In this document: piece by piece, positions 1-64,000 of the stretch
Layout of the letters: each line of letters begins with the position of its first letter
How positions within the stretch are numbered: position 1 is the first letter of the stretch
DNA from: Stratiformator vulcanicus
Lineage (GTDB): Bacteria > Planctomycetota > Planctomycetia > Planctomycetales > Planctomycetaceae
Reading direction: 5' to 3'
DNA length: 64,000 nt
Assembly: GCF_007744515.1 (NCBI RefSeq)
Contig: NZ_CP036268.1
Location: 2,023,712 to 2,087,711 of the forward strand
The notes under the pieces: generated by a model
The model's input: the letters and a program-made list of their open reading frames with translations, nothing else
Told to the model about the DNA's origin: nothing
Database searches by the model: none
Translations under genes and position numbers: made by a program

Positions 1-1578
1 CTCTCCGGCCCCGGCTGGCTGCAAAGCGCCCTGACCCTCGGCGGCGGCTCGCTGGCGACGGGCATGTATCTGGGAGTTCTTGGCGGCTACGGCATGCTGT
101 GGCTGCAACCGCTCGCGATGATCCTCGGGATCATCATGCTCAGCGCAATCGGATACGTGACGCTCACGACCGGTCAGCGGCCGTTCGGCCTCATCAACCG
201 GCACGTCAATCCGGTGCTGGGGTGGAGCTGGTTGATCGCCTCGCTGATGGCGAACATGGTCTGGGCGCTCCCGCAATACGCACTGGCCAATGGCGTGATG
301 AAGCAGAACCTGCTGCCGTCGCTGCTCGGAAATGAGAGCACGCTTGGCAGTACAGAAGTAATGGGCCTCAATGCGGCGACCGTGGTGATCGTCGCTTTTA
401 TTCTGCTGATCGTTGTGGCGATCACGTGGAGTTACGGGAGCGGCCACTGGGGCGTGCGTGTCTACGAGTGGATGCTCAAAATCACAGTCGGGCTGATCGT
501 GGCCTGTTTTATCGGCGTCGTGGTAAGGATCAGCCTCGTCGGCGACGGGCTGCCGTGGGGCGAAATCTTCGCCGGATTTGTCCCGAACTTGGGGACCATG
601 TTCCGACCTGCCGCCGGATTCGGCCCGATTCTTGAGGGGCTGCGGAATGTCGATGCGGAGGCCGCAACCTATTGGGCCGCCCAAATCGAACAGCAGCAGC
701 GTGATGTGCTGATGGGTGCTTTTGCGACCGCCGTCGGCATCAATATGACCTTCCTGCTGCCCTACTCGATGCTCGGTCGCGGCTGGCGGAAAGAACACCG
801 CGGCCTCGCGATCTTCGACTTGAGTACGGGGATGTTCATCCCGTTTCTGCTCGCGACGAGTTGCGTCGTGATCGCTTCGGCCAGTCAGTTCCACCTCAAA
901 GCCGATACCGGGGCTTCGGCCTCGCCGGAAGTCGTCAACGGATTAATTGAAGGGCGGATCAAAGCCACGGGTGGCGAGATCGCCGACGCATCCACCGAAG
1001 AGCGAAAGCTCGCCTCGATGCTCGTGAAGCGCGATGTGGGCGGGCTGTCTGAGGCATTGACCCCGCTGCTGGGACGAGGCACGGCCGACATCGTATTCGG
1101 GTTCGGCGTGCTCGCGATGGCGCTTTCGACGATCACCTTGCTGATGCTGGTCTCCGGCTTCGTGATTTGCGAACTAATGAACGTACCAGCGTCGGGATGG
1201 CCCATGCGAATCGGCTCACTCGCGGCCTGCACTGGAGTGCTGGGGCCATTCATCTGGGGCGAGGCCCAAGCGTGGCTGGCCGTTCCGACATCCGTCTTCG
1301 GGCTGGTTCTTCTGCCGATCGCGTACGTGACGTTCCTCGCCCTGATGAACAGCAAAGCCGTGCTCGGCGATCAGCGTCCGACGGGCGGAAAGCGCGTGTT
1401 GGTCAACACGTTGATGCTCCTGTCGACCGTCGCGGCTTTGTTCGGCAGTGGCTGGGCCGTCGTCGGAAAGCTCGGACTGCCCGCATCGATTGGTCTTTTG
1501 GTCGTGGTCGTGATCTTGCTGATCGCCGGCGAGGTCTTTCGCCGGACACGTTCATTGACCACCGACGGCGACGCCTGA
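1..1578 (+). CDS. Nramp-like (divalent metal transporter-related) membrane protein, 5' truncated by window edge
   Basis: The reading frame is open from base 1, so the N-terminus lies outside the window; 525 residues are visible. The protein is a polytopic inner-membrane protein with about eleven hydrophobic segments and begins inside the first transmembrane helix of the Nramp fold (GPGWLQSALTLGGG). Nramp proteins import Mn2+/Fe2+ with protons. The canonical ligands are not visible: the TM1 DPGN position reads as a Gly-rich LGGGS, and the TM6 MPH position reads LPY near residue 254. A soluble stretch around residues 300-345 interrupts the helices. It is probably a planctomycete Nramp-related subgroup with unknown substrate. 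Fold assignment is fairly secure; substrate is not. Confidence 0.75.
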   Translation, partial: LSGPGWLQSALTLGGGSLATGMYLGVLGGYGMLWLQPLAMILGIIMLSAIGYVTLTTGQRPFGLINRHVNPVLGWSWLIASLMANMVWALPQYALANGVMKQNLLPSLLGNESTLGSTEVMGLNAATVVIVAFILLIVVAITWSYGSGHWGVRVYEWMLKITVGLIVACFIGVVVRISLVGDGLPWGEIFAGFVPNLGTMFRPAAGFGPILEGLRNVDAEAATYWAAQIEQQQRDVLMGAFATAVGINMTFLLPYSMLGRGWRKEHRGLAIFDLSTGMFIPFLLATSCVVIASASQFHLKADTGASASPEVVNGLIEGRIKATGGEIADASTEERKLASMLVKRDVGGLSEALTPLLGRGTADIVFGFGVLAMALSTITLLMLVSGFVICELMNVPASGWPMRIGSLAACTGVLGPFIWGEAQAWLAVPTSVFGLVLLPIAYVTFLALMNSKAVLGDQRPTGGKRVLVNTLMLLSTVAALFGSGWAVVGKLGLPASIGLLVVVVILLIAGEVFRRTRSLTTDGDA

Positions 1579-1639
1579 GCGAGCCCGCAGCGCAAGCGGT
1601 GAATGCTCAAACAAGCCCGCAGCGCAAGCAAGGGACTCC
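1579..1639 (+). repeat. Dispersed 3'-end repeat (family C), two tandem copies directly after the Nramp-like stop codon
   Basis: The 15-mer GCCCGCAGCGCAAGC occurs at 1583-1597 and again at 1615-1629. The second copy extends through 1639 into a GGGACTCC-like end. Related 26-29 bp copies sit directly after the stops of two other genes (8092-8117 and 27527-27555). Function is unknown; it could be a 3' UTR structure or a degenerate mobile repeat. Confidence 0.65.
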
Positions 1640-2288
1640 ATCACCGAACTCCCAACACTCACAAACTCTGCGCAAAAGCCCGCACAGCCGCCACCTCGAC
1701 CTCGAGTCGATCCGCGAACGATTCTCATCCACGACGAAAAATATTCGTCCGATCGAACGAATTGACCGGCGAAACATGCCCGTCTAATTGCTCCATTCTG
1801 TCTCGCGATTGGGCCAATCTTCTCCTCGCCCGCGATTGCCGCTGGACAACGTGAAAACGCTGTTCGCCATGACGAGCCGGTCGCCTGAGTTCTCGGCTGC
1901 GACTCCGGATTTTCTTCCCGATGCGATGCCGCATCACGCTGCAAATTGCTTCGCGGCATGGGCTTACGACATGCTCGTCGTTGCTTTAATGCAACAATCC
2001 ATAATCCCTAAATTTCTTGGATTACCCCGTTTGACTGCCCCGAGCCCTGACCTACGTTTGAGCGGCACATGAGGTGCGCTGGGTGGTCGGTCTCGAACTG
2101 ATCCCTTGCGTGCTTCAGCCACGGTCGCTGCGGCGGCCGGTTTGAACGACGGAATTTCGGATTCCGAGAGGAATCCGTTCTGGTGCCGGGTTTCGGAGGT
2201 GATGGTCGAATGGTTCGGCCGGGCCGCCGCGACTCATCCGTTTCGGTCTCGGCTGATCGCCGAGCTAACGTCTCTAGAGAGGGTTGCA
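1640..2288. other. Long intergenic region upstream of the Flp pilin gene
   Basis: About 650 bp without a convincing gene. Short open frames on both strands have no recognisable protein character. An A/T-rich patch around 1985-2030 is the most promoter-like part, but no clear -35/-10 pair was found. The region probably holds the promoter and 5' leader of the pilin operon. No riboswitch or RNA fold could be recognised by eye. Confidence 0.4.
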
Positions 2289-2462
2289 ATGAAGGATTTT
2301 GGTCTCAGCGTCAAGAAGTTTCTGGTTTCCGAAGACGGCCCGACGGCCGTTGAGTACGCCGTCATGCTGGCGCTCATCGTGATCGTTTGCCTGACCGCCA
2401 TTCAGGCGATCGGTACGAACGCGAACGCCAAGTTCGAAGAAGTCGGCAACGCCATCAGCTAA
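2289..2462 (+). CDS. flp: Flp/Fap-type major pilin precursor
   Basis: A 57-residue prepilin of the Flp family, the structural subunit of tight-adherence (Tad) pili. Residues 1-17 form a short charged leader ending in Gly17, followed by PTAVEY. This matches the G/XXXXEY cleavage and processing site used by TadV/CpaA peptidases, including the Glu-Tyr pair at 22-23. Residues 21-43 are a hydrophobic helix. The ATG at 2289 is chosen because it gives the normal Flp leader length and has a GAGAGG ribosome-binding site just upstream; the frame is open further upstream but not pilin-like. It is the first gene of the tad cluster. Confidence 0.93.
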   Translation: MKDFGLSVKKFLVSEDGPTAVEYAVMLALIVIVCLTAIQAIGTNANAKFEEVGNAIS

Positions 2463-2608
2463 TGCCGGCTGATCCGGCCCGACTTTCGGTCGACCGACGG
2501 ATGCGTCGCCCGGCCGCGGAGAAACCCTCCGCGGTCGGCGGCTACTCCGCCGCTCATGTCTCCCCCCGTCGTCCCGGTTCATTGCCTCACAACAGATCGT
2601 TAAGACTC

Positions 2609-2716
2609 ATGTTTCCGTTTTGGCTCGACATTTCCGTGATCACGCCGGCTGAAGTCGCGCTGCTGCTCGGCTCGCTCGTCGTCACGGTTCAACTGCTGTT
2701 CGTCCGCCACGCCTGA
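2609..2716 (+). CDS. Small single-span membrane peptide between flp and cpaA
   Basis: A 35-residue frame starting at ATG 2609 and ending at TGA 2716. After a short N-terminus (MFPFWLDISVITPAE) it has one continuous hydrophobic stretch (about residues 14-31) ending in a basic RHA tail. It lies 146 bp after the pilin and 113 bp before the prepilin peptidase in the same orientation, so co-transcription is plausible. No family is recognised. It has no G/XXXXEY processing site, so it is not an obvious second pilin. It could be a real accessory peptide or a chance frame; the placement and the well-formed membrane segment favour real. Confidence 0.45.
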   Translation: MFPFWLDISVITPAEVALLLGSLVVTVQLLFVRHA

Positions 2717-2829
2717 GCGTGCCCGGTCGAATCGGCCCTTCAATCAACGCATACAACTCAATAGGTCGACCTCGCGTCGACCGATCCGGTCGCTCCCAGC
2801 CGCTAAACTCCTCCCGAAAGTCCCGAATC

Positions 2830-3384
<555 letters not shown>

Positions 3385-3418
3385 TCGAATCTCAAGAGTT
3401 GAGCGCTGAGGACTGTAG

Positions 3419-3435
3419 GGCGGGCTGTGCCCGCC
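3419..3435 (+). repeat. Short GC hairpin downstream of cpaA
   Basis: GGCGGGC, loop TGT, GCCCGCC: a perfect 7 bp stem 35 nt after the cpaA stop. There is no T-tract, so it is not a classic Rho-independent terminator. It could slow exonucleases or be a fragment of a dispersed repeat. Confidence 0.5.
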
Positions 3436-3524
3436 GAAGCTCGACAACCGCGTGCGACATCACGAACTCCATCTTATCCACGACGCCTCAATAGCCTCCC
3501 CGGCTTTGTCCCGGAGAAAAACCG

Positions 3525-4721
3525 ATGAAAAACAAATCACTGATTCTGTTCCTGGTCGCAGCCGGTTTCGGGCTGGTAGCCATGTTGGGCGTCATGCAGG
3601 TCATGGAAGCCAAGTCGGAAAAGGAACCGGTGGTCCGGGTGTTGGTCGCCACGACCGACATCATTCCGGGCGGCAAGCTCGATGAAACCAACTCGGCGTT
3701 CAAGGAAGTGCCGCGGAGTATGGCACCACGCGGTGCGGTGACCGATCGCAAGCAGACTGAAGGCAAAGCCCTCGTCTCTCGCGCGGTTCAAGAAGAGATT
3801 ATCGCTGAAGCGAAATTGAGTGAATCGGCGCGTCCGCCTTCAGACACCATTCCCGTCGGAATGCGGGTCGCGACGGTGAAGGTCGACTCGACCAAGAGTC
3901 ACAGCGGCCTGCTGCGACCGACCGACCGGGTGGACATTCTTTGCACCTACAAGTTGCGAGATCCCGGCGGCCAGCAAATCACGTCGACGAAAACGGTTCT
4001 CGAATTTATCGAAGTCTTCGCCACCGACAGCCTCCGCACTACGGGTGAATCAGACGGCGAGACCACCGCGAAGAACATCTCGCTGATCGTCACACCGGAG
4101 CAGGCGGCCCTGCTGAAACTCGCCGAAAATCGAGGCGAACTGCACCTGACGCTTCGTAGTAAAGAAGACACCGATGTCGCCGACACGCCGGAGGTGACTA
4201 TGGCGACGTTCATGAATACGTCCACGGTAGCGGGCGTCCGAGACAAAAAAGGCGAGAAAAAGGCGGAAGAGCCGGTCAAGACTGAAAGCCTCGGCGACTT
4301 CGTTGCTCAGAAGCAGGAAGAGGTGAAGGTTGAAGCGGCTCCGAACGAGCCCGATATCCCGACCTGGACGATCATGATTCACCGCGGCAAGGATGACGCC
4401 GAATATACCGACGTGATCGATGAAGAAGCGCTCGCCGAACTTGATCTCGATCGGGCCAAAATGCAAAAAATGCGTGCCGAGGTCGGACGCGGACAACCGG
4501 CCACTCCTGCCGTCGCCCCCGAAGATACGGATGCCGACGCGGATGCCAATCCGTGGGCGATCCCGAGTGACGGCCCGAAAGATCGGCAGTCTGGGCCGCC
4601 GAGTGGGCCTGCGGTATCTGGCGAAAGCGAGCCGGACGGAATCGAGGAAATTTTTAACGAAGAAGATGTGGAGCGAACCAAGGAAATCGGCGACGAACTC
4701 GATGTTCTTCAAAATTTCTAA
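3525..4721 (+). CDS. cpaB: Flp pilus assembly protein CpaB/RcpC
   Basis: A 398-residue periplasmic protein anchored by one N-terminal transmembrane helix (residues 5-27). Residues 37-100 form a SAF-type domain (VLVATTDIIPGGKLD), followed by the RcpC/CpaB beta domain (about 105-235) with the typical VDILCTY and ISLIVTPEQAALLKLAE segments. CpaB proteins associate with the outer-membrane secretin of Tad pili. The C-terminal 160 residues are an acidic, Pro/Glu/Asp-rich tail beyond the usual domain. A GGAG ribosome-binding site lies 8 nt before ATG 3525. Next in the cluster is cpaC. Confidence 0.93.
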   Translation: MKNKSLILFLVAAGFGLVAMLGVMQVMEAKSEKEPVVRVLVATTDIIPGGKLDETNSAFKEVPRSMAPRGAVTDRKQTEGKALVSRAVQEEIIAEAKLSESARPPSDTIPVGMRVATVKVDSTKSHSGLLRPTDRVDILCTYKLRDPGGQQITSTKTVLEFIEVFATDSLRTTGESDGETTAKNISLIVTPEQAALLKLAENRGELHLTLRSKEDTDVADTPEVTMATFMNTSTVAGVRDKKGEKKAEEPVKTESLGDFVAQKQEEVKVEAAPNEPDIPTWTIMIHRGKDDAEYTDVIDEEALAELDLDRAKMQKMRAEVGRGQPATPAVAPEDTDADADANPWAIPSDGPKDRQSGPPSGPAVSGESEPDGIEEIFNEEDVERTKEIGDELDVLQNF

Positions 4722-4790
4722 TCGAGCAGCGTCACAAGTCGATTCTCGCCTTCAGTCAAGCGAACCGACAGACCGAAGAATAGGAACAAC

Positions 4791-4859
4791 CGGACGGACC
4801 GGCACGACCGGCCCGTCCGTTGTGCCGTACCCGGATGGTACGGCAGTGACGGATCACTG
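4791..4859 (+). repeat. Three consecutive stem-loops between cpaB and cpaC
   Basis: Three stem-loops in a row. Hairpin 1 is 4791-4819: CGGACGG pairs with CCGTCCG, with an inner CCGG/CCGG around loop CACGA. Hairpin 2 is 4825-4843: CCGTACC, loop CGGAT, GGTACGG. Hairpin 3 is 4844-4859: CAGTGA, loop CGGA, TCACTG. None is followed by a T-run. They would lie in the mRNA leader of cpaC, 78 nt upstream of its start, and may set relative expression by processing or pausing. Confidence 0.6.
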
Positions 4860-4936
4860 CGGGCAAAGTACTTCGAAGCGTTGCGATACCGTCTGATCGG
4901 CGGCCGACGTGACGAACCCAACCGACAGGTGCACGG

Positions 4937-6730
4937 ATGCAATTGCCGAACTCTTTCGGACGCTCAATGGCCTTTGCGGTCGTATTTGCGCTCGCCTCAG
5001 CAGCTTTCGCCCAAGAGACTGGTACTCCGAACGCGAACGAGCCGGTGGTTCGACTTGCGTCCCGAGAGTCGAAAATTCAGGTCATCGAGCAATTCTCGAA
5101 GATCGTGAAGCTCGACGATCGCATCTCGCGGGTCGACGGTTTCGACTCCGACGTCGTCGACATCAAAGCGTTGGATGCCCGATCGATCCGCCTGCATGCG
5201 ATCAATCCCGGCGTCACGACGCTGACCATGACCGACGAGAACAGCGACATCTACACGGTCGAAGTGCTCGTGACCGGTGACGTGCGCTACCTGCAGGTCC
5301 AATTGAATCAACTCTTTCCCGGTGCCTCGGTTGAAGCACGGGAAGTCAACGACAGCGTCCTGTTACGCGGTTGGGTGACCCATCCCGAGCAGATCACGCA
5401 GATGGTGGAAATCGCCGAGCGTTTCTATCCGTCGGTTCTCAATCACATGCGAGTGGGTGCGCCGCAGCAGGTGATGATGAAGGTCAAGATCATGGAGGTG
5501 CAGCGGTCCCTGCTGCGTGCCTTCGGCATCAACTGGCTTTACTCCGACGGAAACGGCCTCGCCTCGGGAACGACCGGAAGTATCACGCCGATCACTCAGA
5601 TCGCTGACCCAGATACGGGGGCCATCTCCCCACTGGTTGCCGCCGAGACGCTTTCGACACCCAACGCGATCTTCTCTGTCGCGCAAAGCACCTTCGCATT
5701 CACGACGTTCATTGAAGCTTTGAAGCAGGAATCGCTGCTGAAGATTCTGGCGGAACCGAATCTCGTGGCGACGAACGGTCGTCCGGCTTACCTGCTGCAG
5801 GGTGGTGAATTCCCGATTCTCGTTCCTAACGGTCTGGGTACCGTGGGTGTCGAGTTCCGCGAATTCGGTGTGCGGCTCGAAGCGGTGCCGATCGTGCTCG
5901 GGCACAATCAGGTCAGCATCCAACTGCAGGCCGAAGTCAGTGACCGCGATTTCAACAACGCCGTCGACCTCAACGGAATCACCGTCCCCGCTTTGACGAC
6001 CCGCCGGGCCAATACCGAAGTCAAAATGGGCTTCGGCGAGACCCTCGTGATTGCCGGCTTAATCAACAACGGTCACACGGCCACGACTTCGAAGATTCCG
6101 ATCCTCGGCGACCTGCCCTATATCGGAGCGGTCTTCAGCCGTAAGCGATACACCGAGGGTGAGACCGAACTGATCATCATGGTGACGCCGGAACTGGTCG
6201 CACCGATGCAGCCGGGACAGGTTCCGACGGGCGGTCCGGGAATGCAGACCGACACGCCGACCGACAAAGAACTCTTCTTCTACGGACAACTCGAAGTGCC
6301 CACCTACGGCGGACCTTGTGGCGATCGCTGCCGCGACCCTGCCGGTGTTGCGACCGAGCCGGGAATGGCCAGCCCCACGATGCCGCAGGGATTGATCCCG
6401 CCGGGTAACTATCAGGGCAGCACCGGCTATCAGGGCGGTTCCAGCCACCACGTCGTGGTTCCGCCGGGAGCCAGCCAGATGCGGTCGCCCCGCCCCGCTC
6501 CGTCGCCTGCTCCGACCCAACGGGTCGCACCGCAACCGCCGAAGCTCGATCCGATTCCCGAACTCAACAACATCCCGCCGAGTCCGAGTGCTTCGCGTGA
6601 ATACCGAGAAGTGACTGAGAATCCCTGGAAGGATGAACCGGCGTTGCAACCGGCCTCATTCGATGCACCGGAGACGCCTTCATCGGCATCCCCGCGTCAG
6701 CGACCGGGTTTAATCACGCCCGGTTCGTGA
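4937..6730 (+). CDS. cpaC: Tad pilus outer-membrane secretin CpaC/RcpA
   Basis: A 597-residue secretin that forms the outer-membrane pore for the Flp pilus. A signal peptide ends near residue 25 (AFA before QE). Residues about 35-130 are the secretin-associated pilus N-domain, 130-180 a BON-like segment, and 180-420 the secretin core, with VMMKVKIMEVQR, a VATNGRPAYLLQGGEFPI stretch and FGETLVIAGLI. Residues 425-597 are a Pro/Gln/Gly-rich tail with few hydrophobics, longer than in typical CpaC. It follows cpaB by 215 bp and precedes cpaE. Family assignment is secure; the role of the tail is unknown. Confidence 0.93.
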   Translation: MQLPNSFGRSMAFAVVFALASAAFAQETGTPNANEPVVRLASRESKIQVIEQFSKIVKLDDRISRVDGFDSDVVDIKALDARSIRLHAINPGVTTLTMTDENSDIYTVEVLVTGDVRYLQVQLNQLFPGASVEAREVNDSVLLRGWVTHPEQITQMVEIAERFYPSVLNHMRVGAPQQVMMKVKIMEVQRSLLRAFGINWLYSDGNGLASGTTGSITPITQIADPDTGAISPLVAAETLSTPNAIFSVAQSTFAFTTFIEALKQESLLKILAEPNLVATNGRPAYLLQGGEFPILVPNGLGTVGVEFREFGVRLEAVPIVLGHNQVSIQLQAEVSDRDFNNAVDLNGITVPALTTRRANTEVKMGFGETLVIAGLINNGHTATTSKIPILGDLPYIGAVFSRKRYTEGETELIIMVTPELVAPMQPGQVPTGGPGMQTDTPTDKELFFYGQLEVPTYGGPCGDRCRDPAGVATEPGMASPTMPQGLIPPGNYQGSTGYQGGSSHHVVVPPGASQMRSPRPAPSPAPTQRVAPQPPKLDPIPELNNIPPSPSASREYREVTENPWKDEPALQPASFDAPETPSSASPRQRPGLITPGS

Positions 6731-6857
6731 ACCGGGTGACGGGATGAAAGACATCGCTGCCTCGGCGACGGCGAACGCCCTACCGGGCGAGCAGTCTCGG
6801 GCAGTCAATTTCGGGCGAACAAAACTGGTCGAATAATCGACTAAGGGATCTTGAGCT

Positions 6858-8081
6858 ATGAAGAGCGTCGTCCGACTGGCGATCGTCGATCCGAACGACG
6901 CCTCGCGTGCCTCGGTGAAGAACATGTTGCTGGGCATCGACATGGTCTGGCTGGAGGCCGAGTGCTCCCGCTACGAATTCTTCGCCGACGTTCTGTCGCA
7001 AACCCAACCCGACATCGCGCTCGTCTCACTGGATGCCGACCCGACGAAAGCCCTCGCGTTGGTCGCCCGACTCACGCAGGACATGCCGGGCTGCGCCGTG
7101 CTGACAATGAGCCAGTCTCAGGAAGGCAGCCTGATCCTGCAGGCGATGCGGAACGGAGCGCGAGAGTTCCTTGCCTATCCGCCACAGCTCGAAGACTTTT
7201 TGGCCGCGCTCGATCGAATCAAGCAGCAGGGCGGCGCTCGCGAGGGCGAGGGTAAGGTCCGCGCCTGCCAGATGATTACCGTCGCCGGAGTCGGTGGCGG
7301 CGTCGGCTCGACTTCGCTGGCCATCAATCTCGCCTGCTGCCTGGCACAGAACGAGAAGAACGCAGTCGCAGTTATCGATCTCGATCTCGCGCTCGGCGAC
7401 GCCGACGTGTGGCTCGACATCATCCCTGACTACACCATTCAGGATGTCGCCGAGAACATCACCCGGCTCGATTACTCACTGCTGAAGCGGTCGTTGACGA
7501 AGCACGATTGCGGAGCGTTTCTGCTGCCGCGACCGACGCAGATGGAAGATTCTTCGTCAATTAACCCGGAAGAACTTCGCCGAATCGCGGCGTTGCTCAA
7601 AGCCACGTTTACGCACCTGGTGATCGACATCAGCAAGTCGTACGGGGCACTTGACCAAGCGGCGATGGAGGTTTCGGACTCCGTGCTGCTGGTGACGCAG
7701 TTGGACCTGCCGAGCCTCCGCAACGTCGTGCGGCTAATGCAATATTTCGATCAGAACGAAAAACTGGCCGAGAAGATCGAGGTGGTCGTCAATCGCGTTG
7801 GTCTGGACGATAATCAGATCAGCGTGAGCAAAGCCCTCGAGACGATCGGTCGCGAAATCTATTGGGAAATTCCCAACGACTACCCGACGATGGTGGAGTC
7901 GCGAAACAATGGAATTCCGCTGATCACGCAGGCTCCCAAAGCCAAGCTGACTCGATCAATCGTCGACCTTGCCAAGAAGTTCGACCAACCATCGCCCAAG
8001 CTCGATACCACGACTTCGGCTGCGGAGCCGAAAAAGAAATCGAAGAGCCTGTTCGGCTTCCTCGGCAGCGGCGCCAAATAG
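6858..8081 (+). CDS. cpaE: Tad pilus assembly/localisation ATPase-like protein CpaE/TadZ
   Basis: A 407-residue protein with a receiver-like N-terminal domain (residues about 5-120, DPNDASRASVKNML) and a MinD/ParA-like domain (about 137-380). CpaE/TadZ proteins position the Tad machinery at the inner membrane. The deviant Walker A reads GVGGGVGSTSLAINLA, so both the signature lysine and the P-loop lysine of MinD/ParA are absent; the switch segment VIDLDLALGDADVWLD is kept. The C-terminal 25 residues are Lys/Ser-rich. ATG 6858 has AGGGA 9 nt upstream. No cpaF, tadB or tadC follows, so the locus stops here. Confidence 0.9.
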   Translation: MKSVVRLAIVDPNDASRASVKNMLLGIDMVWLEAECSRYEFFADVLSQTQPDIALVSLDADPTKALALVARLTQDMPGCAVLTMSQSQEGSLILQAMRNGAREFLAYPPQLEDFLAALDRIKQQGGAREGEGKVRACQMITVAGVGGGVGSTSLAINLACCLAQNEKNAVAVIDLDLALGDADVWLDIIPDYTIQDVAENITRLDYSLLKRSLTKHDCGAFLLPRPTQMEDSSSINPEELRRIAALLKATFTHLVIDISKSYGALDQAAMEVSDSVLLVTQLDLPSLRNVVRLMQYFDQNEKLAEKIEVVVNRVGLDDNQISVSKALETIGREIYWEIPNDYPTMVESRNNGIPLITQAPKAKLTRSIVDLAKKFDQPSPKLDTTTSAAEPKKKSKSLFGFLGSGAK

Positions 8082-8091
8082 AGCCGCCAAG

Positions 8092-8117
8092 AGACCGTAG
8101 CGCGAGCAAAGGACCTC
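8092..8117 (+). repeat. Family C repeat copy after the cpaE stop
   Basis: A degenerate copy (AGACCGTAGCGCGAGCAAAG followed by GACCTC) of the motif at 1579-1639 and 27527-27555. It starts 10 nt after the cpaE stop and ends exactly at the stop codon of the convergent gene at 8118. Confidence 0.5.
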
Positions 8118-8432
8118 TCAGACGCGAATGTCGAGGCCCGGCCCGCCGTCGGACCCATCCTGCTTCGGTGTTCCGTCCGCCTCGGTGGTCGTCTCTGTTT
8201 CGGGCTTCGGCTCGTGATGGGCTTCCGGTTGAGCATAGCCGGCTGATCCGTCGGCATCCCGATCGGCGGAGGTTTCGACGTCCCGCCCGTCATCGAGCGA
8301 ATGCGTTTTCGCACCGGATGCACTCACGGCGCGGCTCGCGTCGGCCTGTTCGACGCGGTTTTTCTGCTCCGCCGCGTGGCCACGTGCAGCACCCGCAGCG
8401 GAAGCATTGGTCATCGGCCCGAATGAAACCAT
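8118..8432 (-). CDS. Small conserved planctomycete-type protein of unknown function
   Basis: A 104-residue, hydrophilic, Ala/Glu/Asp-rich protein without membrane segments. It begins MVSFGPMTNASAAGAARG and has a central DGRDVETSADRDADG stretch. From memory, this combination of an N-terminal SFGP and a later DG-x-D...DRDADG motif is common in small planctomycete proteins of unknown role; no family name is known to me. ATG 8432 is preferred to GTG 8447 because GGAG lies 8 nt upstream of it. It is convergent with cpaE, with the stop abutting a repeat. Confidence 0.6.
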   Translation of the reverse strand: MVSFGPMTNASAAGAARGHAAEQKNRVEQADASRAVSASGAKTHSLDDGRDVETSADRDADGSAGYAQPEAHHEPKPETETTTEADGTPKQDGSDGGPGLDIRV

Positions 8433-8545
8433 CTCGGCTTCTCCCACGATGAACCGGTTGCGATCGCGCAGTCTGCGCGATGGTCCGCATCAAGCGTAGC
8501 TCACGAATCGGCATCCGCCAATTGCGACTTCGTCCGAAGTGCGGT

Positions 8546-9043
8546 TCAGCGAGTCTGCTCGGGGTCGTTCAGGAACAAATTAAGGACGGCGTGCGCCTGC
8601 CCCTGATGTTGAGGTTCGTGCCAAGAGAGGATCTGCAGGCTCTTGCGGACTGTCCACTGTCGCTCGGCCAACGCCGGCGGGACGGTCTCAAGGTCTTTTT
8701 CCTCGATCGACTCGACCGTCTGAAGCAGGTTCGAACGTGTCTGCTCCAGCAGCCGTTCCAATTCGTCGGCGGTTGGGACGTTCGAGTCAGCCACACTGCC
8801 GCCGCGAAACCGCTCAATGAGGGGGCCGAGATCTGACGGACGATCGGCCAGCCGGGCCGTCGCGAAGAGCTCTTCAGTCACCGCGATATGTCCGAGATGC
8901 CAACCGATCGGAGCCCGCCCCGGCCCCGGCTGCCACGAGAGCGCTTGATCCCCTCCCGTGGCCTCGCGTGCCCGCTTGAGCAGGTCGAGTGTGCGGCTGC
9001 GGTTCAGTTCCCATTGTGACAAAATCATTTCGACGAAAGTCAT
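8546..9043 (-). CDS. DinB-like four-helix-bundle protein
   Basis: A 165-residue protein with the DinB/YfiT metal-binding fold. The usual His positions are visible: His in WHLGH (residues about 49-52), and the C-terminal WHEPQHQGQAH with three histidines (about residues 141-151), which would bind a metal between helices. DinB-fold proteins include thiol-dependent S-transferases and many of unknown function. It is a single gene on the minus strand, diverging from folC; the upstream gap of 286 bp holds no other gene. The substrate cannot be inferred. Confidence 0.82.
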   Translation of the reverse strand: MTFVEMILSQWELNRSRTLDLLKRAREATGGDQALSWQPGPGRAPIGWHLGHIAVTEELFATARLADRPSDLGPLIERFRGGSVADSNVPTADELERLLEQTRSNLLQTVESIEEKDLETVPPALAERQWTVRKSLQILSWHEPQHQGQAHAVLNLFLNDPEQTR

Positions 9044-9329
9044 CGTTTGCTCCCCAACACCGTCGATTTATCGAAACGGACCGGTGATCCGGCTCTTGCA
9101 TCATTGGGGAACGTCCCCTGCGAAGTTATCTTGTCCGCATTCTGACCTCCCGGTGACTTGAAGCAAGGCCCGTGCAGATTCCGCCTCCGGCCGATTTGGC
9201 GTGGCTGCTGCGCGGGTCGTAATCATGGAAGCTGCTCGTGTTGAACGCGAAACTGGCTATTGAGTGATCGTCTATAGTGGCGAGTACGTGATGTCGCTCG
9301 CCTGATTGCCGTCCGTCGAGGAATGCTCG

Positions 9330-10733
9330 TTGAGTTCCACGATTGATACCTATGAAGACGCGGTCGACTTCCTGCTCGGCCGGGTGAACTTCGAACGTAT
9401 TCCGGGCAAACGGCATGCGCTGCGAAACGTGAAGCTCGAACGAACCGCATTGCTGCTCGAAGGCTCAGGCGACCCGCAGAATACGATACCGGCGGTTCAT
9501 ATCGGCGGGACGAAAGGCAAAGGCTCGACCGCGGTCATGACGGCGGCGATTCTCTCTGCCGCCGGGGCCCGAACGGGGCTGTTTACGTCGCCGCACATTG
9601 ACTGCTTCGAAGAGCGAATTCAGATCGACGGCGTTCCGATCGGCCGGTCGGAGTTCACACGTGCCGTCGCCGCCGTGGCAGATGTGGCCACGAGCCAGCG
9701 GTTCGAATCGCAGTCGCTCCGACCGACATTCTTTGAACTGTTGACGGCGGCAGCATGGTTCGCGTTTCGACAAGTCGGGGTCGAGATCGCGGTTATCGAA
9801 GTCGGGCTCGGCGGGCGGCTCGATGCGACGAATGTCTGCCGACCGGTCGTCACGGCAATCACCAACGTCAGCCTCGACCACACGGAGTTGCTCGGCGATA
9901 CCGTCGAGAAGATTGCGTCGGAGAAAGCCGGGATCGCCAAACCCGGCGTGCCAATGATCACCTCTGCGATTGAGCCGGCGCTGTCGGTCATCCGCGAGCG
10001 GTGCCGATCGATCGGAGCACCGCTCGCAATAATCGAACCGACCGTAGGCAATGACCAACTCGAATCGTCAAAGGAGTCGCCCGATTGGCACCGAACCATC
10101 GCGATCCGACCTTCCGGCGAGGATTGGGGAACGCATCGACTCCCGCTGCCCGGCCGTTTTCAATGCACCAATGCCGCGGTCGCCGCCGAGTTAGCCGCGG
10201 CAGTTGCCAAGTCAGGACAGCTCCGCCCGGAAGTGGCCCGAGCGATTGGCTCCGAAGCCGTTCGCAAAGGCTGGTCGGCAGTTGATTGGCCGGCGCGGCT
10301 GGAAATTGTTCGAACGCAGCCCACGTTTATCATCGACGCCGCCCATAACGATGAGTCGATCCGTGTGATGCTCGAGGCCCTACGGGAACGACCGGAAGGG
10401 GGGACTCGCGTCGCAATTTTCGGAACGTCGACCGATAAGAATGCGACGGCGATGCTCGGTCGGCTGTCAGGTGAGTTCGCCGACATCGTGCTGACGACCG
10501 CACCTAACAACCCCCGAGCTGCGGGCCTTCATACGCTTCGAAACATCGCGTCCGAAACGACCCCAACGCGAGTCAACTTTCACGAGCGAGCGACGATCGT
10601 CGATGCCGCCGAACTGGCCGTGACCCTTGCCGGGGAGGCCGGCCTTGTTTGCTGCGCCGGTTCAATCTATCTGGCGGCCGCCATGAGAACGGCGATGTTA
10701 AGTCGCTCGGATTCCGACGCGGCACGGCGTTAA
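9330..10733 (+). CDS. folC: Bifunctional folylpolyglutamate synthase / dihydrofolate synthase
   Basis: A 467-residue Mur-ligase-family enzyme that adds glutamate to dihydropteroate and folates. The ATP loop reads GGTKGKGSTAVM, followed by SPHIDCFEERIQIDG, GLGGRLDATNV and TNVSLDHTELLGDT, all FolC signatures. The C-terminal domain contains FIIDAAHNDESI. The start is taken as TTG 9330 because GAGG lies about 9 nt upstream and the resulting N-terminus (SSTIDTYEDAVDFL) fits the family; TTG 9306 is an alternative. It converges with the 10756-12762 gene with only 22 bp between stops. Confidence 0.93.
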   Translation: MSSTIDTYEDAVDFLLGRVNFERIPGKRHALRNVKLERTALLLEGSGDPQNTIPAVHIGGTKGKGSTAVMTAAILSAAGARTGLFTSPHIDCFEERIQIDGVPIGRSEFTRAVAAVADVATSQRFESQSLRPTFFELLTAAAWFAFRQVGVEIAVIEVGLGGRLDATNVCRPVVTAITNVSLDHTELLGDTVEKIASEKAGIAKPGVPMITSAIEPALSVIRERCRSIGAPLAIIEPTVGNDQLESSKESPDWHRTIAIRPSGEDWGTHRLPLPGRFQCTNAAVAAELAAAVAKSGQLRPEVARAIGSEAVRKGWSAVDWPARLEIVRTQPTFIIDAAHNDESIRVMLEALRERPEGGTRVAIFGTSTDKNATAMLGRLSGEFADIVLTTAPNNPRAAGLHTLRNIASETTPTRVNFHERATIVDAAELAVTLAGEAGLVCCAGSIYLAAAMRTAMLSRSDSDAARR

Positions 10734-10755
10734 ACCGATCGGCCGCCTGACTACT

Positions 10756-12762
10756 TTATCGCCGAATCCCCGACCCTCGCCGGGTTCGATCATTCGGCTC
10801 GTCTTCCTCCTCGTCCGACTGAAGAAAGCGGGGCCTGTCGGCATCATTGTTTGTTTCGCTGAACGCGAGTCTGTATGCGCCGACATCTGATTCGGCTTTT
10901 CGCAAATCGGCTTGTGCAGACAAACGATCTCTAAACACCAAATCCCCGTACTCGTCGACAAGTAAGACGAGCGGATTGACTGAGACGTCGCGCGGTCTCA
11001 AATCCAAGTTGTCTTTCTGCACTCGGTTGCGAAGGTAGTCGACCGGGTTTTCGAACGTGTCGAGAAGAATCGAACCGGTGCCGAAGTTAGTCGACTTATT
11101 AATGTACGATTTTGTAATCGGATCGGGCACGCTAGCCTGCCTCGTTTCGCCCACCATCGATCCAATTTCGGCGACGAACTGTTCGACAACCGGCGTTCCT
11201 TTCATCTCGTGCCACTTCAGCACGTTGAACCCCGCCGAACTGATGTCGCGAAACCCGCCGTCATCGACGCCCGCGAGAAAGTATTCCGAGTCGGGGGCGA
11301 TCAGCACGGGATTTGTCGGTTCACTCCAATCGGTCTTGCGATCACGTCCCACGGCAACATCGGCGGTCAGCACCGTGTCGGCCGATCGACCAAAGTTGGG
11401 GTTCAAGACCTTAACCTTAACGCGGTAGCGGTAGGCATTGCCGGGGTCGATATCGAAATCAATATATCGAAACAGCAGCAACTTTCCCGATGCGGTGAAC
11501 AAAGCCTTCAAGTCTTCGCGCGTCACGCCGACACTTTGGGCGTCGTTGGCGCGGATCGATCTGACGAACTCATCCAATTCCGATTCGTTCTGTGACAATC
11601 GCCGACGTTCGTTTCCGATGTTATAGGCAACGCCAGTCCAAGCCTGCGGCGTCACCTGCTGTTGTTCCAGAAGACGCTGACGCTGCTCCTCCTCTTTCTT
11701 CTTCAGTTGCTCGGCCATCCACTCCATCTGCTCTTTTTCTTTGTCCGTCAACTCGTATTCGAGCACGTCGGGGTGGATCGCATTGCGGCCCCACTGGCCG
11801 ACGAGACGCGACGGCAACGGCATCGTGAAGACGGCGTCGGTGATCTGCGAATCGACTTCATCGACCGCGAACGAATTGGCCCGCTGCAAAATCTCGAACG
11901 CGATTTCGCGGTCGACTTTCTCCCACGAACCTGACCAAGGATCATCGCCCGCAACGGCCTGCTGACGTTCGAGTTCGAAATCGAGGAAGATCAATTTGTC
12001 ATAGGCTTCGGAAGTGGAGTTCAGGTTGAGCGCGTTCATCACGCTCTCGAGTTGTTCCCGTAGCGGAAATACACCGCGAATCGAGACATATCGCCGGTAC
12101 AAATCATCGGCGGCCGTCGGCGTCTGGCTCGCTGAGTTATCTCGGCCAGCTGAGTTACCTCGGCCGGCCGATAAGAACGGATCGTCCTCTGTATTCCGGC
12201 CTTCGGAGGCCCGATTCACGGAGGGGAGATCGGTGTTCCCAGTGGGAAGATCTAAATTCGTGCGAGGTCGGTCCGAACTCCCTGGAGGAGGCCCCGGTCC
12301 GGCAGCCGTGTTGTTGACCAGGTCGTATGAGGCCGACTCGGGCTTAAGGTCCAACGGGACGCGCCCGCTATCGGCGATCAGCGTCTGCACCGTGTACCAT
12401 TCCGGTTCTTCGATCGGCTTGTTCGGAGGAATGATCGGCCAGAAGGTCGGCGTCGTCAGTTGGTATTCGGCCGTCGGGAGTGGCGTGAAGATATCAACCA
12501 CTTCATTCACGATGTTGCTCGAAGAGGTGTTGTACTTCTCCTTCTCGCCGTCCGGCCAGACGCTTCGCTGCAGCGTCTCCGTGTTTTCCTTGACTTGGAG
12601 TTCGAAGGTACTCGGCTCGCCGGGAAATCTCATCCAGTACGTTCCCTGCCACAGCGCGAGTAGCGCCAGCAGACAGATCAATCCGAAGGCGAACTTTTCG
12701 CCGTGATCGATCATCAATTTCTTGTAGTCGGTCTCTTTCAGGGATGCGACGGAAAACTTCAT
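10756..12762 (-). CDS. Single-span envelope protein, third gene of the PilM/N/O-like operon
   Basis: A 668-residue protein not recognised as a named family. After about 23 cytosolic residues it has one transmembrane helix (FAFGLICLLALLALW) and a large extracytoplasmic region. That region includes a Gly/Asn/Arg-rich linker with a six-residue repeat (SAGRGN SAGRDN), an acidic coiled-coil segment rich in Lys/Glu/Gln near residues 340-370, and beta-rich stretches. Its topology resembles the PilN/PilO layer, and it lies 163 bp downstream of the PilO-like gene, so it is probably part of the same inner-membrane platform. The C-terminus is Asp/Glu/Arg-rich. The function is inferred from context only. 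Confidence 0.65.
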   Translation of the reverse strand: MKFSVASLKETDYKKLMIDHGEKFAFGLICLLALLALWQGTYWMRFPGEPSTFELQVKENTETLQRSVWPDGEKEKYNTSSSNIVNEVVDIFTPLPTAEYQLTTPTFWPIIPPNKPIEEPEWYTVQTLIADSGRVPLDLKPESASYDLVNNTAAGPGPPPGSSDRPRTNLDLPTGNTDLPSVNRASEGRNTEDDPFLSAGRGNSAGRDNSASQTPTAADDLYRRYVSIRGVFPLREQLESVMNALNLNSTSEAYDKLIFLDFELERQQAVAGDDPWSGSWEKVDREIAFEILQRANSFAVDEVDSQITDAVFTMPLPSRLVGQWGRNAIHPDVLEYELTDKEKEQMEWMAEQLKKKEEEQRQRLLEQQQVTPQAWTGVAYNIGNERRRLSQNESELDEFVRSIRANDAQSVGVTREDLKALFTASGKLLLFRYIDFDIDPGNAYRYRVKVKVLNPNFGRSADTVLTADVAVGRDRKTDWSEPTNPVLIAPDSEYFLAGVDDGGFRDISSAGFNVLKWHEMKGTPVVEQFVAEIGSMVGETRQASVPDPITKSYINKSTNFGTGSILLDTFENPVDYLRNRVQKDNLDLRPRDVSVNPLVLLVDEYGDLVFRDRLSAQADLRKAESDVGAYRLAFSETNNDADRPRFLQSDEEEDEPNDRTRRGSGIRR
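12131..12166 (-). repeat. 18 bp tandem duplication within a coding region
   Basis: Two adjacent 18 bp units (12131-12148 and 12149-12166), beginning GCTGAGTTAT and GCTGAGTTAC, differ at two positions and encode the repeated hexapeptide in the linker of the operon's third protein. Confidence 0.7.
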
Positions 12763-12925
12763 AAGACTATTCCCTGTAATTTAGAGGACTCTCGACTCGT
12801 TGCGTCAGAGGGTCACGTCGACTTTGTGTTTATTCGTATCTATGAGACGCTGGATCGGGAATGAAAGTTCCGCGGATTGTCGTCACGTCAAAGAATGCAG
12901 TGATTCGGCTTGGATAAGTTCACTG

Positions 12926-14410
12926 TCAGGTGCCGTCCGGCAGGTCGGAATTGACCGGTGCTTCCGGTGCGACGGGTGGAGCATCACCGGTCGCGGGAAG
13001 ATCGGTTTCGTTCCCGAGGCCCTCCTCATCGGTCGGAGGCATCGGTACATCAAGCTGTTCGCTGGCGGAGTTAACCGCAGGCATCGGAGTCAACGAACCG
13101 TCCGCCTCGTCTGGCACATCGCCGGGCGCGGGGGTCGGTGAGTCGGACGGCTCGACCGCTGTTTCCGGCGGGTCGGTCGGCGGAATGTCGGGGTTCACGG
13201 TCGGATCGACCTCGGCGGGGTCCGCTTCGGTTTGCTCAGGCTGTCGGTAGATCGTCAAGTCGCCGGCGATCGTGACATCCGCCAGGAACGGCTCCGCAAA
13301 GGCCGAAGCTTGATTGCCGGCGGCCCCGGTCCCGAGCGTATTCCCGCGTCCTCCGAACCGTGACTGGCTTTGCGTGTTCTTCGCGTAAACCGATCCGTTG
13401 TGGTCCTGCTGATGCACGCGAACGATTTTAACGGGATACGGATTCTCGGTCAGTTCGATCAAAAGTTCGGGAACGTAACGATGGTCAACGATGACCTTCA
13501 GGTAGAACCCGCGGGTCTTGAACGGGACGTCCGGCGCGTTCGTAACGTAGCGACCGTCGGCCCCGGCTCCCGCGGCACTTCCGGTTCCACGAAACTCTTC
13601 GGCCGGATCGAAGTCGACGGGACCAGCCGAGCGATTGTCCCTCGTTCCGCGGCCCGCGCCACCGAACGGACTGTCATCCTGATACTCTTCGGGCACGAAC
13701 GATTCGGTCGGGGGGGCTTCCATCGATCCTCCTTCTGCCGCCGAAGGCAGGGCCGAACCTTCACCACCTCCATGCAATTCCAAAGCGACGATCCGCTTCA
13801 AACGCACTTTTCGGAGCGAATTTCCGCCGAATGAATTGTTGAAATCGCGGATCGACTCAAGCAGTGATCGAATCAACCAGTAATCTTCCTGCAGCGCCCA
13901 TACTTGTCCGCTTGTGGGCAAAAACTGATTCCATTCGGTCGGTGCGTTCAGCGGGATCAGACTTCGCCCAAAGATAACCTCGCCTTGGCCGGTGATCGGG
14001 TTGAACGGGTTGACCGTCTCGTGCAGTCGATTCTTTTCGACTTCAAAGTTCGTGCGGTACAGGTCCAAGGCCGCGACGGGGATTTCGCCGCCGACGGGAA
14101 TGCCCCGCATCGCCGCTTCGATGTCCTGCGGCCAAGTCATTTGGTCTTCTTGGACCTTCCACAGGTTCCCGCCCGCTTCTTGTAGTCGGGCCGATTGAAC
14201 GGCCGCGACTTCGTCGATCCCGCCGATCCAATCATTGCTGGGCGTTCCGCTCCCCGGTTTGACCGTTATCGCCTCAAGTGTCGACCGGCGAGAATCGATC
14301 GTCTCGGCCAGCGTACCGGTGCCCATGAACCAGCCCGCGGTCATCACGATGAGACCCAGGCCGAGCAGAATCCAAAATTTGTAGGCCAAAATCGGCTTCA
14401 GCTTATCCAT
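12926..14410 (-). CDS. PilO-like inner-membrane platform protein
   Basis: A 494-residue protein with a short cytosolic N-terminus (MDKLKPILAYKFW), one transmembrane helix (residues 12-31), a helical segment, and an extracytoplasmic alpha/beta region (about 330-375) containing a ferredoxin-like stretch with KVIVDHRYVPELLIELTENP. The C-terminal 100 residues are Pro/Asp/Thr-rich. This layout is that of PilO/GspM-type proteins, but it is much longer than the usual 200 residues. It sits between the PilM-PilN fusion and another single-span protein in one operon. The PilO label rests on architecture and position, not on a clear sequence signature. Confidence 0.6.
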   Translation of the reverse strand: MDKLKPILAYKFWILLGLGLIVMTAGWFMGTGTLAETIDSRRSTLEAITVKPGSGTPSNDWIGGIDEVAAVQSARLQEAGGNLWKVQEDQMTWPQDIEAAMRGIPVGGEIPVAALDLYRTNFEVEKNRLHETVNPFNPITGQGEVIFGRSLIPLNAPTEWNQFLPTSGQVWALQEDYWLIRSLLESIRDFNNSFGGNSLRKVRLKRIVALELHGGGEGSALPSAAEGGSMEAPPTESFVPEEYQDDSPFGGAGRGTRDNRSAGPVDFDPAEEFRGTGSAAGAGADGRYVTNAPDVPFKTRGFYLKVIVDHRYVPELLIELTENPYPVKIVRVHQQDHNGSVYAKNTQSQSRFGGRGNTLGTGAAGNQASAFAEPFLADVTIAGDLTIYRQPEQTEADPAEVDPTVNPDIPPTDPPETAVEPSDSPTPAPGDVPDEADGSLTPMPAVNSASEQLDVPMPPTDEEGLGNETDLPATGDAPPVAPEAPVNSDLPDGT

Positions 14411-14585
14411 GGAACGATTCGCTTTGAGTTTCGATCAGTCTTGGATTTCGATTAGTTGTCTTCCGACGGTCACGGGCTCAAGCCGTCGACCTCACAGTTT
14501 GTTTCCAAATAATTCAATTTGACTGTGCTACGATCAGTCCAACTTCGTACGAAGCGCCGGACTAATTCTCTCACAGTCAAGTGCC

Positions 14586-16772
14586 TCAACTCTCCTGTGG
14601 AGGAGTCTCGGCCCCGCCTTCGGTTTCGCCTTCCACTCCGGCTGCATCAGCGGCTTCAGGGGCTTCGGCAGGTCGGGTGTCTTCCGGCGTCGGAGTCCAG
14701 CAGAACTGAATCGTAAACGTCGTGCGATAAATCGGTTTGTCCGTAGGATCTGTATTGTTGGGATCGGTTCCTGCGGGCGGATTACCACGATTGGTGTTGC
14801 CGAAGTTGTTGTCGGGCCGACCGGCGAAACTATTGCCGAGACCGCCTAATCCTGGGATCCCGCCGGGGCCTGAGCGACTTGGTGCCCGCGCCTTGCTACG
14901 CTCGGCCAGGATCGCTTTCGGATGACGAACCTGTTCGTAACCCTGGTCGGTCATCGTGGCATGGCTGATACCAATTTGTCGGACCGGAACGACCAGTTCT
15001 TCTTCCAAGCCATCCTTATCGACGTCATCGACCACAGTCACCTGAAATTCGTTGAGCGGGTCGACGAAGTTTCGCAGGACGAAACCGGTCCGCCGACGAT
15101 TGACCCGATCGAGTGGGTCGGTCGCTTCATCCGATGTGTCGTGGAAGTGCTCTCCGGTCAACGTAAACAGGTAGCCGGCACCGGCCGGTGCCGCTGCCTG
15201 GTCGCCCTTGAGCATGTGCGTTTTCGTTTGCTGCGGCAGGCTGCCGAACCACTCCGCAAAGCTCTCGAGCCTTTGCGCCGTGATGGAATTAATCCGGATG
15301 CGTCTTTGACTCGTCACGTCGGTCAGGTCGAGTCGGTCACCGGTATCTCGCGGCAGGCAGGCGTTAACGGCGCGATAGACTTCGAGCCAGTAGTCGCGCC
15401 GTTCAATATTTCCGAGCAGTCGATTGCCGCGATCGACGATGTCGGCATATTCGGTCTCTTTGCCCTGATATGTCTGTTTGAGTGAGTCGACCGTTGAGTT
15501 GTGCTGCGACACGTTCGTTTCCGTCGACTTCCATCGCGCCTCGCTGACCGATTGCATCACGTTGCCGAAGCCGATGGCTGAGACGCCGAACGCCAACAGC
15601 AACACGGCCGCGGCGGCAACGCCCCAAGGCTTCTTGCGACGAATCTCGCGGGCCAAGGCGATCTCGGGCGGCAGCAGCGTTGTTCTGATCGTCGTCTGGT
15701 CCATCGCCTGCAGGGCGAGACCGTAAGGCACGACGAAGCTCAGGACATTGTCTTTGAACAGGTCGTCATCAAGGACCTTGTCGCCGACGGCGGCATCGAA
15801 CGTTTCGATCCGCTCGACGTCATACTGCAGGTTTTGCTGCAAGAACTTCTGAAGCCCGGCGAGCTTGAATCCGTTTCCGGCGCCGAGGAGCTTCACAATT
15901 TTCGCGCTGCGATTGACGCTCGAAAAGTAACCAATGGAGCGCTGCAGTTCGGCCACGTAGTCATTGAAGACCGGCCGGAGTGCCTGAAAAACCGCCCGCG
16001 GATCGGGACTCTTCGTGGCATTGCACTTGAGGTGTTCCGCCTTCGCGAACGTCAACTTCATGCCTTTGACGAGCGCCCGGGTGAAATGATTTCCGCCGAT
16101 CGGCACGTTGCGGATCCAAATCTTCTTTCCGTTCGTGACGACGAGCATCGTTTGGTCGGCGCCCATATCGCACACGACAATGTGCTCATCATCGTCCACT
16201 TCGATCTCTTCGCCCGGGCGAATGCCGAGTCGATCGAACGTGACGAAGTTGAACAGCGCCAGCGGCGAAATCTGAACGAGCTGCACCTCGACTTTGCGAT
16301 CCAGAAATGGCTTGATCGTCTTCTCAACCAGATCGCGTTTCATCGCGAACAGGCCGACTTCGGCCTCAAGGATGTATCCGCTTTCTTCGGCCGCACCGCC
16401 GAGCGTTTGATAGTCCCAGATCACCTCATCGAGCGCGAACGGAATCTGCTGCTTCGCTTCGTATTGAACGATCTGCGCGACTTTGGAGGTCTCAACCGGC
16501 GGCAACTGGATGAAGCGTGCCAGCGCACTGTGGCCCGGGGCGGCGATGGCGATGGAGTCGCCGCGAATGTCGTTGCGGGCGAGAAACGTCTCGATCGCCT
16601 GCGGAATCAGTTCTTCCGGTACCGCGTCGGGCTGGCTGAGTAGTTTCGCGTGCGGCACGTAATCGAACGCAACGGCGATGACCTGTTTGGCCGCCTCCGC
16701 GTAGCGCAGCCGGATCGCTTTCAGACCGGCCTGACCGACTTCGATTCCCCAGCAACCGCGCTCTTCAGCCAT
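14586..16772 (-). CDS. PilM-PilN fusion protein (type IV pilus / type II secretion alignment subcomplex)
   Basis: A 728-residue protein. Residues 1-350 are an actin-like PilM domain: WGIEVGQAGLKAI at the N-terminus, the nucleotide-binding VVCDMGADQTMLVV, PIGGNHFTRAL, and a GAGNGFKLAGL segment. Then comes one transmembrane helix (about 388-408) and a PilN-like extracytoplasmic region starting with a coiled coil. Normally PilM is cytosolic and binds the N-terminal tail of a separate PilN; here the two are one chain. The C-terminus is low-complexity (Gly/Asn/Pro, then Glu/Ala). It is first in a minus-strand operon with two single-span proteins. No assembly ATPase or pilin is adjacent. Confidence 0.82.
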   Translation of the reverse strand: MAEERGCWGIEVGQAGLKAIRLRYAEAAKQVIAVAFDYVPHAKLLSQPDAVPEELIPQAIETFLARNDIRGDSIAIAAPGHSALARFIQLPPVETSKVAQIVQYEAKQQIPFALDEVIWDYQTLGGAAEESGYILEAEVGLFAMKRDLVEKTIKPFLDRKVEVQLVQISPLALFNFVTFDRLGIRPGEEIEVDDDEHIVVCDMGADQTMLVVTNGKKIWIRNVPIGGNHFTRALVKGMKLTFAKAEHLKCNATKSPDPRAVFQALRPVFNDYVAELQRSIGYFSSVNRSAKIVKLLGAGNGFKLAGLQKFLQQNLQYDVERIETFDAAVGDKVLDDDLFKDNVLSFVVPYGLALQAMDQTTIRTTLLPPEIALAREIRRKKPWGVAAAAVLLLAFGVSAIGFGNVMQSVSEARWKSTETNVSQHNSTVDSLKQTYQGKETEYADIVDRGNRLLGNIERRDYWLEVYRAVNACLPRDTGDRLDLTDVTSQRRIRINSITAQRLESFAEWFGSLPQQTKTHMLKGDQAAAPAGAGYLFTLTGEHFHDTSDEATDPLDRVNRRRTGFVLRNFVDPLNEFQVTVVDDVDKDGLEEELVVPVRQIGISHATMTDQGYEQVRHPKAILAERSKARAPSRSGPGGIPGLGGLGNSFAGRPDNNFGNTNRGNPPAGTDPNNTDPTDKPIYRTTFTIQFCWTPTPEDTRPAEAPEAADAAGVEGETEGGAETPPQES

Positions 16773-17394
16773 GTGAGGCTCCGAAAATCCCGTGACAGTG
16801 AAACGTCAGTGTAAAGTCAATTCCGGCAGTTCCGACATCGAATGATCGAGCACGAGTTCTGCTCCCGCTCGGCGACCGGCAATCACCGACACCGAGGTCC
16901 CCGACCAAAATTCGTGATCATTGAAAATATCGAACTGCGATCTCCGGGAACCCGGAATTCGGAAAATGTTCGCGATGGAACAACTTACGTCGATCGATAC
17001 GTCGAACTAAGGGTATCGCCGCAACTTCCGTCCCGTCAATCGCCGAACCCTCCGTTGTCAGATTCCAAGCGGAGCCGCCGGTGCAGTCGTCCCTGTCGTT
17101 ACCGTCGGCACGTTTTTCAGAATCGCAGTCCTCATTTTGACGCTGGTGAACGAGCGATTGTTCCCGGCCAAACCGAGATGCTTCAAATTGTGATGTTTCA
17201 AAAACAGCGGATCGATTCTGATCGTCGGCGGTCACGCGCATCCTTGCCGCGTCAGTGATACGATACCGCGACGTATTTCGTGTGAGAAATCGCCCGGTGG
17301 TCGACGCTTCCCAACCCGCCGAGGAACGTTCCAGACCGCGATAAGCAATCATCGCGCACTGTTTGAGTATTAACTGTTCGAGTATTTTCACGGC
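16773..17394. other. Divergent intergenic region between the PilM-PilN operon and the GH38-like gene
   Basis: 622 bp that should hold two divergent promoters. Open frames on both strands (for example minus 16918-17391) are Arg/Ser-rich and show no protein character. The only clear structure is a 15 bp tandem repeat next to the plus-strand start (17358-17387). Confidence 0.45.
17358..17387 (+). repeat. Tandem 15 bp direct repeat just upstream of the GH38-like start codon
   Basis: ACTGTTTGAGTATTA (17358-17372) is followed directly by ACTGTTCGAGTATTT (17373-17387), with two mismatches, ending 7 nt before ATG 17395. It may be an operator for a dimeric regulator, overlap the promoter, or be a replication-slippage product. 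Confidence 0.55.
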
Positions 17395-20343
17395 ATGTCA
17401 GCAAACTCGCCGCTCATCCTTCTGCCGTCGCACGGGCTCGACGATTTTCCGCTCGAATTGGAGGAGGCGTCGGCGGTCAATCTGCTTGACGCGTTCGCCG
17501 CGGTATTCGATCCAATTGTCTTGGCTGCAGCCAAAGGACTGTGGGATGCCGAACCGGCAGAATTCCCTACGCGGCATATCGGCGAACGCGTCATCGTGAT
17601 TCCGGAAGCGGCAAAGTCCTGGCTGCAATCCGATTGGATGTCTCGGGCAAAAACCGACGCGCGCTCGGTGATCGATTCGTGGGAGGACCGCGACGATCTG
17701 ATTGCGAAACTCCGTGACGCTTTTGCGGAAGACGCGCAGCCGCCGCAAAGTGACTCAACTGATCCCGGCGAATCTCACGAGTTCTCTGACGAATCAGTTT
17801 CGGGCTCCCTGTCATTCGACCTTGCCGCAGACTTTCACGCCCTTGGCACGATCTATCTCCAAATTCAATTGCTGACGCGGCGGATGCACTACTACGACGA
17901 TCCGGAGGATACCCGGATCGCCGACGCCGCCATCGAAGCCGCCGCCGCGGCTGTTGCGGGGGACGAGGAAGTCGCCCGTAAGTCGCTCGGCTCCGTCTTC
18001 GAATTGCTTTTGGAAGCTCGAGAGCGACTTTATCCCGTCGAAGGCTTTTTGCTCGATCTGTGCCTGTTGGTGCCGAAGCTGGCGAATGTCGAATGGCTTT
18101 CGAAGACGATCAGCGGCGGGCCAGTCTCCATTTTGGCGGACGGAAACGACTGGCCGGAAATGGCCGAAGCTTCGCCGGAGTTCATCGATCGATTGCGTGA
18201 AGGACTGCAACAAGGCGGCGTGTCGATTGTCGGAGGCGAGTGGCGGTCTGATGGCGGGATCGTCGATTCGGTCGATAGCTCAATCGCGCGACTTCGAACC
18301 GGGCGGGCGGCGGTTGCGGAGACGCTCGGTGCCTCACCGACGTGTTGGGCTCAGCGTCATTTCGGTCTCGGACCGCTCACGCCGCTGGTTCTCAACCGCA
18401 CCGGTTACAAATCGGCCCTGCATCTGCTGCTCGATAACGGGACGATGCCCGACGAGGAGTACTCGCAATTTCAGTGGACCGGCAGCGACGACAGCACCAT
18501 CCCGGCATTGTCGCGGATGCCGATCGCGGCGAACTCCACAGCAGGTTTTCTTCGACTGGCCGATCGGCTGGCCGAGTCGATGGATGCCGACCAGTCCGCG
18601 GGCATCGTTTTCGTGCGTTGGCCCGGCGAAGCATCACGCGTGTTTCATGACCTGCAGCGGGCCGCGCGCTACGCTCCCGTCCTCGGTAAATTCGTCACGT
18701 TTGATAAGTACTTCGAAGCGATCGAAGCGCCGTATCGAACCGGGCAATACGACGCTTGGGAATACGTCTCGCCGCAGTTGGTGCGAGACGTCGCCGCCGG
18801 ACGACCCGATCCAATTTCCCGCCCGGCACGGCAGCGCGCACAGTACGAGCGATTGAAAACGCAGGCGGCATTACGGGTGTTCTCACAATTGCTTGGTCTG
18901 CGGGAGCAGGGGCAATCGATCGACGCTGAACTCGACGCCGCTTTGATCGACGGTTCCCAGGATCGCGCGGAAGGTGACGAGCCGACTCTTGACTCGGACT
19001 TGTCGGAAACAGAAGCCGACGACGTTCGGTTGCCGCGTCGCTTGGCAGAGCTGATTTCCTCTGGCGGTGAAGAGGCTCGCGGCATTCTCGTCCTGAATCC
19101 GCTCGCGCAACCGCGCCGGACGTGGGTCGGGGTTGGCGATGATCAGCCCCTCCCGTCTCCCGGCGAATCAATTCTGCACGTCCAACCGGTCGGTCCCCAT
19201 CGCGGCTTTGTGGCCGATCTCCCGGCCGCCGGCTTTCTGTGGTCAGCCGTTTCCGATAGCGCCGCGTCGACCGGGGCTTCGGGCTCGAATCGCAAACGCC
19301 GCAGGCAGCCTCCGCTTGCCGAAGAAGGGCTGCTGCGAAACGATTTTTTCGAGGTCGGCATCAGTTCGGCCACCGGCGGGATCGGCTACGTGCGTGACCA
19401 CAACACACGTCCGAAACGGCTCAGTCAGCAATTGGCGTTTCGGTTCCTTCGTGAGCGATTGATCGAATCGCCCGAGAGTGATTTTGCCGAGCGGACGGCC
19501 TATTCACGAAGTCGCTGCCTGTCGCAAAAAGTGCTTTGCGACGGCCCCGCGGTCGGAGTCATCGAAACCGCCGGCGAGATCGTTGACCAACAGGACGATC
19601 GAGTTCTTGCGGGATTTCGTCAGCGATTCCGCGTCACGCGTGGGATTCCCGAAATCGAAATTGAGATTGAATTGGACATCCGGCACGAACCGGTCGGCGA
19701 TCCGTGGTTCAGTTATTACGCCTGCCGATTCGCCTGGGGTGACTCGTCCGCGCCGATCTTGCGGAGCCATGCTCAGCAGTGCCATCAGCATCGCGGGCAA
19801 CGCATCGAGGCCGCCGATTTCGTGGAGGTCATTGAAGACCGCAAGAAGCGGATCGCGATCTTCCCGCTCGGACGGTGCTTCCACCGGGAGTCCGACAATC
19901 GCATGCTCGACTCGATTTTAGTCGTACCGGGCGAGTCGACGCGTCGGTTTCGATTTGTCGTGCGGTTTGACGATGGCCATCCGTCGCGGGCATCGGCGGC
20001 GACGATGCAGCCACCAGTGCTCATTCCCGTCGATCGTATTCCGGCGACCCCCGCTTCCTCTGCATGGCTCGGCCGGGTCGACCCGGCGAATGTCGTACTG
20101 ACACGTCTCCAACCGGCGTCATCCGAAGACGCGGGGGTCGCTATCAAGGCGCGGTTGGTCGAGACCGAAGGCATCGGTGGTAACTGCCGCATCAGCCTCT
20201 GCCGGATGCCCGGTTCGGCGCGGAAGATCGACTTCCTCGGTGAGACGATCGCCGAGTTGGAGATCACCGATGACCGGGTCGAAGTTCCGCTTACGCCGTA
20301 TGAAGTCGCCGACGTCGAAATTTCGCTGAAGAGTTCGCAATGA
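17395..20343 (+). CDS. GH38-like (alpha-mannosidase-fold) protein lacking the catalytic nucleophile
   Basis: A 982-residue protein, apparently cytosolic (no signal peptide). Residues about 255-345 match the GH38 N-terminal barrel pattern: VGGEWRSDGG, then a segment where glycosidases have W-x-P-D-x-FGYS. Here the segment is CWAQRHFGLGPL, with Arg321 at the nucleophile Asp position. The C-terminal half (about 560-980) resembles the beta-sandwich part. Acidic linkers occur at residues 115-140 and 530-560. It is probably a non-hydrolysing or altered-chemistry paralogue conserved in planctomycetes. Its last codons overlap the cytidylate kinase start (ATGA), so the two are translationally coupled. 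The fold call is moderate; the function is unknown. Confidence 0.65.
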   Translation: MSANSPLILLPSHGLDDFPLELEEASAVNLLDAFAAVFDPIVLAAAKGLWDAEPAEFPTRHIGERVIVIPEAAKSWLQSDWMSRAKTDARSVIDSWEDRDDLIAKLRDAFAEDAQPPQSDSTDPGESHEFSDESVSGSLSFDLAADFHALGTIYLQIQLLTRRMHYYDDPEDTRIADAAIEAAAAAVAGDEEVARKSLGSVFELLLEARERLYPVEGFLLDLCLLVPKLANVEWLSKTISGGPVSILADGNDWPEMAEASPEFIDRLREGLQQGGVSIVGGEWRSDGGIVDSVDSSIARLRTGRAAVAETLGASPTCWAQRHFGLGPLTPLVLNRTGYKSALHLLLDNGTMPDEEYSQFQWTGSDDSTIPALSRMPIAANSTAGFLRLADRLAESMDADQSAGIVFVRWPGEASRVFHDLQRAARYAPVLGKFVTFDKYFEAIEAPYRTGQYDAWEYVSPQLVRDVAAGRPDPISRPARQRAQYERLKTQAALRVFSQLLGLREQGQSIDAELDAALIDGSQDRAEGDEPTLDSDLSETEADDVRLPRRLAELISSGGEEARGILVLNPLAQPRRTWVGVGDDQPLPSPGESILHVQPVGPHRGFVADLPAAGFLWSAVSDSAASTGASGSNRKRRRQPPLAEEGLLRNDFFEVGISSATGGIGYVRDHNTRPKRLSQQLAFRFLRERLIESPESDFAERTAYSRSRCLSQKVLCDGPAVGVIETAGEIVDQQDDRVLAGFRQRFRVTRGIPEIEIEIELDIRHEPVGDPWFSYYACRFAWGDSSAPILRSHAQQCHQHRGQRIEAADFVEVIEDRKKRIAIFPLGRCFHRESDNRMLDSILVVPGESTRRFRFVVRFDDGHPSRASAATMQPPVLIPVDRIPATPASSAWLGRVDPANVVLTRLQPASSEDAGVAIKARLVETEGIGGNCRISLCRMPGSARKIDFLGETIAELEITDDRVEVPLTPYEVADVEISLKSSQ

Positions 20344-20999
20344 TCATCACGATCGACGGCCCCGCGGGATCAGGCAAGAGCACGGCGGCGCGGCTGCTTG
20401 CGGAGAGACTAGGGTTCGAGTTTCTCAATACCGGCGCAATGTATCGCGCGATCGCGTTTCGCGTTCTCGCTCAGGGTATCGATCCATCCGATGACGAACG
20501 TGTCGTGCAATGTGCCGAGAGCGCCGCGATCCGCTTTGAAAAAGGCCGCCTGACTCTCGACGGGGACGACATCACCGACGCGATCCAGTCCGAGTCGGTC
20601 TCGCTCGCCGCCTCGCAAGTCGCCGTCAACCCCGCCGTCAGGGAGGTGCTGGTCGGATTGCAGCGGCGGGCGGCTGAGGGAAAGCGAATGGTATCGGAGG
20701 GGCGAGATCAGGGGACGGTCGTGTTCCCGGGTGCCGAGGCGAAGTTCTTTCTGACCGCGACCGCCGAATGCCGCGCTCGACGTCGGCAGGCGGAACTGGC
20801 TCAGCGGGGCGAAGAGGTCGAGTTCGAATCGCTTCTCGCCACGATTCGTGAGAGGGACGAGCGCGACGTCAGTCGAGCCGTCGCCCCGCTTGTCCCGGCC
20901 GATGACGCGGTCGAAATCGATACGTCAGAGATTACGGTCGCCGAACTCGTCGACCAACTTGCGACATGCGTCCGCGATCGCCTGCCTGAGTCGATCTGA
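20340..20999 (+). CDS. cmk: Cytidylate kinase
   Basis: A 219-residue enzyme that phosphorylates CMP and dCMP. The P-loop is GPAGSGKSTAARLLA at residues 6-20, followed by FLNTGAMYRAIA (substrate-side), then SEGRDQGTVVFPGAEAKFFL, where most Cmk proteins have GRDIGT (here GRDQGT). The lid contains RARRRQAEL. Length is typical. The ATG overlaps the stop of the GH38-like gene by 4 bp. Confidence 0.95.
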   Translation: MIITIDGPAGSGKSTAARLLAERLGFEFLNTGAMYRAIAFRVLAQGIDPSDDERVVQCAESAAIRFEKGRLTLDGDDITDAIQSESVSLAASQVAVNPAVREVLVGLQRRAAEGKRMVSEGRDQGTVVFPGAEAKFFLTATAECRARRRQAELAQRGEEVEFESLLATIRERDERDVSRAVAPLVPADDAVEIDTSEITVAELVDQLATCVRDRLPESI

Positions 21000-21154
21000 A
21001 AAATAGATTAGCATCGTAGGTGGCCATCGGCCCGACTCGGTTCTGTTCAGGAATTGCTTGCTTGGGAAATTGCTCAAGCGTAGCTTAGTTCCTTATCCCA
21101 TTCCGCTTGTTGAGTGCGACCATCGCTCCTGTCGCCGTCGGAGAAAGTCCACAA

Positions 21155-21523
21155 ATGGCCGATGAGATCGATGTCACGATCGACGAAGACCTCGTCGAGG
21201 TCCACGCGACCGGCAAGCTGACGAGGCAGATGTATGAAGACCACATGCCCCGGCTCAACGAGGTGATCGATAAGTATGGCAGCCTGCGAATCCTATTTTT
21301 CATGAAAGACTTCCAGGGTTGGTCGGCTGACGGACTGTGGGAGGACATCAAGTTCGAGTCGAAGCACGGCGGCGATATCAGTCGACTCGCAATCGTTGGT
21401 GAATTGCGCTGGCACGCCGGGATGGCGGAAGTTTGCAATATGTTTACTTCGGCTACGGTCAAATACTTTGATCCCGGTGATCTCGAGGTAGCCCGAGAGT
21501 GGATAGCCGCAGATCCGAAATGA
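21155..21523 (+). CDS. SpoIIAA-like (STAS/SEC14-type) protein, first tandem copy
   Basis: A 122-residue protein of the SpoIIAA-like family (STAS/SEC14-type fold). Diagnostic stretches are DLVEVHATGKLT near the start, LRILFFMKDFQGW in the middle and LEVAREWIA at the end. These small cytosolic proteins have no established reaction. ATG 21155 is preferred to the upstream frame because it gives the family's normal N-terminus and has GGAG about 11 nt upstream. The next gene is a close paralogue 130 bp downstream. Confidence 0.82.
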   Translation: MADEIDVTIDEDLVEVHATGKLTRQMYEDHMPRLNEVIDKYGSLRILFFMKDFQGWSADGLWEDIKFESKHGGDISRLAIVGELRWHAGMAEVCNMFTSATVKYFDPGDLEVAREWIAADPK

Positions 21524-21653
21524 TGCGTCCGGTTTCGCCTCGGCCGGGAACTTCCACTCATCGGAATTCCGCGAGCAGCGCCCGATTGCGATGCGGCCTC
21601 GCGAATTATACCGTGACGAAAGTTACACGTTCCGGGTTCGGGGAGTCCCTCCA

Positions 21654-22019
21654 ATGACTGACGCGATTGAAGTCAAAACCGCTGACGATCTGGTCGAAGT
21701 TCACGCCACCGGTCACCTGACCCACCAGATGTACGTCGAAATGGTCGGGCGGATTGATGAGGTCATCAAGGCCAACGACAAGATCCGGGTGCTGTTCGTG
21801 ATGCACGACTTCAAGGGTTGGACCGCCGGGGCCCTGTGGGACGACATCAAGTTCGACATGGCCCACTGGAAAGACATCAAGCGGCTCGCCATCGTCGGCG
21901 AATCGAAGTGGGAAGAGGGCATGGCCGTCTTCTGCAAGCCCTTCACCGCCGCCAAGCTGAAATACTTCGACCACACGAAGCTCGACGACGCCCGCGAGTG
22001 GATCGTCAGCGACGACTAA
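21654..22019 (+). CDS. SpoIIAA-like (STAS/SEC14-type) protein, second tandem copy
   Basis: A 121-residue paralogue of the preceding gene, sharing DLVEVHATG, TxQMY, the LF-M-DF-GW core, IKRLAIVGE, KYFD and AREWI. It differs mainly in charge: the central KHGGD of copy 1 is AHWKD here. ATG 21654 has GGGGAG upstream. It ends 100 bp before the convergent miaB gene, with a perfect inverted repeat between them. Confidence 0.82.
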   Translation: MTDAIEVKTADDLVEVHATGHLTHQMYVEMVGRIDEVIKANDKIRVLFVMHDFKGWTAGALWDDIKFDMAHWKDIKRLAIVGESKWEEGMAVFCKPFTAAKLKYFDHTKLDDAREWIVSDD

Positions 22020-22038
22020 TCGCTGCGGCACGAAACGA

Positions 22039-22110
22039 ACAAGCCGCGCACGAAGTAAGCGGATCAGAGGCGACTCTCCCGTATATCCGCTTACTTCGTG
22101 CGCGGCTTGT
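22039..22110. repeat. Perfect 26 bp inverted repeat (family A, copy 1) at a convergent gene junction
   Basis: The left arm is 22039-22064 (ACAAGCCGCGCACGAAGTAA then GCGGAT). The exact reverse complement is 22085-22110, with a 20 nt loop. It lies between the stops of the SpoIIAA-like gene (plus) and miaB (minus). The same arm sequence recurs at 25947-26016. It could act as a bidirectional transcription terminator or barrier. Confidence 0.85.
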
Positions 22111-22118
22111 AGGGGCGC

Positions 22119-23642
22119 CTATGTGAGGATCGGCAGGCCGACGTCGCAGCCGTGCTGGACGTCGTGTGTGACGATCGAGCCGATCAGCGTGGTCGTCGTG
22201 CAGTCTTCAATCGCAATCTCGGTGGAACTTCCCGCCAGTCGCGGGTTGCCCTCGAAGACCACAATCCGATCGCAGCGCGTTCGGCCGGAGAGCTGAATGG
22301 CGGGACGCGCATCTTGAGATGAGGGAGAAGCGTTTGCGTCTTCCGCTTTCCGTTTTCCGCTTTCCGCTTTTGACTCGCCTTCCACGAAGACCTTCACGCT
22401 CTTCCCGATGAACTCCGCGTTGTCCTCTTCGCTCACGGCGTTCTGGATGGCGAGCAGTTCGTTGTTGCGGCGTTTCTTATCGGCTTCGGGCACATCGTCT
22501 GCGAGCCGGTCAAACGCTTTCGTGCCGGGCCGCGGGCTGTACTTGAAGATGAAACTGTTCTTGAAGCGGAACTCCTGAATCGTCGCGATGCTCTTATCGA
22601 ATGACGCTTCCGTCTCGCCGGGATGCCCGACGATGAAGTCGCTCGAGACACTGCAGCCGGGCACGATCTCGTTGATGCGGTCCATCATCTCGCGGTACTG
22701 CGCGACGGTGTAACCGCGCTTCATCAGTTTGAGTACGTCGTCGCACCCCGATTGCAGCGGCACATGCAGATAGTGCATGCACTTGGGCAGATCGCGAATG
22801 GCTTCGAGCAAATCGCTGCCCATGTCGCGGGGGTAGTTGGTGACGAACTTGATCCGCTCGATGCCGGGCGTGTCGTGAATTTTGTGAAGCAGGTCGCTGA
22901 GCCGGTAGAGGCGACCCTCTTCGGTGTGCTTGTAACTGTTGACCGTCTGTCCGAGCAGCGTGACCTCTTTGACGCCCTGCTCCGCCAGAATGTCGACCTC
23001 CGCGGCGATGAGAGTCGGCGGCCGGCTCTGCTCAGGGCCGCGGGTCATCGGGACGACGCAGTAAGTGCAGAATTTGTCGCAGCCGATCATGATCCGCACG
23101 AACGCCTGGTGCGGCGTCGGCCGCATCTGCGGTTCACGCGTCGGATCGTAGCTCTCGAAGCTGTCGGCGACCTCGACCCGCTTGCCATCGCGTCGACCGA
23201 GGCTCAACGCTCGTTGCCGTCGCCGCGTCTGTCGGGCCTCGGCAATCAGATTTGGAATCTCGGCGAGTTGGCCTGTCCCGGCAATTAGATCGACATGGGG
23301 AGCCCGGCGGAAGATGATGTCCTGGTCTTTTTGGGCCATGCAGCCCATGACTCCGATGACCAGGCCCGGTCGCTGCCGCTTCGCATATTTTAGCCGGCCG
23401 AGCAGGCTGTAAATTTTGTGCTCAGCCCGTTCGCGCACGCTGCAGGTATTGAACAGGATCGTATCGGCCGACTTCATATCGTCGGTCAGTTCATAGCCCT
23501 GGCGGCGGAGCGCTCCGACGACGAGTTCGCTGTCGAGCACGTTCATCTGGCAGCCGACCGTCTCGATGAAGAGCTGACGGTTGTGTGTGTCGGCCGTGTT
23601 GGCGTTTGTCGTGTCGGTCGCGGTTGGAAGGGGCGAAACCAT
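22119..23642 (-). CDS. miaB: tRNA-2-methylthio-N6-dimethylallyladenosine synthase MiaB, with a linker insertion
   Basis: A 507-residue radical-SAM methylthiotransferase that acts on i6A37 of tRNAs. The N-terminal auxiliary-cluster cysteines lie in VGCQMN, NTCSVRE and GCMAQ. The radical-SAM motif is CDKFCTYC (CxxxCxxC). The C-terminal TRAM domain starts VEGESK and resumes at LSGRT. Between these, about residues 421-445, is an inserted Lys/Glu/Ala-rich segment encoded by heptamer-like repeats (22341-22370), making the protein longer than usual. There is also a 20-residue Thr/Ala/Asn-rich N-terminal extension. It is convergent with the SpoIIAA-like gene. Confidence 0.95.
   Translation of the reverse strand: MVSPLPTATDTTNANTADTHNRQLFIETVGCQMNVLDSELVVGALRRQGYELTDDMKSADTILFNTCSVRERAEHKIYSLLGRLKYAKRQRPGLVIGVMGCMAQKDQDIIFRRAPHVDLIAGTGQLAEIPNLIAEARQTRRRQRALSLGRRDGKRVEVADSFESYDPTREPQMRPTPHQAFVRIMIGCDKFCTYCVVPMTRGPEQSRPPTLIAAEVDILAEQGVKEVTLLGQTVNSYKHTEEGRLYRLSDLLHKIHDTPGIERIKFVTNYPRDMGSDLLEAIRDLPKCMHYLHVPLQSGCDDVLKLMKRGYTVAQYREMMDRINEIVPGCSVSSDFIVGHPGETEASFDKSIATIQEFRFKNSFIFKYSPRPGTKAFDRLADDVPEADKKRRNNELLAIQNAVSEEDNAEFIGKSVKVFVEGESKAESGKRKAEDANASPSSQDARPAIQLSGRTRCDRIVVFEGNPRLAGSSTEIAIEDCTTTTLIGSIVTHDVQHGCDVGLPILT
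22341..22370 (-). repeat. Heptamer-like simple repeat inside miaB
   Basis: On the plus strand the units are TTCCGCT, TTCCGTT, TTCCGCT, TTCCGCT with one extra T. On the coding strand this gives GCGGAAA-type units encoding the inserted Lys/Arg/Glu-rich stretch before the TRAM domain. Confidence 0.65.
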
Positions 23643-23757
23643 GAGCTTTGCCGTTAAATCTAAAGTTGAAGAAGTCGCTGCGGCGGAGGGAAGTAGCTAA
23701 GCTGATGAGTACGATTCCAGAGGTCAACCACCATCTGCCGTGCGGATCGTTGATGAA

Positions 23758-23868
23758 CTAGAAGCGATTTCAATACCAGCCAGAGGCGCAAGCCGACGGT
23801 CGAATAACCAGCGATTTTCCCGACGGCTTGCGCCTCGGGCTTGTATGATAGACGAATTGAAACTGCTT
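23758..23868. repeat. Palindromic dispersed element (family B, copy 1)
   Basis: An element of about 105-110 bp starting CTAGAAGCGATTTCAATACC. Its core arms 23773-23799 and 23820-23846 are reverse complements with three mismatches around a 20 nt loop. Homology with the copy at 42052-42154 (opposite orientation) extends over nearly the whole element, including the flanks outside the arms. It lies between miaB and a small membrane protein gene, both minus strand. Confidence 0.75.
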
Positions 23869-23881
23869 TTGGCGCGATGGC

Positions 23882-24103
23882 TCACGCTGCTTTGGATGCT
23901 TCTTTCTCCAATTTTTCGCGGGCCTCTTTTTCGGCTTCTCTTTGTTTTGCTTCCTCGCGAGCCTGGCGGCTCAAGTCATCGCGGAGTTTTCGGTTCAACC
24001 TTTTCCACGTCGCCCGTTCATGATCCCGCGTCATGGAAATGAAAATTTTGAACGCGAGAAACCCCGCGATCGCATAAATCAGGTGCGGCATGAAATCGAC
24101 CAT
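23882..24103 (-). CDS. Small membrane protein with a charged coiled-coil tail
   Basis: A 73-residue protein: one N-terminal transmembrane helix (LIYAIAGFLAFKIFISM), then a highly charged cytosolic tail rich in Arg/Lys/Glu (RQAREEAKQREAEKEAREKL), predicted to be a long helix or coiled coil. No family is recognised. ATG 24103 is chosen because AGGGA lies 7 nt upstream; GTG 24106 is the alternative. It lies 56 bp downstream of efp on the same strand, so co-transcription with EF-P is possible. Confidence 0.6.
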   Translation of the reverse strand: MVDFMPHLIYAIAGFLAFKIFISMTRDHERATWKRLNRKLRDDLSRQAREEAKQREAEKEAREKLEKEASKAA

Positions 24104-24159
24104 CACGACGTCCCTGTCGGATCGGATGCCAACGCGACATTGCGCGAAGCAGAAAGTGA

Positions 24160-24729
24160 TTAGTTCTTGACGCGTTCGACGTAGCTTCCGGATGCGGTAT
24201 CGATCTTGATGACGTTGCCTTCTTGAATGAAGGCGGGCACCTGCACTTCGGCGCCTCCTTCAACCGTTGCGGGCTTCGTCACGTTGGTCGCCGTATCGCC
24301 GCGGGCGGCCGGTTCCGTATAGGTGACCGACAACATCATGTGCTGCGGCGGCGTCATGTCGATCACGTTACCGTTATACAGCAACAGATCGACCTCGGCG
24401 TTCTCTTGGATAAATCGCATCTTGTCGGCGACCGAATCAGTCGGCAATGCGTACTGCTCGAACGTCTGCGACTCCATGAAGACGTAGCTGTCGCCGTCGC
24501 GGTAGAGATATTGGCCGGTCGTCTTTTGAATGTCCGCGGCATCGAGCGAATCGCCGCTGCGGAACGTCCGGTCGAGAATTCCGCCTCGCAATAAGTTGCG
24601 AAGTTTCGTCTTGTAGAGCGCTTGACCCTTGCCCGGCTTTACGAAATTGACTTCGATGATTTCATACGGCTCTCCCTCGACCTCCAGCTTGAGGCCTTTG
24701 CGAAAGTCGTTGACGTTGACTGTTGCCAT
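24160..24729 (-). CDS. efp: Translation elongation factor P
   Basis: A 189-residue EF-P, which relieves ribosome stalling at polyproline. The three OB/KOW domains are in order: KOW-like N domain (1-65), central OB (66-130, MRFIQENAEVDLLLYNGNVI) and C-terminal OB (131-189). The loop VKPGKGQAL puts Lys34 at the site that EpmA/EpmB beta-lysylate in Escherichia coli. The long upstream open frame is Arg-rich and is rejected; ATG 24729 gives the standard MATVNVNDF start. The divergent neighbour 152 bp away is epmB, the aminomutase that makes the beta-lysine donor. Confidence 0.97.
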   Translation of the reverse strand: MATVNVNDFRKGLKLEVEGEPYEIIEVNFVKPGKGQALYKTKLRNLLRGGILDRTFRSGDSLDAADIQKTTGQYLYRDGDSYVFMESQTFEQYALPTDSVADKMRFIQENAEVDLLLYNGNVIDMTPPQHMMLSVTYTEPAARGDTATNVTKPATVEGGAEVQVPAFIQEGNVIKIDTASGSYVERVKN

Positions 24730-24881
24730 GGGTTTTTCTGCGTGCCGAGCGTAGTCGATGAAACGATCGTCCGTCGGATCGAACGGAGGACCGTGTTGAA
24801 GAAGGCGGAAGTACTTAAGACAGAAACACGGACGGCGGAACAAGTTCGGTCCGAAGTCCGGTTTCGGAGAGGATAGCAGAG

Positions 24882-25916
24882 TTGGTGGAATTGGAAAATG
24901 TCGGGGCGCCGCGAGTTTCCGGCGATTTGGTCGGGCGGCGACCGGCCTATTTCGAGTCGCTCGCCCGTTCGATTCGTGACCCGGCGGAATTGCTGCGACG
25001 GCTCGATCTATCAGACGAATTGCTGCCCGCGGCCGTCCGTGGGGCGACGGAATTTCCCCTGCTAATTCCCGAAGACTACCTGAAACGGATGTCGCCCGGC
25101 GATCCGCTCGATCCGCTGCTGCGGCAGGTCCTACCACTTGATGAGGAGTTTGCAAGAGCCGAAGGGTTCGTCGACGATCCCGTCGGCGATTCCGCCGCCA
25201 GGCAGGTTGACGGATTGATCTCCAAATATCCCGGCCGGGTACTGCTCGTGTTGACCGGCTCGTGCGCGGTCCACTGCCGTTATTGCTTTCGCCGGCACTA
25301 TCCGTACGAATCCGAACCGCGGCAGCCGCGCGATTGGGAACTGGCATTGGAGACCATTCGCCGTGATTCGACGATCCACGAGGTCATACTCAGTGGTGGC
25401 GATCCGCTGATGCTGACCGATACTCGACTGGCCGAATTCCTCGCAGCGATTGAAGAAATCCCGCATTTGAATCGGTTGCGGATTCACAGCCGGCTCCCGA
25501 TCGTGCTGCCGGATCGCGTGACCGACGAGTTGATCGCGATGCTGAGTAAGACCCGGCTGACGCCGATCGTAGTCGTCCACGCCAACCACCCAAATGAAAT
25601 TGCCGGGGCGTGTTCCGACTCGCTGGGTCGATTGGTGCGTTCGGGGATCACCACGCTGAATCAGGCCGTGCTGCTTAAAGGTGTCAATGATTCGGCTCAG
25701 TCGCTCATCGAACTCAGCGAGCGACTGATCGATCTGGGTGTGATGCCCTACTACCTGCACCAACTCGACCGCGTCCGCGGTGCCGCTCACTTCGAAGTCA
25801 GCGAATCGACGGGGCGAAAACTCGTCGCCCAGATGCGAAGTAAATTGCCCGGCTACGCCGTCCCGCAATACGTCCGCGAGATCGCCGGTGAGGCGTCCAA
25901 GACGCCGCTTTTTTGA
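24882..25916 (+). CDS. epmB: EF-P beta-lysylation protein EpmB (lysine 2,3-aminomutase-like radical SAM enzyme)
   Basis: A 344-residue enzyme that converts (S)-alpha-lysine to (R)-beta-lysine for EF-P modification. The radical-SAM cluster motif is CAVHCRYC (Cys128, Cys132, Cys135). VILSGGDPLMLTD and HSRLPIVLPDRV are family signatures. Lys340 in EASKTPLF sits where the PLP-binding lysine is expected. It is shorter than clostridial lysine aminomutase (about 415), which fits EpmB. The start is TTG 24882 with GAGAGG upstream; GTG 24885 is possible. It diverges from efp, supporting the assignment. The partner ligase EpmA is not in the window. Confidence 0.93.
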   Translation: MVELENVGAPRVSGDLVGRRPAYFESLARSIRDPAELLRRLDLSDELLPAAVRGATEFPLLIPEDYLKRMSPGDPLDPLLRQVLPLDEEFARAEGFVDDPVGDSAARQVDGLISKYPGRVLLVLTGSCAVHCRYCFRRHYPYESEPRQPRDWELALETIRRDSTIHEVILSGGDPLMLTDTRLAEFLAAIEEIPHLNRLRIHSRLPIVLPDRVTDELIAMLSKTRLTPIVVVHANHPNEIAGACSDSLGRLVRSGITTLNQAVLLKGVNDSAQSLIELSERLIDLGVMPYYLHQLDRVRGAAHFEVSESTGRKLVAQMRSKLPGYAVPQYVREIAGEASKTPLF

Positions 25917-25946
25917 AGGAAAAAGCCCCACAAGCCGTGCCCCCAA

Positions 25947-26016
25947 AAGCCGCGCACGAAGTAAGCGGATGAAAAGGGAAGTTGGCCCCGTGATCCGCTT
26001 ACTTCGTGCGCGGCTT
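25947..26016. repeat. Perfect 24 bp inverted repeat (family A, copy 2) at a convergent gene junction
   Basis: Arms 25947-25970 and 25993-26016 are exact reverse complements, separated by 22 nt. They are identical in sequence to the inner 24 bp of the copy at 22039-22110, but the loop is unrelated. It lies between the stops of epmB (plus) and murD (minus), again a convergent junction. Confidence 0.85.
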
Positions 26017-26056
26017 GTCGAGAACCGTTGATACGGATCGCTTTCATCAAATTCGC

Positions 26057-27448
26057 TTAAGCCGCTTGTGCGCTATCTTCGGCCGCGATATCTGCGACGC
26101 ATTCGCGGAAGGTCATTCCGCGATCTCGATAGTCCTGAAACTCGCCGTAACTGGGGCAGCCGGGAGACAGCAATATCGTGTCCCCGTTCCTCGACTCACC
26201 CCATGCCCTGAGTACGGCGGCGCGAAGAGTACTGCAGCGGATCGTCCGAGCCTGCGGAGCAAAGTCTCGGAGCAGGGTCTCGATCTGAATCGCCGTTTGG
26301 CCGATCAGATAGATGGCCACGCTTGATCGGGCCGCCGCGTCGACGAGAGGGCGGAGATCGATGTCGCCATCGGCTCCGCCGACAATCAGGCGGAGTGGTT
26401 TCGGCGTGGCCTCCACGGCGGCGACCGTCGCCCGCGGCGTTGTTGATTTGGAATCGTCGACAAACGTGCGGCCGAGCGTCTGGCCGACCTGCTCCAGACG
26501 ATGCGGTAGTGGTGCGAATTCGCGAAGGCCCGTCGCGATCGCATCAATATCAACGCCGGCCGCCAATGCGGCGGTCGCAGCGGCCGCCGCGTTTTGTGAC
26601 TGATGAGGCGAATCGAGCGTCGGCGGAAGCGTCAGTGAAGTCGACACTTCCTGGTGCGACAGCTTGATTTCACCGTTCTTGACAATCGCGGTCGATTGAG
26701 TGCTCGGCCCGCCGGAGAATGTCAGCCTGTTGCCGAGAGTCTCCCACCGGCTGACGTCGAGGTCATCGGCGTTGAGCACCGCCGCGTCATTCGGCGTTTG
26801 ATAGGCGAGAATCGTCTGCTTCGACTGGCGGTAGTGCTCGACCGTGCGGTGCCAGTTCAAGTGGTTTGGTACGAAGTTCGTGACGACCGCGATCTCGGGG
26901 CTGACTTTCAGACGGCGTAGACCGTGCAACTGAAAGCTGCTCAGCTCGAGGACCACCCAGTCTTCCGGCTTGATGTCGTCGACTTCGCCGAGCAGGCTGT
27001 GGCCGATGTTGCCACCGAGGTGGCCGCCAAGACCTCCCGCCCGCAGCATGTCCGCGATCAGCGTGGCCGTCGAGGATTTCCCGACGGTGCCCGTCACACC
27101 AATGATCGGCGAACGCTTCGCGTTCCAGAACAGTTCGATTTCCGAGGAGAGCCGGACGTTCGCGAACGACGCCATCTTCAGGAAAGGACTGGACGGCGCG
27201 ACCGCCGGGCTGACCACGACCATGTCAGTATTGACGAAGTCGTTCTCACGGTGACCGCCGACGTGGATGCCTTCGAGCGGGACGTCATCGAGCGCGGCCA
27301 GTTCATCGGCCAACTCCGCCTCGGTCCGAAGGTCGGTGACCGTCACGCGTGCGCCGTGGTCGGCGAGATAGCGCGCGGCTGCGGTTCCGCCGCCGAAGCG
27401 GCCCAGTCCCATCACTGTGATTCGGCATCCGTGGTATGTGCTGCTCAT
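26057..27448 (-). CDS. murD: UDP-N-acetylmuramoylalanine-D-glutamate ligase
   Basis: A 463-residue cytosolic Mur ligase that adds D-glutamate in peptidoglycan precursor synthesis. The N-terminal Rossmann part is ITVMGLGRFGGGTAAARYL, the ATP loop is GVTGTVGKSSTATLI, and the C-terminal domain has FVDDSKSTTPRATVAA, where Lys and Ser contact substrate. ATG 27448 gives a normal N-terminus; the 32 upstream codons are not family-like. It is relevant because planctomycetes were long thought to lack peptidoglycan. It is convergent with epmB. Confidence 0.94.
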   Translation of the reverse strand: MSSTYHGCRITVMGLGRFGGGTAAARYLADHGARVTVTDLRTEAELADELAALDDVPLEGIHVGGHRENDFVNTDMVVVSPAVAPSSPFLKMASFANVRLSSEIELFWNAKRSPIIGVTGTVGKSSTATLIADMLRAGGLGGHLGGNIGHSLLGEVDDIKPEDWVVLELSSFQLHGLRRLKVSPEIAVVTNFVPNHLNWHRTVEHYRQSKQTILAYQTPNDAAVLNADDLDVSRWETLGNRLTFSGGPSTQSTAIVKNGEIKLSHQEVSTSLTLPPTLDSPHQSQNAAAAATAALAAGVDIDAIATGLREFAPLPHRLEQVGQTLGRTFVDDSKSTTPRATVAAVEATPKPLRLIVGGADGDIDLRPLVDAAARSSVAIYLIGQTAIQIETLLRDFAPQARTIRCSTLRAAVLRAWGESRNGDTILLSPGCPSYGEFQDYRDRGMTFRECVADIAAEDSAQAA

Positions 27449-27526
27449 AGGCAGCGCATACCAGAAAAGCCCGTCATCGCGATAGATCGAATTGAGAAGC
27501 GGAGCAGCGGGGGACGCCGTTTTAAT

Positions 27527-27555
27527 GAGGTCCCGTGCTCGCACTGCGGGCTTGT
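27527..27555 (-). repeat. Family C repeat copy after the stop of the small secreted protein gene
   Basis: Read on the minus strand, this is ACAAGCCCGCAGTGCGAGCA followed by CGGGACCTC, starting 6 nt after the stop codon at 27562. It matches the copy at 1611-1639 at 24 of 29 positions. Confidence 0.65.
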
Positions 27556-27561
27556 CCGACT

Positions 27562-28074
27562 TTAATCGTCGTAATCGACTTCGACGTAGTCGCGCTTCGT
27601 TCGGATTTCGACCTCGTATTCGCCGTAGTCGAGCTCGATTTTGCGGCCGTTCTTAGTGACCTTCAAATCGGGGCACGGTCCCGGCGGGATGCAGACTTCC
27701 ACAAAAACGATGGCCGGCTGCTGTGGGCAATCCGCACAGGGATCGGGCGGCGGCTGACACGGGTCGAGCACGGCAACGATCTGCTTAACCCCACACGGGT
27801 GGATATTGTCGAAGTCCTTATACTTCACTTTGCCATACAACCCGATCGGCTGAATCGGTTGCGGTGCGTAGTGCGGAATGTAGGCCCCGCCGCCCGGTGC
27901 GGGAGGAACGGCGTACGTGGGGCCGACCGGTTGCGGCTGAGAGACAGCGACGATCTGGCCGAGGCCGGTCGTGTCGATCTCAGGCCCGCGGTGGAACAGC
28001 GAGCCGAACAGGTCGGCACTGGCCGAACCATTGCTCAAGCAGAAAGCGGCTACGATGAGCGGGAGAAATTTCAT
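27562..28074 (-). CDS. Small secreted protein of unknown function
   Basis: A 170-residue protein with a clear signal peptide (MKFLPLIVAAFCLSNGSASA, cleavage near residue 20). The mature part has a Pro/Gln/Gly-rich half, a cluster of six cysteines (about residues 95-135, in pairs such as DPCADCP) and a C-terminal acidic/basic beta-like tail ending DYVEVDYDD. No family is recognised. The Pro-rich plus Cys-rich pattern suggests a disulfide-stabilised envelope protein. ATG 28074 is preferred because it starts the signal peptide directly. Confidence 0.65.
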   Translation of the reverse strand: MKFLPLIVAAFCLSNGSASADLFGSLFHRGPEIDTTGLGQIVAVSQPQPVGPTYAVPPAPGGGAYIPHYAPQPIQPIGLYGKVKYKDFDNIHPCGVKQIVAVLDPCQPPPDPCADCPQQPAIVFVEVCIPPGPCPDLKVTKNGRKIELDYGEYEVEIRTKRDYVEVDYDD

Positions 28075-28522
28075 TGGGGTACCGTATTGGTTCAAAACCG
28101 TACTGGTTCAATTCTGACGTGCTGTCGGGTCGGTACTGTCGATCGGCCGCGGAAAACAGCAGTTTCTCTATATTAACATAGGGGCCGTTCACACCGTCAG
28201 GCAAATGGCGATCTGTCGATTCGGCAAAAATTTTCCTTTCGCCGCTTTCTTGGGTTCGAGCACATCCGGATGATGCCAAAACGCAACGCCCGGTTGCGGC
28301 TGGAAGTCGGCGATCTGATAATCTCACTCCACGATATTCTTCGATCGTCGCCACGACTGACTCCACTCCCAGATTCGACTTCTCCGGTGGAACGAGGCAA
28401 CATCAGCGGCGATTTCGATCCCGGCTCCGCCGCCGCGAGTAACGACCATGAAAGTTCATCCGCGAAGCCCGGCGAAACGGTTCGAAGTAAACGACCGTCG
28501 CTTTGATAGTCAGGGGGCAACG
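28075..28522. other. Divergent intergenic region between two exported-protein genes
   Basis: About 450 bp between divergent genes. Open frames on the minus strand here are Ser/Arg-rich and unconvincing. An A/T-rich patch at 28164-28185 (TTTCTCTATATTAACATAGG) is promoter-like for the minus-strand gene. If the alternative ATG 28448 is used for the plus-strand gene, the region shrinks to 373 bp. Confidence 0.4.
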
Positions 28523-29713
28523 TTGAGTGGCGAGCGATTCGGACTCCGACTCACTTCATTGCGGATCGCACGAGCAGCAGCGGCGATCGTGATGTCCGTC
28601 GTGCTTGTCGGCTGTGGCGGATCGGGAGACGGACCGGACGGGTCCGGAACGCCGGTCGCCGGTGATGGCGCGGCAAGTAACACTCCGGCTGCAAACGGAA
28701 CAGGCACCGCCAGCCCCTCTTCTTTCGGGACTCAGGCGGCTACGCAAAACGGCGGAGACGGTCCGCTCAGGGTGTTGCCGAACGGGCGACTCACGTTCCC
28801 CGGCGCTATCCCGCTGGACGCCTACGGAGACGTGCGGGCCAGTACTTCGTCGACCGGAGTCATTTCGGGGGTCGCTTCCCAACCTCCGGGTTCGCAGACG
28901 GGCGGTGGAAATTCGGGGATGTCGGGAAGCCCGGCTGTCGTCGGCAATCCACCCGCCAACGTTCCGTCGACTCCACCGACCTCTTCGACCGCTGGCGGCT
29001 CGGCCCTCTCCTCATCGAACTGGGGTGACGCGGTATCTATGACGGTCCTGACCGAGGAAATATCGTCGCTGAGTAATGATCTCGCCGCGGTTCTCATTTC
29101 AGTGGGCAGTTACAATCGCGGGTATGAGCAGGTGCAGCTCGGCGGTGAAGTTCTCGCGGCAATGTGTGACATCGTTGCGGCTCATCCGGAGTCGGTCTCG
29201 TGGAAGGCCGACGCGTTACTGGCCCGCGATCGCGGGACCGCCGTCGCAGCCGAAGCAACCGGTTCGGGGCGTTCGAAGTTCGCTCCGACTCAGCTCGCGT
29301 TCGAGCAATTCTCTTCGATTCTCAACAACAATCGCCCGCCCGGATTGCCGGAGCCCGACGCCGATCTGCCGCGGTCAGAGATCGCGGCGCGAGGTCAATT
29401 GATGCAGCGGATGGACGCGGCGTTCTCCCGATTGCGGCAGGCTTCCGGCGACTCGTCCGGGTTCGCGGCGAACTCGGAGGAACTGGCCCACGAAGCGGCA
29501 GTCCTGGGCCTATTGATGAAGTACACCACCGGGGGAGATTACGCCGACGTTGAAGTGGCTCCCTATCGAAGCACGGCTGCGAAACTGATTGACGCGTCCG
29601 ACGAGGCCGCGTCAGCCGCGGCGATCGAGCAGCACGCGGCTTTCAAATCAGCCGTCATTGCGATCGAAGCGACCTGCACCGAGTGTCACCAGCAGTACCG
29701 CTTCGGTGGTTGA
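28523..29713 (+). CDS. Lipoprotein with C-terminal cytochrome c'-like haem-binding domain
   Basis: A 396-residue protein. The signal peptide ends in a lipobox (SVVLVGC), so the Cys should be lipidated. A Gly/Ser/Thr/Pro-rich linker of about 150 residues follows, then a mostly helical region of about 200 residues ending in CTECHQQYRFGG. The CxxCH haem motif placed at the extreme C-terminus and followed by a YR is the cytochrome c' arrangement. It is probably an envelope electron-transfer or gas-binding haem protein. TTG 28523 is chosen because CAGGGGGC lies upstream and it gives a compact signal peptide; ATG 28448 is the alternative. Confidence 0.7.
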   Translation: MSGERFGLRLTSLRIARAAAAIVMSVVLVGCGGSGDGPDGSGTPVAGDGAASNTPAANGTGTASPSSFGTQAATQNGGDGPLRVLPNGRLTFPGAIPLDAYGDVRASTSSTGVISGVASQPPGSQTGGGNSGMSGSPAVVGNPPANVPSTPPTSSTAGGSALSSSNWGDAVSMTVLTEEISSLSNDLAAVLISVGSYNRGYEQVQLGGEVLAAMCDIVAAHPESVSWKADALLARDRGTAVAAEATGSGRSKFAPTQLAFEQFSSILNNNRPPGLPEPDADLPRSEIAARGQLMQRMDAAFSRLRQASGDSSGFAANSEELAHEAAVLGLLMKYTTGGDYADVEVAPYRSTAAKLIDASDEAASAAAIEQHAAFKSAVIAIEATCTECHQQYRFGG

Positions 29714-29849
29714 GCGTGTTTGATCAGGGCGCGACACGTGACTGGAATAGGCGAACGGTGGTCGAATTGAACCGGCGCCGTAAGAATGGGCGTCGACCGG
29801 AATGAAGCCTTCACGCGTAAGTCATGATACACGACGGGCGATTGTGAGT

Positions 29850-30803
29850 ATGAAAGATCGACTCTTGTCGGGCGGCCTGCGATTGATTGCGGCGAGCATT
29901 ATGCTTTCCGCTATCGCCGGGGCGGATGTGATCGAGCTGAAAAGCGGTCAGTCGATCGAGGGGGACGTGCTGAAAAATGACGGGGCGAATCTTTATGTCG
30001 ACGTAGGCGTCGATGTCGTTCGCGTCCCACTCACGGAAGTCGCACGTCGATCGGACAGTCGCAAAGAGTCTGAAGAAGTCGGCGACAGCGGTATCTATTC
30101 CACCGCGCGACTGAAGCGCCGCGAGGTCAAAACGCTGGCGGAGGAATACGGCTCCGGTGTCGTACTGGTGCAGACCCCCGGGGGCCTGGGGTCCGGATTT
30201 ATCATCAACGACGACGGATATTGCGTGACGAACTGTCACGTGATTGAGGGCGAAACGCAGATCGCCGTCATCCTCTACGAGAAGCGAGACGACGGAACAT
30301 TTCGACGCCGTCGGGTTCGCGAGGTGAAGATCGTAGCCCTGAACCCATTCTTCGATCTGGCGATTTTACAGATTCCCAAGCAGGACGATCTCGATTTCCA
30401 ACCCGTTTTTCTTTCGAAGGATGCGGATTATCGCGAAGGCGACGCGGTCTTTGCGATCGGCAACCCGCTCGGGTTGGAACGATCGGTTTCGCAGGGGATC
30501 GTCGGAAGCCGAAATCGAAATTTTGAAGGTCTCGTCTACATTCAGACGACGGCCCAAATCAACCCGGGGAACTCTGGCGGCCCGCTGTTCAATACCCGCG
30601 GCGAGGTCATCGGTGTGACGAACATGAAATTGCTGTTCGGCGAGGGACTCGGCTTCGCGATCCCGGTCAATTACGTCAAAGCCTTTCTCGATGAATATCA
30701 GGCGTTCGCCTACGACAAGACGAATCCCAATACCGGCTATCGCTATCTTGAACCGCCTCGACGGCAGGATCGTGCGGCCACGCCCCGGCCTGACAAAGAT
30801 TGA
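29850..30803 (+). CDS. Secreted trypsin-like (HtrA/S1C) serine protease without PDZ domain
   Basis: A 317-residue periplasmic protease. A signal peptide (residues 1-25) is followed by a small beta segment ([15 protein letters not shown]) and a chymotrypsin-fold domain. The catalytic triad is complete: His130 in VTNCHVIEG, Asp169 in [10 protein letters not shown] and Ser242 in [10 protein letters not shown]. HtrA proteins usually carry one or two PDZ domains; here only about 65 residues follow the Ser motif and none fits a PDZ. ATG 29850 is chosen over the upstream frame because it begins the signal peptide. The gene lies between two exported-protein genes. Confidence 0.88.
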
Positions 30804-31066
30804 TCGCGACGAATTGAAACGGAATCAGGCCGAGGGAGGTATCAATGGATAGATCGAGCGCAGCTCGCAATTTTTCAAGCGTGCAGAGGGGTTTGGTTTC
30901 GATCACCCGTCAAAATAGATACTCGCGATGAACCATCGAATCGTCATGCGTGATTTGTGCTAATTGAGAAGTCACACGGCTGCATGGCGGCATGGACGAT
31001 CGGTCCATTGTGCCCTTGATGAAACGACTGACACGAAGTTCCTGACAGACGAAGGACCGCAGGTTT

Positions 31067-32818
31067 ATGAATCCGCTGAAAATTGTTTTCTGTGTCGCAC
31101 TGATGGCGACTCCGCTAGTTGCCGCCGCTGGGGAGACGCCCAGCGAACGACTGCTGACCCAGCAGGTCTACGCCTATTTCTCGATCCCCAGTGTCGATGC
31201 GCTGAAGGAGCGATTCCAGGAGACGAAATTCTCCGGACTGTTCGAAGAACAAGGCATCAAAGACTTCGCCGCACAGCTTGAAGATAAGTACAACGAAGCC
31301 GCGTCGAATCTGCAGGAGAAGCTCGGGATGTCGGTCAGCGAATTGCTGGCGATTCCTTCGGGCGAATTTGCGGTCGCGGTGACTCGACTCGAGGGATTCG
31401 AAGTCGGAATTATCGCCATGATCGATTACGGCGATAGCGGCGACGCCGTCGACAAGTTCTTCGAACAATACGAAGAGGCGGTCGAAGAAAAGGGTGTCAC
31501 ATGGTCCTCGGAGAGCTTCGAAGGTACCGAGATCGTGACCTACGAATATCCGCAGGACGAAGACGCCGAAGCGGATGCTCCGGTGAAGGCGCCTTCGGGA
31601 TTCTCGATGTTCCGTAAGGATTCGACCCTTGTCATCGGGAACACGCCGGCGGCTTTGGAATCGGTCCTGGTGCGTTGGGACGGAGATCACCCGGAGACGT
31701 TCGCCGGCAACGAGGTCTATGACTACGTCCTGCAGCAGACATCGATCGGCGATCGTGCCCCCGCAATGAAGTGGTTTGTCGATCCGGTCGGCGGGATCGA
31801 AATCGGCATTCAAGCGAATGCCGATAAACTGCCGCAGGCTCAGATGGCCCTCGGCTTCTTGCCCGTACTCGGACTTCGCAACATGCGGGGTTGGGGCGGC
31901 AGCGTCGATCTGGCGACCGAAGAATTCGAATCGGTTAGCCAATCACTGCTCTACATCGATCCGCCTGTGACCGGCGTGCTCGGCCTGTTCTCCTTCCCGG
32001 AGACCGACCTCTCGGTTCCCGATTGGGCGCCCAACGAGGCCACGGGCTACGCCGGCATGAATTGGGACGCGGAGAAGGCCTACGACACCGTTCGTAATCT
32101 CTACAACATGTTCCAAGGGCAAAACGCGCTCGAAAAATTGGTCGACACGTTGGCCGATTCGCCGACCGGCCCGTCGATCCACATTAAGGATGACATCGTC
32201 GACCAGATCGATGGCCGAATCCACGTCGTGAATTTTCCTGTTGAGTTGGGCGAAGACGAGTTGGGCGAGACCTCGCTGCAGAACGTTCAGCAGGACATGA
32301 TCGTGGCGATCGACGTCGTCGATGCCGACAAGATGAAGTCGCTGATGAGCAAAATGGCTGACGGTAATACGTTCCCGGGCAAAATCCGCGAATTCGAAGG
32401 GCAGACGATTTACGAAATGCCGAACCAGGCCGCGGCATCGGGCGGGCCGGAGAGTTTTGCCGTGACCATCGCCAACGATGCGATCGTAATGTCGACCGAC
32501 GTTAAGCGGGTCGAATCGATGCTTCGCGGCGTTGATCGCGCCGACCGCCTCGCCGGTGATGGCACGTACCAGCGGGTGGCATCGCACTTCCCTGTCGAGG
32601 TCTCGATGGTCGGCTATCAGAACGCCGATTCGCAGTTGAAACCGTTCTGGGAGATGTTCCGGACCGATAAGGTTCCCGGCGTCGATGTCAAAGAGGTCGA
32701 TTTCACGAAACTTCCGCCGTTCGAAGTCATCCAGAAGTATCTCGCCCCGTCTGGCAGCTATGTCATCACCGACGATAAAGGGGCCAAGTTCGTGAGCTTT
32801 GGCGTCCGTCCTGAATGA
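31067..32818 (+). CDS. Large secreted protein of unknown function
   Basis: A 583-residue exported protein with a signal peptide (residues 1-21, cleavage near AAAG). The mature part is acidic and mixed alpha/beta, with an early helix-rich region (SVDALKERFQETKFSGLFEEQ) and several repeats of a short pattern where a hydrophobic strand is followed by a helix (for example MFRKDSTLVIGNTPAALESV and VTIANDAIVMSTDVKRVESM). This tandem-domain pattern is seen in planctomycete secreted proteins of unknown role. No enzyme motif is visible. It is followed by a good terminator at 32876. Confidence 0.7.
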   Translation: MNPLKIVFCVALMATPLVAAAGETPSERLLTQQVYAYFSIPSVDALKERFQETKFSGLFEEQGIKDFAAQLEDKYNEAASNLQEKLGMSVSELLAIPSGEFAVAVTRLEGFEVGIIAMIDYGDSGDAVDKFFEQYEEAVEEKGVTWSSESFEGTEIVTYEYPQDEDAEADAPVKAPSGFSMFRKDSTLVIGNTPAALESVLVRWDGDHPETFAGNEVYDYVLQQTSIGDRAPAMKWFVDPVGGIEIGIQANADKLPQAQMALGFLPVLGLRNMRGWGGSVDLATEEFESVSQSLLYIDPPVTGVLGLFSFPETDLSVPDWAPNEATGYAGMNWDAEKAYDTVRNLYNMFQGQNALEKLVDTLADSPTGPSIHIKDDIVDQIDGRIHVVNFPVELGEDELGETSLQNVQQDMIVAIDVVDADKMKSLMSKMADGNTFPGKIREFEGQTIYEMPNQAAASGGPESFAVTIANDAIVMSTDVKRVESMLRGVDRADRLAGDGTYQRVASHFPVEVSMVGYQNADSQLKPFWEMFRTDKVPGVDVKEVDFTKLPPFEVIQKYLAPSGSYVITDDKGAKFVSFGVRPE

Positions 32819-32875
32819 CTTTCGAAGGCACTCGTAATCTGGTTTCGAGTCGCCGGAGCACCGACAACTATCGAG

Positions 32876-32907
32876 CACGGCCGGCAATCGTCGGCCGTGT
32901 TCTTTTT
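32876..32907 (+). terminator. Rho-independent terminator of the 31067-32818 gene
   Basis: CACGGCCG, loop GCAATCGT, CGGCCGTG: an 8 bp perfect stem (extendable by A-T and G-T pairs) followed by TTCTTTTT, 57 nt after the stop codon. Confidence 0.85.
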
Positions 32908-32948
32908 AGTTGCCACGCCGGTCTGTCGATCAATGAGGGAGTCGGATT

Positions 32949-33923
32949 CTAAGAGCCGAGTTCTGCAATCACACGAAATTGATTGGCGATATCGACACCC
33001 ACTTCTTTGTTCCATGCTCCGAGCAGCGTGTGATAGATCGGTCCGGCTGTTTCGTCTCCGATCTTTGACCCGTTCAGCCGCGTCACGGGAAGTAGGCAGT
33101 AGACGGTTGATGCGGTGAAGATTTCATCGGCGGACAACAAGTCGTTGATTTGCAGCGGGACTTCTCGACAGGTCAGTCCGAGCTCAACGGCCAATTCGCG
33201 TACGACTCCGGCACTGATCCCGTCGAGTCTCGAATCTCGCGGCGGTTCGCACAGCGCTCCGTCAATCACAGCGAACAGACACCCGGCCGCCGTTTCCGTC
33301 ACGACGCCATCGCCGCGGACCAAGAGCGAACGGGCTCCCGGCTCCGATCGGGCGGCCTCGTGCTCCGCGAGATACCAGTGCAGCCGATTACGCGTTTTGA
33401 TCTTGGGAGAAAGCGTTCCCGGCGGGACGGCCTCGATCGACGGCACGATGAGATGCTGACCCAATTCGAACAGTACCGCATCACGACTCGCGCGGATCGG
33501 AAACGCATAGACGCAGAGCGTCGGCTCTTGTTTCGCAGATCCGGTGGTGATCGTCCCCGGGTCGTAGTGACGATTCCTCCCCGGAGAAGCAAAGACCGAA
33601 ACGGTCAGGTCGTGCTCGACCGTCAGACTCGCACCGCGTCGGCTGATCGCTTCAGCAATCAATTCCGCGAGCTGATCACGTTCGACCCGCAACGGCACGT
33701 GAGCCAACTTTGCCGATTGCTCGAACCGGTCGAGGTGAGCATCAAGCCGAAACGGCTTATGCCGAAATGTGCGAATAATTTCCGTGATCGTCACGCCGGA
33801 AGTGATCGCGAAGTCATCGATCGGCAAAACCGCGTCAGTCGGCTCCACCCAGGAGCCATTGAGGTAGACCGTTCCGGGGGGCGACTCCGCCGCAGCCAGT
33901 CCCTCTGAATCGCCATTTGGCAT
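32949..33923 (-). CDS. PLP-dependent class IV aminotransferase (branched-chain / D-amino acid type)
   Basis: A 324-residue cytosolic fold-type IV PLP enzyme. The N-terminus VYLNGSWVEPTDAVLPIDD and FRLDAHLDRFEQSA are class IV signatures. The PLP lysine lies in SPKIKTRNRLHWYLAE and the cofactor Glu in VTETAAGCLFAV. Substrate specificity (branched-chain amino acids, D-alanine or aminodeoxychorismate) cannot be told from sequence. ATG 33923 has GAGGA 7 nt upstream; the frame extends 93 codons further upstream, but that part is low-complexity and is excluded. Confidence 0.88.
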   Translation of the reverse strand: MPNGDSEGLAAAESPPGTVYLNGSWVEPTDAVLPIDDFAITSGVTITEIIRTFRHKPFRLDAHLDRFEQSAKLAHVPLRVERDQLAELIAEAISRRGASLTVEHDLTVSVFASPGRNRHYDPGTITTGSAKQEPTLCVYAFPIRASRDAVLFELGQHLIVPSIEAVPPGTLSPKIKTRNRLHWYLAEHEAARSEPGARSLLVRGDGVVTETAAGCLFAVIDGALCEPPRDSRLDGISAGVVRELAVELGLTCREVPLQINDLLSADEIFTASTVYCLLPVTRLNGSKIGDETAGPIYHTLLGAWNKEVGVDIANQFRVIAELGS

Positions 33924-34113
33924 TGCCTCTTCCTCGACGCGCGCTGTTATCTCCAAGCCATCCGCTGCCGCAGGCACCCCCCGCGGCGGGACCGCCGCCA
34001 TGACCGTGTGACTTGGCGTTGGTCGGCCGATATACTTGCGGCTCGCCCGATGTATCATGCCCGACCGGCGCGTCATTTCCAGCCGTCGCAATCCGTCAAA
34101 CTTTCTCAAGCAC

Positions 34114-35052
34114 ATGGAAACCGATCGCGAATCGAATACGTCGTTCTCCCCCGGCCATACCAAGGTCGGCTGGGTGGGAACGGGTGTGATGGGATCGTCC
34201 ATGGCCGGTCACCTGATTGACGCCGGCTACTCGCTGACGGTTTTTAATCGCACGAAATCAAAGGCCGATTCGCTGGTTGAGCGCGGGGCCACTTATGCCG
34301 ATACGCCGGCGGATGTCGCGGCCGATGCGGACGTGATCTTCACGATTGTGGGATATCCCGAGGACGTGCGCGGCGTTTATCTGAGCGAGAGTGGAATTCT
34401 TGAAGCGGCGAAGTCGGGAGCCACTGTTGTCGACATGACGACCAGTGATCCGAGCCTCGCCACGGAGATTCACGAGGCGGCCGCAAAGAAGCAGATCGCC
34501 AGCATTGATGCCCCGGTCTCCGGCGGCGACGTCGGGGCGAAGAACGGCATGCTGTCGATCATGGTGGGCGGAGAAGCGCAAGCGGTCGAAAAGGTGATGC
34601 CGCTGTTGGAATGCTTCGGCAAGACGATCGTTCGTCAGGGCGGGCCGGGTGCCGGTCAGCACACGAAGATGGTGAATCAGACGCTGATCGCGACGAACAT
34701 GATCGGCGTTTGCGAGGCACTCCTGTATGCCCGAAAAGCCGGACTTGATTTGGAAACCGTCCTGAAGTCGGTTTCTGGTGGGGCGGCGGGAAGTTGGTCG
34801 CTTTCGAATCTCGCACCGCGGATCATCGCGGGCGATTTCGCGCCCGGTTTCTATGTGGAACATTTCTTGAAAGATATGGGCATCGCGTTGGCCGAAGCCC
34901 GGCGGATGAACCTCGCACTTCCCGGCTTGTCTTTAGCGGAGCAACTGTATCGCGCGGTCGCGGCCCAAGGGCACGCCCGATCGGGGACGCAGGCGCTGGA
35001 ACTCGCCCTGGCGGAATTGTCGGCGGTCGAGTGGCCGGTTACGAAGTCATAA
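34114..35052 (+). CDS. NAD(P)-dependent 3-hydroxyisobutyrate dehydrogenase-family oxidoreductase
   Basis: A 312-residue beta-hydroxyacid dehydrogenase. The Rossmann motif is [17 protein letters not shown], with the substrate loop [16 protein letters not shown] and the catalytic lysine in [11 protein letters not shown]. An all-helical C-terminal domain follows. Related enzymes reduce 2-hydroxy-3-oxopropionate, succinate semialdehyde or similar. An N-terminal extension of about 15 polar residues precedes the Rossmann fold. ATG 34114 is the most likely start. It lies 36 bp upstream of dapA, so they may be co-transcribed. Confidence 0.9.
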
Positions 35053-35088
35053 GTTGGAAATCACGACGACGGGATCTCGGAGAATTTC

Positions 35089-35979
35089 ATGGGAAATAAG
35101 GGAAGTCAATTTGCCGGGGTCACCGTTGCGCTCGTGACGCCCTTCAAAGACGGTGCGGTCGATGAGGCCATGCTGCGGAAACTGGTCGACTGGCACGTCG
35201 AAGTGGGGACCGACTGCATCAGCCCCTGCGGGACGACCGGCGAAAGCCCGACCCTCTCACACGACGAGCACGAACGGGTGATCGCGATCGTGTGCGAGCA
35301 GGCAGCCGGGCGAGTAAAAGTTATCGCCGGCACCGGGTCGAACAGCACCGCTGAGGCCGTCCGGCTGACCGAGCGAGCCAAGGCCGACGGGGCCGATGCG
35401 GCGCTGATGGTCGCGCCGTACTACAACAAGCCGACGCAGGAAGGCTTCTATCAGCACTTTCGGACGGTGGCGGATACGGTCGATTTTCCGATTGTCCTCT
35501 ACAACATCCCCGGTCGAACGTCGAAAAATATGGAGCCGGAGACGATCTGTCGGCTCGCCGAATTGGAGCAGGTCGTCGCGATTAAGGAATCGACCGGCTC
35601 GATCGATCAAGCGTCCGCGATTCTGGCCGACTGTGATTTGACGCTGCTCTCGGGCGATGACAGCATGACGCTGCCGCTGATGTCGATCGGAGGCAGTGGT
35701 GTCGTCTCCGTGGCGGCGAACATTGTTCCGCGCGAAGTGAAGGCCCTCGTCTCTTCCTTTGCCGAAGGGAATGCGGCGCAGGCGAAGCAGATGCACTGCA
35801 AGCTCTTCCCTCTATGCCGCGATATGTTGTCGCTGTCGACGAATCCGATTCCGGTCAAGACTGCGATGCGGCTGTTGGGGCATGAAGTGGGCGACGTTCG
35901 GCTTCCGCTTGTGCCGCTGACCGAGGTAGAGATTGCGACATTAAAAAGAACACTGGGTTCGTTCGGGGTGATGGGCTGA
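35089..35979 (+). CDS. dapA: 4-hydroxy-tetrahydrodipicolinate synthase
   Basis: A 296-residue class I aldolase that condenses pyruvate with aspartate semialdehyde in lysine and meso-diaminopimelate synthesis. Catalytic residues are visible: the Schiff-base Lys166 in VVAIKESTG, Tyr138 in [10 protein letters not shown] with Arg143, and Thr49-Thr50 in GTTGESPTL. Length is typical. ATG 35089 has GGAG 6 nt upstream. With murD in the same window, it fits an organism that makes DAP peptidoglycan. Confidence 0.95.
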
Positions 35980-36118
35980 GTTACGTCGCCGTGAAGGAAC
36001 TCGCCCGTCGATGACCCGCCTTGCGGGCGCGAGGTCCGAGTGGCCTGTCGACTGAGACTTCGTTCGAGTGAATTGTTGCCGTGACCTGTTGTGCTGATTT
36101 GTAGTACGGGGAGATGCC

Positions 36119-37450
36119 GTGGCTGGTCGACGTAATCCGTCCGATGATGATTTTGACGACGAATTCGAGGACGAAGGCTTCGAAGAGGATGAGGATGTTG
36201 ACTACGTCCTCTTTCAGGGAGCGCTCAACGGCCGCACGCCGGACCTGTCACGCCATGCGCGATTGACACAAGCCGCCTTGATGCCGGCCAAAGACTTAAT
36301 CACCGATGCGCTATTGCGCCGCGCGGAGATGATTCTCATCGAACCGCGCGGCAATGCCGCGATGATTCGTCTGTTTATTGACGGCGTCGCCTATCCCGGC
36401 GGTCGAATGCAGATGCGTCAAGCGGCGGCCGTTAGTCAGATGCTCAAGTTACTGACCGGCCTGAATCCTCAGACGCGCGATCGCAAACAGCGTGGCGGCG
36501 TCAAAGCGGAACTCGACGAAATTCCCTACGAACTGCACATCGACTTCGAACCGTCGAAGGGCGGCGAGCGACTGACGATTCGGTGCAAGAACCTCAAGCA
36601 CAAGCCGGAGAAGCCGTCGGAACTCGGCCTCCACGAAGCACTCCGTGAGAAAATTCGCGAAGTATCGGGCAGCAATAACGGCTGTCTGTTCGTAAGCGGG
36701 CCGCCGATGTCGGGGGTCAGCGCTTCGACCATCGGCGTGCTGAAATCGATCGACGTTTATATCTACTCGATTTTCGTCCTGGAGAGCCTCGGTGAAGAGG
36801 TCCCCATGATGACGCCGTTCGAGAAGAACGAAGAGGAAACGCTGGAAGCTCAAATCGAACGGTGCCTGCGGCGCGAGCCTGACGTGCTCTACATTGGCGA
36901 ATTGGACGGCGAGGAGAAGCTCAATATCGCTTTTCAGTACGCGGACGTGACGTCGATTGTTTCGCAGTTCGCCGCGGCCGATGCCGTCGGCGGGTTGGCC
37001 AAACTTCTAAAGATTTCGGGCGATTCCGAAGCGGTCGCGAAGAACGTCGCCGGAATTATTTCTCCGAAGCTGGTCCGCAAGTTGTGCGAGAAGTGTCGCC
37101 AGGCTTTCCGTCCCAACCCCAAAATTCTTGCGAAGGTGGGACTTCCGCCCGAGACGAAGCTCCTCTATCGCGCCGCAAAGCCTCCCGCCGAGGACGATCC
37201 AGATGCCGAACTCTACGAGCCGTGCGAGAAATGCGGCGGCACCGGTTACTTCGGCCGGGTCGGCATCTACGAGTTCCTGATCATGTCGGATGCGGTCAAA
37301 GAAGTGGTTCGCGGGAGGCCGGACGGGGCGAAGATCCGGCAGTTGATGAAGTCCGAGGAGATGCCGACTTACCAGCGCGAAGGGCTTCGCCTTGTGGCCG
37401 ACGGTGTGACGACGTTGGAAGAATTGCAGAGAATCCTGCGATCGAAGTGA
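36119..37450 (+). CDS. GspE/PilB-like protein with a degenerate P-loop
   Basis: A 443-residue relative of type II secretion / type IV pilus assembly ATPases. An acidic N-terminal tail (DDDFDDEFEDEGFEEDED) is followed by an N-domain and a RecA-like domain. The Walker A position reads GPPMSGVS (residues 194-201) where active enzymes have GPTGSGKT, so the lysine is Val200. The Walker B region REPDVLYIGELDGEE is partly kept. The two CxxC pairs of the GspE zinc site (CEKC near 322 and CEKC near 372) are present. It is probably unable to hydrolyse ATP and may be a structural or regulatory partner. GTG 36119 has GGGGAG upstream. Confidence 0.82.
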   Translation: MAGRRNPSDDDFDDEFEDEGFEEDEDVDYVLFQGALNGRTPDLSRHARLTQAALMPAKDLITDALLRRAEMILIEPRGNAAMIRLFIDGVAYPGGRMQMRQAAAVSQMLKLLTGLNPQTRDRKQRGGVKAELDEIPYELHIDFEPSKGGERLTIRCKNLKHKPEKPSELGLHEALREKIREVSGSNNGCLFVSGPPMSGVSASTIGVLKSIDVYIYSIFVLESLGEEVPMMTPFEKNEEETLEAQIERCLRREPDVLYIGELDGEEKLNIAFQYADVTSIVSQFAAADAVGGLAKLLKISGDSEAVAKNVAGIISPKLVRKLCEKCRQAFRPNPKILAKVGLPPETKLLYRAAKPPAEDDPDAELYEPCEKCGGTGYFGRVGIYEFLIMSDAVKEVVRGRPDGAKIRQLMKSEEMPTYQREGLRLVADGVTTLEELQRILRSK

Positions 37451-37614
37451 TCGAAAGGCCACGCTTTTGGGGCTTGGTTGGCCGATTTTTCCGGTCTTGA
37501 CGATTCGATTGAAAGTGCGGGCGTCCTGCAGTCGATACTACCGGTAGAACCGCCTCTTGGCGTTCGATTCGGTACAACTGGCGATCTCACTCGGGACTCA
37601 AGGACATCGCACGG

Positions 37615-37872
37615 ATGAAACTCACACCGTGGAAAATCCGAAGCGTAGCGGCGGCACTCGTGCTGTCGGCAGCCCCGTTTGCGATGACCGGCTGTCAGTC
37701 GAGCGTTGCGGGACAAACGCTGCCGTCGCCGTGGTATCTTCGTGACGACGTGCAGTTCTATCCGGCCGGGCCGGAATTCCTGCTGCCCAACCAGGTTCGT
37801 GCTCTCGAAGAGTACAAACTGCGTCAGGCGGCTGAAGAAGCGGGAATCGATCCGGGGCTGGAAGGCTTCTAA
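37615..37872 (+). CDS. Small lipoprotein downstream of the GspE-like gene
   Basis: An 85-residue protein with a signal peptide ending in a lipobox (FAMTGC, Cys at about residue 27). The mature 59 residues include a PSPWYLRDDVQFYPAGPEF stretch and a helical C-terminus (ALEEYKLRQAAEEAG). No family is recognised. It follows the GspE-like gene by 164 bp in the same orientation, so it could be a pilotin-like partner, but this is context only. Confidence 0.65.
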   Translation: MKLTPWKIRSVAAALVLSAAPFAMTGCQSSVAGQTLPSPWYLRDDVQFYPAGPEFLLPNQVRALEEYKLRQAAEEAGIDPGLEGF

Positions 37873-38002
37873 AGTCGGTGCCCGCGATCTGTCATGACTG
37901 GCAACGGCATGCTGCCTGCGAATCCGCAGGCACCGCCGTCGGAATCCGCGACATGCACGCCGCAATCTGCTGCGAACGCGGATGAGCGGCTGTGCCTCGT
38001 GA

Positions 38003-39775
38003 TTAGACCTGTTTCGACATCCGCTCGGCCAAGCGCGTCAAAGCGGGGCTGACGTCGTCCGGTTTGAGGTGGACGTTCAGAATGCTGAACGCGTCCTCGT
38101 TCGCCATGGCGGCCTTGAGGGCCTGATCGAGTTCGCCCTCGGTGCGGATTTCGAATCCCCATCCGCCGCCGAGCAAATCGGGCATGCGGTGATAGGCCCA
38201 ATCGGGGATATCGTTGAACGGCCCCTCCTGCAGGAAGCGCTCCGTCGTGTAGCCGTGGTTATTCAGCACGACCACGATGGGGTTGAACCCGAGTTTGAGG
38301 GACGTCGACAGTTCCTGCCCCGTCATCTGAAATGCGCCGTCGCCGACCAGAACGAGCGGACGGAGCGACCGATCGGCAACCTGCACGCCGACTGAAGCTG
38401 GCACTGCAAACCCCATTGATGTGTAATAGGCCGGGCTCAGAAACTCTGTGTGCTGATGGATCGAGAGGTCGACCGACCCGAACAGGGAGTCGCCGACATC
38501 CGCGACCACGACCATCTTCTCGTCCAACATCGCATTGATCCGCCCGAAGAGTTGGCGGACCGTCACGTTCGCGTCGGGCGAAATTTCGTATGAATCGAGC
38601 GGTGACCCCTCGTTCTTCGGCAACTTTCTCTTCTTCATCTTCAAGTCGGCCTCGGCGAGACCGCTCACGAAGTCGGACAGTTCGACGTCGTGAAAGTGAT
38701 GGTGAGAAATGCGCAGCTTCTCGCTGGTCGCATAGACGCAGCGTCCTGGGTCGAGCCGCGCGGTGTAGATTCCGAGGTTGATGTCAGTCATGAAGCAGCC
38801 GAGCAGAATCACGCAATCGCTGCCTTCGACGTACTCTCGAACCGACGCGCGACCCATCGCTCCCTCGTAGACGCCGAGGTACAGCGGATGTTTTTCGCTG
38901 ACCACCGATTTGCCCAGCAGCGTCGAGCAGACCGGAATCGAATTGCGTTCGGCAAACTCCAGAACGGGTTCGCGCAAGCCGAAGCGATGCGTCTCGACGC
39001 CGGCGAGAATGACTGGTTGGGAGGCTCCCGCGATCATCTCAGCGGCTTCGTCGAGAGCTTCGGATAACGCCGCGGCATCACTGGGATGCGTCCGGCTCAA
39101 CGGAACGTGAGGGTACAGAGCTTTGGTCTCAACGCGGTCTCTGGGTAACTCCAAAAAGACGGGCCGTTTGTAGCGCACGGCCGCTTCGAGGCACCGGTCG
39201 ATTTCACGAAACGCCGTCAACGGATCGTCGAGTGAAGCGTTGGCAACCGTGATCTTCTCGAAGACCTGACGCTGAGTGTCGAAGTCGCGGACGCGGTGGT
39301 GCAGGAGTGGGTCCGATGTTCGCTCATCGACTCCCGGGGCGCCGCTGATCACGACGACCGGCGACTTCTCGGCGAACGCACCGGCGATCGAGTTGCACAA
39401 ACTCAGCCCGCCCACGCAGTAGGTCACGCATACGGCTCCGAGGCCGTGGACCCGAGCGTAGGCATCGGCCGCGTAGCCGGCGTTGTCTTCCCGCGTGGTG
39501 CCGACGACTCGGATCGGGCTTTCTTCCAGCATTCCGTAGAAATTGAGCACGAAGTCGCCCGGAATGCCGAAGACGTCGTCCACCCCGTACGCTTGGAGCC
39601 GGTCGATCAGGTAGCCGCCGATCGTGTGCTGTTCATCGCCGGAGGGCTTTGCCTTCTTCGCTCCGGCTGACGCAGATTTCGATGCCTTTCCGTTCGTGTT
39701 TTTCTGCTTCGAGACCTTACTTGAAGTGCTCGGCTCAGCACGTTTTTTCGGGTTGGTCGCCGTCTTCCCTGCCAT
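38003..39775 (-). CDS. Thiamine-diphosphate 2-oxoacid decarboxylase (pyruvate/indolepyruvate decarboxylase family)
   Basis: A 590-residue ThDP enzyme. The N-terminal PYR domain has [10 protein letters not shown], the cofactor Glu in [14 protein letters not shown], and the paired histidines in [19 protein letters not shown] that mark the decarboxylase subgroup. The C-terminal PP domain has [11 protein letters not shown] ending in NN, and [15 protein letters not shown] contains the further catalytic Glu. The likely product is an aldehyde from pyruvate, phenylpyruvate or indolepyruvate. The first 50 residues are a Lys/Ser/Ala-rich basic tail not found in typical members. ATG 39775 has AGGAG 8 nt upstream. 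Confidence 0.88.
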
Positions 39776-40094
39776 TGTCGGTGCTCCTGCGTGCGGTGCG
39801 ATCGAATCGACAGCCCGACCAGTTCTCGCTTGAGGCGGCGACGGTTTGATCGGCCGACCGTCACCTGATGAAATTCTCCGGGGCACCATCCGAACGGTCA
39901 ACCGGCAGACTGCGGCGAACCCATGGGGCGAACCGTTTTTGTTGGAGCCGTGAGCCCAGGTTTATGGCCGATTCGATATTGACCGCCGGTATCAATTGTG
40001 CCATATCGGGCGTTCTCTCCACTTCACTTCCAATCCATCGCCATTTCGGCACTTCCAGCAAATCGATCCGTCCGGATCGACAGGATGATTGCGC
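39776..40094. other. Divergent intergenic region
   Basis: 319 bp between the decarboxylase (minus) and the repeat lipoprotein (plus). The decarboxylase frame stays open for 42 codons into it, but these are Pro/Arg-rich. No promoter, repeat or RNA structure was recognised. Confidence 0.35.
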
Positions 40095-42050
40095 ATGCAA
40101 CGCCCCTTCACCGCGGCGCTCATCGGCCTTTGCGCGCTGATCGCGGTCGGCTGCCAGAGTCTCTCCGAGAAACGGACCGTTCGGCTCTTCGCCGAGGCGC
40201 TGTCCGAAGGCGATTACGAGGCGCTCACCGAGCGATCCTCGCCACGCTTTCAATCGGTCGCTCTGCCCGAACCGGACGCTCTGACCCATTTGAAGTCACT
40301 CTCCTTGCCGACCGGCGAGTTCGAGGTCAAAGAGATCGTCGATCTACAGGACGACGACTGGACCGATCCAGACATCCCGGAGAAAATCGTAACGGTCGAG
40401 GTCGGCAATCCTCCGCGGACCATGCGGTATCGAATCGCACGGTCCGGGCATGGCGGTCGATGGGTTGTCGACGATGTCTTCATGCGGCGGGTGAACGAGG
40501 GCGTGACCAGCACCCGCAGCGTGACCGAACAGATGACCCTGCTGCTGGCGGTCTCAAATTTCGTTGAAGAGTGGGCCGATAAAGACGGCGGGCGCGATAC
40601 GTCTGCCCTCGCCGAACCGTTGGCGTCGAACTTTGCTGCACTGCCGGAAGCCCAACGCGAAGCGCTCGCGCACCGCATGTTCCACGGCTTCTCGAAGCGA
40701 AATCTCTCGCCCGAAGCGTCCATTGATGATGGGGTCGCGGTCGTCACAATGACTCGCCCCGGAGGCCGGGTCCTGCTGTCGCTCAAACGCGACGGGAACG
40801 CGACTTGGTTGGTCGACGAAATCGCGTTCGAAGATCGTGACAAAAAACTGCATCTGAATTCGCTGAATCAGGCTGCCTTAGCACTCGATGTCGGTAACTC
40901 ATTTTTCGACGCCTATACCGCGGCGGACCTCGATGGTTTGCAGTCGACGGCGACGGATCGATTTTTCAATCACTGCCTGAAGTCGGCGGACCTTTCGAAG
41001 GTCAGTCTCGACGAAGCGGCTGCGGCTCGTGGTCGAATTGCACTCGATCTTCTTGACGAGAGTGCGGAATTGGTCGCGCAGACCGATGGCGGTCGCGTCG
41101 TCATCGCCTTGGATTTAGTCGGCGCCGATGACTCCTCAACCGGTCGAAAGTTTCGCGTCTCCGAAGTCACGCTGTTCTCACCCAACGATCAAGAAGAGCG
41201 GCGACTTTCCTCGGCACTCACCGGCGACGCCGTCATGCTGCTGTTTGCCGGGGCACTCGCGGATGGCGATTTGTCGCTCCTGTCGCAAACCTCGACGTAC
41301 GACTTCCGGGAGCGCGTGTGGAAATACGTCAAGCCGGGTGATCTCGACCGACTTCCGTTGGATGAAGTCCGAAACTCAGCGCCAATCGTCGACCGCGTCA
41401 TCTATCGTGGTCCGGTCACCGAGTACCTCGTGATGCACGGGGGCGTGGCGGCGACCTATCACCTGATCGATCAGGGGGGCGCGGTTCGCGTCAACGATGT
41501 GCAACTGGCCGTCGAGAACCGACCCCGTTCACTCAAACAAACATTGGAACACACGTTGCCCGTCATCGTGTTTTGCCGAGGTGTTGAGCAGGACGATCTC
41601 AACATGGTGCGGCAGACATGCTCGTCGGAATTTAATCGCCTGGTCTGGTCGCAGATGCGAGCGACGCCACGCGAAGCGAAAACGGTGGCGGCCCTGCTGA
41701 AACAACCCTTGGCCTCCCTCGAGATCGGAAGCGAAGCCGTCAAAGTTAAATTCGGCGACTCATCGAGCGGCGGCGCGGTCAAGCTGATTCGCGAGGGTGA
41801 AGACTTCCGCATCGACGAACTCGTCGCCGTTGCCGGGCCCGCGGCGCATCAGCAAGCCGAACTCAAGCAGGCTCTTAAAGACATGATCGCCGCCGGTTCG
41901 CTGCAGCGACGAACGCGCGGCGATGTTCAAACCAATCGGCAGGTCGTGCCTGTCGGATATACGACATCAGAGGAAATGATTGGCTTGCCGACTCAACCGG
42001 GAATCGAGCGGACGGCGGGAAAGGTCGAAACCAACCGCGCTCAACATTAA
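40095..42050 (+). CDS. Lipoprotein built of four SnoaL/NTF2-like repeats
   Basis: A 651-residue protein with a lipobox (ALIAVGC, Cys at residue 19). The mature part appears to hold four related modules of about 130-150 residues. Each starts with a helix of the type LFAEALSEGDYEAL, LLLAVSNFVEEW, GNSFFDAYTAADLDGL or LFAGALADGDLSLL, and ends with strands such as WVVDDV, WLVDEI and FRIDEL. A partial fifth module (IVFCRGVEQDDLNMV) may be present. This is the NTF2/SnoaL pattern. No catalytic residues are evident. ATG 40095 is chosen over TTG 40089. Confidence 0.65.
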   Translation: MQRPFTAALIGLCALIAVGCQSLSEKRTVRLFAEALSEGDYEALTERSSPRFQSVALPEPDALTHLKSLSLPTGEFEVKEIVDLQDDDWTDPDIPEKIVTVEVGNPPRTMRYRIARSGHGGRWVVDDVFMRRVNEGVTSTRSVTEQMTLLLAVSNFVEEWADKDGGRDTSALAEPLASNFAALPEAQREALAHRMFHGFSKRNLSPEASIDDGVAVVTMTRPGGRVLLSLKRDGNATWLVDEIAFEDRDKKLHLNSLNQAALALDVGNSFFDAYTAADLDGLQSTATDRFFNHCLKSADLSKVSLDEAAAARGRIALDLLDESAELVAQTDGGRVVIALDLVGADDSSTGRKFRVSEVTLFSPNDQEERRLSSALTGDAVMLLFAGALADGDLSLLSQTSTYDFRERVWKYVKPGDLDRLPLDEVRNSAPIVDRVIYRGPVTEYLVMHGGVAATYHLIDQGGAVRVNDVQLAVENRPRSLKQTLEHTLPVIVFCRGVEQDDLNMVRQTCSSEFNRLVWSQMRATPREAKTVAALLKQPLASLEIGSEAVKVKFGDSSSGGAVKLIREGEDFRIDELVAVAGPAAHQQAELKQALKDMIAAGSLQRRTRGDVQTNRQVVPVGYTTSEEMIGLPTQPGIERTAGKVETNRAQH

Positions 42051-42051
42051 T

Positions 42052-42154
42052 AGCGGTTTCAAATCGCTCAACATACAAGCCCGAGGCGCAAGCCGTCGGG
42101 AAAATTGCCGGTTGATCGACCATCGGCTCTGGCTGGTATTGAAATCGCTTCTAG
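42052..42154. repeat. Palindromic dispersed element (family B, copy 2, opposite orientation)
   Basis: Read on the minus strand, it starts CTAGAAGCGATTTCAATACC and follows the copy at 23758-23868 almost base for base, with a 7 nt deletion in one arm. It fills most of the 177 bp between the repeat lipoprotein gene (plus) and phosphofructokinase (minus), a convergent junction. Confidence 0.75.
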
Positions 42155-42227
42155 CGGAATCGGTGCGCGACTCGGCCGATCGGCGACTCCGTCGAATTGA
42201 TGGCGTTGGCGTATCGAACCGCGAAGC

Positions 42228-43631
42228 TCAGATGGGGTCGGGATCGATGCCGTCGGCTTCGAGGTGCTCGAGCCGTTTGTGGATGTCGACGTTTACGCTG
42301 GGGTAAACCATCGAGAGCTTTCCCGGATTGAACGCGTCGTTGAGCAGGTGTTCAACGTCGTCGCGACCGAGAGCCTGAGTGAAGATCGGCTTGAGATAAG
42401 CCCGCCCGAATTTCGATGGCTGAAATTTCTTCTCGTCGTACAGATACGGATGGAGCGTCCGGGCGTGAATCTGGCCCCAGCGGTCCCGCAGTTTGTTGGC
42501 CGCGATCGAGTCGAGCTTGAAACCGTGCTCGGGTGAGTACTGCAGCGTCGCGATATGATTGTTGCGACCGTGGACCAGTAATTCGGTCGCTTTGCCGCCG
42601 AGCTGCGTGGCGTAAAAACGGTCGAACATAATCGGGCGTCCGCCCCGCTGCGTGTGACCGACTTTACGCGTGAAAATCGCCTGCTTGGCGTTGTCGTGTC
42701 GTCGCCGGTGCTGGAAGTATCCGTCGCCCAGTCGTTCAATCAGAATTTGTTGTAGCGCTTCGCTCGCTCCGGTGAATTGAATGTTGCCGGCCGGATCGAC
42801 GCTGGCCGACTTCGCGCCGAGCTGATGTCCTTCTTCGTCCCGGACGCCTTCACCGACCACGATGACCACGTGCTTTTGCAGCTCGTAGATTTCACGGACG
42901 CGCCGTTCGAGCCGCTCAATGTCGATCGGGATTTCCGGAACGAGGATGATGTCGGGCTGGCCGTAGGCTGAGCCGAGCGCGATGTATCCTGAATCGCGTC
43001 CCATCACCTCGACGATGGCGATTCGCCGGTGACTTTCGGCTGTCGTCCGGGTCCGTTCGATCGCCTGCGCAACCACAAACACGGCGGTCGCGTAACCGGG
43101 CGTGGCGTAGTTGACGATGTCGGCCAATTCGAGCTCGGTCCGGCTGTAAATGCGGGAATACTTCGATTTGTGGCCGGGTGTCTCGATGAGTTCCCAGTCG
43201 TTCGGCTCTTCGATGTAATTTAGGCCCAAATCGTTGTCGATCGTCTTGGGGGCCAGCGCGCAGGGAATGAAGTCGGAGATCGGTTGCAGGCCGTTGATCG
43301 TGCCGTCGCCGCCGACGCAGATAATGCCTTCGATCCCGAGCCGACGCAGCCGCGCCACGACCGCCTTGAGCAGCTCTTTTTCGTTCTTGTCGATATAGGT
43401 CCGCGAGGCCCCGAGAATCGTGCCGCCGATGTCGGGTCGCAATTCGGGAATCGTCGTTCGGAGCGGATTGAGCCGCAGGTGCGGGATCCGCGGGTCGACC
43501 ATTCCGCCGAACCCTTTGATGATTCCGATAACCTCGACGCCGAGTTGATTGGCCCGTTCGACGACCCCGTAAATGGTCGCGTTCAACGCGGGCGTATCGC
43601 CTCCCGCGGTCAAGACGCCGATACGTCGCAT
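42228..43631 (-). CDS. 6-phosphofructokinase, PPi-like subgroup with an ATP-type glycine
   Basis: A 467-residue PFK-A family enzyme phosphorylating fructose 6-phosphate. The phosphoryl-donor motif is GGDG at residues 107-110 (Gly as in ATP enzymes), while the catalytic loop is PKTIDND at 128-134 with Lys129, as in PPi-type enzymes (ATP enzymes usually have Gly). MGRDSGYIAL at 210 contacts substrate. An insertion of about 30 residues lies at 140-175. The Gly/Lys pair is seen in ATP-dependent members of the PPi-like clade, so ATP is the likelier donor. It is longer than E. coli PfkA (320). Confidence 0.9.
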   Translation of the reverse strand: MRRIGVLTAGGDTPALNATIYGVVERANQLGVEVIGIIKGFGGMVDPRIPHLRLNPLRTTIPELRPDIGGTILGASRTYIDKNEKELLKAVVARLRRLGIEGIICVGGDGTINGLQPISDFIPCALAPKTIDNDLGLNYIEEPNDWELIETPGHKSKYSRIYSRTELELADIVNYATPGYATAVFVVAQAIERTRTTAESHRRIAIVEVMGRDSGYIALGSAYGQPDIILVPEIPIDIERLERRVREIYELQKHVVIVVGEGVRDEEGHQLGAKSASVDPAGNIQFTGASEALQQILIERLGDGYFQHRRRHDNAKQAIFTRKVGHTQRGGRPIMFDRFYATQLGGKATELLVHGRNNHIATLQYSPEHGFKLDSIAANKLRDRWGQIHARTLHPYLYDEKKFQPSKFGRAYLKPIFTQALGRDDVEHLLNDAFNPGKLSMVYPSVNVDIHKRLEHLEADGIDPDPI

Positions 43632-43905
43632 AGCTCGAACCTATCCCGCGGGTAATTTGACTGAGGCGACGAGCGCGAACTAACGCAAAAACGATTTGGC
43701 CGACGACGCGACAGTGACGTTACACACGCTCAATTGCACGGAAAGCGGAGAGAAACATGACGGCGGATCGAGGGCGGGCGAGCGGACTGCGTGCGAGCCA
43801 CCGTGAGTAGGGAGAATACCCACTGGCTGCGGGGGAATTCAATCGGCGAATCACCGATTTCACGCGAAAACGAGGGAGCAACGGATGAGCAGCCGCAATG
43901 TCGGC

Positions 43906-44160
43906 CTAAGCGACCTCAACCGGCTCAACATTGATCCGCCGACCTTTGCGGTCGAAATAGACGTGTCCGTCGCACAGGGCGAAAATCGTGTAGTCGCGAC
44001 CCATGCCGACGTTCATGCCGGGATGCCACTTCGTGCCGCACTGCCGGGCGATAATGTTCCCGGCGATGACCGATTGGCCGCCGAACTTTTTGATGCCCCG
44101 TCGTTGGGCATTCGAATCCCGACCGTTCCGGCTCGAGCCCTGTCCCTTTTTATGTGCCAT
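43906..44160 (-). CDS. rpmA: 50S ribosomal protein bL27
   Basis: An 84-residue protein with the bL27 start [16 protein letters not shown] and the core [19 protein letters not shown]...GTKWHPG. No N-terminal cleavable extension of the Firmicutes type is present. bL27 lies near the peptidyl-transferase centre. rplU (bL21), normally directly upstream, is not present here; the upstream neighbour is a secreted protein. Confidence 0.97.
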
Positions 44161-44318
44161 AGCCGTCGCGTCCGAAAATCGCTGAAAACGTCAAAAGGAA
44201 TGCCCTGCGGCGAGCGGGGGAGAATCGCAGACTTCTCGCGAAATTTCAACCGAATTCAGCAATCGCGACCGAACGGAGCCGAACGTCCGATCAGTCACGG
44301 GCTGTTCGGCGCTGAACT

Positions 44319-45158
44319 TCAGGACCCACTCCCGAGATCGACTTTGCCTTCCTGCCGCAATTCTTCGTCGGGGAGGTAGAGCCATCGCGGGCCGCCTTTG
44401 AACTGAAATTCTTTCTCTTCTTCTTCAAATTGGTCGCCGGGCCGCCAGAAGTCTTGCACCAAGACCCGTCGCAGGATCATCGGCTGCCCGCCGGGACCCT
44501 TCATCTCTTGGTAACCGTTCGAGAACCCTTCGAGCGCGACACGGAAAAAGTCGGTTTCCGGATCGATGTTGCGCCACATGGCGACCCCGTAAATCACGTC
44601 GTCACGATCCGGCTTTTCGCCTTCGGCGAGCCGTTTCGGAATCGGTTGCACGATCGAGACGGAATTATTGAGTTTCGTGTCCTTCAGATCGCCCCGCATC
44701 TCTCGCCGCTCGATCGCGGCTTGGGCTTCGGGAATAGTCACGTCGAAGTGTGAAACGGGGGCGTCCCCATCCTGCGTGACGAGCAGAAACCGAGGAATGA
44801 TCAGCGACGGACCCGGCGGATCGTCGTAGACGTTGACGGGATCAAGGTCGGGCGTTTCCGGCGGAGTCTTCAGCGCTCGATTTTTCACCCGATAAACAAG
44901 ATACCAAATCAGTTCTTCGGTCTTCTCGCCCGACTTCGGATCGGTGATGCCGACGCGAATCAGCCGGGCCGGCTTTAAGTCGACCTCGAGCACCCAAAGG
45001 TCGGTTTGGGTCGTCAACTCTTCGCCTGAGACCGACGGTTCCGCCGTGACCGCGAAACCACGCTGGTTCCCTTGCGCCTGCGCGGTCGGAACGGCCAGCG
45101 ATCCGACCACGACGGTCAGACCGACTGCGGCGATTGCTCGTAAACGGTTGCGAACCAT
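44319..45158 (-). CDS. Secreted protein of unknown function
   Basis: A 279-residue exported protein with a signal peptide ending near AQAQ (residues 27-30). The mature region is beta-rich in the first half (DLWVLEVDLKPARLIRVGI), has a middle segment with Pro/Asp turns, and ends acidic with short Gly/Ser. No domain or catalytic motif is recognised. It is upstream of rpmA in the same orientation with 158 bp between. It resembles secreted planctomycete proteins found near translation genes, but that is only a positional observation. Confidence 0.7.
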   Translation of the reverse strand: MVRNRLRAIAAVGLTVVVGSLAVPTAQAQGNQRGFAVTAEPSVSGEELTTQTDLWVLEVDLKPARLIRVGITDPKSGEKTEELIWYLVYRVKNRALKTPPETPDLDPVNVYDDPPGPSLIIPRFLLVTQDGDAPVSHFDVTIPEAQAAIERREMRGDLKDTKLNNSVSIVQPIPKRLAEGEKPDRDDVIYGVAMWRNIDPETDFFRVALEGFSNGYQEMKGPGGQPMILRRVLVQDFWRPGDQFEEEEKEFQFKGGPRWLYLPDEELRQEGKVDLGSGS

Positions 45159-45396
45159 AGGTACCCCGAGGTGAAAATATCGAGTCGCTTCTTCGGGTCG
45201 TGAGGGTCAGAATCCTCTGATCGTTAGGAAGCGACCTTTGATAACGTATCGGCCCGAGCCGTTCGGGGTCAACGATTGCTCGCTTAATGTCGTCGGCGAG
45301 CAACAAGTTCTGCCGTTACATACGGTAAGACCGGAGTGATCGATGGGCGAAAGCATCGGGCGTTCGCCGTGTAAGGCGATTCGAACCGCCGGCCGA

Positions 45397-46920
45397 TCAA
45401 TAAATGTCGTCGCCGGTCAGCACCTTCTCGACGGCGTCGGCCCGCTGGGCGACTTCCATCGCACTTCGCCGCAATTCTTCGGCATCGATCGTGGCACGCG
45501 GGTAATTGTCGATCATGCAGAACATTTCTCGGCCCTCGATCGTCCGAATGGCCAGTGCCCCGTGGGGTATTTCCGAATTGAGTTTGAGCGCCTCGTGAAA
45601 ATACTGCGGTTCCGCATCGCAGCAGGGGCTGAAGATTGTCAGTAGGCGTTCGCCTGCCTCTGCCGGACTCGGTTCGAGATAAACCGACTGTCCGCGGCCG
45701 TTCGGCAGTCGCACGTCGATGCGATACTCGAGATCGACGCGACTCCATTTGACGCTGAAAGAATTTTCGAATGCTTCCCGGAGCAGGCTGTCGAGATCGC
45801 GGGATTGTCCGGCCGATGCCGAGATGAGATGAAACGCGTCAAGACCCGTCTGCGGTCGATTATCAGCGGCCCGGTCCATCAATCGATAAACGCATTCGGC
45901 GATCTCGAGCGGCACATCGGGAGCGAGTTCGCGAATGTTCGGAACGGGTCCGGAGACGACCCGCGAACGTAACTCCCCCAGCGTTTTGCCGGTGAACGGC
46001 GGTCGCCCGGTGAGCAAGACAAAATAGCTGACACCCAGAGCGTAGACATCGGTCGCGGGTGAATTCGGGGCACCACTGAAAAGTTCCGGGGCCATAAATG
46101 CCGGCGTGCCGACAAGAAACGGGTCTTGCCGCTGCCGCTCATCACGAACCCGTTTGGCGAGGCCGAAGTCGGTCAGCTTGGGCACACCGGTGAACGTAAT
46201 CAGAATATTGTCCGGCTTGACGTCGCGGTGCAATATGCGATTGCGGTGGGCATGACCGAGGGCGTGCGCAATGCGAGCGGCGATCGTGGTCGCCCTCTGC
46301 GGGGTCAGTCGCCCTTCCTCGTTGAGCAGGTGCTTGAGAGAACCGCCGCCGACGTATTCCATTTCAAGAAAATGGTAGCCGCGTTCTTCACCGATCGCGT
46401 GGGTGGTCACGATGTTCGGGTGCAGTAGTTCGGCCGAAGTCCGGCCCTCGTCTAGAAAGCGGGCGACGTAGTCGACCTCTTCCATGACACGCGATGGCGA
46501 AAGGACCTTAACCGCACACCGGCGATGCAGGTGCGAATGCCGCGCGAGGTAGACCCGGCCCATGCCTCCTTTGCCGAGCAGCGACTGAAATTCATAGATG
46601 TGAAGCGATCGCCCCAGTTGCTTCTCGAAATCGCCCTCGGACGACGAACTCGACAGTTGTTTTGCCAGCAGGTTCGGGTGGCGACTCTCGATCGTGCGGT
46701 CAGCGTCGGGCGGCACTTCGTCGACGTCTTTGAGTGCTTCGGCGTCAGAGGCAGAAACGATGATCTCGATGACCTGATGACAATGCGGGCAATTGCCCAT
46801 GTCGGAATTCGGGACGACGATATTATTGCAATTCAGGCAGAACACGCCGGTCACGGTCGACAACTGAGTCACATCGTCCGAGTAGTCTTCCTCGAAGCCG
46901 AATCCGTCGTCAGCGGTCAC
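45397..46920 (-). CDS. Soluble Ser/Thr protein kinase with N-terminal zinc ribbon
   Basis: A 507-residue Hanks-type kinase. Residues about 27-55 hold a zinc ribbon (CLNCNN and CPHCHQ). The kinase domain is at about 110-370: Gly loop GKGGMGRVYLARH, Lys in CAVKVL, LHRDVKPDN catalytic loop, DFG in LTDFGLAKR and APE in FMAPELFS. All catalytic residues are present. No transmembrane helix follows, so it is cytosolic; a C-terminal alpha/beta domain (about 390-507) is not recognised. GTG 46920 is chosen as start; the frame is open to 47001, but those 27 codons are charged and unlike the rest. Confidence 0.9.
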   Translation of the reverse strand: MTADDGFGFEEDYSDDVTQLSTVTGVFCLNCNNIVVPNSDMGNCPHCHQVIEIIVSASDAEALKDVDEVPPDADRTIESRHPNLLAKQLSSSSSEGDFEKQLGRSLHIYEFQSLLGKGGMGRVYLARHSHLHRRCAVKVLSPSRVMEEVDYVARFLDEGRTSAELLHPNIVTTHAIGEERGYHFLEMEYVGGGSLKHLLNEEGRLTPQRATTIAARIAHALGHAHRNRILHRDVKPDNILITFTGVPKLTDFGLAKRVRDERQRQDPFLVGTPAFMAPELFSGAPNSPATDVYALGVSYFVLLTGRPPFTGKTLGELRSRVVSGPVPNIRELAPDVPLEIAECVYRLMDRAADNRPQTGLDAFHLISASAGQSRDLDSLLREAFENSFSVKWSRVDLEYRIDVRLPNGRGQSVYLEPSPAEAGERLLTIFSPCCDAEPQYFHEALKLNSEIPHGALAIRTIEGREMFCMIDNYPRATIDAEELRRSAMEVAQRADAVEKVLTGDDIY

Positions 46921-47096
46921 GCTTGGGCCCCTGTCGTTTCGGTGGAGGAAAACGTATGATCTGTCGGCATCGGTCTCTCGGCGATGAGCGTCTCGCCCCA
47001 AGTTCGAAGGGGTGGGAGATTCCTTAGATCGGATTCTGAAATTCTGACCGATTAGCGGTCAAATGTCGAGATGCGAACGTTTTCGGAGGCTGGCGA

Positions 47097-47339
47097 ATGT
47101 CTTACGAAGAATTTTTTGAATACGTCGATGCGGAGCCATTCCATCCATTTCGCATCAGGATGGTCAGTGGCCGCACATTCGAAGTGAGGCATCCGGAAAA
47201 TGTCCGGGTTAGCGAACGATCGATCTACGTGTTCCTCCACTCCGAGCAGGACGAGCGTCTCGTCGAAAAAATGGTCATGCTTGGAACGTCGCTAATCGAG
47301 TCAATTGAGCATATCGACAGCCCGGTGTCGCAGGAATAA
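47097..47339 (+). CDS. Small conserved protein upstream of rimO
   Basis: An 80-residue protein with a beta-rich middle (FRIRMVSGRTFEVRHPENVRV) and acidic ends. No family name is known to me; the MVSGRTFEVRHPE type of motif recurs, from memory, in small planctomycete proteins. A strong ribosome-binding site GGAGG lies 7 nt upstream of ATG 47097. It ends 8 nt before rimO, so the two should share a transcript. Confidence 0.75.
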   Translation: MSYEEFFEYVDAEPFHPFRIRMVSGRTFEVRHPENVRVSERSIYVFLHSEQDERLVEKMVMLGTSLIESIEHIDSPVSQE

Positions 47340-47347
47340 ATTGAAAA

Positions 47348-48760
47348 ATGTTGGAACTGCCCGTAATCGATCGACCTCGTGAGGAAGCCTCAGCCGATGA
47401 GGCGGGTTCAAAGGATTCCCGAGGCAATTACGCCTTCATCAGCCTCGGCTGTCCCAAGAATTTGGTCGACAGTGAGAAGATGCTGGGGCATTTGGCGCTC
47501 GACGGTTACACCCTCGTCTCGGAGCCGCAAGGCTCAGATTTTGTGATCGTCAATACCTGCGGGTTCATCGACAGCAGCCGGGCGGAATCGAAGGCGGTCA
47601 TTCAGGAGATGATCGACCTCAAGCAGGCCGGGCGAACGAAAGGCGTCATCGTCGCCGGATGCCTGCCCGAACGGTTGGGCGGGGCGAACCTGCGGGCAGA
47701 GATGCCCGAGATCGATCACATCGTCGGTGTCTTCGCGCGGGACGAGATCGCCAAGGTCGCCGATCGGCTGGTTGGCAACGTCAATGAGCAGCGCGAAGTT
47801 TTTCGCCCCGCACCGATTCGTGCGCTCGACGATCGAGCTCGGCTGCGAATCACCCCGAGTCACTATGCCTATCTGAAGATCTCCGAAGGCTGCAATCGCA
47901 CCTGCACGTTCTGCTCGATCCCGATGATGCGGGGCAAGCACGCGACCAAGCCGATCGAAGAGGTCGTCGCCGAGGCCCGTGAACTGGCCGCCGACGGAGT
48001 CAAGGAGTTGATGCTCGTCGCGCAGGACACGACGTACTACGGCATCGACCTGTACGGCGAGATGAAGCTCGTCGAACTGATTGAAGAACTGGAGCAGGTC
48101 GACGGCATCGAATGGATTCGGCTGATGTACCTCTACCCGGTCAATTTCACCGATCGGCTCATCGAGAAGATCGCCACTTCGCCGAAGGTCATCCCGTATC
48201 TCGACATGCCGCTGCAGCACGTAAATTCGAAAGTGCTCCGCCGGATGTCACGCCGCGTCAATCGCGAGCGGACCGAGGCGCTGGTGCGGAAGCTCCGCGA
48301 GTCGATCGACAACCTTGTGCTGCGGACGACCTTCATCGCCGGATTCCCCGGCGAGACCGAAGCGCAGTTCGAGGAACTGGTCGACTTCGTGCAAGACATG
48401 CGATTCGAACGGATGGGCGTGTTTCCCTATTCGATCGAACCGGGCACTCCGGCGGTGAAGCTCGACGGCCATCTTCCGGAGGACGTGAAGGCGGCCCGCG
48501 TCGATCGCCTGATGCAGGTCCAACAGCAGATCGCGTTCGAGTTCGCCGAATCGCTCGTCGGCTATGAGCTCGACGTGCTGATCGATGGAAATAACGGCGA
48601 CGGTTTCTCGATCGGCCGGACGTTTGCCGATGCACCGGAGATCGACGCGAACGTCTACGTCCGCGGAGCCGAGGGGCGCGAAGGCGAGTTCGTCTCGGTC
48701 GAGATCACCGGCCGCGATGATTACGACTGGGTCGGCGAAGTCGTCGCGAACGATGCGTGA
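47348..48760 (+). CDS. rimO: Ribosomal protein uS12 methylthiotransferase RimO
   Basis: A 470-residue radical-SAM methylthiotransferase that modifies an aspartate of ribosomal protein S12. N-terminal cluster cysteines lie in LGCPKNLVDSEK, NTCGFI and VAGCLPER. The radical-SAM motif is CNRTCTFC within EGCNRTCTFCSIPMMRG. The C-terminal TRAM domain has ELDVLIDG and YDWVGEV. CPKNLVDSE and the S12-type TRAM separate it from MiaB, also in this window. A polar N-terminal extension of about 25 residues is present. It is followed by pgsA, a common bacterial gene pair. Confidence 0.95.
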   Translation: MLELPVIDRPREEASADEAGSKDSRGNYAFISLGCPKNLVDSEKMLGHLALDGYTLVSEPQGSDFVIVNTCGFIDSSRAESKAVIQEMIDLKQAGRTKGVIVAGCLPERLGGANLRAEMPEIDHIVGVFARDEIAKVADRLVGNVNEQREVFRPAPIRALDDRARLRITPSHYAYLKISEGCNRTCTFCSIPMMRGKHATKPIEEVVAEARELAADGVKELMLVAQDTTYYGIDLYGEMKLVELIEELEQVDGIEWIRLMYLYPVNFTDRLIEKIATSPKVIPYLDMPLQHVNSKVLRRMSRRVNRERTEALVRKLRESIDNLVLRTTFIAGFPGETEAQFEELVDFVQDMRFERMGVFPYSIEPGTPAVKLDGHLPEDVKAARVDRLMQVQQQIAFEFAESLVGYELDVLIDGNNGDGFSIGRTFADAPEIDANVYVRGAEGREGEFVSVEITGRDDYDWVGEVVANDA

Positions 48761-48832
48761 TTCGCCACAAGACGTTTAGCCGCGACCGCCAGGAAGCGCG
48801 GCGGAAATCGGTATGACCCCCTTCGACGACAG

Positions 48833-49492
48833 ATGCGATCAATTATGGTCGAACCCGTGACCGAACCCCCTGAGCGAGAGCAAGCCGATGACGCGGCGCG
48901 CTCCCTTTCGGTCGCGGCTAAACGCGAATGGAACATTCCCAACGCGATCACCGTGTCGCGATTGTTCGCGGCGTTTGTGCTGTTCGGGATGATTTCGCTG
49001 ACCGATGCGTGGATCACCTCTGCGGTGCTCTTTGTGGTCGCGGTGGCGACCGACGCCATTGATGGGTATCTCGCCCGGAGATGGAACCAGATCACCGTCA
49101 CGGGACGGATTCTCGATCCGTTTGTCGACAAGATCATTGTGGGCGGCGCGTTCATCTTTCTGATCGAACGCAACGTCGGCGACGGTCCGACCTCCGGCGT
49201 CAACGCATTGATGACGGTGATCGTGATCGGTCGCGAAATGTTCGTTACTGGGCTGCGAAGTTTCGTCGAGCGGCAGGGGCTCGATTTCTCTGCCGACAAC
49301 CTCGGTAAGGCGAAAATGGTGCTGCAGTGTGTGGCAGTGACGGTCGTGTTGCTGTCGATGTCGCCGACTTTCAGGCAATGGCCGCAATTCGTCTTGATGC
49401 GTGACGTACTCCTTTGGGCGACCGTCGCCGTGACGGCGTATAGCGGGGTCGCGTATACGGTGAGGGCGGTGCGCGTGATGCGGGCGGGCTAA
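48833..49492 (+). CDS. pgsA: CDP-diacylglycerol-glycerol-3-phosphate 3-phosphatidyltransferase
   Basis: A 219-residue inner-membrane enzyme making phosphatidylglycerophosphate. The CDP-alcohol phosphotransferase motif is complete: DAIDGYLARR, then TGRILDPFVDK (D-x2-DG-x2-AR...G-x3-D-x3-D). About five hydrophobic helices follow a 35-residue polar N-terminus. ATG 48833 and ATG 48845 are both possible starts. It lies 72 bp downstream of rimO in the same orientation. Confidence 0.93.
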   Translation: MRSIMVEPVTEPPEREQADDAARSLSVAAKREWNIPNAITVSRLFAAFVLFGMISLTDAWITSAVLFVVAVATDAIDGYLARRWNQITVTGRILDPFVDKIIVGGAFIFLIERNVGDGPTSGVNALMTVIVIGREMFVTGLRSFVERQGLDFSADNLGKAKMVLQCVAVTVVLLSMSPTFRQWPQFVLMRDVLLWATVAVTAYSGVAYTVRAVRVMRAG

Positions 49493-49610
49493 TTCTGGAC
49501 TCACGGGGTGTGACCGGTGGGCTTTGGATCGCGGTGCGGTTTGGGGTATCGTTCGCGGCACGACTCGTGAACATCACGTACTAATCACTGCACCGGGGAG
49601 CGACTGCAAC

Positions 49611-50579
49611 GTGGGGGAATTCGAAGCAGGCACGGCCGCCGAGGTCCATCCGGGCGTCAAAAAGCTCGCCGATCTCCGCGAGGGCCTTGCGCGGGTCATC
49701 CGCGGTAAAGCCGAGGTCATCGATCTGCTCTGCGTCGGCCTGTTGGCGAACGGTTCTGTGTTGATGGAAGACGTGCCCGGTGTCGGGAAAACGACGCTGG
49801 CCAAGGCCCTCGCACTTTCCGTCGATTTAACGTTTCGCCGCGTGCAGTTCACTCCAGACTTGATGCCGACCGATATTCTCGGCTCGTCGATCTACAATCC
49901 CAAGGACGGCTCCTTCGAGTTTCGCCCGGGGCCGATCTTCTGCAACGTCCTGCTCGCCGATGAGATCAATCGGGCTTCACCGCGAACGCAGTCGGCATTG
50001 CTGGAGGCGATGAGCGAGGCTCAGGCAACGATCGAGGGGCAAAGCCGATCGCTGCCGCGTCCGTTCTTCGTGCTCGCCACGCAGAATCCGGTCGATTTTC
50101 ACGGAACCTATCCGTTGCCCGAAGCGCAACTCGACCGATTTCTCATCTATCTGCAGTTGGGATATCCCGACAAAGATACCGAGGTCTCAATTCTGTTCGA
50201 TCAATCGGAGCGGCATCCGATCGACGACATCCGACCGGTCCTTTCGACTGACGAGCTCCTCGACATGCAGTCGAAGGTGAAAGAGGTTGGCGTGGAAGAG
50301 TCGGTTGCCCACTACATCGTCGAAATCGTGCAGGCAACGCGGTCCGATTCGCGGCTGCAACTCGGCGTAAGTCCGCGTGGCTCGCTGATGCTGTTTCGCG
50401 CCGTGCAGGCGGCGGCATTTCTCGACGGTCGTGATTTCGTCACGCCTTCGGATGTGCAGTCGGTTGCCGCCGCGGTGCTCGCCCATCGCGTCATTTTGAC
50501 TTCGAAAGCCCGTTACAGCCACGTGACGAAATCGGACGTCGTCGACGAGATCGTCAGCGGTATCTCTGTCCCGGCCTGA
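49611..50579 (+). CDS. MoxR-family AAA+ ATPase
   Basis: A 322-residue MoxR ATPase. Walker A is DVPGVGKTTLAKAL, Walker B is LLADEINRA, and the family's SALLEAMSE and ATQNPVDFHGTYPLPEAQLDRF segments are present. MoxR proteins work as chaperone-like partners of VWA and DUF58 proteins. GTG 49611 is chosen because GGGGAG lies 10 nt upstream; the 29 extra codons of the longer frame are not family-like. It forms an operon with the next two genes. Confidence 0.94.
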   Translation: MGEFEAGTAAEVHPGVKKLADLREGLARVIRGKAEVIDLLCVGLLANGSVLMEDVPGVGKTTLAKALALSVDLTFRRVQFTPDLMPTDILGSSIYNPKDGSFEFRPGPIFCNVLLADEINRASPRTQSALLEAMSEAQATIEGQSRSLPRPFFVLATQNPVDFHGTYPLPEAQLDRFLIYLQLGYPDKDTEVSILFDQSERHPIDDIRPVLSTDELLDMQSKVKEVGVEESVAHYIVEIVQATRSDSRLQLGVSPRGSLMLFRAVQAAAFLDGRDFVTPSDVQSVAAAVLAHRVILTSKARYSHVTKSDVVDEIVSGISVPA

Positions 50580-50587
50580 GATTCACC

Positions 50588-51883
50588 GTGCAATATCTTC
50601 TTCAACTCATCTCCGGGCGTCGCCGCGACGGCACTTTGAAGAGTAAACGGAGAAGCCTCGTCGGATGGATGTTCAACTCGCTGTGGAAGCAGTGGCGAGA
50701 TGATCTGACGCCGGCGGGAAAGATTCTCGTGTGGTGCGTTGTCCTGACCGGCCTCGGTGCCGTGACAGTGCAGATGCCGATCTACCAGATGTTCTGTGCT
50801 TTGATCGTACTCCTTTCGGGAGCCGCGACGGTCGCCGTAATGTTTCGGCCGAAGGTCGAGATCGAAGGAAGTCTGCCGGCGCGCACCACGGTCGGCATCG
50901 AAACAACTGCCGTCCTCACGGTCACGAACCGGGGGATGTTTCCCGCCTTCGATCTGTCGGTCGCGGCATTTGATGTGCCTGCAGGTCTTGAATGCGAGAT
51001 CGATCAGCACATCGTCGGCCGGCTCGATCCGGGGCGATCGGTGCGATTGCCGCTGCGGATTAAACCGAAGTCGCGGGGGACGTATCAGTTGGCAGACGTG
51101 CGGGCCTACAGTCTGTTTCCCTTCGGGATCGGTCGTGCAGGCAAGAAGGGCGTCAAGCTCGATCCGCTTCTGGTGGTGCCCTCTTTTGAGCCGATGGAAA
51201 GGTTTCGCCTCTCCGCCGCGGATCGCTATCAGCCGGGGGGCATCGCGCTGAGTTCTCGGATCGGGGAGTCGCCGGAGTACATCGGCAACCGTGAGTACGT
51301 GCCGGGGGAACCGATCGGCAAGCTCGATTTCCGGGCATGGGCGCGGACCGGAGAACCGGTCGTCCGAGAGTTTCAAGAAGAGTACTTTGTTCGCGTGGCG
51401 CTGATCCTCGACACGCACATCTCCCGATTCCTCAAGGTCGGAACGACGGGCCCTCGCGATTTCGAAGCTGCCGTCAGCCTGACCGCCGCCGTCGCCGATG
51501 CACTTTCGAGCGAAGAGTACGTGATCGATCTGTTCGCCGCGGGTCCGGAGCTGTATCGGTTTCGCTACGGTCGTAGCACCGGTAACTTCGAGCACGTGCT
51601 CGAGATATTGGCGTCGGTCGAGTCGACTTCGAAAGAGACGCTCGACGTGCTGGCGAATACGATATTAAATGAGCTGAATCAGATATCGGCGGTCGTCTTT
51701 ATCCTCACGGGATGGTCGCCGTCGCGACGAGCGCTTTTAGAGTCGGTTCGCGAAGCCGGTTGCGAAGTGCGCGCGTTTCTCGTTTCGGGTGATGTGAAGC
51801 TACCTCCTCCAACCGAAATTGACGCCGGCGTCGTGCGGCTGACGCCCGCGGCGATCGAAACCGGTTTCTCCGAGGGACTATGA
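50588..51883 (+). CDS. DUF58 domain-containing membrane protein
   Basis: A 431-residue protein with two hydrophobic helices at about residues 45-90, then a soluble region. The DUF58 core REYVPGEPIGKLDFRAWART (about 237-256) is followed by a VWA-like fold with VALILDTHIS. It partners with MoxR ATPases; the biochemical role is unknown. GTG 50588 starts 8 nt after the MoxR stop and the gene overlaps the next by 4 bp (ATGA at 51880), so all three genes are coupled. Confidence 0.9.
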   Translation: MQYLLQLISGRRRDGTLKSKRRSLVGWMFNSLWKQWRDDLTPAGKILVWCVVLTGLGAVTVQMPIYQMFCALIVLLSGAATVAVMFRPKVEIEGSLPARTTVGIETTAVLTVTNRGMFPAFDLSVAAFDVPAGLECEIDQHIVGRLDPGRSVRLPLRIKPKSRGTYQLADVRAYSLFPFGIGRAGKKGVKLDPLLVVPSFEPMERFRLSAADRYQPGGIALSSRIGESPEYIGNREYVPGEPIGKLDFRAWARTGEPVVREFQEEYFVRVALILDTHISRFLKVGTTGPRDFEAAVSLTAAVADALSSEEYVIDLFAAGPELYRFRYGRSTGNFEHVLEILASVESTSKETLDVLANTILNELNQISAVVFILTGWSPSRRALLESVREAGCEVRAFLVSGDVKLPPPTEIDAGVVRLTPAAIETGFSEGL

Positions 51884-53979
51884 GCGGTCAGCGCGGTTAC
51901 GCCTTGCTATTGATTCTGATCGAGGCGGTCACGTTCGGCACGCTCTCACGGACGGTGATCTTCCCGACATTGGCGGCTTTGGTTGCGATCGCATTCGCTG
52001 CCGGCCCGTGGCGTTTCGAAGTCTCTCCCTATCGGCGGACCGTGCTGATTTTGTTCGGTGCGCTGCTGTTCGTGGTCAACTGGCGAGTTTCGACCCATAC
52101 GCAACAGAACGACATCTTGGACTTCCTCTCGCCGTTTTTGCATGTGATTGGTCAGTTCTTGCTCGTGGTGCAAATCGCTTTCCTATTGATGAAATTCGGA
52201 GGCGATCGGATTCCGCCGCGATTCATCTGGCTCGGCGTCCTGGTCATGATTTCGGCGGGGGACATCCGGGCCTCGCGATTCGAAGCGGGCATCTTTCAAT
52301 GTGCGACGATCGCCTTCGTGATCGCCTCAGCATTGTTCCTCGGATACGACCGCGCGACCGGCCGAAGCCATCGCAGGCGGGGCGCTATGCACGTCGCCGT
52401 GACTGCCGTGACGTTGGCGATCATTGCCTCCGGTGCTGTCGCGGGCGCTTTCGCATTGCAACGCTATGAGCGGACGCTTGATCGCTGGGTGGCCGATCTC
52501 TGGATGTCGACCGATGTCGGCGGTTCGGTTGGGTTTTCCGGGGAAGTAAATCTCGGCGACGTCGCGGCTCAGAAGACGCAACGATCAAATGACGTTGCAC
52601 TACGTGTTGACGGCGGTGCGAGTCCCGGCTACCTCCGCGGTCGTATTTTCGATCGGATCGAGCGGTCCGCCCCGACACTTGGTTTTGGCCGATGGCAGTT
52701 GTCATGGAGGCCGGCTGAGCGTTCGGGAGATGAGGCGAAGCCGATCAAGCCGGTTCCGCTCGGCGATGATGAAGCGGTTCCGTTCGAGCCTGTCGATACG
52801 CTGCAATCTTACTCCGTCCCGAAAAGCAGCGAATCTCAAGTCCGCACCTTCGTCATTCGGATTATCGATAGCGGATTGCTCGGGCATTATTTCCTGCCGA
52901 AACACTCACTCAGCGTGGTGACGGACGACACCGAACTCGAATTCGCACCGGACCAGGTCGTTAGCAATACGGCGCTGCCGAGTGCGAGCTATTCAGCCGC
53001 CGTTGGATTTTCACCAGGTCTGCTCGAGAAGCCTCCATCGCCCGCGGATGCGACCGAAGGGAGTTTTCTGACGCTGCCCGATGCGTATTCGGAGGACCCC
53101 CGTATCCAAGCCCTAGCTGATCAGATTTTTTCGGATGCGGTCACGGTCGAAGATCACGTTCAGGCGGTCACGGCTTACTTTCAGGCGAACTATGTCTATC
53201 GCGTCGGCATCTCGATTCCTGCCAGCGAAGACCCGCTGTTGCATTTTCTAACGCGAAAGCCCGACGCGCACTGCGAGTACTTCGCCGCCGGTGCGACCGC
53301 CCTGTTACGAATGCGAGGGATACCGACCCGCTACGTGACCGGGTTTGTCGTCGCCAGCCGCAACGAACTGGGCGACTACTGGACGGCGAGCAATTCCGAT
53401 GCACACGCTTGGGCCGAAGCGTATGACCCGGAGCGGGGCTGGCTGCTCGTCGAGGCAACGCCGTCGGGAGGCGTGCCGCAGGCGGTCGAGCGACCATGGC
53501 ATCGCCAACTGTGGGACTATGTGAGCGTTGCGATCGGCAATTTTCGGTATGAGTTCACGCGAGGCGGCTGGCTGTGGCTGGGGCGATCGCTGTTGAGATC
53601 GCTGATGTCACTGCAGGGGTTCGCGATATTGCTGGGTTTGATCGCCTACGTCATCTGGCGTCAGCGTTCGCATATTTATTTCAGTCGGAAGACGGGCACC
53701 GACCCGTACTTGGCCCGATTGGCCGACGTGCGATCAAAGGTCGATGCCGCCGTACTCACGCTGGGCCTCAATCGCACGCCGGAAGAACCGATAAGTCTGT
53801 TCGCCGCCCGTATCGAATCGGAACTGGCGCGTCCGGATATTGCGTCGTGGTATCGCGATTACGTCGCCGTACGCTATCGCCCACGCCGCGATACGAACTT
53901 CGTTTCGGACCTCGCCCGTCGCGCAACACGACTCGAACGGCCGAAGGAAGATCGCGTGGGCGAAAGCCGATCGGCCTGA
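51880..53979 (+). CDS. TgpA-like transglutaminase-domain membrane protein
   Basis: A 699-residue protein. Residues 1-200 contain six or so transmembrane helices, then a large extracytoplasmic region with a papain-like transglutaminase domain (about 405-530), one more helix near 570-590 and a cytosolic tail. Catalytic Cys465 (AHCEYFAAG) and His509 (DAHAWAEAY) are present. Where the triad Asp usually lies (V-D-P-T), this protein has Glu525 (LVEATP). TgpA-type proteins often follow MoxR and DUF58, as here. It may cross-link or cleave envelope proteins. Confidence 0.88.
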   Translation: MSGQRGYALLLILIEAVTFGTLSRTVIFPTLAALVAIAFAAGPWRFEVSPYRRTVLILFGALLFVVNWRVSTHTQQNDILDFLSPFLHVIGQFLLVVQIAFLLMKFGGDRIPPRFIWLGVLVMISAGDIRASRFEAGIFQCATIAFVIASALFLGYDRATGRSHRRRGAMHVAVTAVTLAIIASGAVAGAFALQRYERTLDRWVADLWMSTDVGGSVGFSGEVNLGDVAAQKTQRSNDVALRVDGGASPGYLRGRIFDRIERSAPTLGFGRWQLSWRPAERSGDEAKPIKPVPLGDDEAVPFEPVDTLQSYSVPKSSESQVRTFVIRIIDSGLLGHYFLPKHSLSVVTDDTELEFAPDQVVSNTALPSASYSAAVGFSPGLLEKPPSPADATEGSFLTLPDAYSEDPRIQALADQIFSDAVTVEDHVQAVTAYFQANYVYRVGISIPASEDPLLHFLTRKPDAHCEYFAAGATALLRMRGIPTRYVTGFVVASRNELGDYWTASNSDAHAWAEAYDPERGWLLVEATPSGGVPQAVERPWHRQLWDYVSVAIGNFRYEFTRGGWLWLGRSLLRSLMSLQGFAILLGLIAYVIWRQRSHIYFSRKTGTDPYLARLADVRSKVDAAVLTLGLNRTPEEPISLFAARIESELARPDIASWYRDYVAVRYRPRRDTNFVSDLARRATRLERPKEDRVGESRSA

Positions 53980-53999
53980 TCGACTGAAGACTCAAACCG

Positions 54000-55397
54000 T
54001 TAATTGCGGTTCGGCCGTCCTTTGGGTTTCCACAGCGGTGAAGGCACGTGCGACTCCTTCATCAGTCCTTCCATCTCGGCGACGATCTCAGGGTGTTCGC
54101 CCGCGACGTCATGGTCTTCGCCGATATCTTCGCGGAGGTTGTACAGCTCAAGCTTCTCGGCATCCCACGGCTGGCGGATCGCCTTCCACTTTCCTTTTCG
54201 CACTGCCTTGCGCCCGCCCTGCTCGTAAAACTCCCAGTAGAGATAATTGCTCTCCGGCTGGTCGGACTCTCCGAGCAGCGTTGGTGCGAAGCTTACGCTG
54301 TCGAGTCCAAGATCCTCCGGAACGCTCGCCCCCGACAGTTCAGCCGCGGTTGCGAAGAAGTCGCCGAAGTAGCTGGCGTGGTCAGTCACTGATCCAGCTT
54401 CGATTTTACCCGGCCAACGGGCGATCATGGGGACGCGAATCCCGCCCTCATAGAGCGCCCGCTTCAACCCTCGCAGCGGACCGTTGGAATCGAAGTACTC
54501 CGACCGATTCCCGCCTTCGTTGTGGGGGCCGTTGTCCGACGTGAAGAGCACGATTGTCTCGTCGTCGATATCAAGTTCGGCGAGCTTGTCGAGCACGCGG
54601 CCGACATCGGTGTCGAGCTTCTGAATCATCGCCGCCAGCCCCTTTTGTGGCTCCGGCCAATCGCGATCGGCAAATTCGCCGAGGTCGGGAACTTCCATTC
54701 CGCGCGGCCCTCCTTGATTGTTGGCGTGCGGCAGGGTGACCGCCATGTAGAGGAAGAACGGCTCGTCTTTGCTCTGTTCGATGAAATCGAGAGCGTTCTC
54801 GGCGATCAGATCGTGGCTGTAGACATTCTTTTCGCTCGCGACGCCGCCACCGCGGCTGTCTTCGTCCGGCACGACATTGTCGACCGAAATCCGCTCCTGA
54901 TTTCGATACAAGAACGTCGGATAGTAGTTGTGAGCATGATGCTGATTGAGATAGCCGAAGAACTCATTGAAGCCCTGCTTGTTCGGCACTCCGGTTGAGC
55001 CCTCTTCTCCAAGACCCCATTTGCCGAACAAACCGGTCTTGTATCCGGCGTCTTGCAGAACTTCGGCAATCGTGACGTCACCGGGCTCCAGAGGATACAT
55101 CGCGTTGCCACGGATGCGGCAATGACCGGTGTGCATGCCGGTCATCAGGACGCAACGCGACGGAGCACACACGGTCGAGCCGGCGTAGAAGTCGGTGAAC
55201 TTCATGCCCTCGCCGGCCATCTCGTCGATCCGCGGCGTCTCGAAGTTCGTCTGCCCGTAGCAGCCGAGGTCTCCGTAGCCGAGATCATCGGCCAAGATGA
55301 AAATGATGTTCGGCTTGTCGGCGGCGAATAGCGAGGAAGCGGTTAGCGAAACGACGGCAAAGGCCGCCGTCAGGCAAATCATCGAGTGACGAAACAT
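54000..55397 (-). CDS. Secreted sulfatase (arylsulfatase type, formylglycine enzyme)
   Basis: A 465-residue exported hydrolase of sulfate esters. A signal peptide (residues 1-25) is followed by the metal site ADDLGYGDLGCYG and the sulfatase signature CAPSR (Cys77-Arg81), whose Cys is oxidised to formylglycine. GKWGLG and the ESDNGPH-like TSDNGPHNEGG segment complete the active site. Planctomycetes carry many such genes for sulfated algal polysaccharides. It needs a formylglycine-generating enzyme or anSME, neither seen in the window. Its stop lies 20 bp from the convergent transglutaminase gene. Confidence 0.93.
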   Translation of the reverse strand: MFRHSMICLTAAFAVVSLTASSLFAADKPNIIFILADDLGYGDLGCYGQTNFETPRIDEMAGEGMKFTDFYAGSTVCAPSRCVLMTGMHTGHCRIRGNAMYPLEPGDVTIAEVLQDAGYKTGLFGKWGLGEEGSTGVPNKQGFNEFFGYLNQHHAHNYYPTFLYRNQERISVDNVVPDEDSRGGGVASEKNVYSHDLIAENALDFIEQSKDEPFFLYMAVTLPHANNQGGPRGMEVPDLGEFADRDWPEPQKGLAAMIQKLDTDVGRVLDKLAELDIDDETIVLFTSDNGPHNEGGNRSEYFDSNGPLRGLKRALYEGGIRVPMIARWPGKIEAGSVTDHASYFGDFFATAAELSGASVPEDLGLDSVSFAPTLLGESDQPESNYLYWEFYEQGGRKAVRKGKWKAIRQPWDAEKLELYNLREDIGEDHDVAGEHPEIVAEMEGLMKESHVPSPLWKPKGRPNRN

Positions 55398-55560
55398 ATC
55401 GATTCCGTGTGCGGATAAGGTGTCGGATCAGCGCATGGTCTTATAAAAACCTAACCTCGTGGCCCAGCTCTGGCAAATTGGCGGGCGGAACCGGCCGTGC
55501 AACCTCGGTGTTGAACCGATAGGCTGAGCAAGAAGTCTGTGCTCCGTCCGGGATGGTTTT

Positions 55561-56316
55561 GTGTTTGAACTGCGGCAGGTGTCGAAGAGCTACGGCAGCG
55601 TTCAGGCGCTGCACCCGCTCGACTTTGTCCTCGAGAAGGGCAAGACGACGGTTCTCATCGGGCCGAGCGGCTGCGGGAAGTCGACCTTGCTGCGACTGCT
55701 GGTCGGCCTGATCTTGCCCGATGCCGGAGAAATGCGATTCGAAGGCGAACCGATTCGACGCTCTGATTGGCAGCAGATCCGTCGCCGGATTGGTTACGTC
55801 ATTCAGGAAGGCGGCCTGTTCCCCCATCTGACCGCTCAGCAAAACGTCGAGCTGATGGCCGGCTACCTCGGCAAAAACGATTCGGAGATGCGGTCGCGAA
55901 TCAACGAGCTGGCCGCGATGACGCGGTTGGCCGAAGAGGCGATCGAAAAGTACCCCTCGCAATTGTCCGGCGGCCAACGCCAGCGCGTGAGCCTGATGCG
56001 AGCCCTGATGCTCGATCCCGATGTGTTGCTGCTTGACGAGCCGCTCGGAGCGCTCGACCCGATGGTGCGTGCCGAGCTGCAGCGAGATTTGCGTGAAATC
56101 TTTCGGTCACTCGGCAAAACGGTCGTGATCGTGACGCACGATCTGGCCGAAGCGGAATATTTCGCCGACCGGATCGTTCTGCTCAGAGACGGCCGCATCG
56201 AACAGAGCGGACCTGCGAAAGAGCTGACCGGCACGCCGGCCAACGAGTTCGTGCGTGAGTTCGTCTCCGCCCAACGAGCCGTCCACTCGAACGAACCGCA
56301 GGGGGCGAACTCGTGA
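55561..56316 (+). CDS. ABC transporter ATP-binding protein, QAT (osmoprotectant/quaternary amine) type
   Basis: A 251-residue ATPase with Walker A GPSGCGKSTLL, Q-loop VIQEGGLFPHLT, signature LSGGQRQR, Walker B LLLDEPLGALDP and His in VTHDLAEAE. There is no C-terminal CBS pair, unlike OpuCA/ProV. It starts at GTG 55561 and overlaps the next gene by 4 bp (GTGA), so it pairs with that permease/binding-protein fusion. The likely substrate class is glycine betaine, choline, carnitine or a related compound, by family. Confidence 0.9.
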   Translation: MFELRQVSKSYGSVQALHPLDFVLEKGKTTVLIGPSGCGKSTLLRLLVGLILPDAGEMRFEGEPIRRSDWQQIRRRIGYVIQEGGLFPHLTAQQNVELMAGYLGKNDSEMRSRINELAAMTRLAEEAIEKYPSQLSGGQRQRVSLMRALMLDPDVLLLDEPLGALDPMVRAELQRDLREIFRSLGKTVVIVTHDLAEAEYFADRIVLLRDGRIEQSGPAKELTGTPANEFVREFVSAQRAVHSNEPQGANS

Positions 56317-57956
56317 GCAATTTATTGTTGAGAACGACTACTGCGATCCGAGCCCGAGGCGCGAACCGTCGGGAGCGCACCCAGCCGAACGTCCCGACGG
56401 CTCGCGCCTCGGGCTGGTATGAAGACATAAGACGATTGTCCTGCGCGATTATCCTCGCGTGGTTTGCGTTGCCCGCGATGGCTCAAGAGGCCGCGGAACC
56501 GGCGCCAAAAATCACGATCGGATCGAAGACCTTCACCGAATCGGTCATTCTCGGTGAGATCGTCGCGGCCGTCGCGCGAGAGGCCGGGGCGGAGGTGATC
56601 CATCAACGGCAACTCGGCGGGACCGAGGTCGTCTGGAACGCTCTGAAGTCGGGCGGGGTTGACCTCTACCCCGATTACACGGGAACCCTGCGCGTCGATC
56701 TGTTCGACGATCTGAACCTTGAAACGGATTCGGAGTTGCGGGCGGAGCTGAACAAGCTCGGCCTCTCGATGAGCGAGCCGCTCGGCTTCCAAAACACTTA
56801 TGCCATCGGAATGCTGAAAGGCCGTGCGGCCGAGTTGGGAATTGAGACCATTTCCGATCTGCGTGATCACCCCGACTTGAAGTTCGGCTTTAATCACGAG
56901 TTCTTGCAACGATCAGACGGTTGGCCCGGTCTGCGTGATGCGTATCGTCTGCCGCAGCGCGATCCGATCGGCCTCGATCATCAGCTTTCCTATGTGGCAT
57001 TAACGAGCGGCAAGATCGACGCGGTCGAGGTGTATTCGACTGATGCGAAAATCGCTCAGCTCGGGCTGACAGTCCTCGAAGACGACCGCAATTTCTTCCC
57101 CGATTACAGCGCCGTCCTCGTCTACCGCCAGGATTTGGCTGAGCGGGCCCCGGAGGTTCTGCGGAACATCCTGACATTGGAAGGGGCGATCTCTGAAGAG
57201 CAGATGCGCGGCATGAATTCAACTGCCGAACCGCCCGAGGGACGGGGCGAGCCGGAGTCGGTCATCGCGGTCGAGTTCGTGAACGAAAAGTTCGGTTTGT
57301 CCGCCGTCGCGACGACACGGAGTCTCGCCGAACGGATTTGGCTTCGTACGAAGCAGCATCTCCTGCTGGTTGGAATCTCGGCAATCATGGCGATTCTGAC
57401 GGCGGTGCCATTGGGCATTGTGGCGACGAAGTTTCCCGCCGTCGGGCGAGTCATTCTGACCGTTGTGGGCTTGCTCCAAACGATTCCGTCGCTGGTCTTA
57501 TTCGTTCTGGCCATTCCGATTTTTGACATCGGGATGACGCCGGCGATTGTCGCCCTGTTTCTATACAGCCTGTTGCCGATCGTGCGGAACACGCATTCGG
57601 GACTGATCGGTATTCCTCGCGGTGTGCGCGAGTCGGCCGAAGTCCTCGGTTTGCCGCCGCTGGCCCGGATGCGGCTCGTTGAATTGCCGCTGGCGGCACC
57701 GTCGATTCTCGCGGGAATCAAGACCGCGATTGTGATCAACGTCGGCACCGCGACGCTCGGCGGATTCATCGGCGCCGGAGGATACGGCGAGCCGATCTTC
57801 GCGGGATTGCGGAAACAGGACACGTGGCTGATGCTGGAAGGGGCGATCCCCGCCGCGGTGATGGCACTGGCGTTTCAAACCCTGTTCGACATTCTGGAGA
57901 GGGTCATCGTGTCTCCCGGACTGCGTCACGCGAGTTCGTCGCATTCTGAAAATTGA
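56313..57956 (+). CDS. ABC transporter substrate-binding/permease fusion, QAT type, with a palindromic repeat in its leader
   Basis: A 547-residue protein. From residue about 60 to 335 it is an OpuCC-like binding protein (ITIGSKTFTESVILGEI, QLGGTEVVWNALKSG, DLYPDYTGTL). From about 350 to 540 it is a permease with five or six helices and the EAA loop (GLPPLARMRLVELPLAAPS). The order (binding domain first) is opposite to the permease-first fusions best known in this family. The leader is odd: a 65 bp palindromic element encodes residues 13-35, giving a long Arg-rich N-region before the hydrophobic segment. GTG 56313 overlaps the ATPase stop; TTG 56436, after the repeat, is an alternative start. 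Confidence 0.88.
   Translation: MSNLLLRTTTAIRARGANRRERTQPNVPTARASGWYEDIRRLSCAIILAWFALPAMAQEAAEPAPKITIGSKTFTESVILGEIVAAVAREAGAEVIHQRQLGGTEVVWNALKSGGVDLYPDYTGTLRVDLFDDLNLETDSELRAELNKLGLSMSEPLGFQNTYAIGMLKGRAAELGIETISDLRDHPDLKFGFNHEFLQRSDGWPGLRDAYRLPQRDPIGLDHQLSYVALTSGKIDAVEVYSTDAKIAQLGLTVLEDDRNFFPDYSAVLVYRQDLAERAPEVLRNILTLEGAISEEQMRGMNSTAEPPEGRGEPESVIAVEFVNEKFGLSAVATTRSLAERIWLRTKQHLLLVGISAIMAILTAVPLGIVATKFPAVGRVILTVVGLLQTIPSLVLFVLAIPIFDIGMTPAIVALFLYSLLPIVRNTHSGLIGIPRGVRESAEVLGLPPLARMRLVELPLAAPSILAGIKTAIVINVGTATLGGFIGAGGYGEPIFAGLRKQDTWLMLEGAIPAAVMALAFQTLFDILERVIVSPGLRHASSSHSEN
56351..56415. repeat. Palindromic element core (family B, copy 3) inside a coding leader
   Basis: Arms 56351-56374 and 56392-56415 are reverse complements with one mismatch, around a 17 nt loop. 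The arm AGCCCGAGGCGCGAACCGTC matches the core arm of copies at 23758 and 42052. The flanking homology seen in those copies is absent. It is in frame within the 56313 reading frame. Confidence 0.8.
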
Positions 57957-58038
57957 TTCCAAGAAGTGAACGGAACGAATTACTTCATCCCGCGCCGCGT
58001 GGTCGCGCCTCCGCGTCGCGAAAACTCGTCGGATCAAC

Positions 58039-58389
58039 ATGGATCGTCGTCTCCCGCTGTTCGTCTTCGGCACGCTGCGCCGAGGTGAAAGCAATCACGA
58101 TCGGCTCAAAGGCCGTTACGACCGCGTGCTGCCGGCGATATTGAATGACTACGAACGCATCGATCCGCTGATGATCGACGCAAAACCGGGCGGCGTTGTC
58201 GATGGGGAACTCTTCTTTCTGACGACCGCCCTCTACGATGTCATTATGGCTGACTGCGATGAGCTTGAAGAACTGCCCCCCGGCGAAATGCGGGGGGAGT
58301 GGTACGAACGTCGAACGGTTATTGTGACTACGAACGAAGGCTCTTTCGAAGCATGGGCTTATGTCCGACCGAGCGTCGCGCGGCAGTAA
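58039..58389 (+). CDS. Gamma-glutamylcyclotransferase-like (AIG2/BtrG fold) protein
   Basis: A 116-residue protein with the GGCT-fold start LFVFGTLRRGESNHDRL (family pattern Y/F-G-T/S-L) and a later DCDELEELPPGEM containing candidate catalytic Glu residues before the EWYERRTV strand. Members cleave gamma-glutamyl amines to 5-oxoproline or have other roles. It overlaps the next gene by 29 bp. The substrate is unknown. Confidence 0.82.
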   Translation: MDRRLPLFVFGTLRRGESNHDRLKGRYDRVLPAILNDYERIDPLMIDAKPGGVVDGELFFLTTALYDVIMADCDELEELPPGEMRGEWYERRTVIVTTNEGSFEAWAYVRPSVARQ

Positions 58390-59503
58390 ACCACCGGCTG
58401 ATCATGGCGAACAGCCCGCCAGTCGCCGCGGCTTTTTGCGTGGTGACTCGGCACGAAACGCCCTCGAAGCGGCACAGGAACAATTGGCCGATGAAGTCGC
58501 CGGCGAAGAGTCGCTCATTCCCACGGCCGGCCCGACCGTTAGGCTCAGCACGCAGGCGATGGCCTGTGAGTTTTCGGTGGTCATGAATCCGGGACCCGCT
58601 TCACAGGTGATGCGAGCTTCGGACGCCCTCGACCTCGTCCATGTTCTAGAACAGAAAATGACGGTCTATCGGGACGATGCCGACCTCGTTCGCGTCAACG
58701 AGCAGGCGGCTGATGGGCCGGTCCCGGTCGACGAAGACCTCTTCGAAGTGCTGGCCCTAGCCTTGGAACTCTGCGAGCAGTCCGACGGTGCGTTCGACCC
58801 GACCTCGGGCCGGCAAATCGACCTCTGGCGGCGCTGCCGAGCGGAGCGACGTCTTCCGACCCAGCGAGAACGTGACGAAGTGCTTGCCGCGACGGGTTGT
58901 GCTGACGTCGCCCTCGATCGCGAGGCGAAGACCGTGCGTTTTCGCTCGCCGCAGACGTCGCTCAATCTCGGGGCGATCGGCAAGGGGTTCGCTCTCGATC
59001 GGGCCGCCGAATTCCTTGCGGAACAAGAGGTCGACGATTTCTTACTGCACGGCGGACACAGCAGCGTCGCCGCGCGGGGAAGCCACGCCGGTCACGATGG
59101 CTGGCCGGTCGGCATCGGCAATCCGCTGCTGACGTCCAAGCGGTTCGGCACGATTCTGTTGAAGGATCGAGCGATGTCGACGAGCGGGTCGAACATCCAG
59201 TATTTTCGTCACGAGGGGCGCAAATACGGTCACCTGCTTGATCCACGAACGGCCATGCCGACCGACGGACTCCTTTCAGTCGTTGTGACCGCACCTTCCG
59301 CGGCATTGGCCGATGCCCTCTCCACCGCATTTTTTGTGATGGGTGTCGAAAAGGCTCAAACATTCTGTAATACTTATACGTCGGTCGGGGCGATCCTGAT
59401 CCCGCCGCCCACGCGAGGCGGTCGGCTCGACATTGTGAGCATCGGGATCCCCGACGAAAATCTGTTTTTAGATACTGATCAACTCGTCTGTGGGTCTGAT
59501 TAG
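58361..59503 (+). CDS. apbE: FAD:protein FMN transferase (ApbE)
   Basis: A 380-residue flavin transferase that attaches FMN to Thr of target proteins. Signature segments are AMACEFSVVM, LNLGAIGKGFALDRAAE, HGGHSSVAARG and STSGSNIQYF with GHLLDPRTAMP. It begins with a twin-arginine-like SRRGFLRG but lacks a hydrophobic segment after it, so export is doubtful. It starts inside the end of the GGCT-like gene, so the real start may be further down. No Na+-NQR or RNF subunits are adjacent. Confidence 0.92.
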   Translation: MSDRASRGSKPPADHGEQPASRRGFLRGDSARNALEAAQEQLADEVAGEESLIPTAGPTVRLSTQAMACEFSVVMNPGPASQVMRASDALDLVHVLEQKMTVYRDDADLVRVNEQAADGPVPVDEDLFEVLALALELCEQSDGAFDPTSGRQIDLWRRCRAERRLPTQRERDEVLAATGCADVALDREAKTVRFRSPQTSLNLGAIGKGFALDRAAEFLAEQEVDDFLLHGGHSSVAARGSHAGHDGWPVGIGNPLLTSKRFGTILLKDRAMSTSGSNIQYFRHEGRKYGHLLDPRTAMPTDGLLSVVVTAPSAALADALSTAFFVMGVEKAQTFCNTYTSVGAILIPPPTRGGRLDIVSIGIPDENLFLDTDQLVCGSD

Positions 59504-59535
59504 TCGACCGCCCCCTCCCGCCTTGGTCGATTAGC

Positions 59536-60786
59536 ATGCCCCGTGCCCGCTGGATTTCCGAAGTGCCTGATATTCGTCGCGTTTCCGTCTTCGCCTGCGT
59601 TGCCCTTGTTACCCTTCGATTGTTCATCGGATGGCAACTGCTGCACGAGGGACTTTGGAAAACCAATACGATGGACTCGGCTCGTCCGTGGTCCGGTGAA
59701 GGTTTTTTGGCGAACGCCCACGGCCCGCTCAGAGACCAATATCGATCGATCTCCGGCGATCCGGACAGTCTCGATTGGCTCGACTACGACAAGGTCGCCG
59801 ACCGTTGGATCGACTGGAAGCAGCGTTTCATTGAGCATCACCCCGACCTGAGTGAGAGCCAGCTTCGAAAGCTCAACGAGTTGGTGGATGGCTACGAAGA
59901 CTTCCGTGCGGAACTCGTTGAACTGCCCGAAGCGGTTGAATTCCCGCCGAAAGGGGTCGAAAAAGGGGCGATCCGTTTCGAGCCTGATTCGAAGCGTTTG
60001 ATCGTTGATGGAAAGCTCCATCTGACGCAGCGGGAGCGAAACCGGCTGATCACGATGGCTCATCCCGATTGGAAAGACGGCGACGAATTGCCGTCCGAGT
60101 ACGCCAAAGCCGTCGATTTAGTCTTCAAGCGGGCTCAGCGTTTAGGCTATCTGGAGCGTCTCGCCGCGGTCCTGAAAGGCGACCCCGAACGCATCACCTA
60201 TGACGTGACCGACCGCGACGGCGAAGTCATGGAATCGTTTGTCGGCGAGATCGATGTCTATCGAGCCGGGCTGAAAAAATACAACGAAGACTTGGCCGAA
60301 GCCGATCAGGCATTCGAATACGACCATCTCGCTAGTCAGTGGAAAGATCTGCAGGAACAGCGGTTGGAATTGATCAGCCCTGTCGTCGCCCTCGAAACAG
60401 AAATGCATGACACCGCGGCAAAGATGTTGACCATCGAGCAGCTTTCCCGCGGCCCGGTTCCCGAACCGTGGACGATGCTGCGGATTTCCGACGCGATGGT
60501 GATCACCGGCCTGTGTACGCTCGGGACGCTGTTGATCATCGGATTTGCAACTCGCTTCGCCGCGGCTTCGGCGGCGATTTTGGTACTTTCGTTTTACCTC
60601 GTCTGGCCGCCGTGGCCCGGCGTGCCCGAACCGCCGGGGACCGAGCACTCCCTCATCGTCAACAAGAACTTGATCGAAGTTGCGGCGCTCATCTCACTGG
60701 CTGCCCTTCCCACGGGGACATGGTTCGGCGTCGACGGCATCATCGGACGGTTGTTTGCCGGTCGAAAACAGGCGAAGCAGAGCTAA
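59536..60786 (+). CDS. DoxX-like membrane protein with a large soluble insertion
   Basis: A 416-residue protein. The first helix (residues about 17-38, LVTLRLFIGWQLLHEGLWK) matches the start of DoxX. The remaining helices come only after about residue 305 (TLGTLLIIGFATRFAAASAA, then ISLAALPTG near 385). Residues 45-300 between them are hydrophilic, helical and rich in Glu/Lys/Arg, with no signal of their own. Thus a DoxX four-helix unit appears split by a 250-residue extracytoplasmic segment. DoxX proteins are linked to redox or sulfur metabolism. It lies 147 bp upstream of the oxidoreductase gene. Confidence 0.78.
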   Translation: MPRARWISEVPDIRRVSVFACVALVTLRLFIGWQLLHEGLWKTNTMDSARPWSGEGFLANAHGPLRDQYRSISGDPDSLDWLDYDKVADRWIDWKQRFIEHHPDLSESQLRKLNELVDGYEDFRAELVELPEAVEFPPKGVEKGAIRFEPDSKRLIVDGKLHLTQRERNRLITMAHPDWKDGDELPSEYAKAVDLVFKRAQRLGYLERLAAVLKGDPERITYDVTDRDGEVMESFVGEIDVYRAGLKKYNEDLAEADQAFEYDHLASQWKDLQEQRLELISPVVALETEMHDTAAKMLTIEQLSRGPVPEPWTMLRISDAMVITGLCTLGTLLIIGFATRFAAASAAILVLSFYLVWPPWPGVPEPPGTEHSLIVNKNLIEVAALISLAALPTGTWFGVDGIIGRLFAGRKQAKQS

Positions 60787-60932
60787 TTGGTGAACTCAAA
60801 GCGTCGAGATAGTTTGGCGCGGCGATTCGGGAAAAACCTGACCCTCATCCAGCAAATGATGGTCCGGCAGCGTAGAATAAAGACACACAAGGTCGAGGTT
60901 GAGTTCCGCCTCAACATTAAGTGAGAAATGAT

Positions 60933-62528
60933 ATGAATCTGACGCCTGAGCAAACTGAAATCGGCAAAGACAACTATCACGAATCGGTCGGCGGTATCCG
61001 TCGCCGTGAGTTTCTCGCCGGGGCCGCCGCCGCGACGACCGGCCTCGGGGCGATGTATTTCGGCTACGAGAAGGTCTCGGGTTCGCCCGTCAAAGTCGGG
61101 TTCATCGGCACGGGCGACGAGGGAAACATTCTGCTGACCGAGCATCCGGCCGACTACATGGATGTCGTGGCCATTGCCGACGTTCGTCCCAGCAATCAAA
61201 AGCGGGCCTTCCACGGTGATGGCAACAAGCACCGCAAAGGCTTGAAAGAGGTCTTGGGTAGCTCGGCTCCGAAAAATGTGCGAGTCTTCAACAGTCATAA
61301 AGAATTGATCGCCGCGAAAGACGAGCTCGGCCTGGAAGCGGTCGTGATTGCGACCCCGCTCGTCAGTCACGCGCCGATCGCCATCGCCTGTCTGAACGCC
61401 GGGTTGCATGTGCTTTGCGAAAAGCTGATGGCCAAGAGCATCGGCGAGTGCAAAGAGATGATTCGCGTTGCACGCGAAAACGACCGCCTGCTCGCCGTCG
61501 GGCACCAGCGGCACTACAGCGTGCTGTACGACAACGCCAATCAAATCGTCCAGCAGGGATTGCTCGGCGAGATCAAGTTCATCCGAGCCCAGTGGCACCG
61601 CAACAATTCGTTCCCAAATCGGGATAGCTGGGTCAAACTACCCGATGTGATAAAGAAGCACCCCGAAGACATAAAGGCGCTCGAGGACAATCTCGACGTC
61701 ATTCAGGAGATCGGGTTTGAGACGCCGGAGCAATTTATCGAGTGGCGACTCTTCAACAATACCGGCGGCGGTCTGATGGCCGAGCTCGGAAGTCACCAGA
61801 TGGACGCCGCAAGCATTTTCCTCGGCAAGGTCCATCCCGTCGCCGTCCAAGGTTTCGGCGGCCGCAACTTCTACGGGATTAAGGGTGTCGGCCCGAAAGA
61901 CAAATGGGACGACAAACGAGAGATCGACGATCAGATCTTCGTCACGTTCGAGTTCCCCGGCGACCACTACGAAGAAGACCAGGACGACAAGTGCATCGTC
62001 ACTTATTCTTCAATGAGCACGAACCGCTTCGAGCCTTACGGCGAAAGCGTCTACGGCAGTCGTGCGACGCTCATCATGAAAGCCGAGAAAGACGCGCTGC
62101 TTTATAAAGAAGCTAGCGCCGGCAATAATGGCGGAGGTCCCGATCAGCGTTTGTGGGTCGTCAATAACACCAAGGATGGCGGACCCGTGCTGGAGGCGTA
62201 CGAAACCACGACATCCGCCGCAACCACTTCAAAGCAGGCTTCGCCGGACGATGTCAGCCGCGGCTATCGCGAAGAGATGGAGCACTTCGCCTTCGCGATC
62301 CGCAATCAGGGCGAATATTACCCCGGCGGCAAGCCGCTTCCGCCGAAACAGGGCGGTCTGCGTTGTAACGGTGAAGTCGCGATGGCCGATGCGGTCATGG
62401 CTTTGACCGCCAACTTGGCGATGAAGCACAAGCGTCGCATCGAATTCCGTCCCGAGTGGTTCGAAGTCGAAAGCTCGGCGACTCCGGAGGAAGACGTGAA
62501 AAAGATGGTCGGCGGGAGCCTCGCCTGA
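60933..62528 (+). CDS. Tat-exported Gfo/Idh/MocA-family oxidoreductase
   Basis: A 531-residue NAD(P)-dependent enzyme with a twin-arginine signal ([20 protein letters not shown]). The Rossmann motif [13 protein letters not shown] and the segment [12 protein letters not shown] (EKP-like, with Leu in place of Pro) are present. A C-terminal alpha/beta domain contains [15 protein letters not shown] with the catalytic-type His. The cofactor must be loaded in the cytosol before export. The substrate is unknown; planctomycetes have many paralogues linked to sugar degradation. ATG 60933 is preferred to GTG 60921. A strong terminator follows at 62561. Confidence 0.9.
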
Positions 62529-62560
62529 CCTTCGATCAGGAGGCGACTTCAAAATCTTTA

Positions 62561-62593
62561 ACCCGACCGATCAATTGATCGGTCGGGTTTTTT
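62561..62593 (+). terminator. Rho-independent terminator of the oxidoreductase gene
   Basis: ACCCGACCGATCAA pairs with TTGATCGGTCGGGT as an uninterrupted palindrome, followed by TTTTTT. It lies 33 nt after the stop codon. Confidence 0.93.
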
Positions 62594-62645
62594 CAATTTG
62601 ATCATCTTTTTAGAAGTAAACCACCAATCCGTATCGACTCCCCGC

Positions 62646-64000
62646 GTGCCGAAACTCGCAGATTCGATTGACCGCCGAACGTTGTTTGACCTCAATATAT
62701 TCGCACAACTCCAACTCGTTTGGGATGGGTTCACGCCTATTCCCGCGATGGTCGTTTTTGGATGTGTCACAGCGTTGCTCTTGCTCGTTCTCGGGCGAAC
62801 GGTCGCGCTCGCGGGATTCTCGCGAAGAGCACTTTCGCTATTGGTCGTGCGAGCGGCAGCGATCATTGTGCTCGGATTTATTGCAATTCTCCCTCAATTG
62901 GCGTGGGAGTCTGACCGAATGCCGCGCGTGGCGATTCTCATCGATTCTTCTAAAAGCATGTCGCTCCGAGATGTCAACGATGGCACCCGGACACGTCACG
63001 CTGCTGCCATCGATTTTATGAAGGGCGTCAGCAATCACCCTCGATTGGCGGGCAGTCGATTTTTCGTTTTCGCCGACGCCGTCCGGGAAGTATCACTGTC
63101 GGAATTGGAGTTTGATAACGCCAAGTTCGACATCGGAACGCGGAGCCGAATCGCCGGGGCGATTCAAAATGTCAAAGAGAACTCAGGCAGCGAGCAACCG
63201 GACCTCGTGATCGTACTTAGCGACGGAATCGAAACCGATTCGGAATCCGAGACAAGTGAGCTAGCCAAACCTCTCGACGAAACCCCGATTGCAGGCGTGT
63301 TGTTTGGGAGTGATAAAGACCCTCCCAACTTAAGCATTGAGAAGATTACGTCGCCAAGAACTGTTTTGTCAGGAGTTGATTTCGAGGTCCTTGTGGAATG
63401 GTCGGCAGTCCAAATGGCGAACGTCGATTTCGAGATTGCCGTCTTCGCCGATTCCAATGAAAAACCGATTACTTCGAAAGTTGTCACGATCCGTAGTGAC
63501 AATGCGAAAGGAAACACATCGCTGGAAATCCCGCACTTGGCCGAGGAGACGCAGGATTTTGAAATCCGAGTGAAATCGATCGGTAAGCCTGAATTCTTAA
63601 TGTCGAATAATCAAAGGTCTTTCCGGGTGAGCCGATTTTCCGAACCGCTCAAAGTTCTGCTAACCGGTGAATTTCCGAGTTGGGAGTTTCGCAGGCTCAA
63701 GGGGCTTCTTAAAAATGTGAGTGGAATTGAGCTGACAATTTATCTCGCTTCCGCCGATCAGGAATACGCGGCGTCCGATGCTTCCGTTGTCGAATCGCTT
63801 CCTGACAATTTGCAACCGTTTGACGTGGTTGTCCTCACCTCTGGACCTACTGCATTCTTTCAACATGGTCTCTCGAAAGTTGTAGCATCCGGGACAGGGG
63901 TTGTCGAAATGGACACATCGAAAGAGTTGCTCACGTCGAATAGGTCGACTCTGGAAATTACGCCGATCGGTCGTCAAATCTTAAATTTGCGGCCGCGAGA
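62646..64000 (+). CDS. VWA-domain membrane protein, 3' truncated by window edge
   Basis: An open frame from GTG 62646 to the window end (451 codons visible, no stop). The N-terminus has two hydrophobic helices (about residues 36-53 and 65-87), then a VWA-like domain starting VAILIDSSKSMS, whose DSSKS is a MIDAS motif (DxSxS), followed by LVIVLSDGIETD. The rest is beta-rich. It is read from the raw sequence. Codon choice is less GC-biased than in neighbours, with many AAT, TCT, ATT and AAA codons. The start is uncertain (no ribosome-binding site). It resembles VWA membrane proteins that work with MoxR ATPases. Confidence 0.8.
   Translation, partial: MPKLADSIDRRTLFDLNIFAQLQLVWDGFTPIPAMVVFGCVTALLLLVLGRTVALAGFSRRALSLLVVRAAAIIVLGFIAILPQLAWESDRMPRVAILIDSSKSMSLRDVNDGTRTRHAAAIDFMKGVSNHPRLAGSRFFVFADAVREVSLSELEFDNAKFDIGTRSRIAGAIQNVKENSGSEQPDLVIVLSDGIETDSESETSELAKPLDETPIAGVLFGSDKDPPNLSIEKITSPRTVLSGVDFEVLVEWSAVQMANVDFEIAVFADSNEKPITSKVVTIRSDNAKGNTSLEIPHLAEETQDFEIRVKSIGKPEFLMSNNQRSFRVSRFSEPLKVLLTGEFPSWEFRRLKGLLKNVSGIELTIYLASADQEYAASDASVVESLPDNLQPFDVVVLTSGPTAFFQHGLSKVVASGTGVVEMDTSKELLTSNRSTLEITPIGRQILNLRPR

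Follow-up and report, generated by a model that had tools for sequence, protein, structure and literature searches.

The 64,000-nucleotide stretch of the Stratiformator vulcanicus chromosome analysed here (the window; NZ_CP036268.1, positions 2,023,712 to 2,087,711) contains two long, perfect hairpins that are very probably REPINs, in which two copies of a 26-nt REP unit face each other; the unit, termed family A, has been multiplied between genes. A REP-like nature was one of the readings offered by a first-pass annotation of the sequence, and it is borne out by the dispersal of the family in high copy number, by the dominance of doublets among its elements, and by the occurrence of its core on the flanks of a RAYT clade in other genomes.

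Two doublets at convergent gene junctions

An inverted-repeat scan of the window recovered both hairpins as they had been annotated, namely as perfect inverted repeats of 24 to 26 bp. Doublet 1 consists of a left arm on the forward strand (22039-22064, ACAAGCCGCGCACGAAGTAAGCGGAT), a 20-nt loop (22065-22084) and an inverted right arm on the reverse strand (22085-22110), the two 26-nt arms, which were also found by arm search, being 100% identical. Doublet 2 has 24-nt arms, likewise 100% identical, at 25947-25970 (forward strand) and, inverted, at 25993-26016 (reverse strand), separated by a 22-nt loop (25971-25992); on the left the unit of 26 nt has AA in place of its outermost AC, and on the right it reaches 26018. 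The 20-mer of the arm has 4 matches in the window at up to 3 mismatches, against 0.01 expected in shuffled sequence. Convergent stop codons flank both hairpins, as first described. Doublet 1 begins 19 nt past the end of a SpoIIAA/STAS-like gene (21591-22019, forward; its start is uncertain, and falls at 21654 in the gene calls of this analysis), and miaB (22119-23642, reverse) ends 8 nt beyond it. Doublet 2 begins 28 nt past the end of epmB, encoding the EF-P beta-lysylation protein (24885-25916, forward), and murD (26057-27544, reverse) ends 38 nt beyond it. Between the two hairpins lies a further doublet (23773-23846), which belongs to another REP family, of the ACAAGCCCGAGGCGCAAGCCG.. type; this second family flanks a resident Y1 gene, L095, on both sides. 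An Rfam scan of the window gave no match above threshold.

In the best epmB loci of 25 relatives, epmB and murD occur together twice, with the stop codons overlapping and the element absent in one case and with the stop codons hundreds of bases apart in the other. No STAS gene next to miaB was found among the relatives examined, nor was an exact empty site for a doublet among the loci examined in them.

Copy number, arrangement and unit of family A

Extending the arm search to the whole 5.23-Mb genome, as had been suggested, uncovered a dispersed family of 173 arms (up to 2 mismatches; none in the reversed control), more than in any other genome counted whole in this analysis. Statistics on elements refer to 87 elements within 1.264 Mb of analysed DNA, a set that leaves 24 of the 173 arms outside and under-samples diverged singlets. 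Inward inverted doublets dominate, as in REPINs, with 48 of the 87 elements, the others being 24 singlets, 5 direct pairs and 10 larger arrangements; among the 53 elements with two arms, 48 are inward, 5 direct and none outward. The unit spans 26 nt (ACAAG, then CCGC and GCGG around 11 nt, then AT), conservation sets in sharply at its outer edge, and its size and copy number are those of a REP, a short repeat of 20-40 nt in high copy. Folded singly, the unit forms a weak CCGC/GCGG stem around the 11 nt (-6.2 kcal/mol, z -1.3). Its 5' tag is fixed in the genome as ACAAG, which does not match the REP tags GTAG and GTGG.

Changes within doublets fall on one arm in 48 cases and on both arms in a matched manner in 4 (permutation mean 1.9, largest 6). 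Because the arms vary singly, conservation seems to act on the unit of 26 nt and not on the match between the two arms. The earlier view that identical arms imply recent spread or active maintenance fits these data, with the qualification that what is maintained is the unit and not the pairing.

Loop sequences bear on whether the doublet moves as a whole. Forty-five of 1035 loop pairs score at least 0.2, compared to 0.16% in shuffles; neither doublet of the window is among them, in agreement with the original remark that their loops are unrelated. Of these similar pairs, 26 have a common flank in some orientation, and 14 pairs lacking one fall outside a single cluster. Among the 31 strong pairs, 22 share flank when all orientations are compared, some with the hairpin turned round, and only 4 are both without shared flank and outside that one cluster. 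Doublets with like loops thus mostly share flank, pointing to larger duplications. An argument for the doublet as the jumping unit, built on 15 loop pairs with unrelated flanks, was withdrawn once the all-orientation comparison had been made, and the same result slightly lowered our confidence in the REPIN reading. That whole doublets jump is weakly suggested by the sequences.

Placement relative to genes

With genes predicted by script in this analysis, family A is extragenic in the manner of REPs, only 1 of the 87 elements lying wholly within a predicted gene and 3 more overlapping a gene end by 20-37 nt. For 83 elements the type of junction was assigned. Convergent junctions hold 23 of these, an approximately twofold enrichment over the 12-16% of background gaps that are convergent, co-directional junctions hold the majority (56), and divergent junctions are depleted (4). 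In 46 of the 56 co-directional cases the element is nearer the stop than the start, and nearness to a stop codon is the common factor in placement. The first-pass annotation had proposed targeting to convergent junctions, and had named as contrary evidence copies found equally within genes and at divergent or co-directional junctions. The co-directional majority is evidence of that kind, whereas the single intragenic element and the depletion of divergent gaps are not; as a rule, convergent targeting is too strong and was dropped, with the twofold enrichment retained.

The same annotation had suggested portable bidirectional terminators; on this reading, selection would keep them at gene ends. 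The closeness of elements to stop codons and the enrichment of convergent gaps are what such a function would produce, the window doublets fold as RNA at about -54 kcal/mol (z -12 and -10), and 26 of the 48 one-arm changes would retain a G-U pair on one strand. However, a run of four T within 12 nt downstream occurs on 1 of 96 doublet sides, against 2.5% in background, matched arm changes are few, co-directional gaps hold most copies, and a long stem is impossible in 31 of the 87 elements, which consist of a single arm or of arms in direct orientation alone. An intrinsic-terminator scan of the window, confined to loops of 3-8 nt, listed no family-A arm. The lack of excess T-runs and the scarcity of matched changes rule against the proposal, which has no support in the sequence and which we consider unlikely. 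Copies near 3' ends may have been co-opted for the structures that they form in RNA or DNA.

A RAYT clade flanked by the core in other Planctomycetota

The transposase that a REP family would be expected to accompany was sought as the first-pass annotation advised, and was found in other genomes, with no close match in this one. A 21-nt core of family A is patchily distributed over the Planctomycetota, and RAYTs at least 57% identical to the L231 protein are present in 5 of its 24 named carriers, one of them the source of the query. In all five of these genomes, family-A arms lie on both sides of the RAYT gene, here assigned to an A clade. The other 19 of these, many of which are fragmented MAGs, have no detected A-clade RAYT, and a further carrier, G040, has 4 arms with no Y1 match. 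The core is nearly identical among distant planctomycetes, whereas the flanked RAYTs are only 57-67% identical. Across 392 genomes of the phylum, the best match at E 1e-30, with at most nine candidates per genome scored, is 46% identical. Three further loci were set aside: at L240, in a Gemmataceae MAG, the Y1 gene is a different one and the family-A arms lie at a greater distance from it; L267, whose gene is Y1-like, has a doublet on one flank; and L380 has a single weak arm.

In a tree, the four RAYTs with family-A flanks that could be aligned group together with an SH-aLRT of 96, apart from four resident RAYTs of S. vulcanicus; clustering as tight arose in 21 of 500 label shuffles. HuH and Y motifs are present in three of the four, the fourth, L326, being shortened. 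The L231 protein scores 25.6 bits against Pfam Y1_Tnp (PF01797; cut-off 23), 25.2 bits against NCBIfam REP_Tyr_transpos, far under the cut-off of 80, and 24.1 bits against the IS200 model (cut-off 55). In other carriers the foot of the unit has G before AGCC (GAG) in 25 of 27 cases. Judged by these flanks, the 21-nt core elsewhere in the Planctomycetota evidently serves a single clade of Y1 HuH transposases as its REP.

By analogy with the E. coli TnpA-REP system (PMC8266576), an A-clade TnpA would bind the unit in single-stranded form, cleave next to it and then reseal the DNA. Copies in S. vulcanicus would have been made by such RAYT activity, with the whole doublet as the jumping unit, in a genome that once possessed or met an A-clade RAYT, and insertions in genes and promoters would have been purged by selection.

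Inverted arms that enclose a variable middle, solely in inward orientation, could also describe a MITE, which is non-autonomous, ends in inverted repeats and depends for its movement on a DDE transposase, with target duplications; yet the arm is also found singly and in direct arrays, and in the five other genomes it flanks the gene of a Y1 HuH enzyme, making a MITE highly improbable. An uptake-signal-like sequence (as is the DUS of Neisseria) that also pairs as a terminator would account for many near-identical copies in frequent inverted pairs, but is scarcely credible for a 26-nt unit with an internal palindrome, in about 170 extragenic copies, tied elsewhere to a RAYT clade.

Resident Y1 genes and the search for a cognate

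The S. vulcanicus chromosome carries 11 Y1 genes, every one of them flanked on both sides by some repeat that is not family A, and 8 of 13 other frequent k-mer families in the analysed DNA match a resident Y1 locus. A protein search of the chromosome with the L231 protein gave no close A-clade RAYT, its matches being 32-38% identical; resident proteins share 33-43% identity with the three intact A-clade proteins and up to 49% with the shortened one. Family A was found flanking no dedicated RAYT in the same genome. Because PF01797 can miss the A clade (G098:C933 was found by protein search only), the absence of an A-clade RAYT from the chromosome rests on the protein search. An HMM search for hidden Y1 genes near family-A sites, in all frames of the analysed DNA, returned only the four known genes, and extra phmmer matches of L091 probably arise from a stop-to-stop frame that translates the doublet together with its repeat. 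In three clusters where doublets are repeated locally, the translations of the genes lying between them, read by eye, showed no noticeable transposase.

Two residents were considered as mobilisers and rejected. A doublet lies just upstream of L091, inside that gene's own two-sided repeat, which is of the GTGGCACGGAC type. At L096, the arms are one-orientation singlets within the tandem of another family, with other repeats on both sides. Family A is here apparently an orphan population.

The ACAAG tag is common to family A in this genome and to two resident REP families, those of L095 and L099, so a takeover by resident enzymes is possible. A REP population left ownerless, its transposase lost or never present, might have been captured in trans by sister-clade resident RAYTs through a change of tag from GAG to ACAAG, a scenario that we regard as doubtful. 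A further possible mobiliser is L097. No other of the four resident RAYTs compared comes as near to any of the four A-clade proteins, and AGCCGCG..AAGCGGATC is common to its repeat and to family A, though the copies of its repeat lack ACAAG. These observations make tag capture slightly less likely still.

Comparison with known REP systems

REPINs, REP doublets forming hairpins, have been described with a RAYT in Pseudomonas fluorescens SBW25 (PMC3116915). In the features given in that description, family A is similar in its short conserved unit, inverted doublets, less conserved spacers and extragenic location, and in flanking a Y1 transposase, in its case in other genomes. It differs in that no RAYT of the matching clade was found in its host chromosome, in its ACAAG foot, in the full complementarity of the window arms over 24-26 bp, and in a core common to distant planctomycetes.

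Class 3 TnpA-Y1 proteins, as outlined in PMC6006769, are associated with atypical REP-like structures with a CnGA foot, and occur in Planctomycetes, Acidobacteria and Proteobacteria. The A clade appears to resemble class 3, compared by this published description rather than by a class 3 profile, in the NHVH or NHMH and Y----Q motifs of its three intact proteins and in the high-copy structures that surround the gene (PMC6006769). The foot differs: before the CCGC/GCGG stem family A has mostly GAG, and here ACAAG; read by eye, this foot does not fit GT[AG]G and is not plainly CnGA. Palindromic repeats with GTAG or CGTC tags (PMC3733652) are, like family A, found singly, in pairs and in larger groups whose spacers vary, but family A carries neither tag; the part of that account reporting GTAG repeats in the PVC superphylum does not mention the family-A unit. 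Within the portions of the literature retrieved, by family terms rather than by sequence, there is no description of a family-A repeat.

Implications

The family-A hairpins carry a caution, in that planctomycete gene-end hairpins, however long and perfect, need not be terminators. REPs are mostly species-specific. According to PMC6006769, each REP type generally pairs with one full-length tnpA gene. Tag capture, if true, would account for some 170 copies without a cognate RAYT, and would mean that REP-RAYT pairing is exchangeable. With a core that is nearly identical beside diverged RAYTs elsewhere, and 173 arms in a chromosome where no close relative of those RAYTs was found, family A offers a natural test of how strict RAYT-REP recognition is and of what preserves orphan REPs.

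Family-A hairpins are members of a dispersed repeat population

Perfect inverted repeats with a common arm sequence lie at window positions 22039-22110, between convergent STAS-like and miaB genes, and 25947-26016, between convergent epmB and murD genes, confirming both junctions described in the first-pass annotation; the window holds four arm matches against 0.01 expected from shuffles. A genome-wide arm search, which that annotation had proposed, returned 173 arms, 74 in forward and 99 in reverse orientation, with up to 2 mismatches tolerated; the genome is a single 5.23-Mb contig (98.7% complete), and a reversed-arm control gave no match in it at this threshold. The window hairpins are members of a dispersed population, family A, and not an isolated pair, and no other genome counted whole has as many family-A arms.

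A 1.264-Mb sample, made up of the window, 43 stretches selected for their sites and 17 control stretches, covers all but 24 of the 173 arms. It contains 160 arms when up to 4 mismatches are allowed; 149 of these have no more than 2. The 160 arms form 87 elements: inward inverted doublets are the commonest (48), followed by singlets (24), larger arrangements (10) and direct pairs (5), and outward doublets are absent. The control stretches hold no family-A arm, partly by design because they were picked away from listed exact sites. A dense cluster extends from L042 4092 to L043 4689 (G000:C1 about 1616000-1636700), where many elements share an identical 10-nt loop and longer flanks and where a larger unit was therefore duplicated.

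Anatomy and movement of the doublets

Conservation is limited to ACAAGCCGCGCACGAAGTAAGCGGAT, dropping abruptly to background on the outside and fading across a few bases on the inside. Within the 26-nt unit, CCGC and GCGG separated by 11 nt make a weak palindrome, and the centre is the position that tolerates change most. Changes in doublet arms comprise 48 affecting one arm versus 4 that are matched (permutation mean 1.9, largest 6), and 26 of the 48 one-arm changes would still allow G-U pairing on one of the strands. Of the 48 doublets, 45 have loops of 10-29 nt. Loop pairs scoring at least 0.2 number 45 of 1035, versus 0.16% of shuffled pairs, and because 26 of the 45 also share flank (22 of the 31 scoring at least 0.6, with flanks compared in every orientation), these 26 are parts of larger duplications; in some duplicated pairs the hairpin is turned round between its arms. 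The other 19 share no flank, and 14 of them lie outside one cluster, where fewer than 2 are expected by chance. As only 4 of these 14 are strong, jumping of doublets as units is no more than likely. Three distant doublets (L069 7578, L072 3488 and L059 13651) have one 13-nt loop in common, and their flanks are related and look like the GTGGC-type repeat of the resident Y1 gene L091; the loop is reversed relative to the flank in some, a pattern of either inversion between arms or one REPIN (inverted REP doublet) travelling inside another.

Placement and host role

All placement counts use genes predicted by a home-made codon-pair script. Only one of the 87 elements is wholly inside a gene, three others extend 20-37 nt into the end of a gene, and for three the stretch includes no neighbouring gene on one side. 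The 83 placed elements divide into 56 co-directional, 23 convergent and 4 divergent, against background gaps that are 12-16% convergent and 13-26% divergent, varying with minimum length and set. The convergent excess has a binomial P of 0.0002 (versus 12.5%) and 0.006 (versus 16%), and the divergent deficit one of 0.02 to 2.7e-5 (versus 13-22%); among doublets alone (n=46), 14 are convergent (P 0.001-0.014) and 2 divergent (P 0.12-0.002). Thus the proposed targeting of convergent junctions survives as an enrichment, although most copies are co-directional. The first-pass annotation had taken equal occurrence within genes and at divergent or co-directional junctions as counting against targeting; only the co-directional part of that pattern is seen, copies within genes being rare and divergent ones depleted. 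In co-directional gaps the stop is nearer than the start for 46 of 56 elements (median distances 28.5 and 139.5 nt). Such a placement would be left if copies had landed between genes and had later been purged from promoters.

The annotation's alternative of a portable bidirectional terminator finds no support in the sequence: although the RNA hairpins would be very stable, at about -54 kcal/mol, T-runs show no excess beside doublets (1 of 96 sides) and 31 of the 87 elements are unable to form the long stem. No arm at up to 5 mismatches was found in 55 miaB or epmB loci of relatives, as expected because those genomes are mostly without family A. In one relative the epmB and murD stops overlap with no element between them, and the element is therefore not needed at that junction. 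Of the REP/MITE-like elements also suggested, the REP form is the better fit, and the window hairpins are very probably REPINs.

Matching RAYTs lie in other genomes

The core RAGCCGCGCACGNAGTAAGCGG occurs in at least 120 stretches in 24 named genomes, 110 of the listed stretches being labelled planctomycetes and the remaining 10 belonging to three MAGs with Myxococcales or Acidobacteria labels. Sampling of the family, the order and the phylum shows it to be rare: with no more than 2 mismatches allowed, it is present in 6 of 150, 5 of 170 and 3 of 392 genomes, respectively, counting the own genome each time. It also occurs on four viral-labelled contigs (five stretches, L296-L300), which could represent carriers or simply host sequence; the stretches examined yielded no Y1 gene.

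In a Gemmataceae MAG, a gene for a RAYT (REP-associated Y1 transposase; L231) has family-A arms on both sides. Counting the MAG that supplied this query, 5 of the 24 named carriers listed encode a relative of the L231 protein at 57% identity or more, and each of the five genes lies between family-A arms; none was found in the other 19, fragmented MAGs included, and in carrier G040 no Y1 gene was matched at all. Across the 392 phylum genomes (E 1e-30, at most nine candidates scored per genome) the best match is 46% identical. Among 50 different Y1 loci that align over a long length, a set without the fifth A-flanked gene (too broken) and some protein-search matches that have no locus, 4 are A-flanked, 44 have no family-A arm, and the remaining two have interspersed arms (L096) and a single weak arm (L380). 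The four A-flanked RAYTs form one clade (SH-aLRT 96), with equal clustering in 21 of 500 label shuffles. Three intact proteins carry NHVH or NHMH and Y----Q, resembling class 3 of PMC6006769. The other two of the five genes, L369 1148-1741 (G098) and L351 1425-2083 (G538), are damaged with flanking arms persisting, possibly stages toward an orphan population.

The chromosome carrying the window has 11 Y1_Tnp genes, each bracketed by a repeat that is not family A, and family A brackets none of them; 8 of 13 other frequent k-mer families in the fetched DNA match resident Y1 loci. Residents match the L231 protein at 32-38% identity and the three intact A-clade proteins at 33-43%, and a protein search with L231 found no close relative of the clade in this genome. 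The RAYT-type transposase anticipated in the first-pass annotation was thus found, with arms on both sides, in other genomes and not closely matched here. Window positions 23773-23846 and 56346-56420 hold doublets of another REP family, of ACAAGCCCGAGGCGCAAGCCGTCGGGA type, also on both sides of resident L095, and 48773-48924 a 31-nt imperfect inverted repeat that contains AGCCGCGACCG..GGAAGCG and is similar to the one surrounding resident Y1 gene L097.

A changed foot and possible takeover

The foot, the bases preceding the CCGC stem, has G before AGCCGCG, giving GAG, in 25 of 27 other carriers (the scan pattern admitted A or G only). In this genome the foot is ACAAG in at least 142 of 159 arms, and two resident REP families carry it as well (16 of 28 for L095, 44 of 62 for L099). 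A MAG labelled Myxococcales (L183, L185, L211, L249, L251 and other CAIXZC loci) has the foot CCAAG and is, together with one L203 arm, the only other carrier with A before AGCC among the matches listed; contamination of that MAG by planctomycete contigs is possible. The foot change may bear on the absence of a matching RAYT, and resident RAYTs may have taken over family A. The data are explained equally well by a founder copy whose foot had changed, or by L097, the closer resident. Judged from sequence, family A would be unusual for REPINs in having no matching RAYT in its own genome and a core common to distant planctomycetes.
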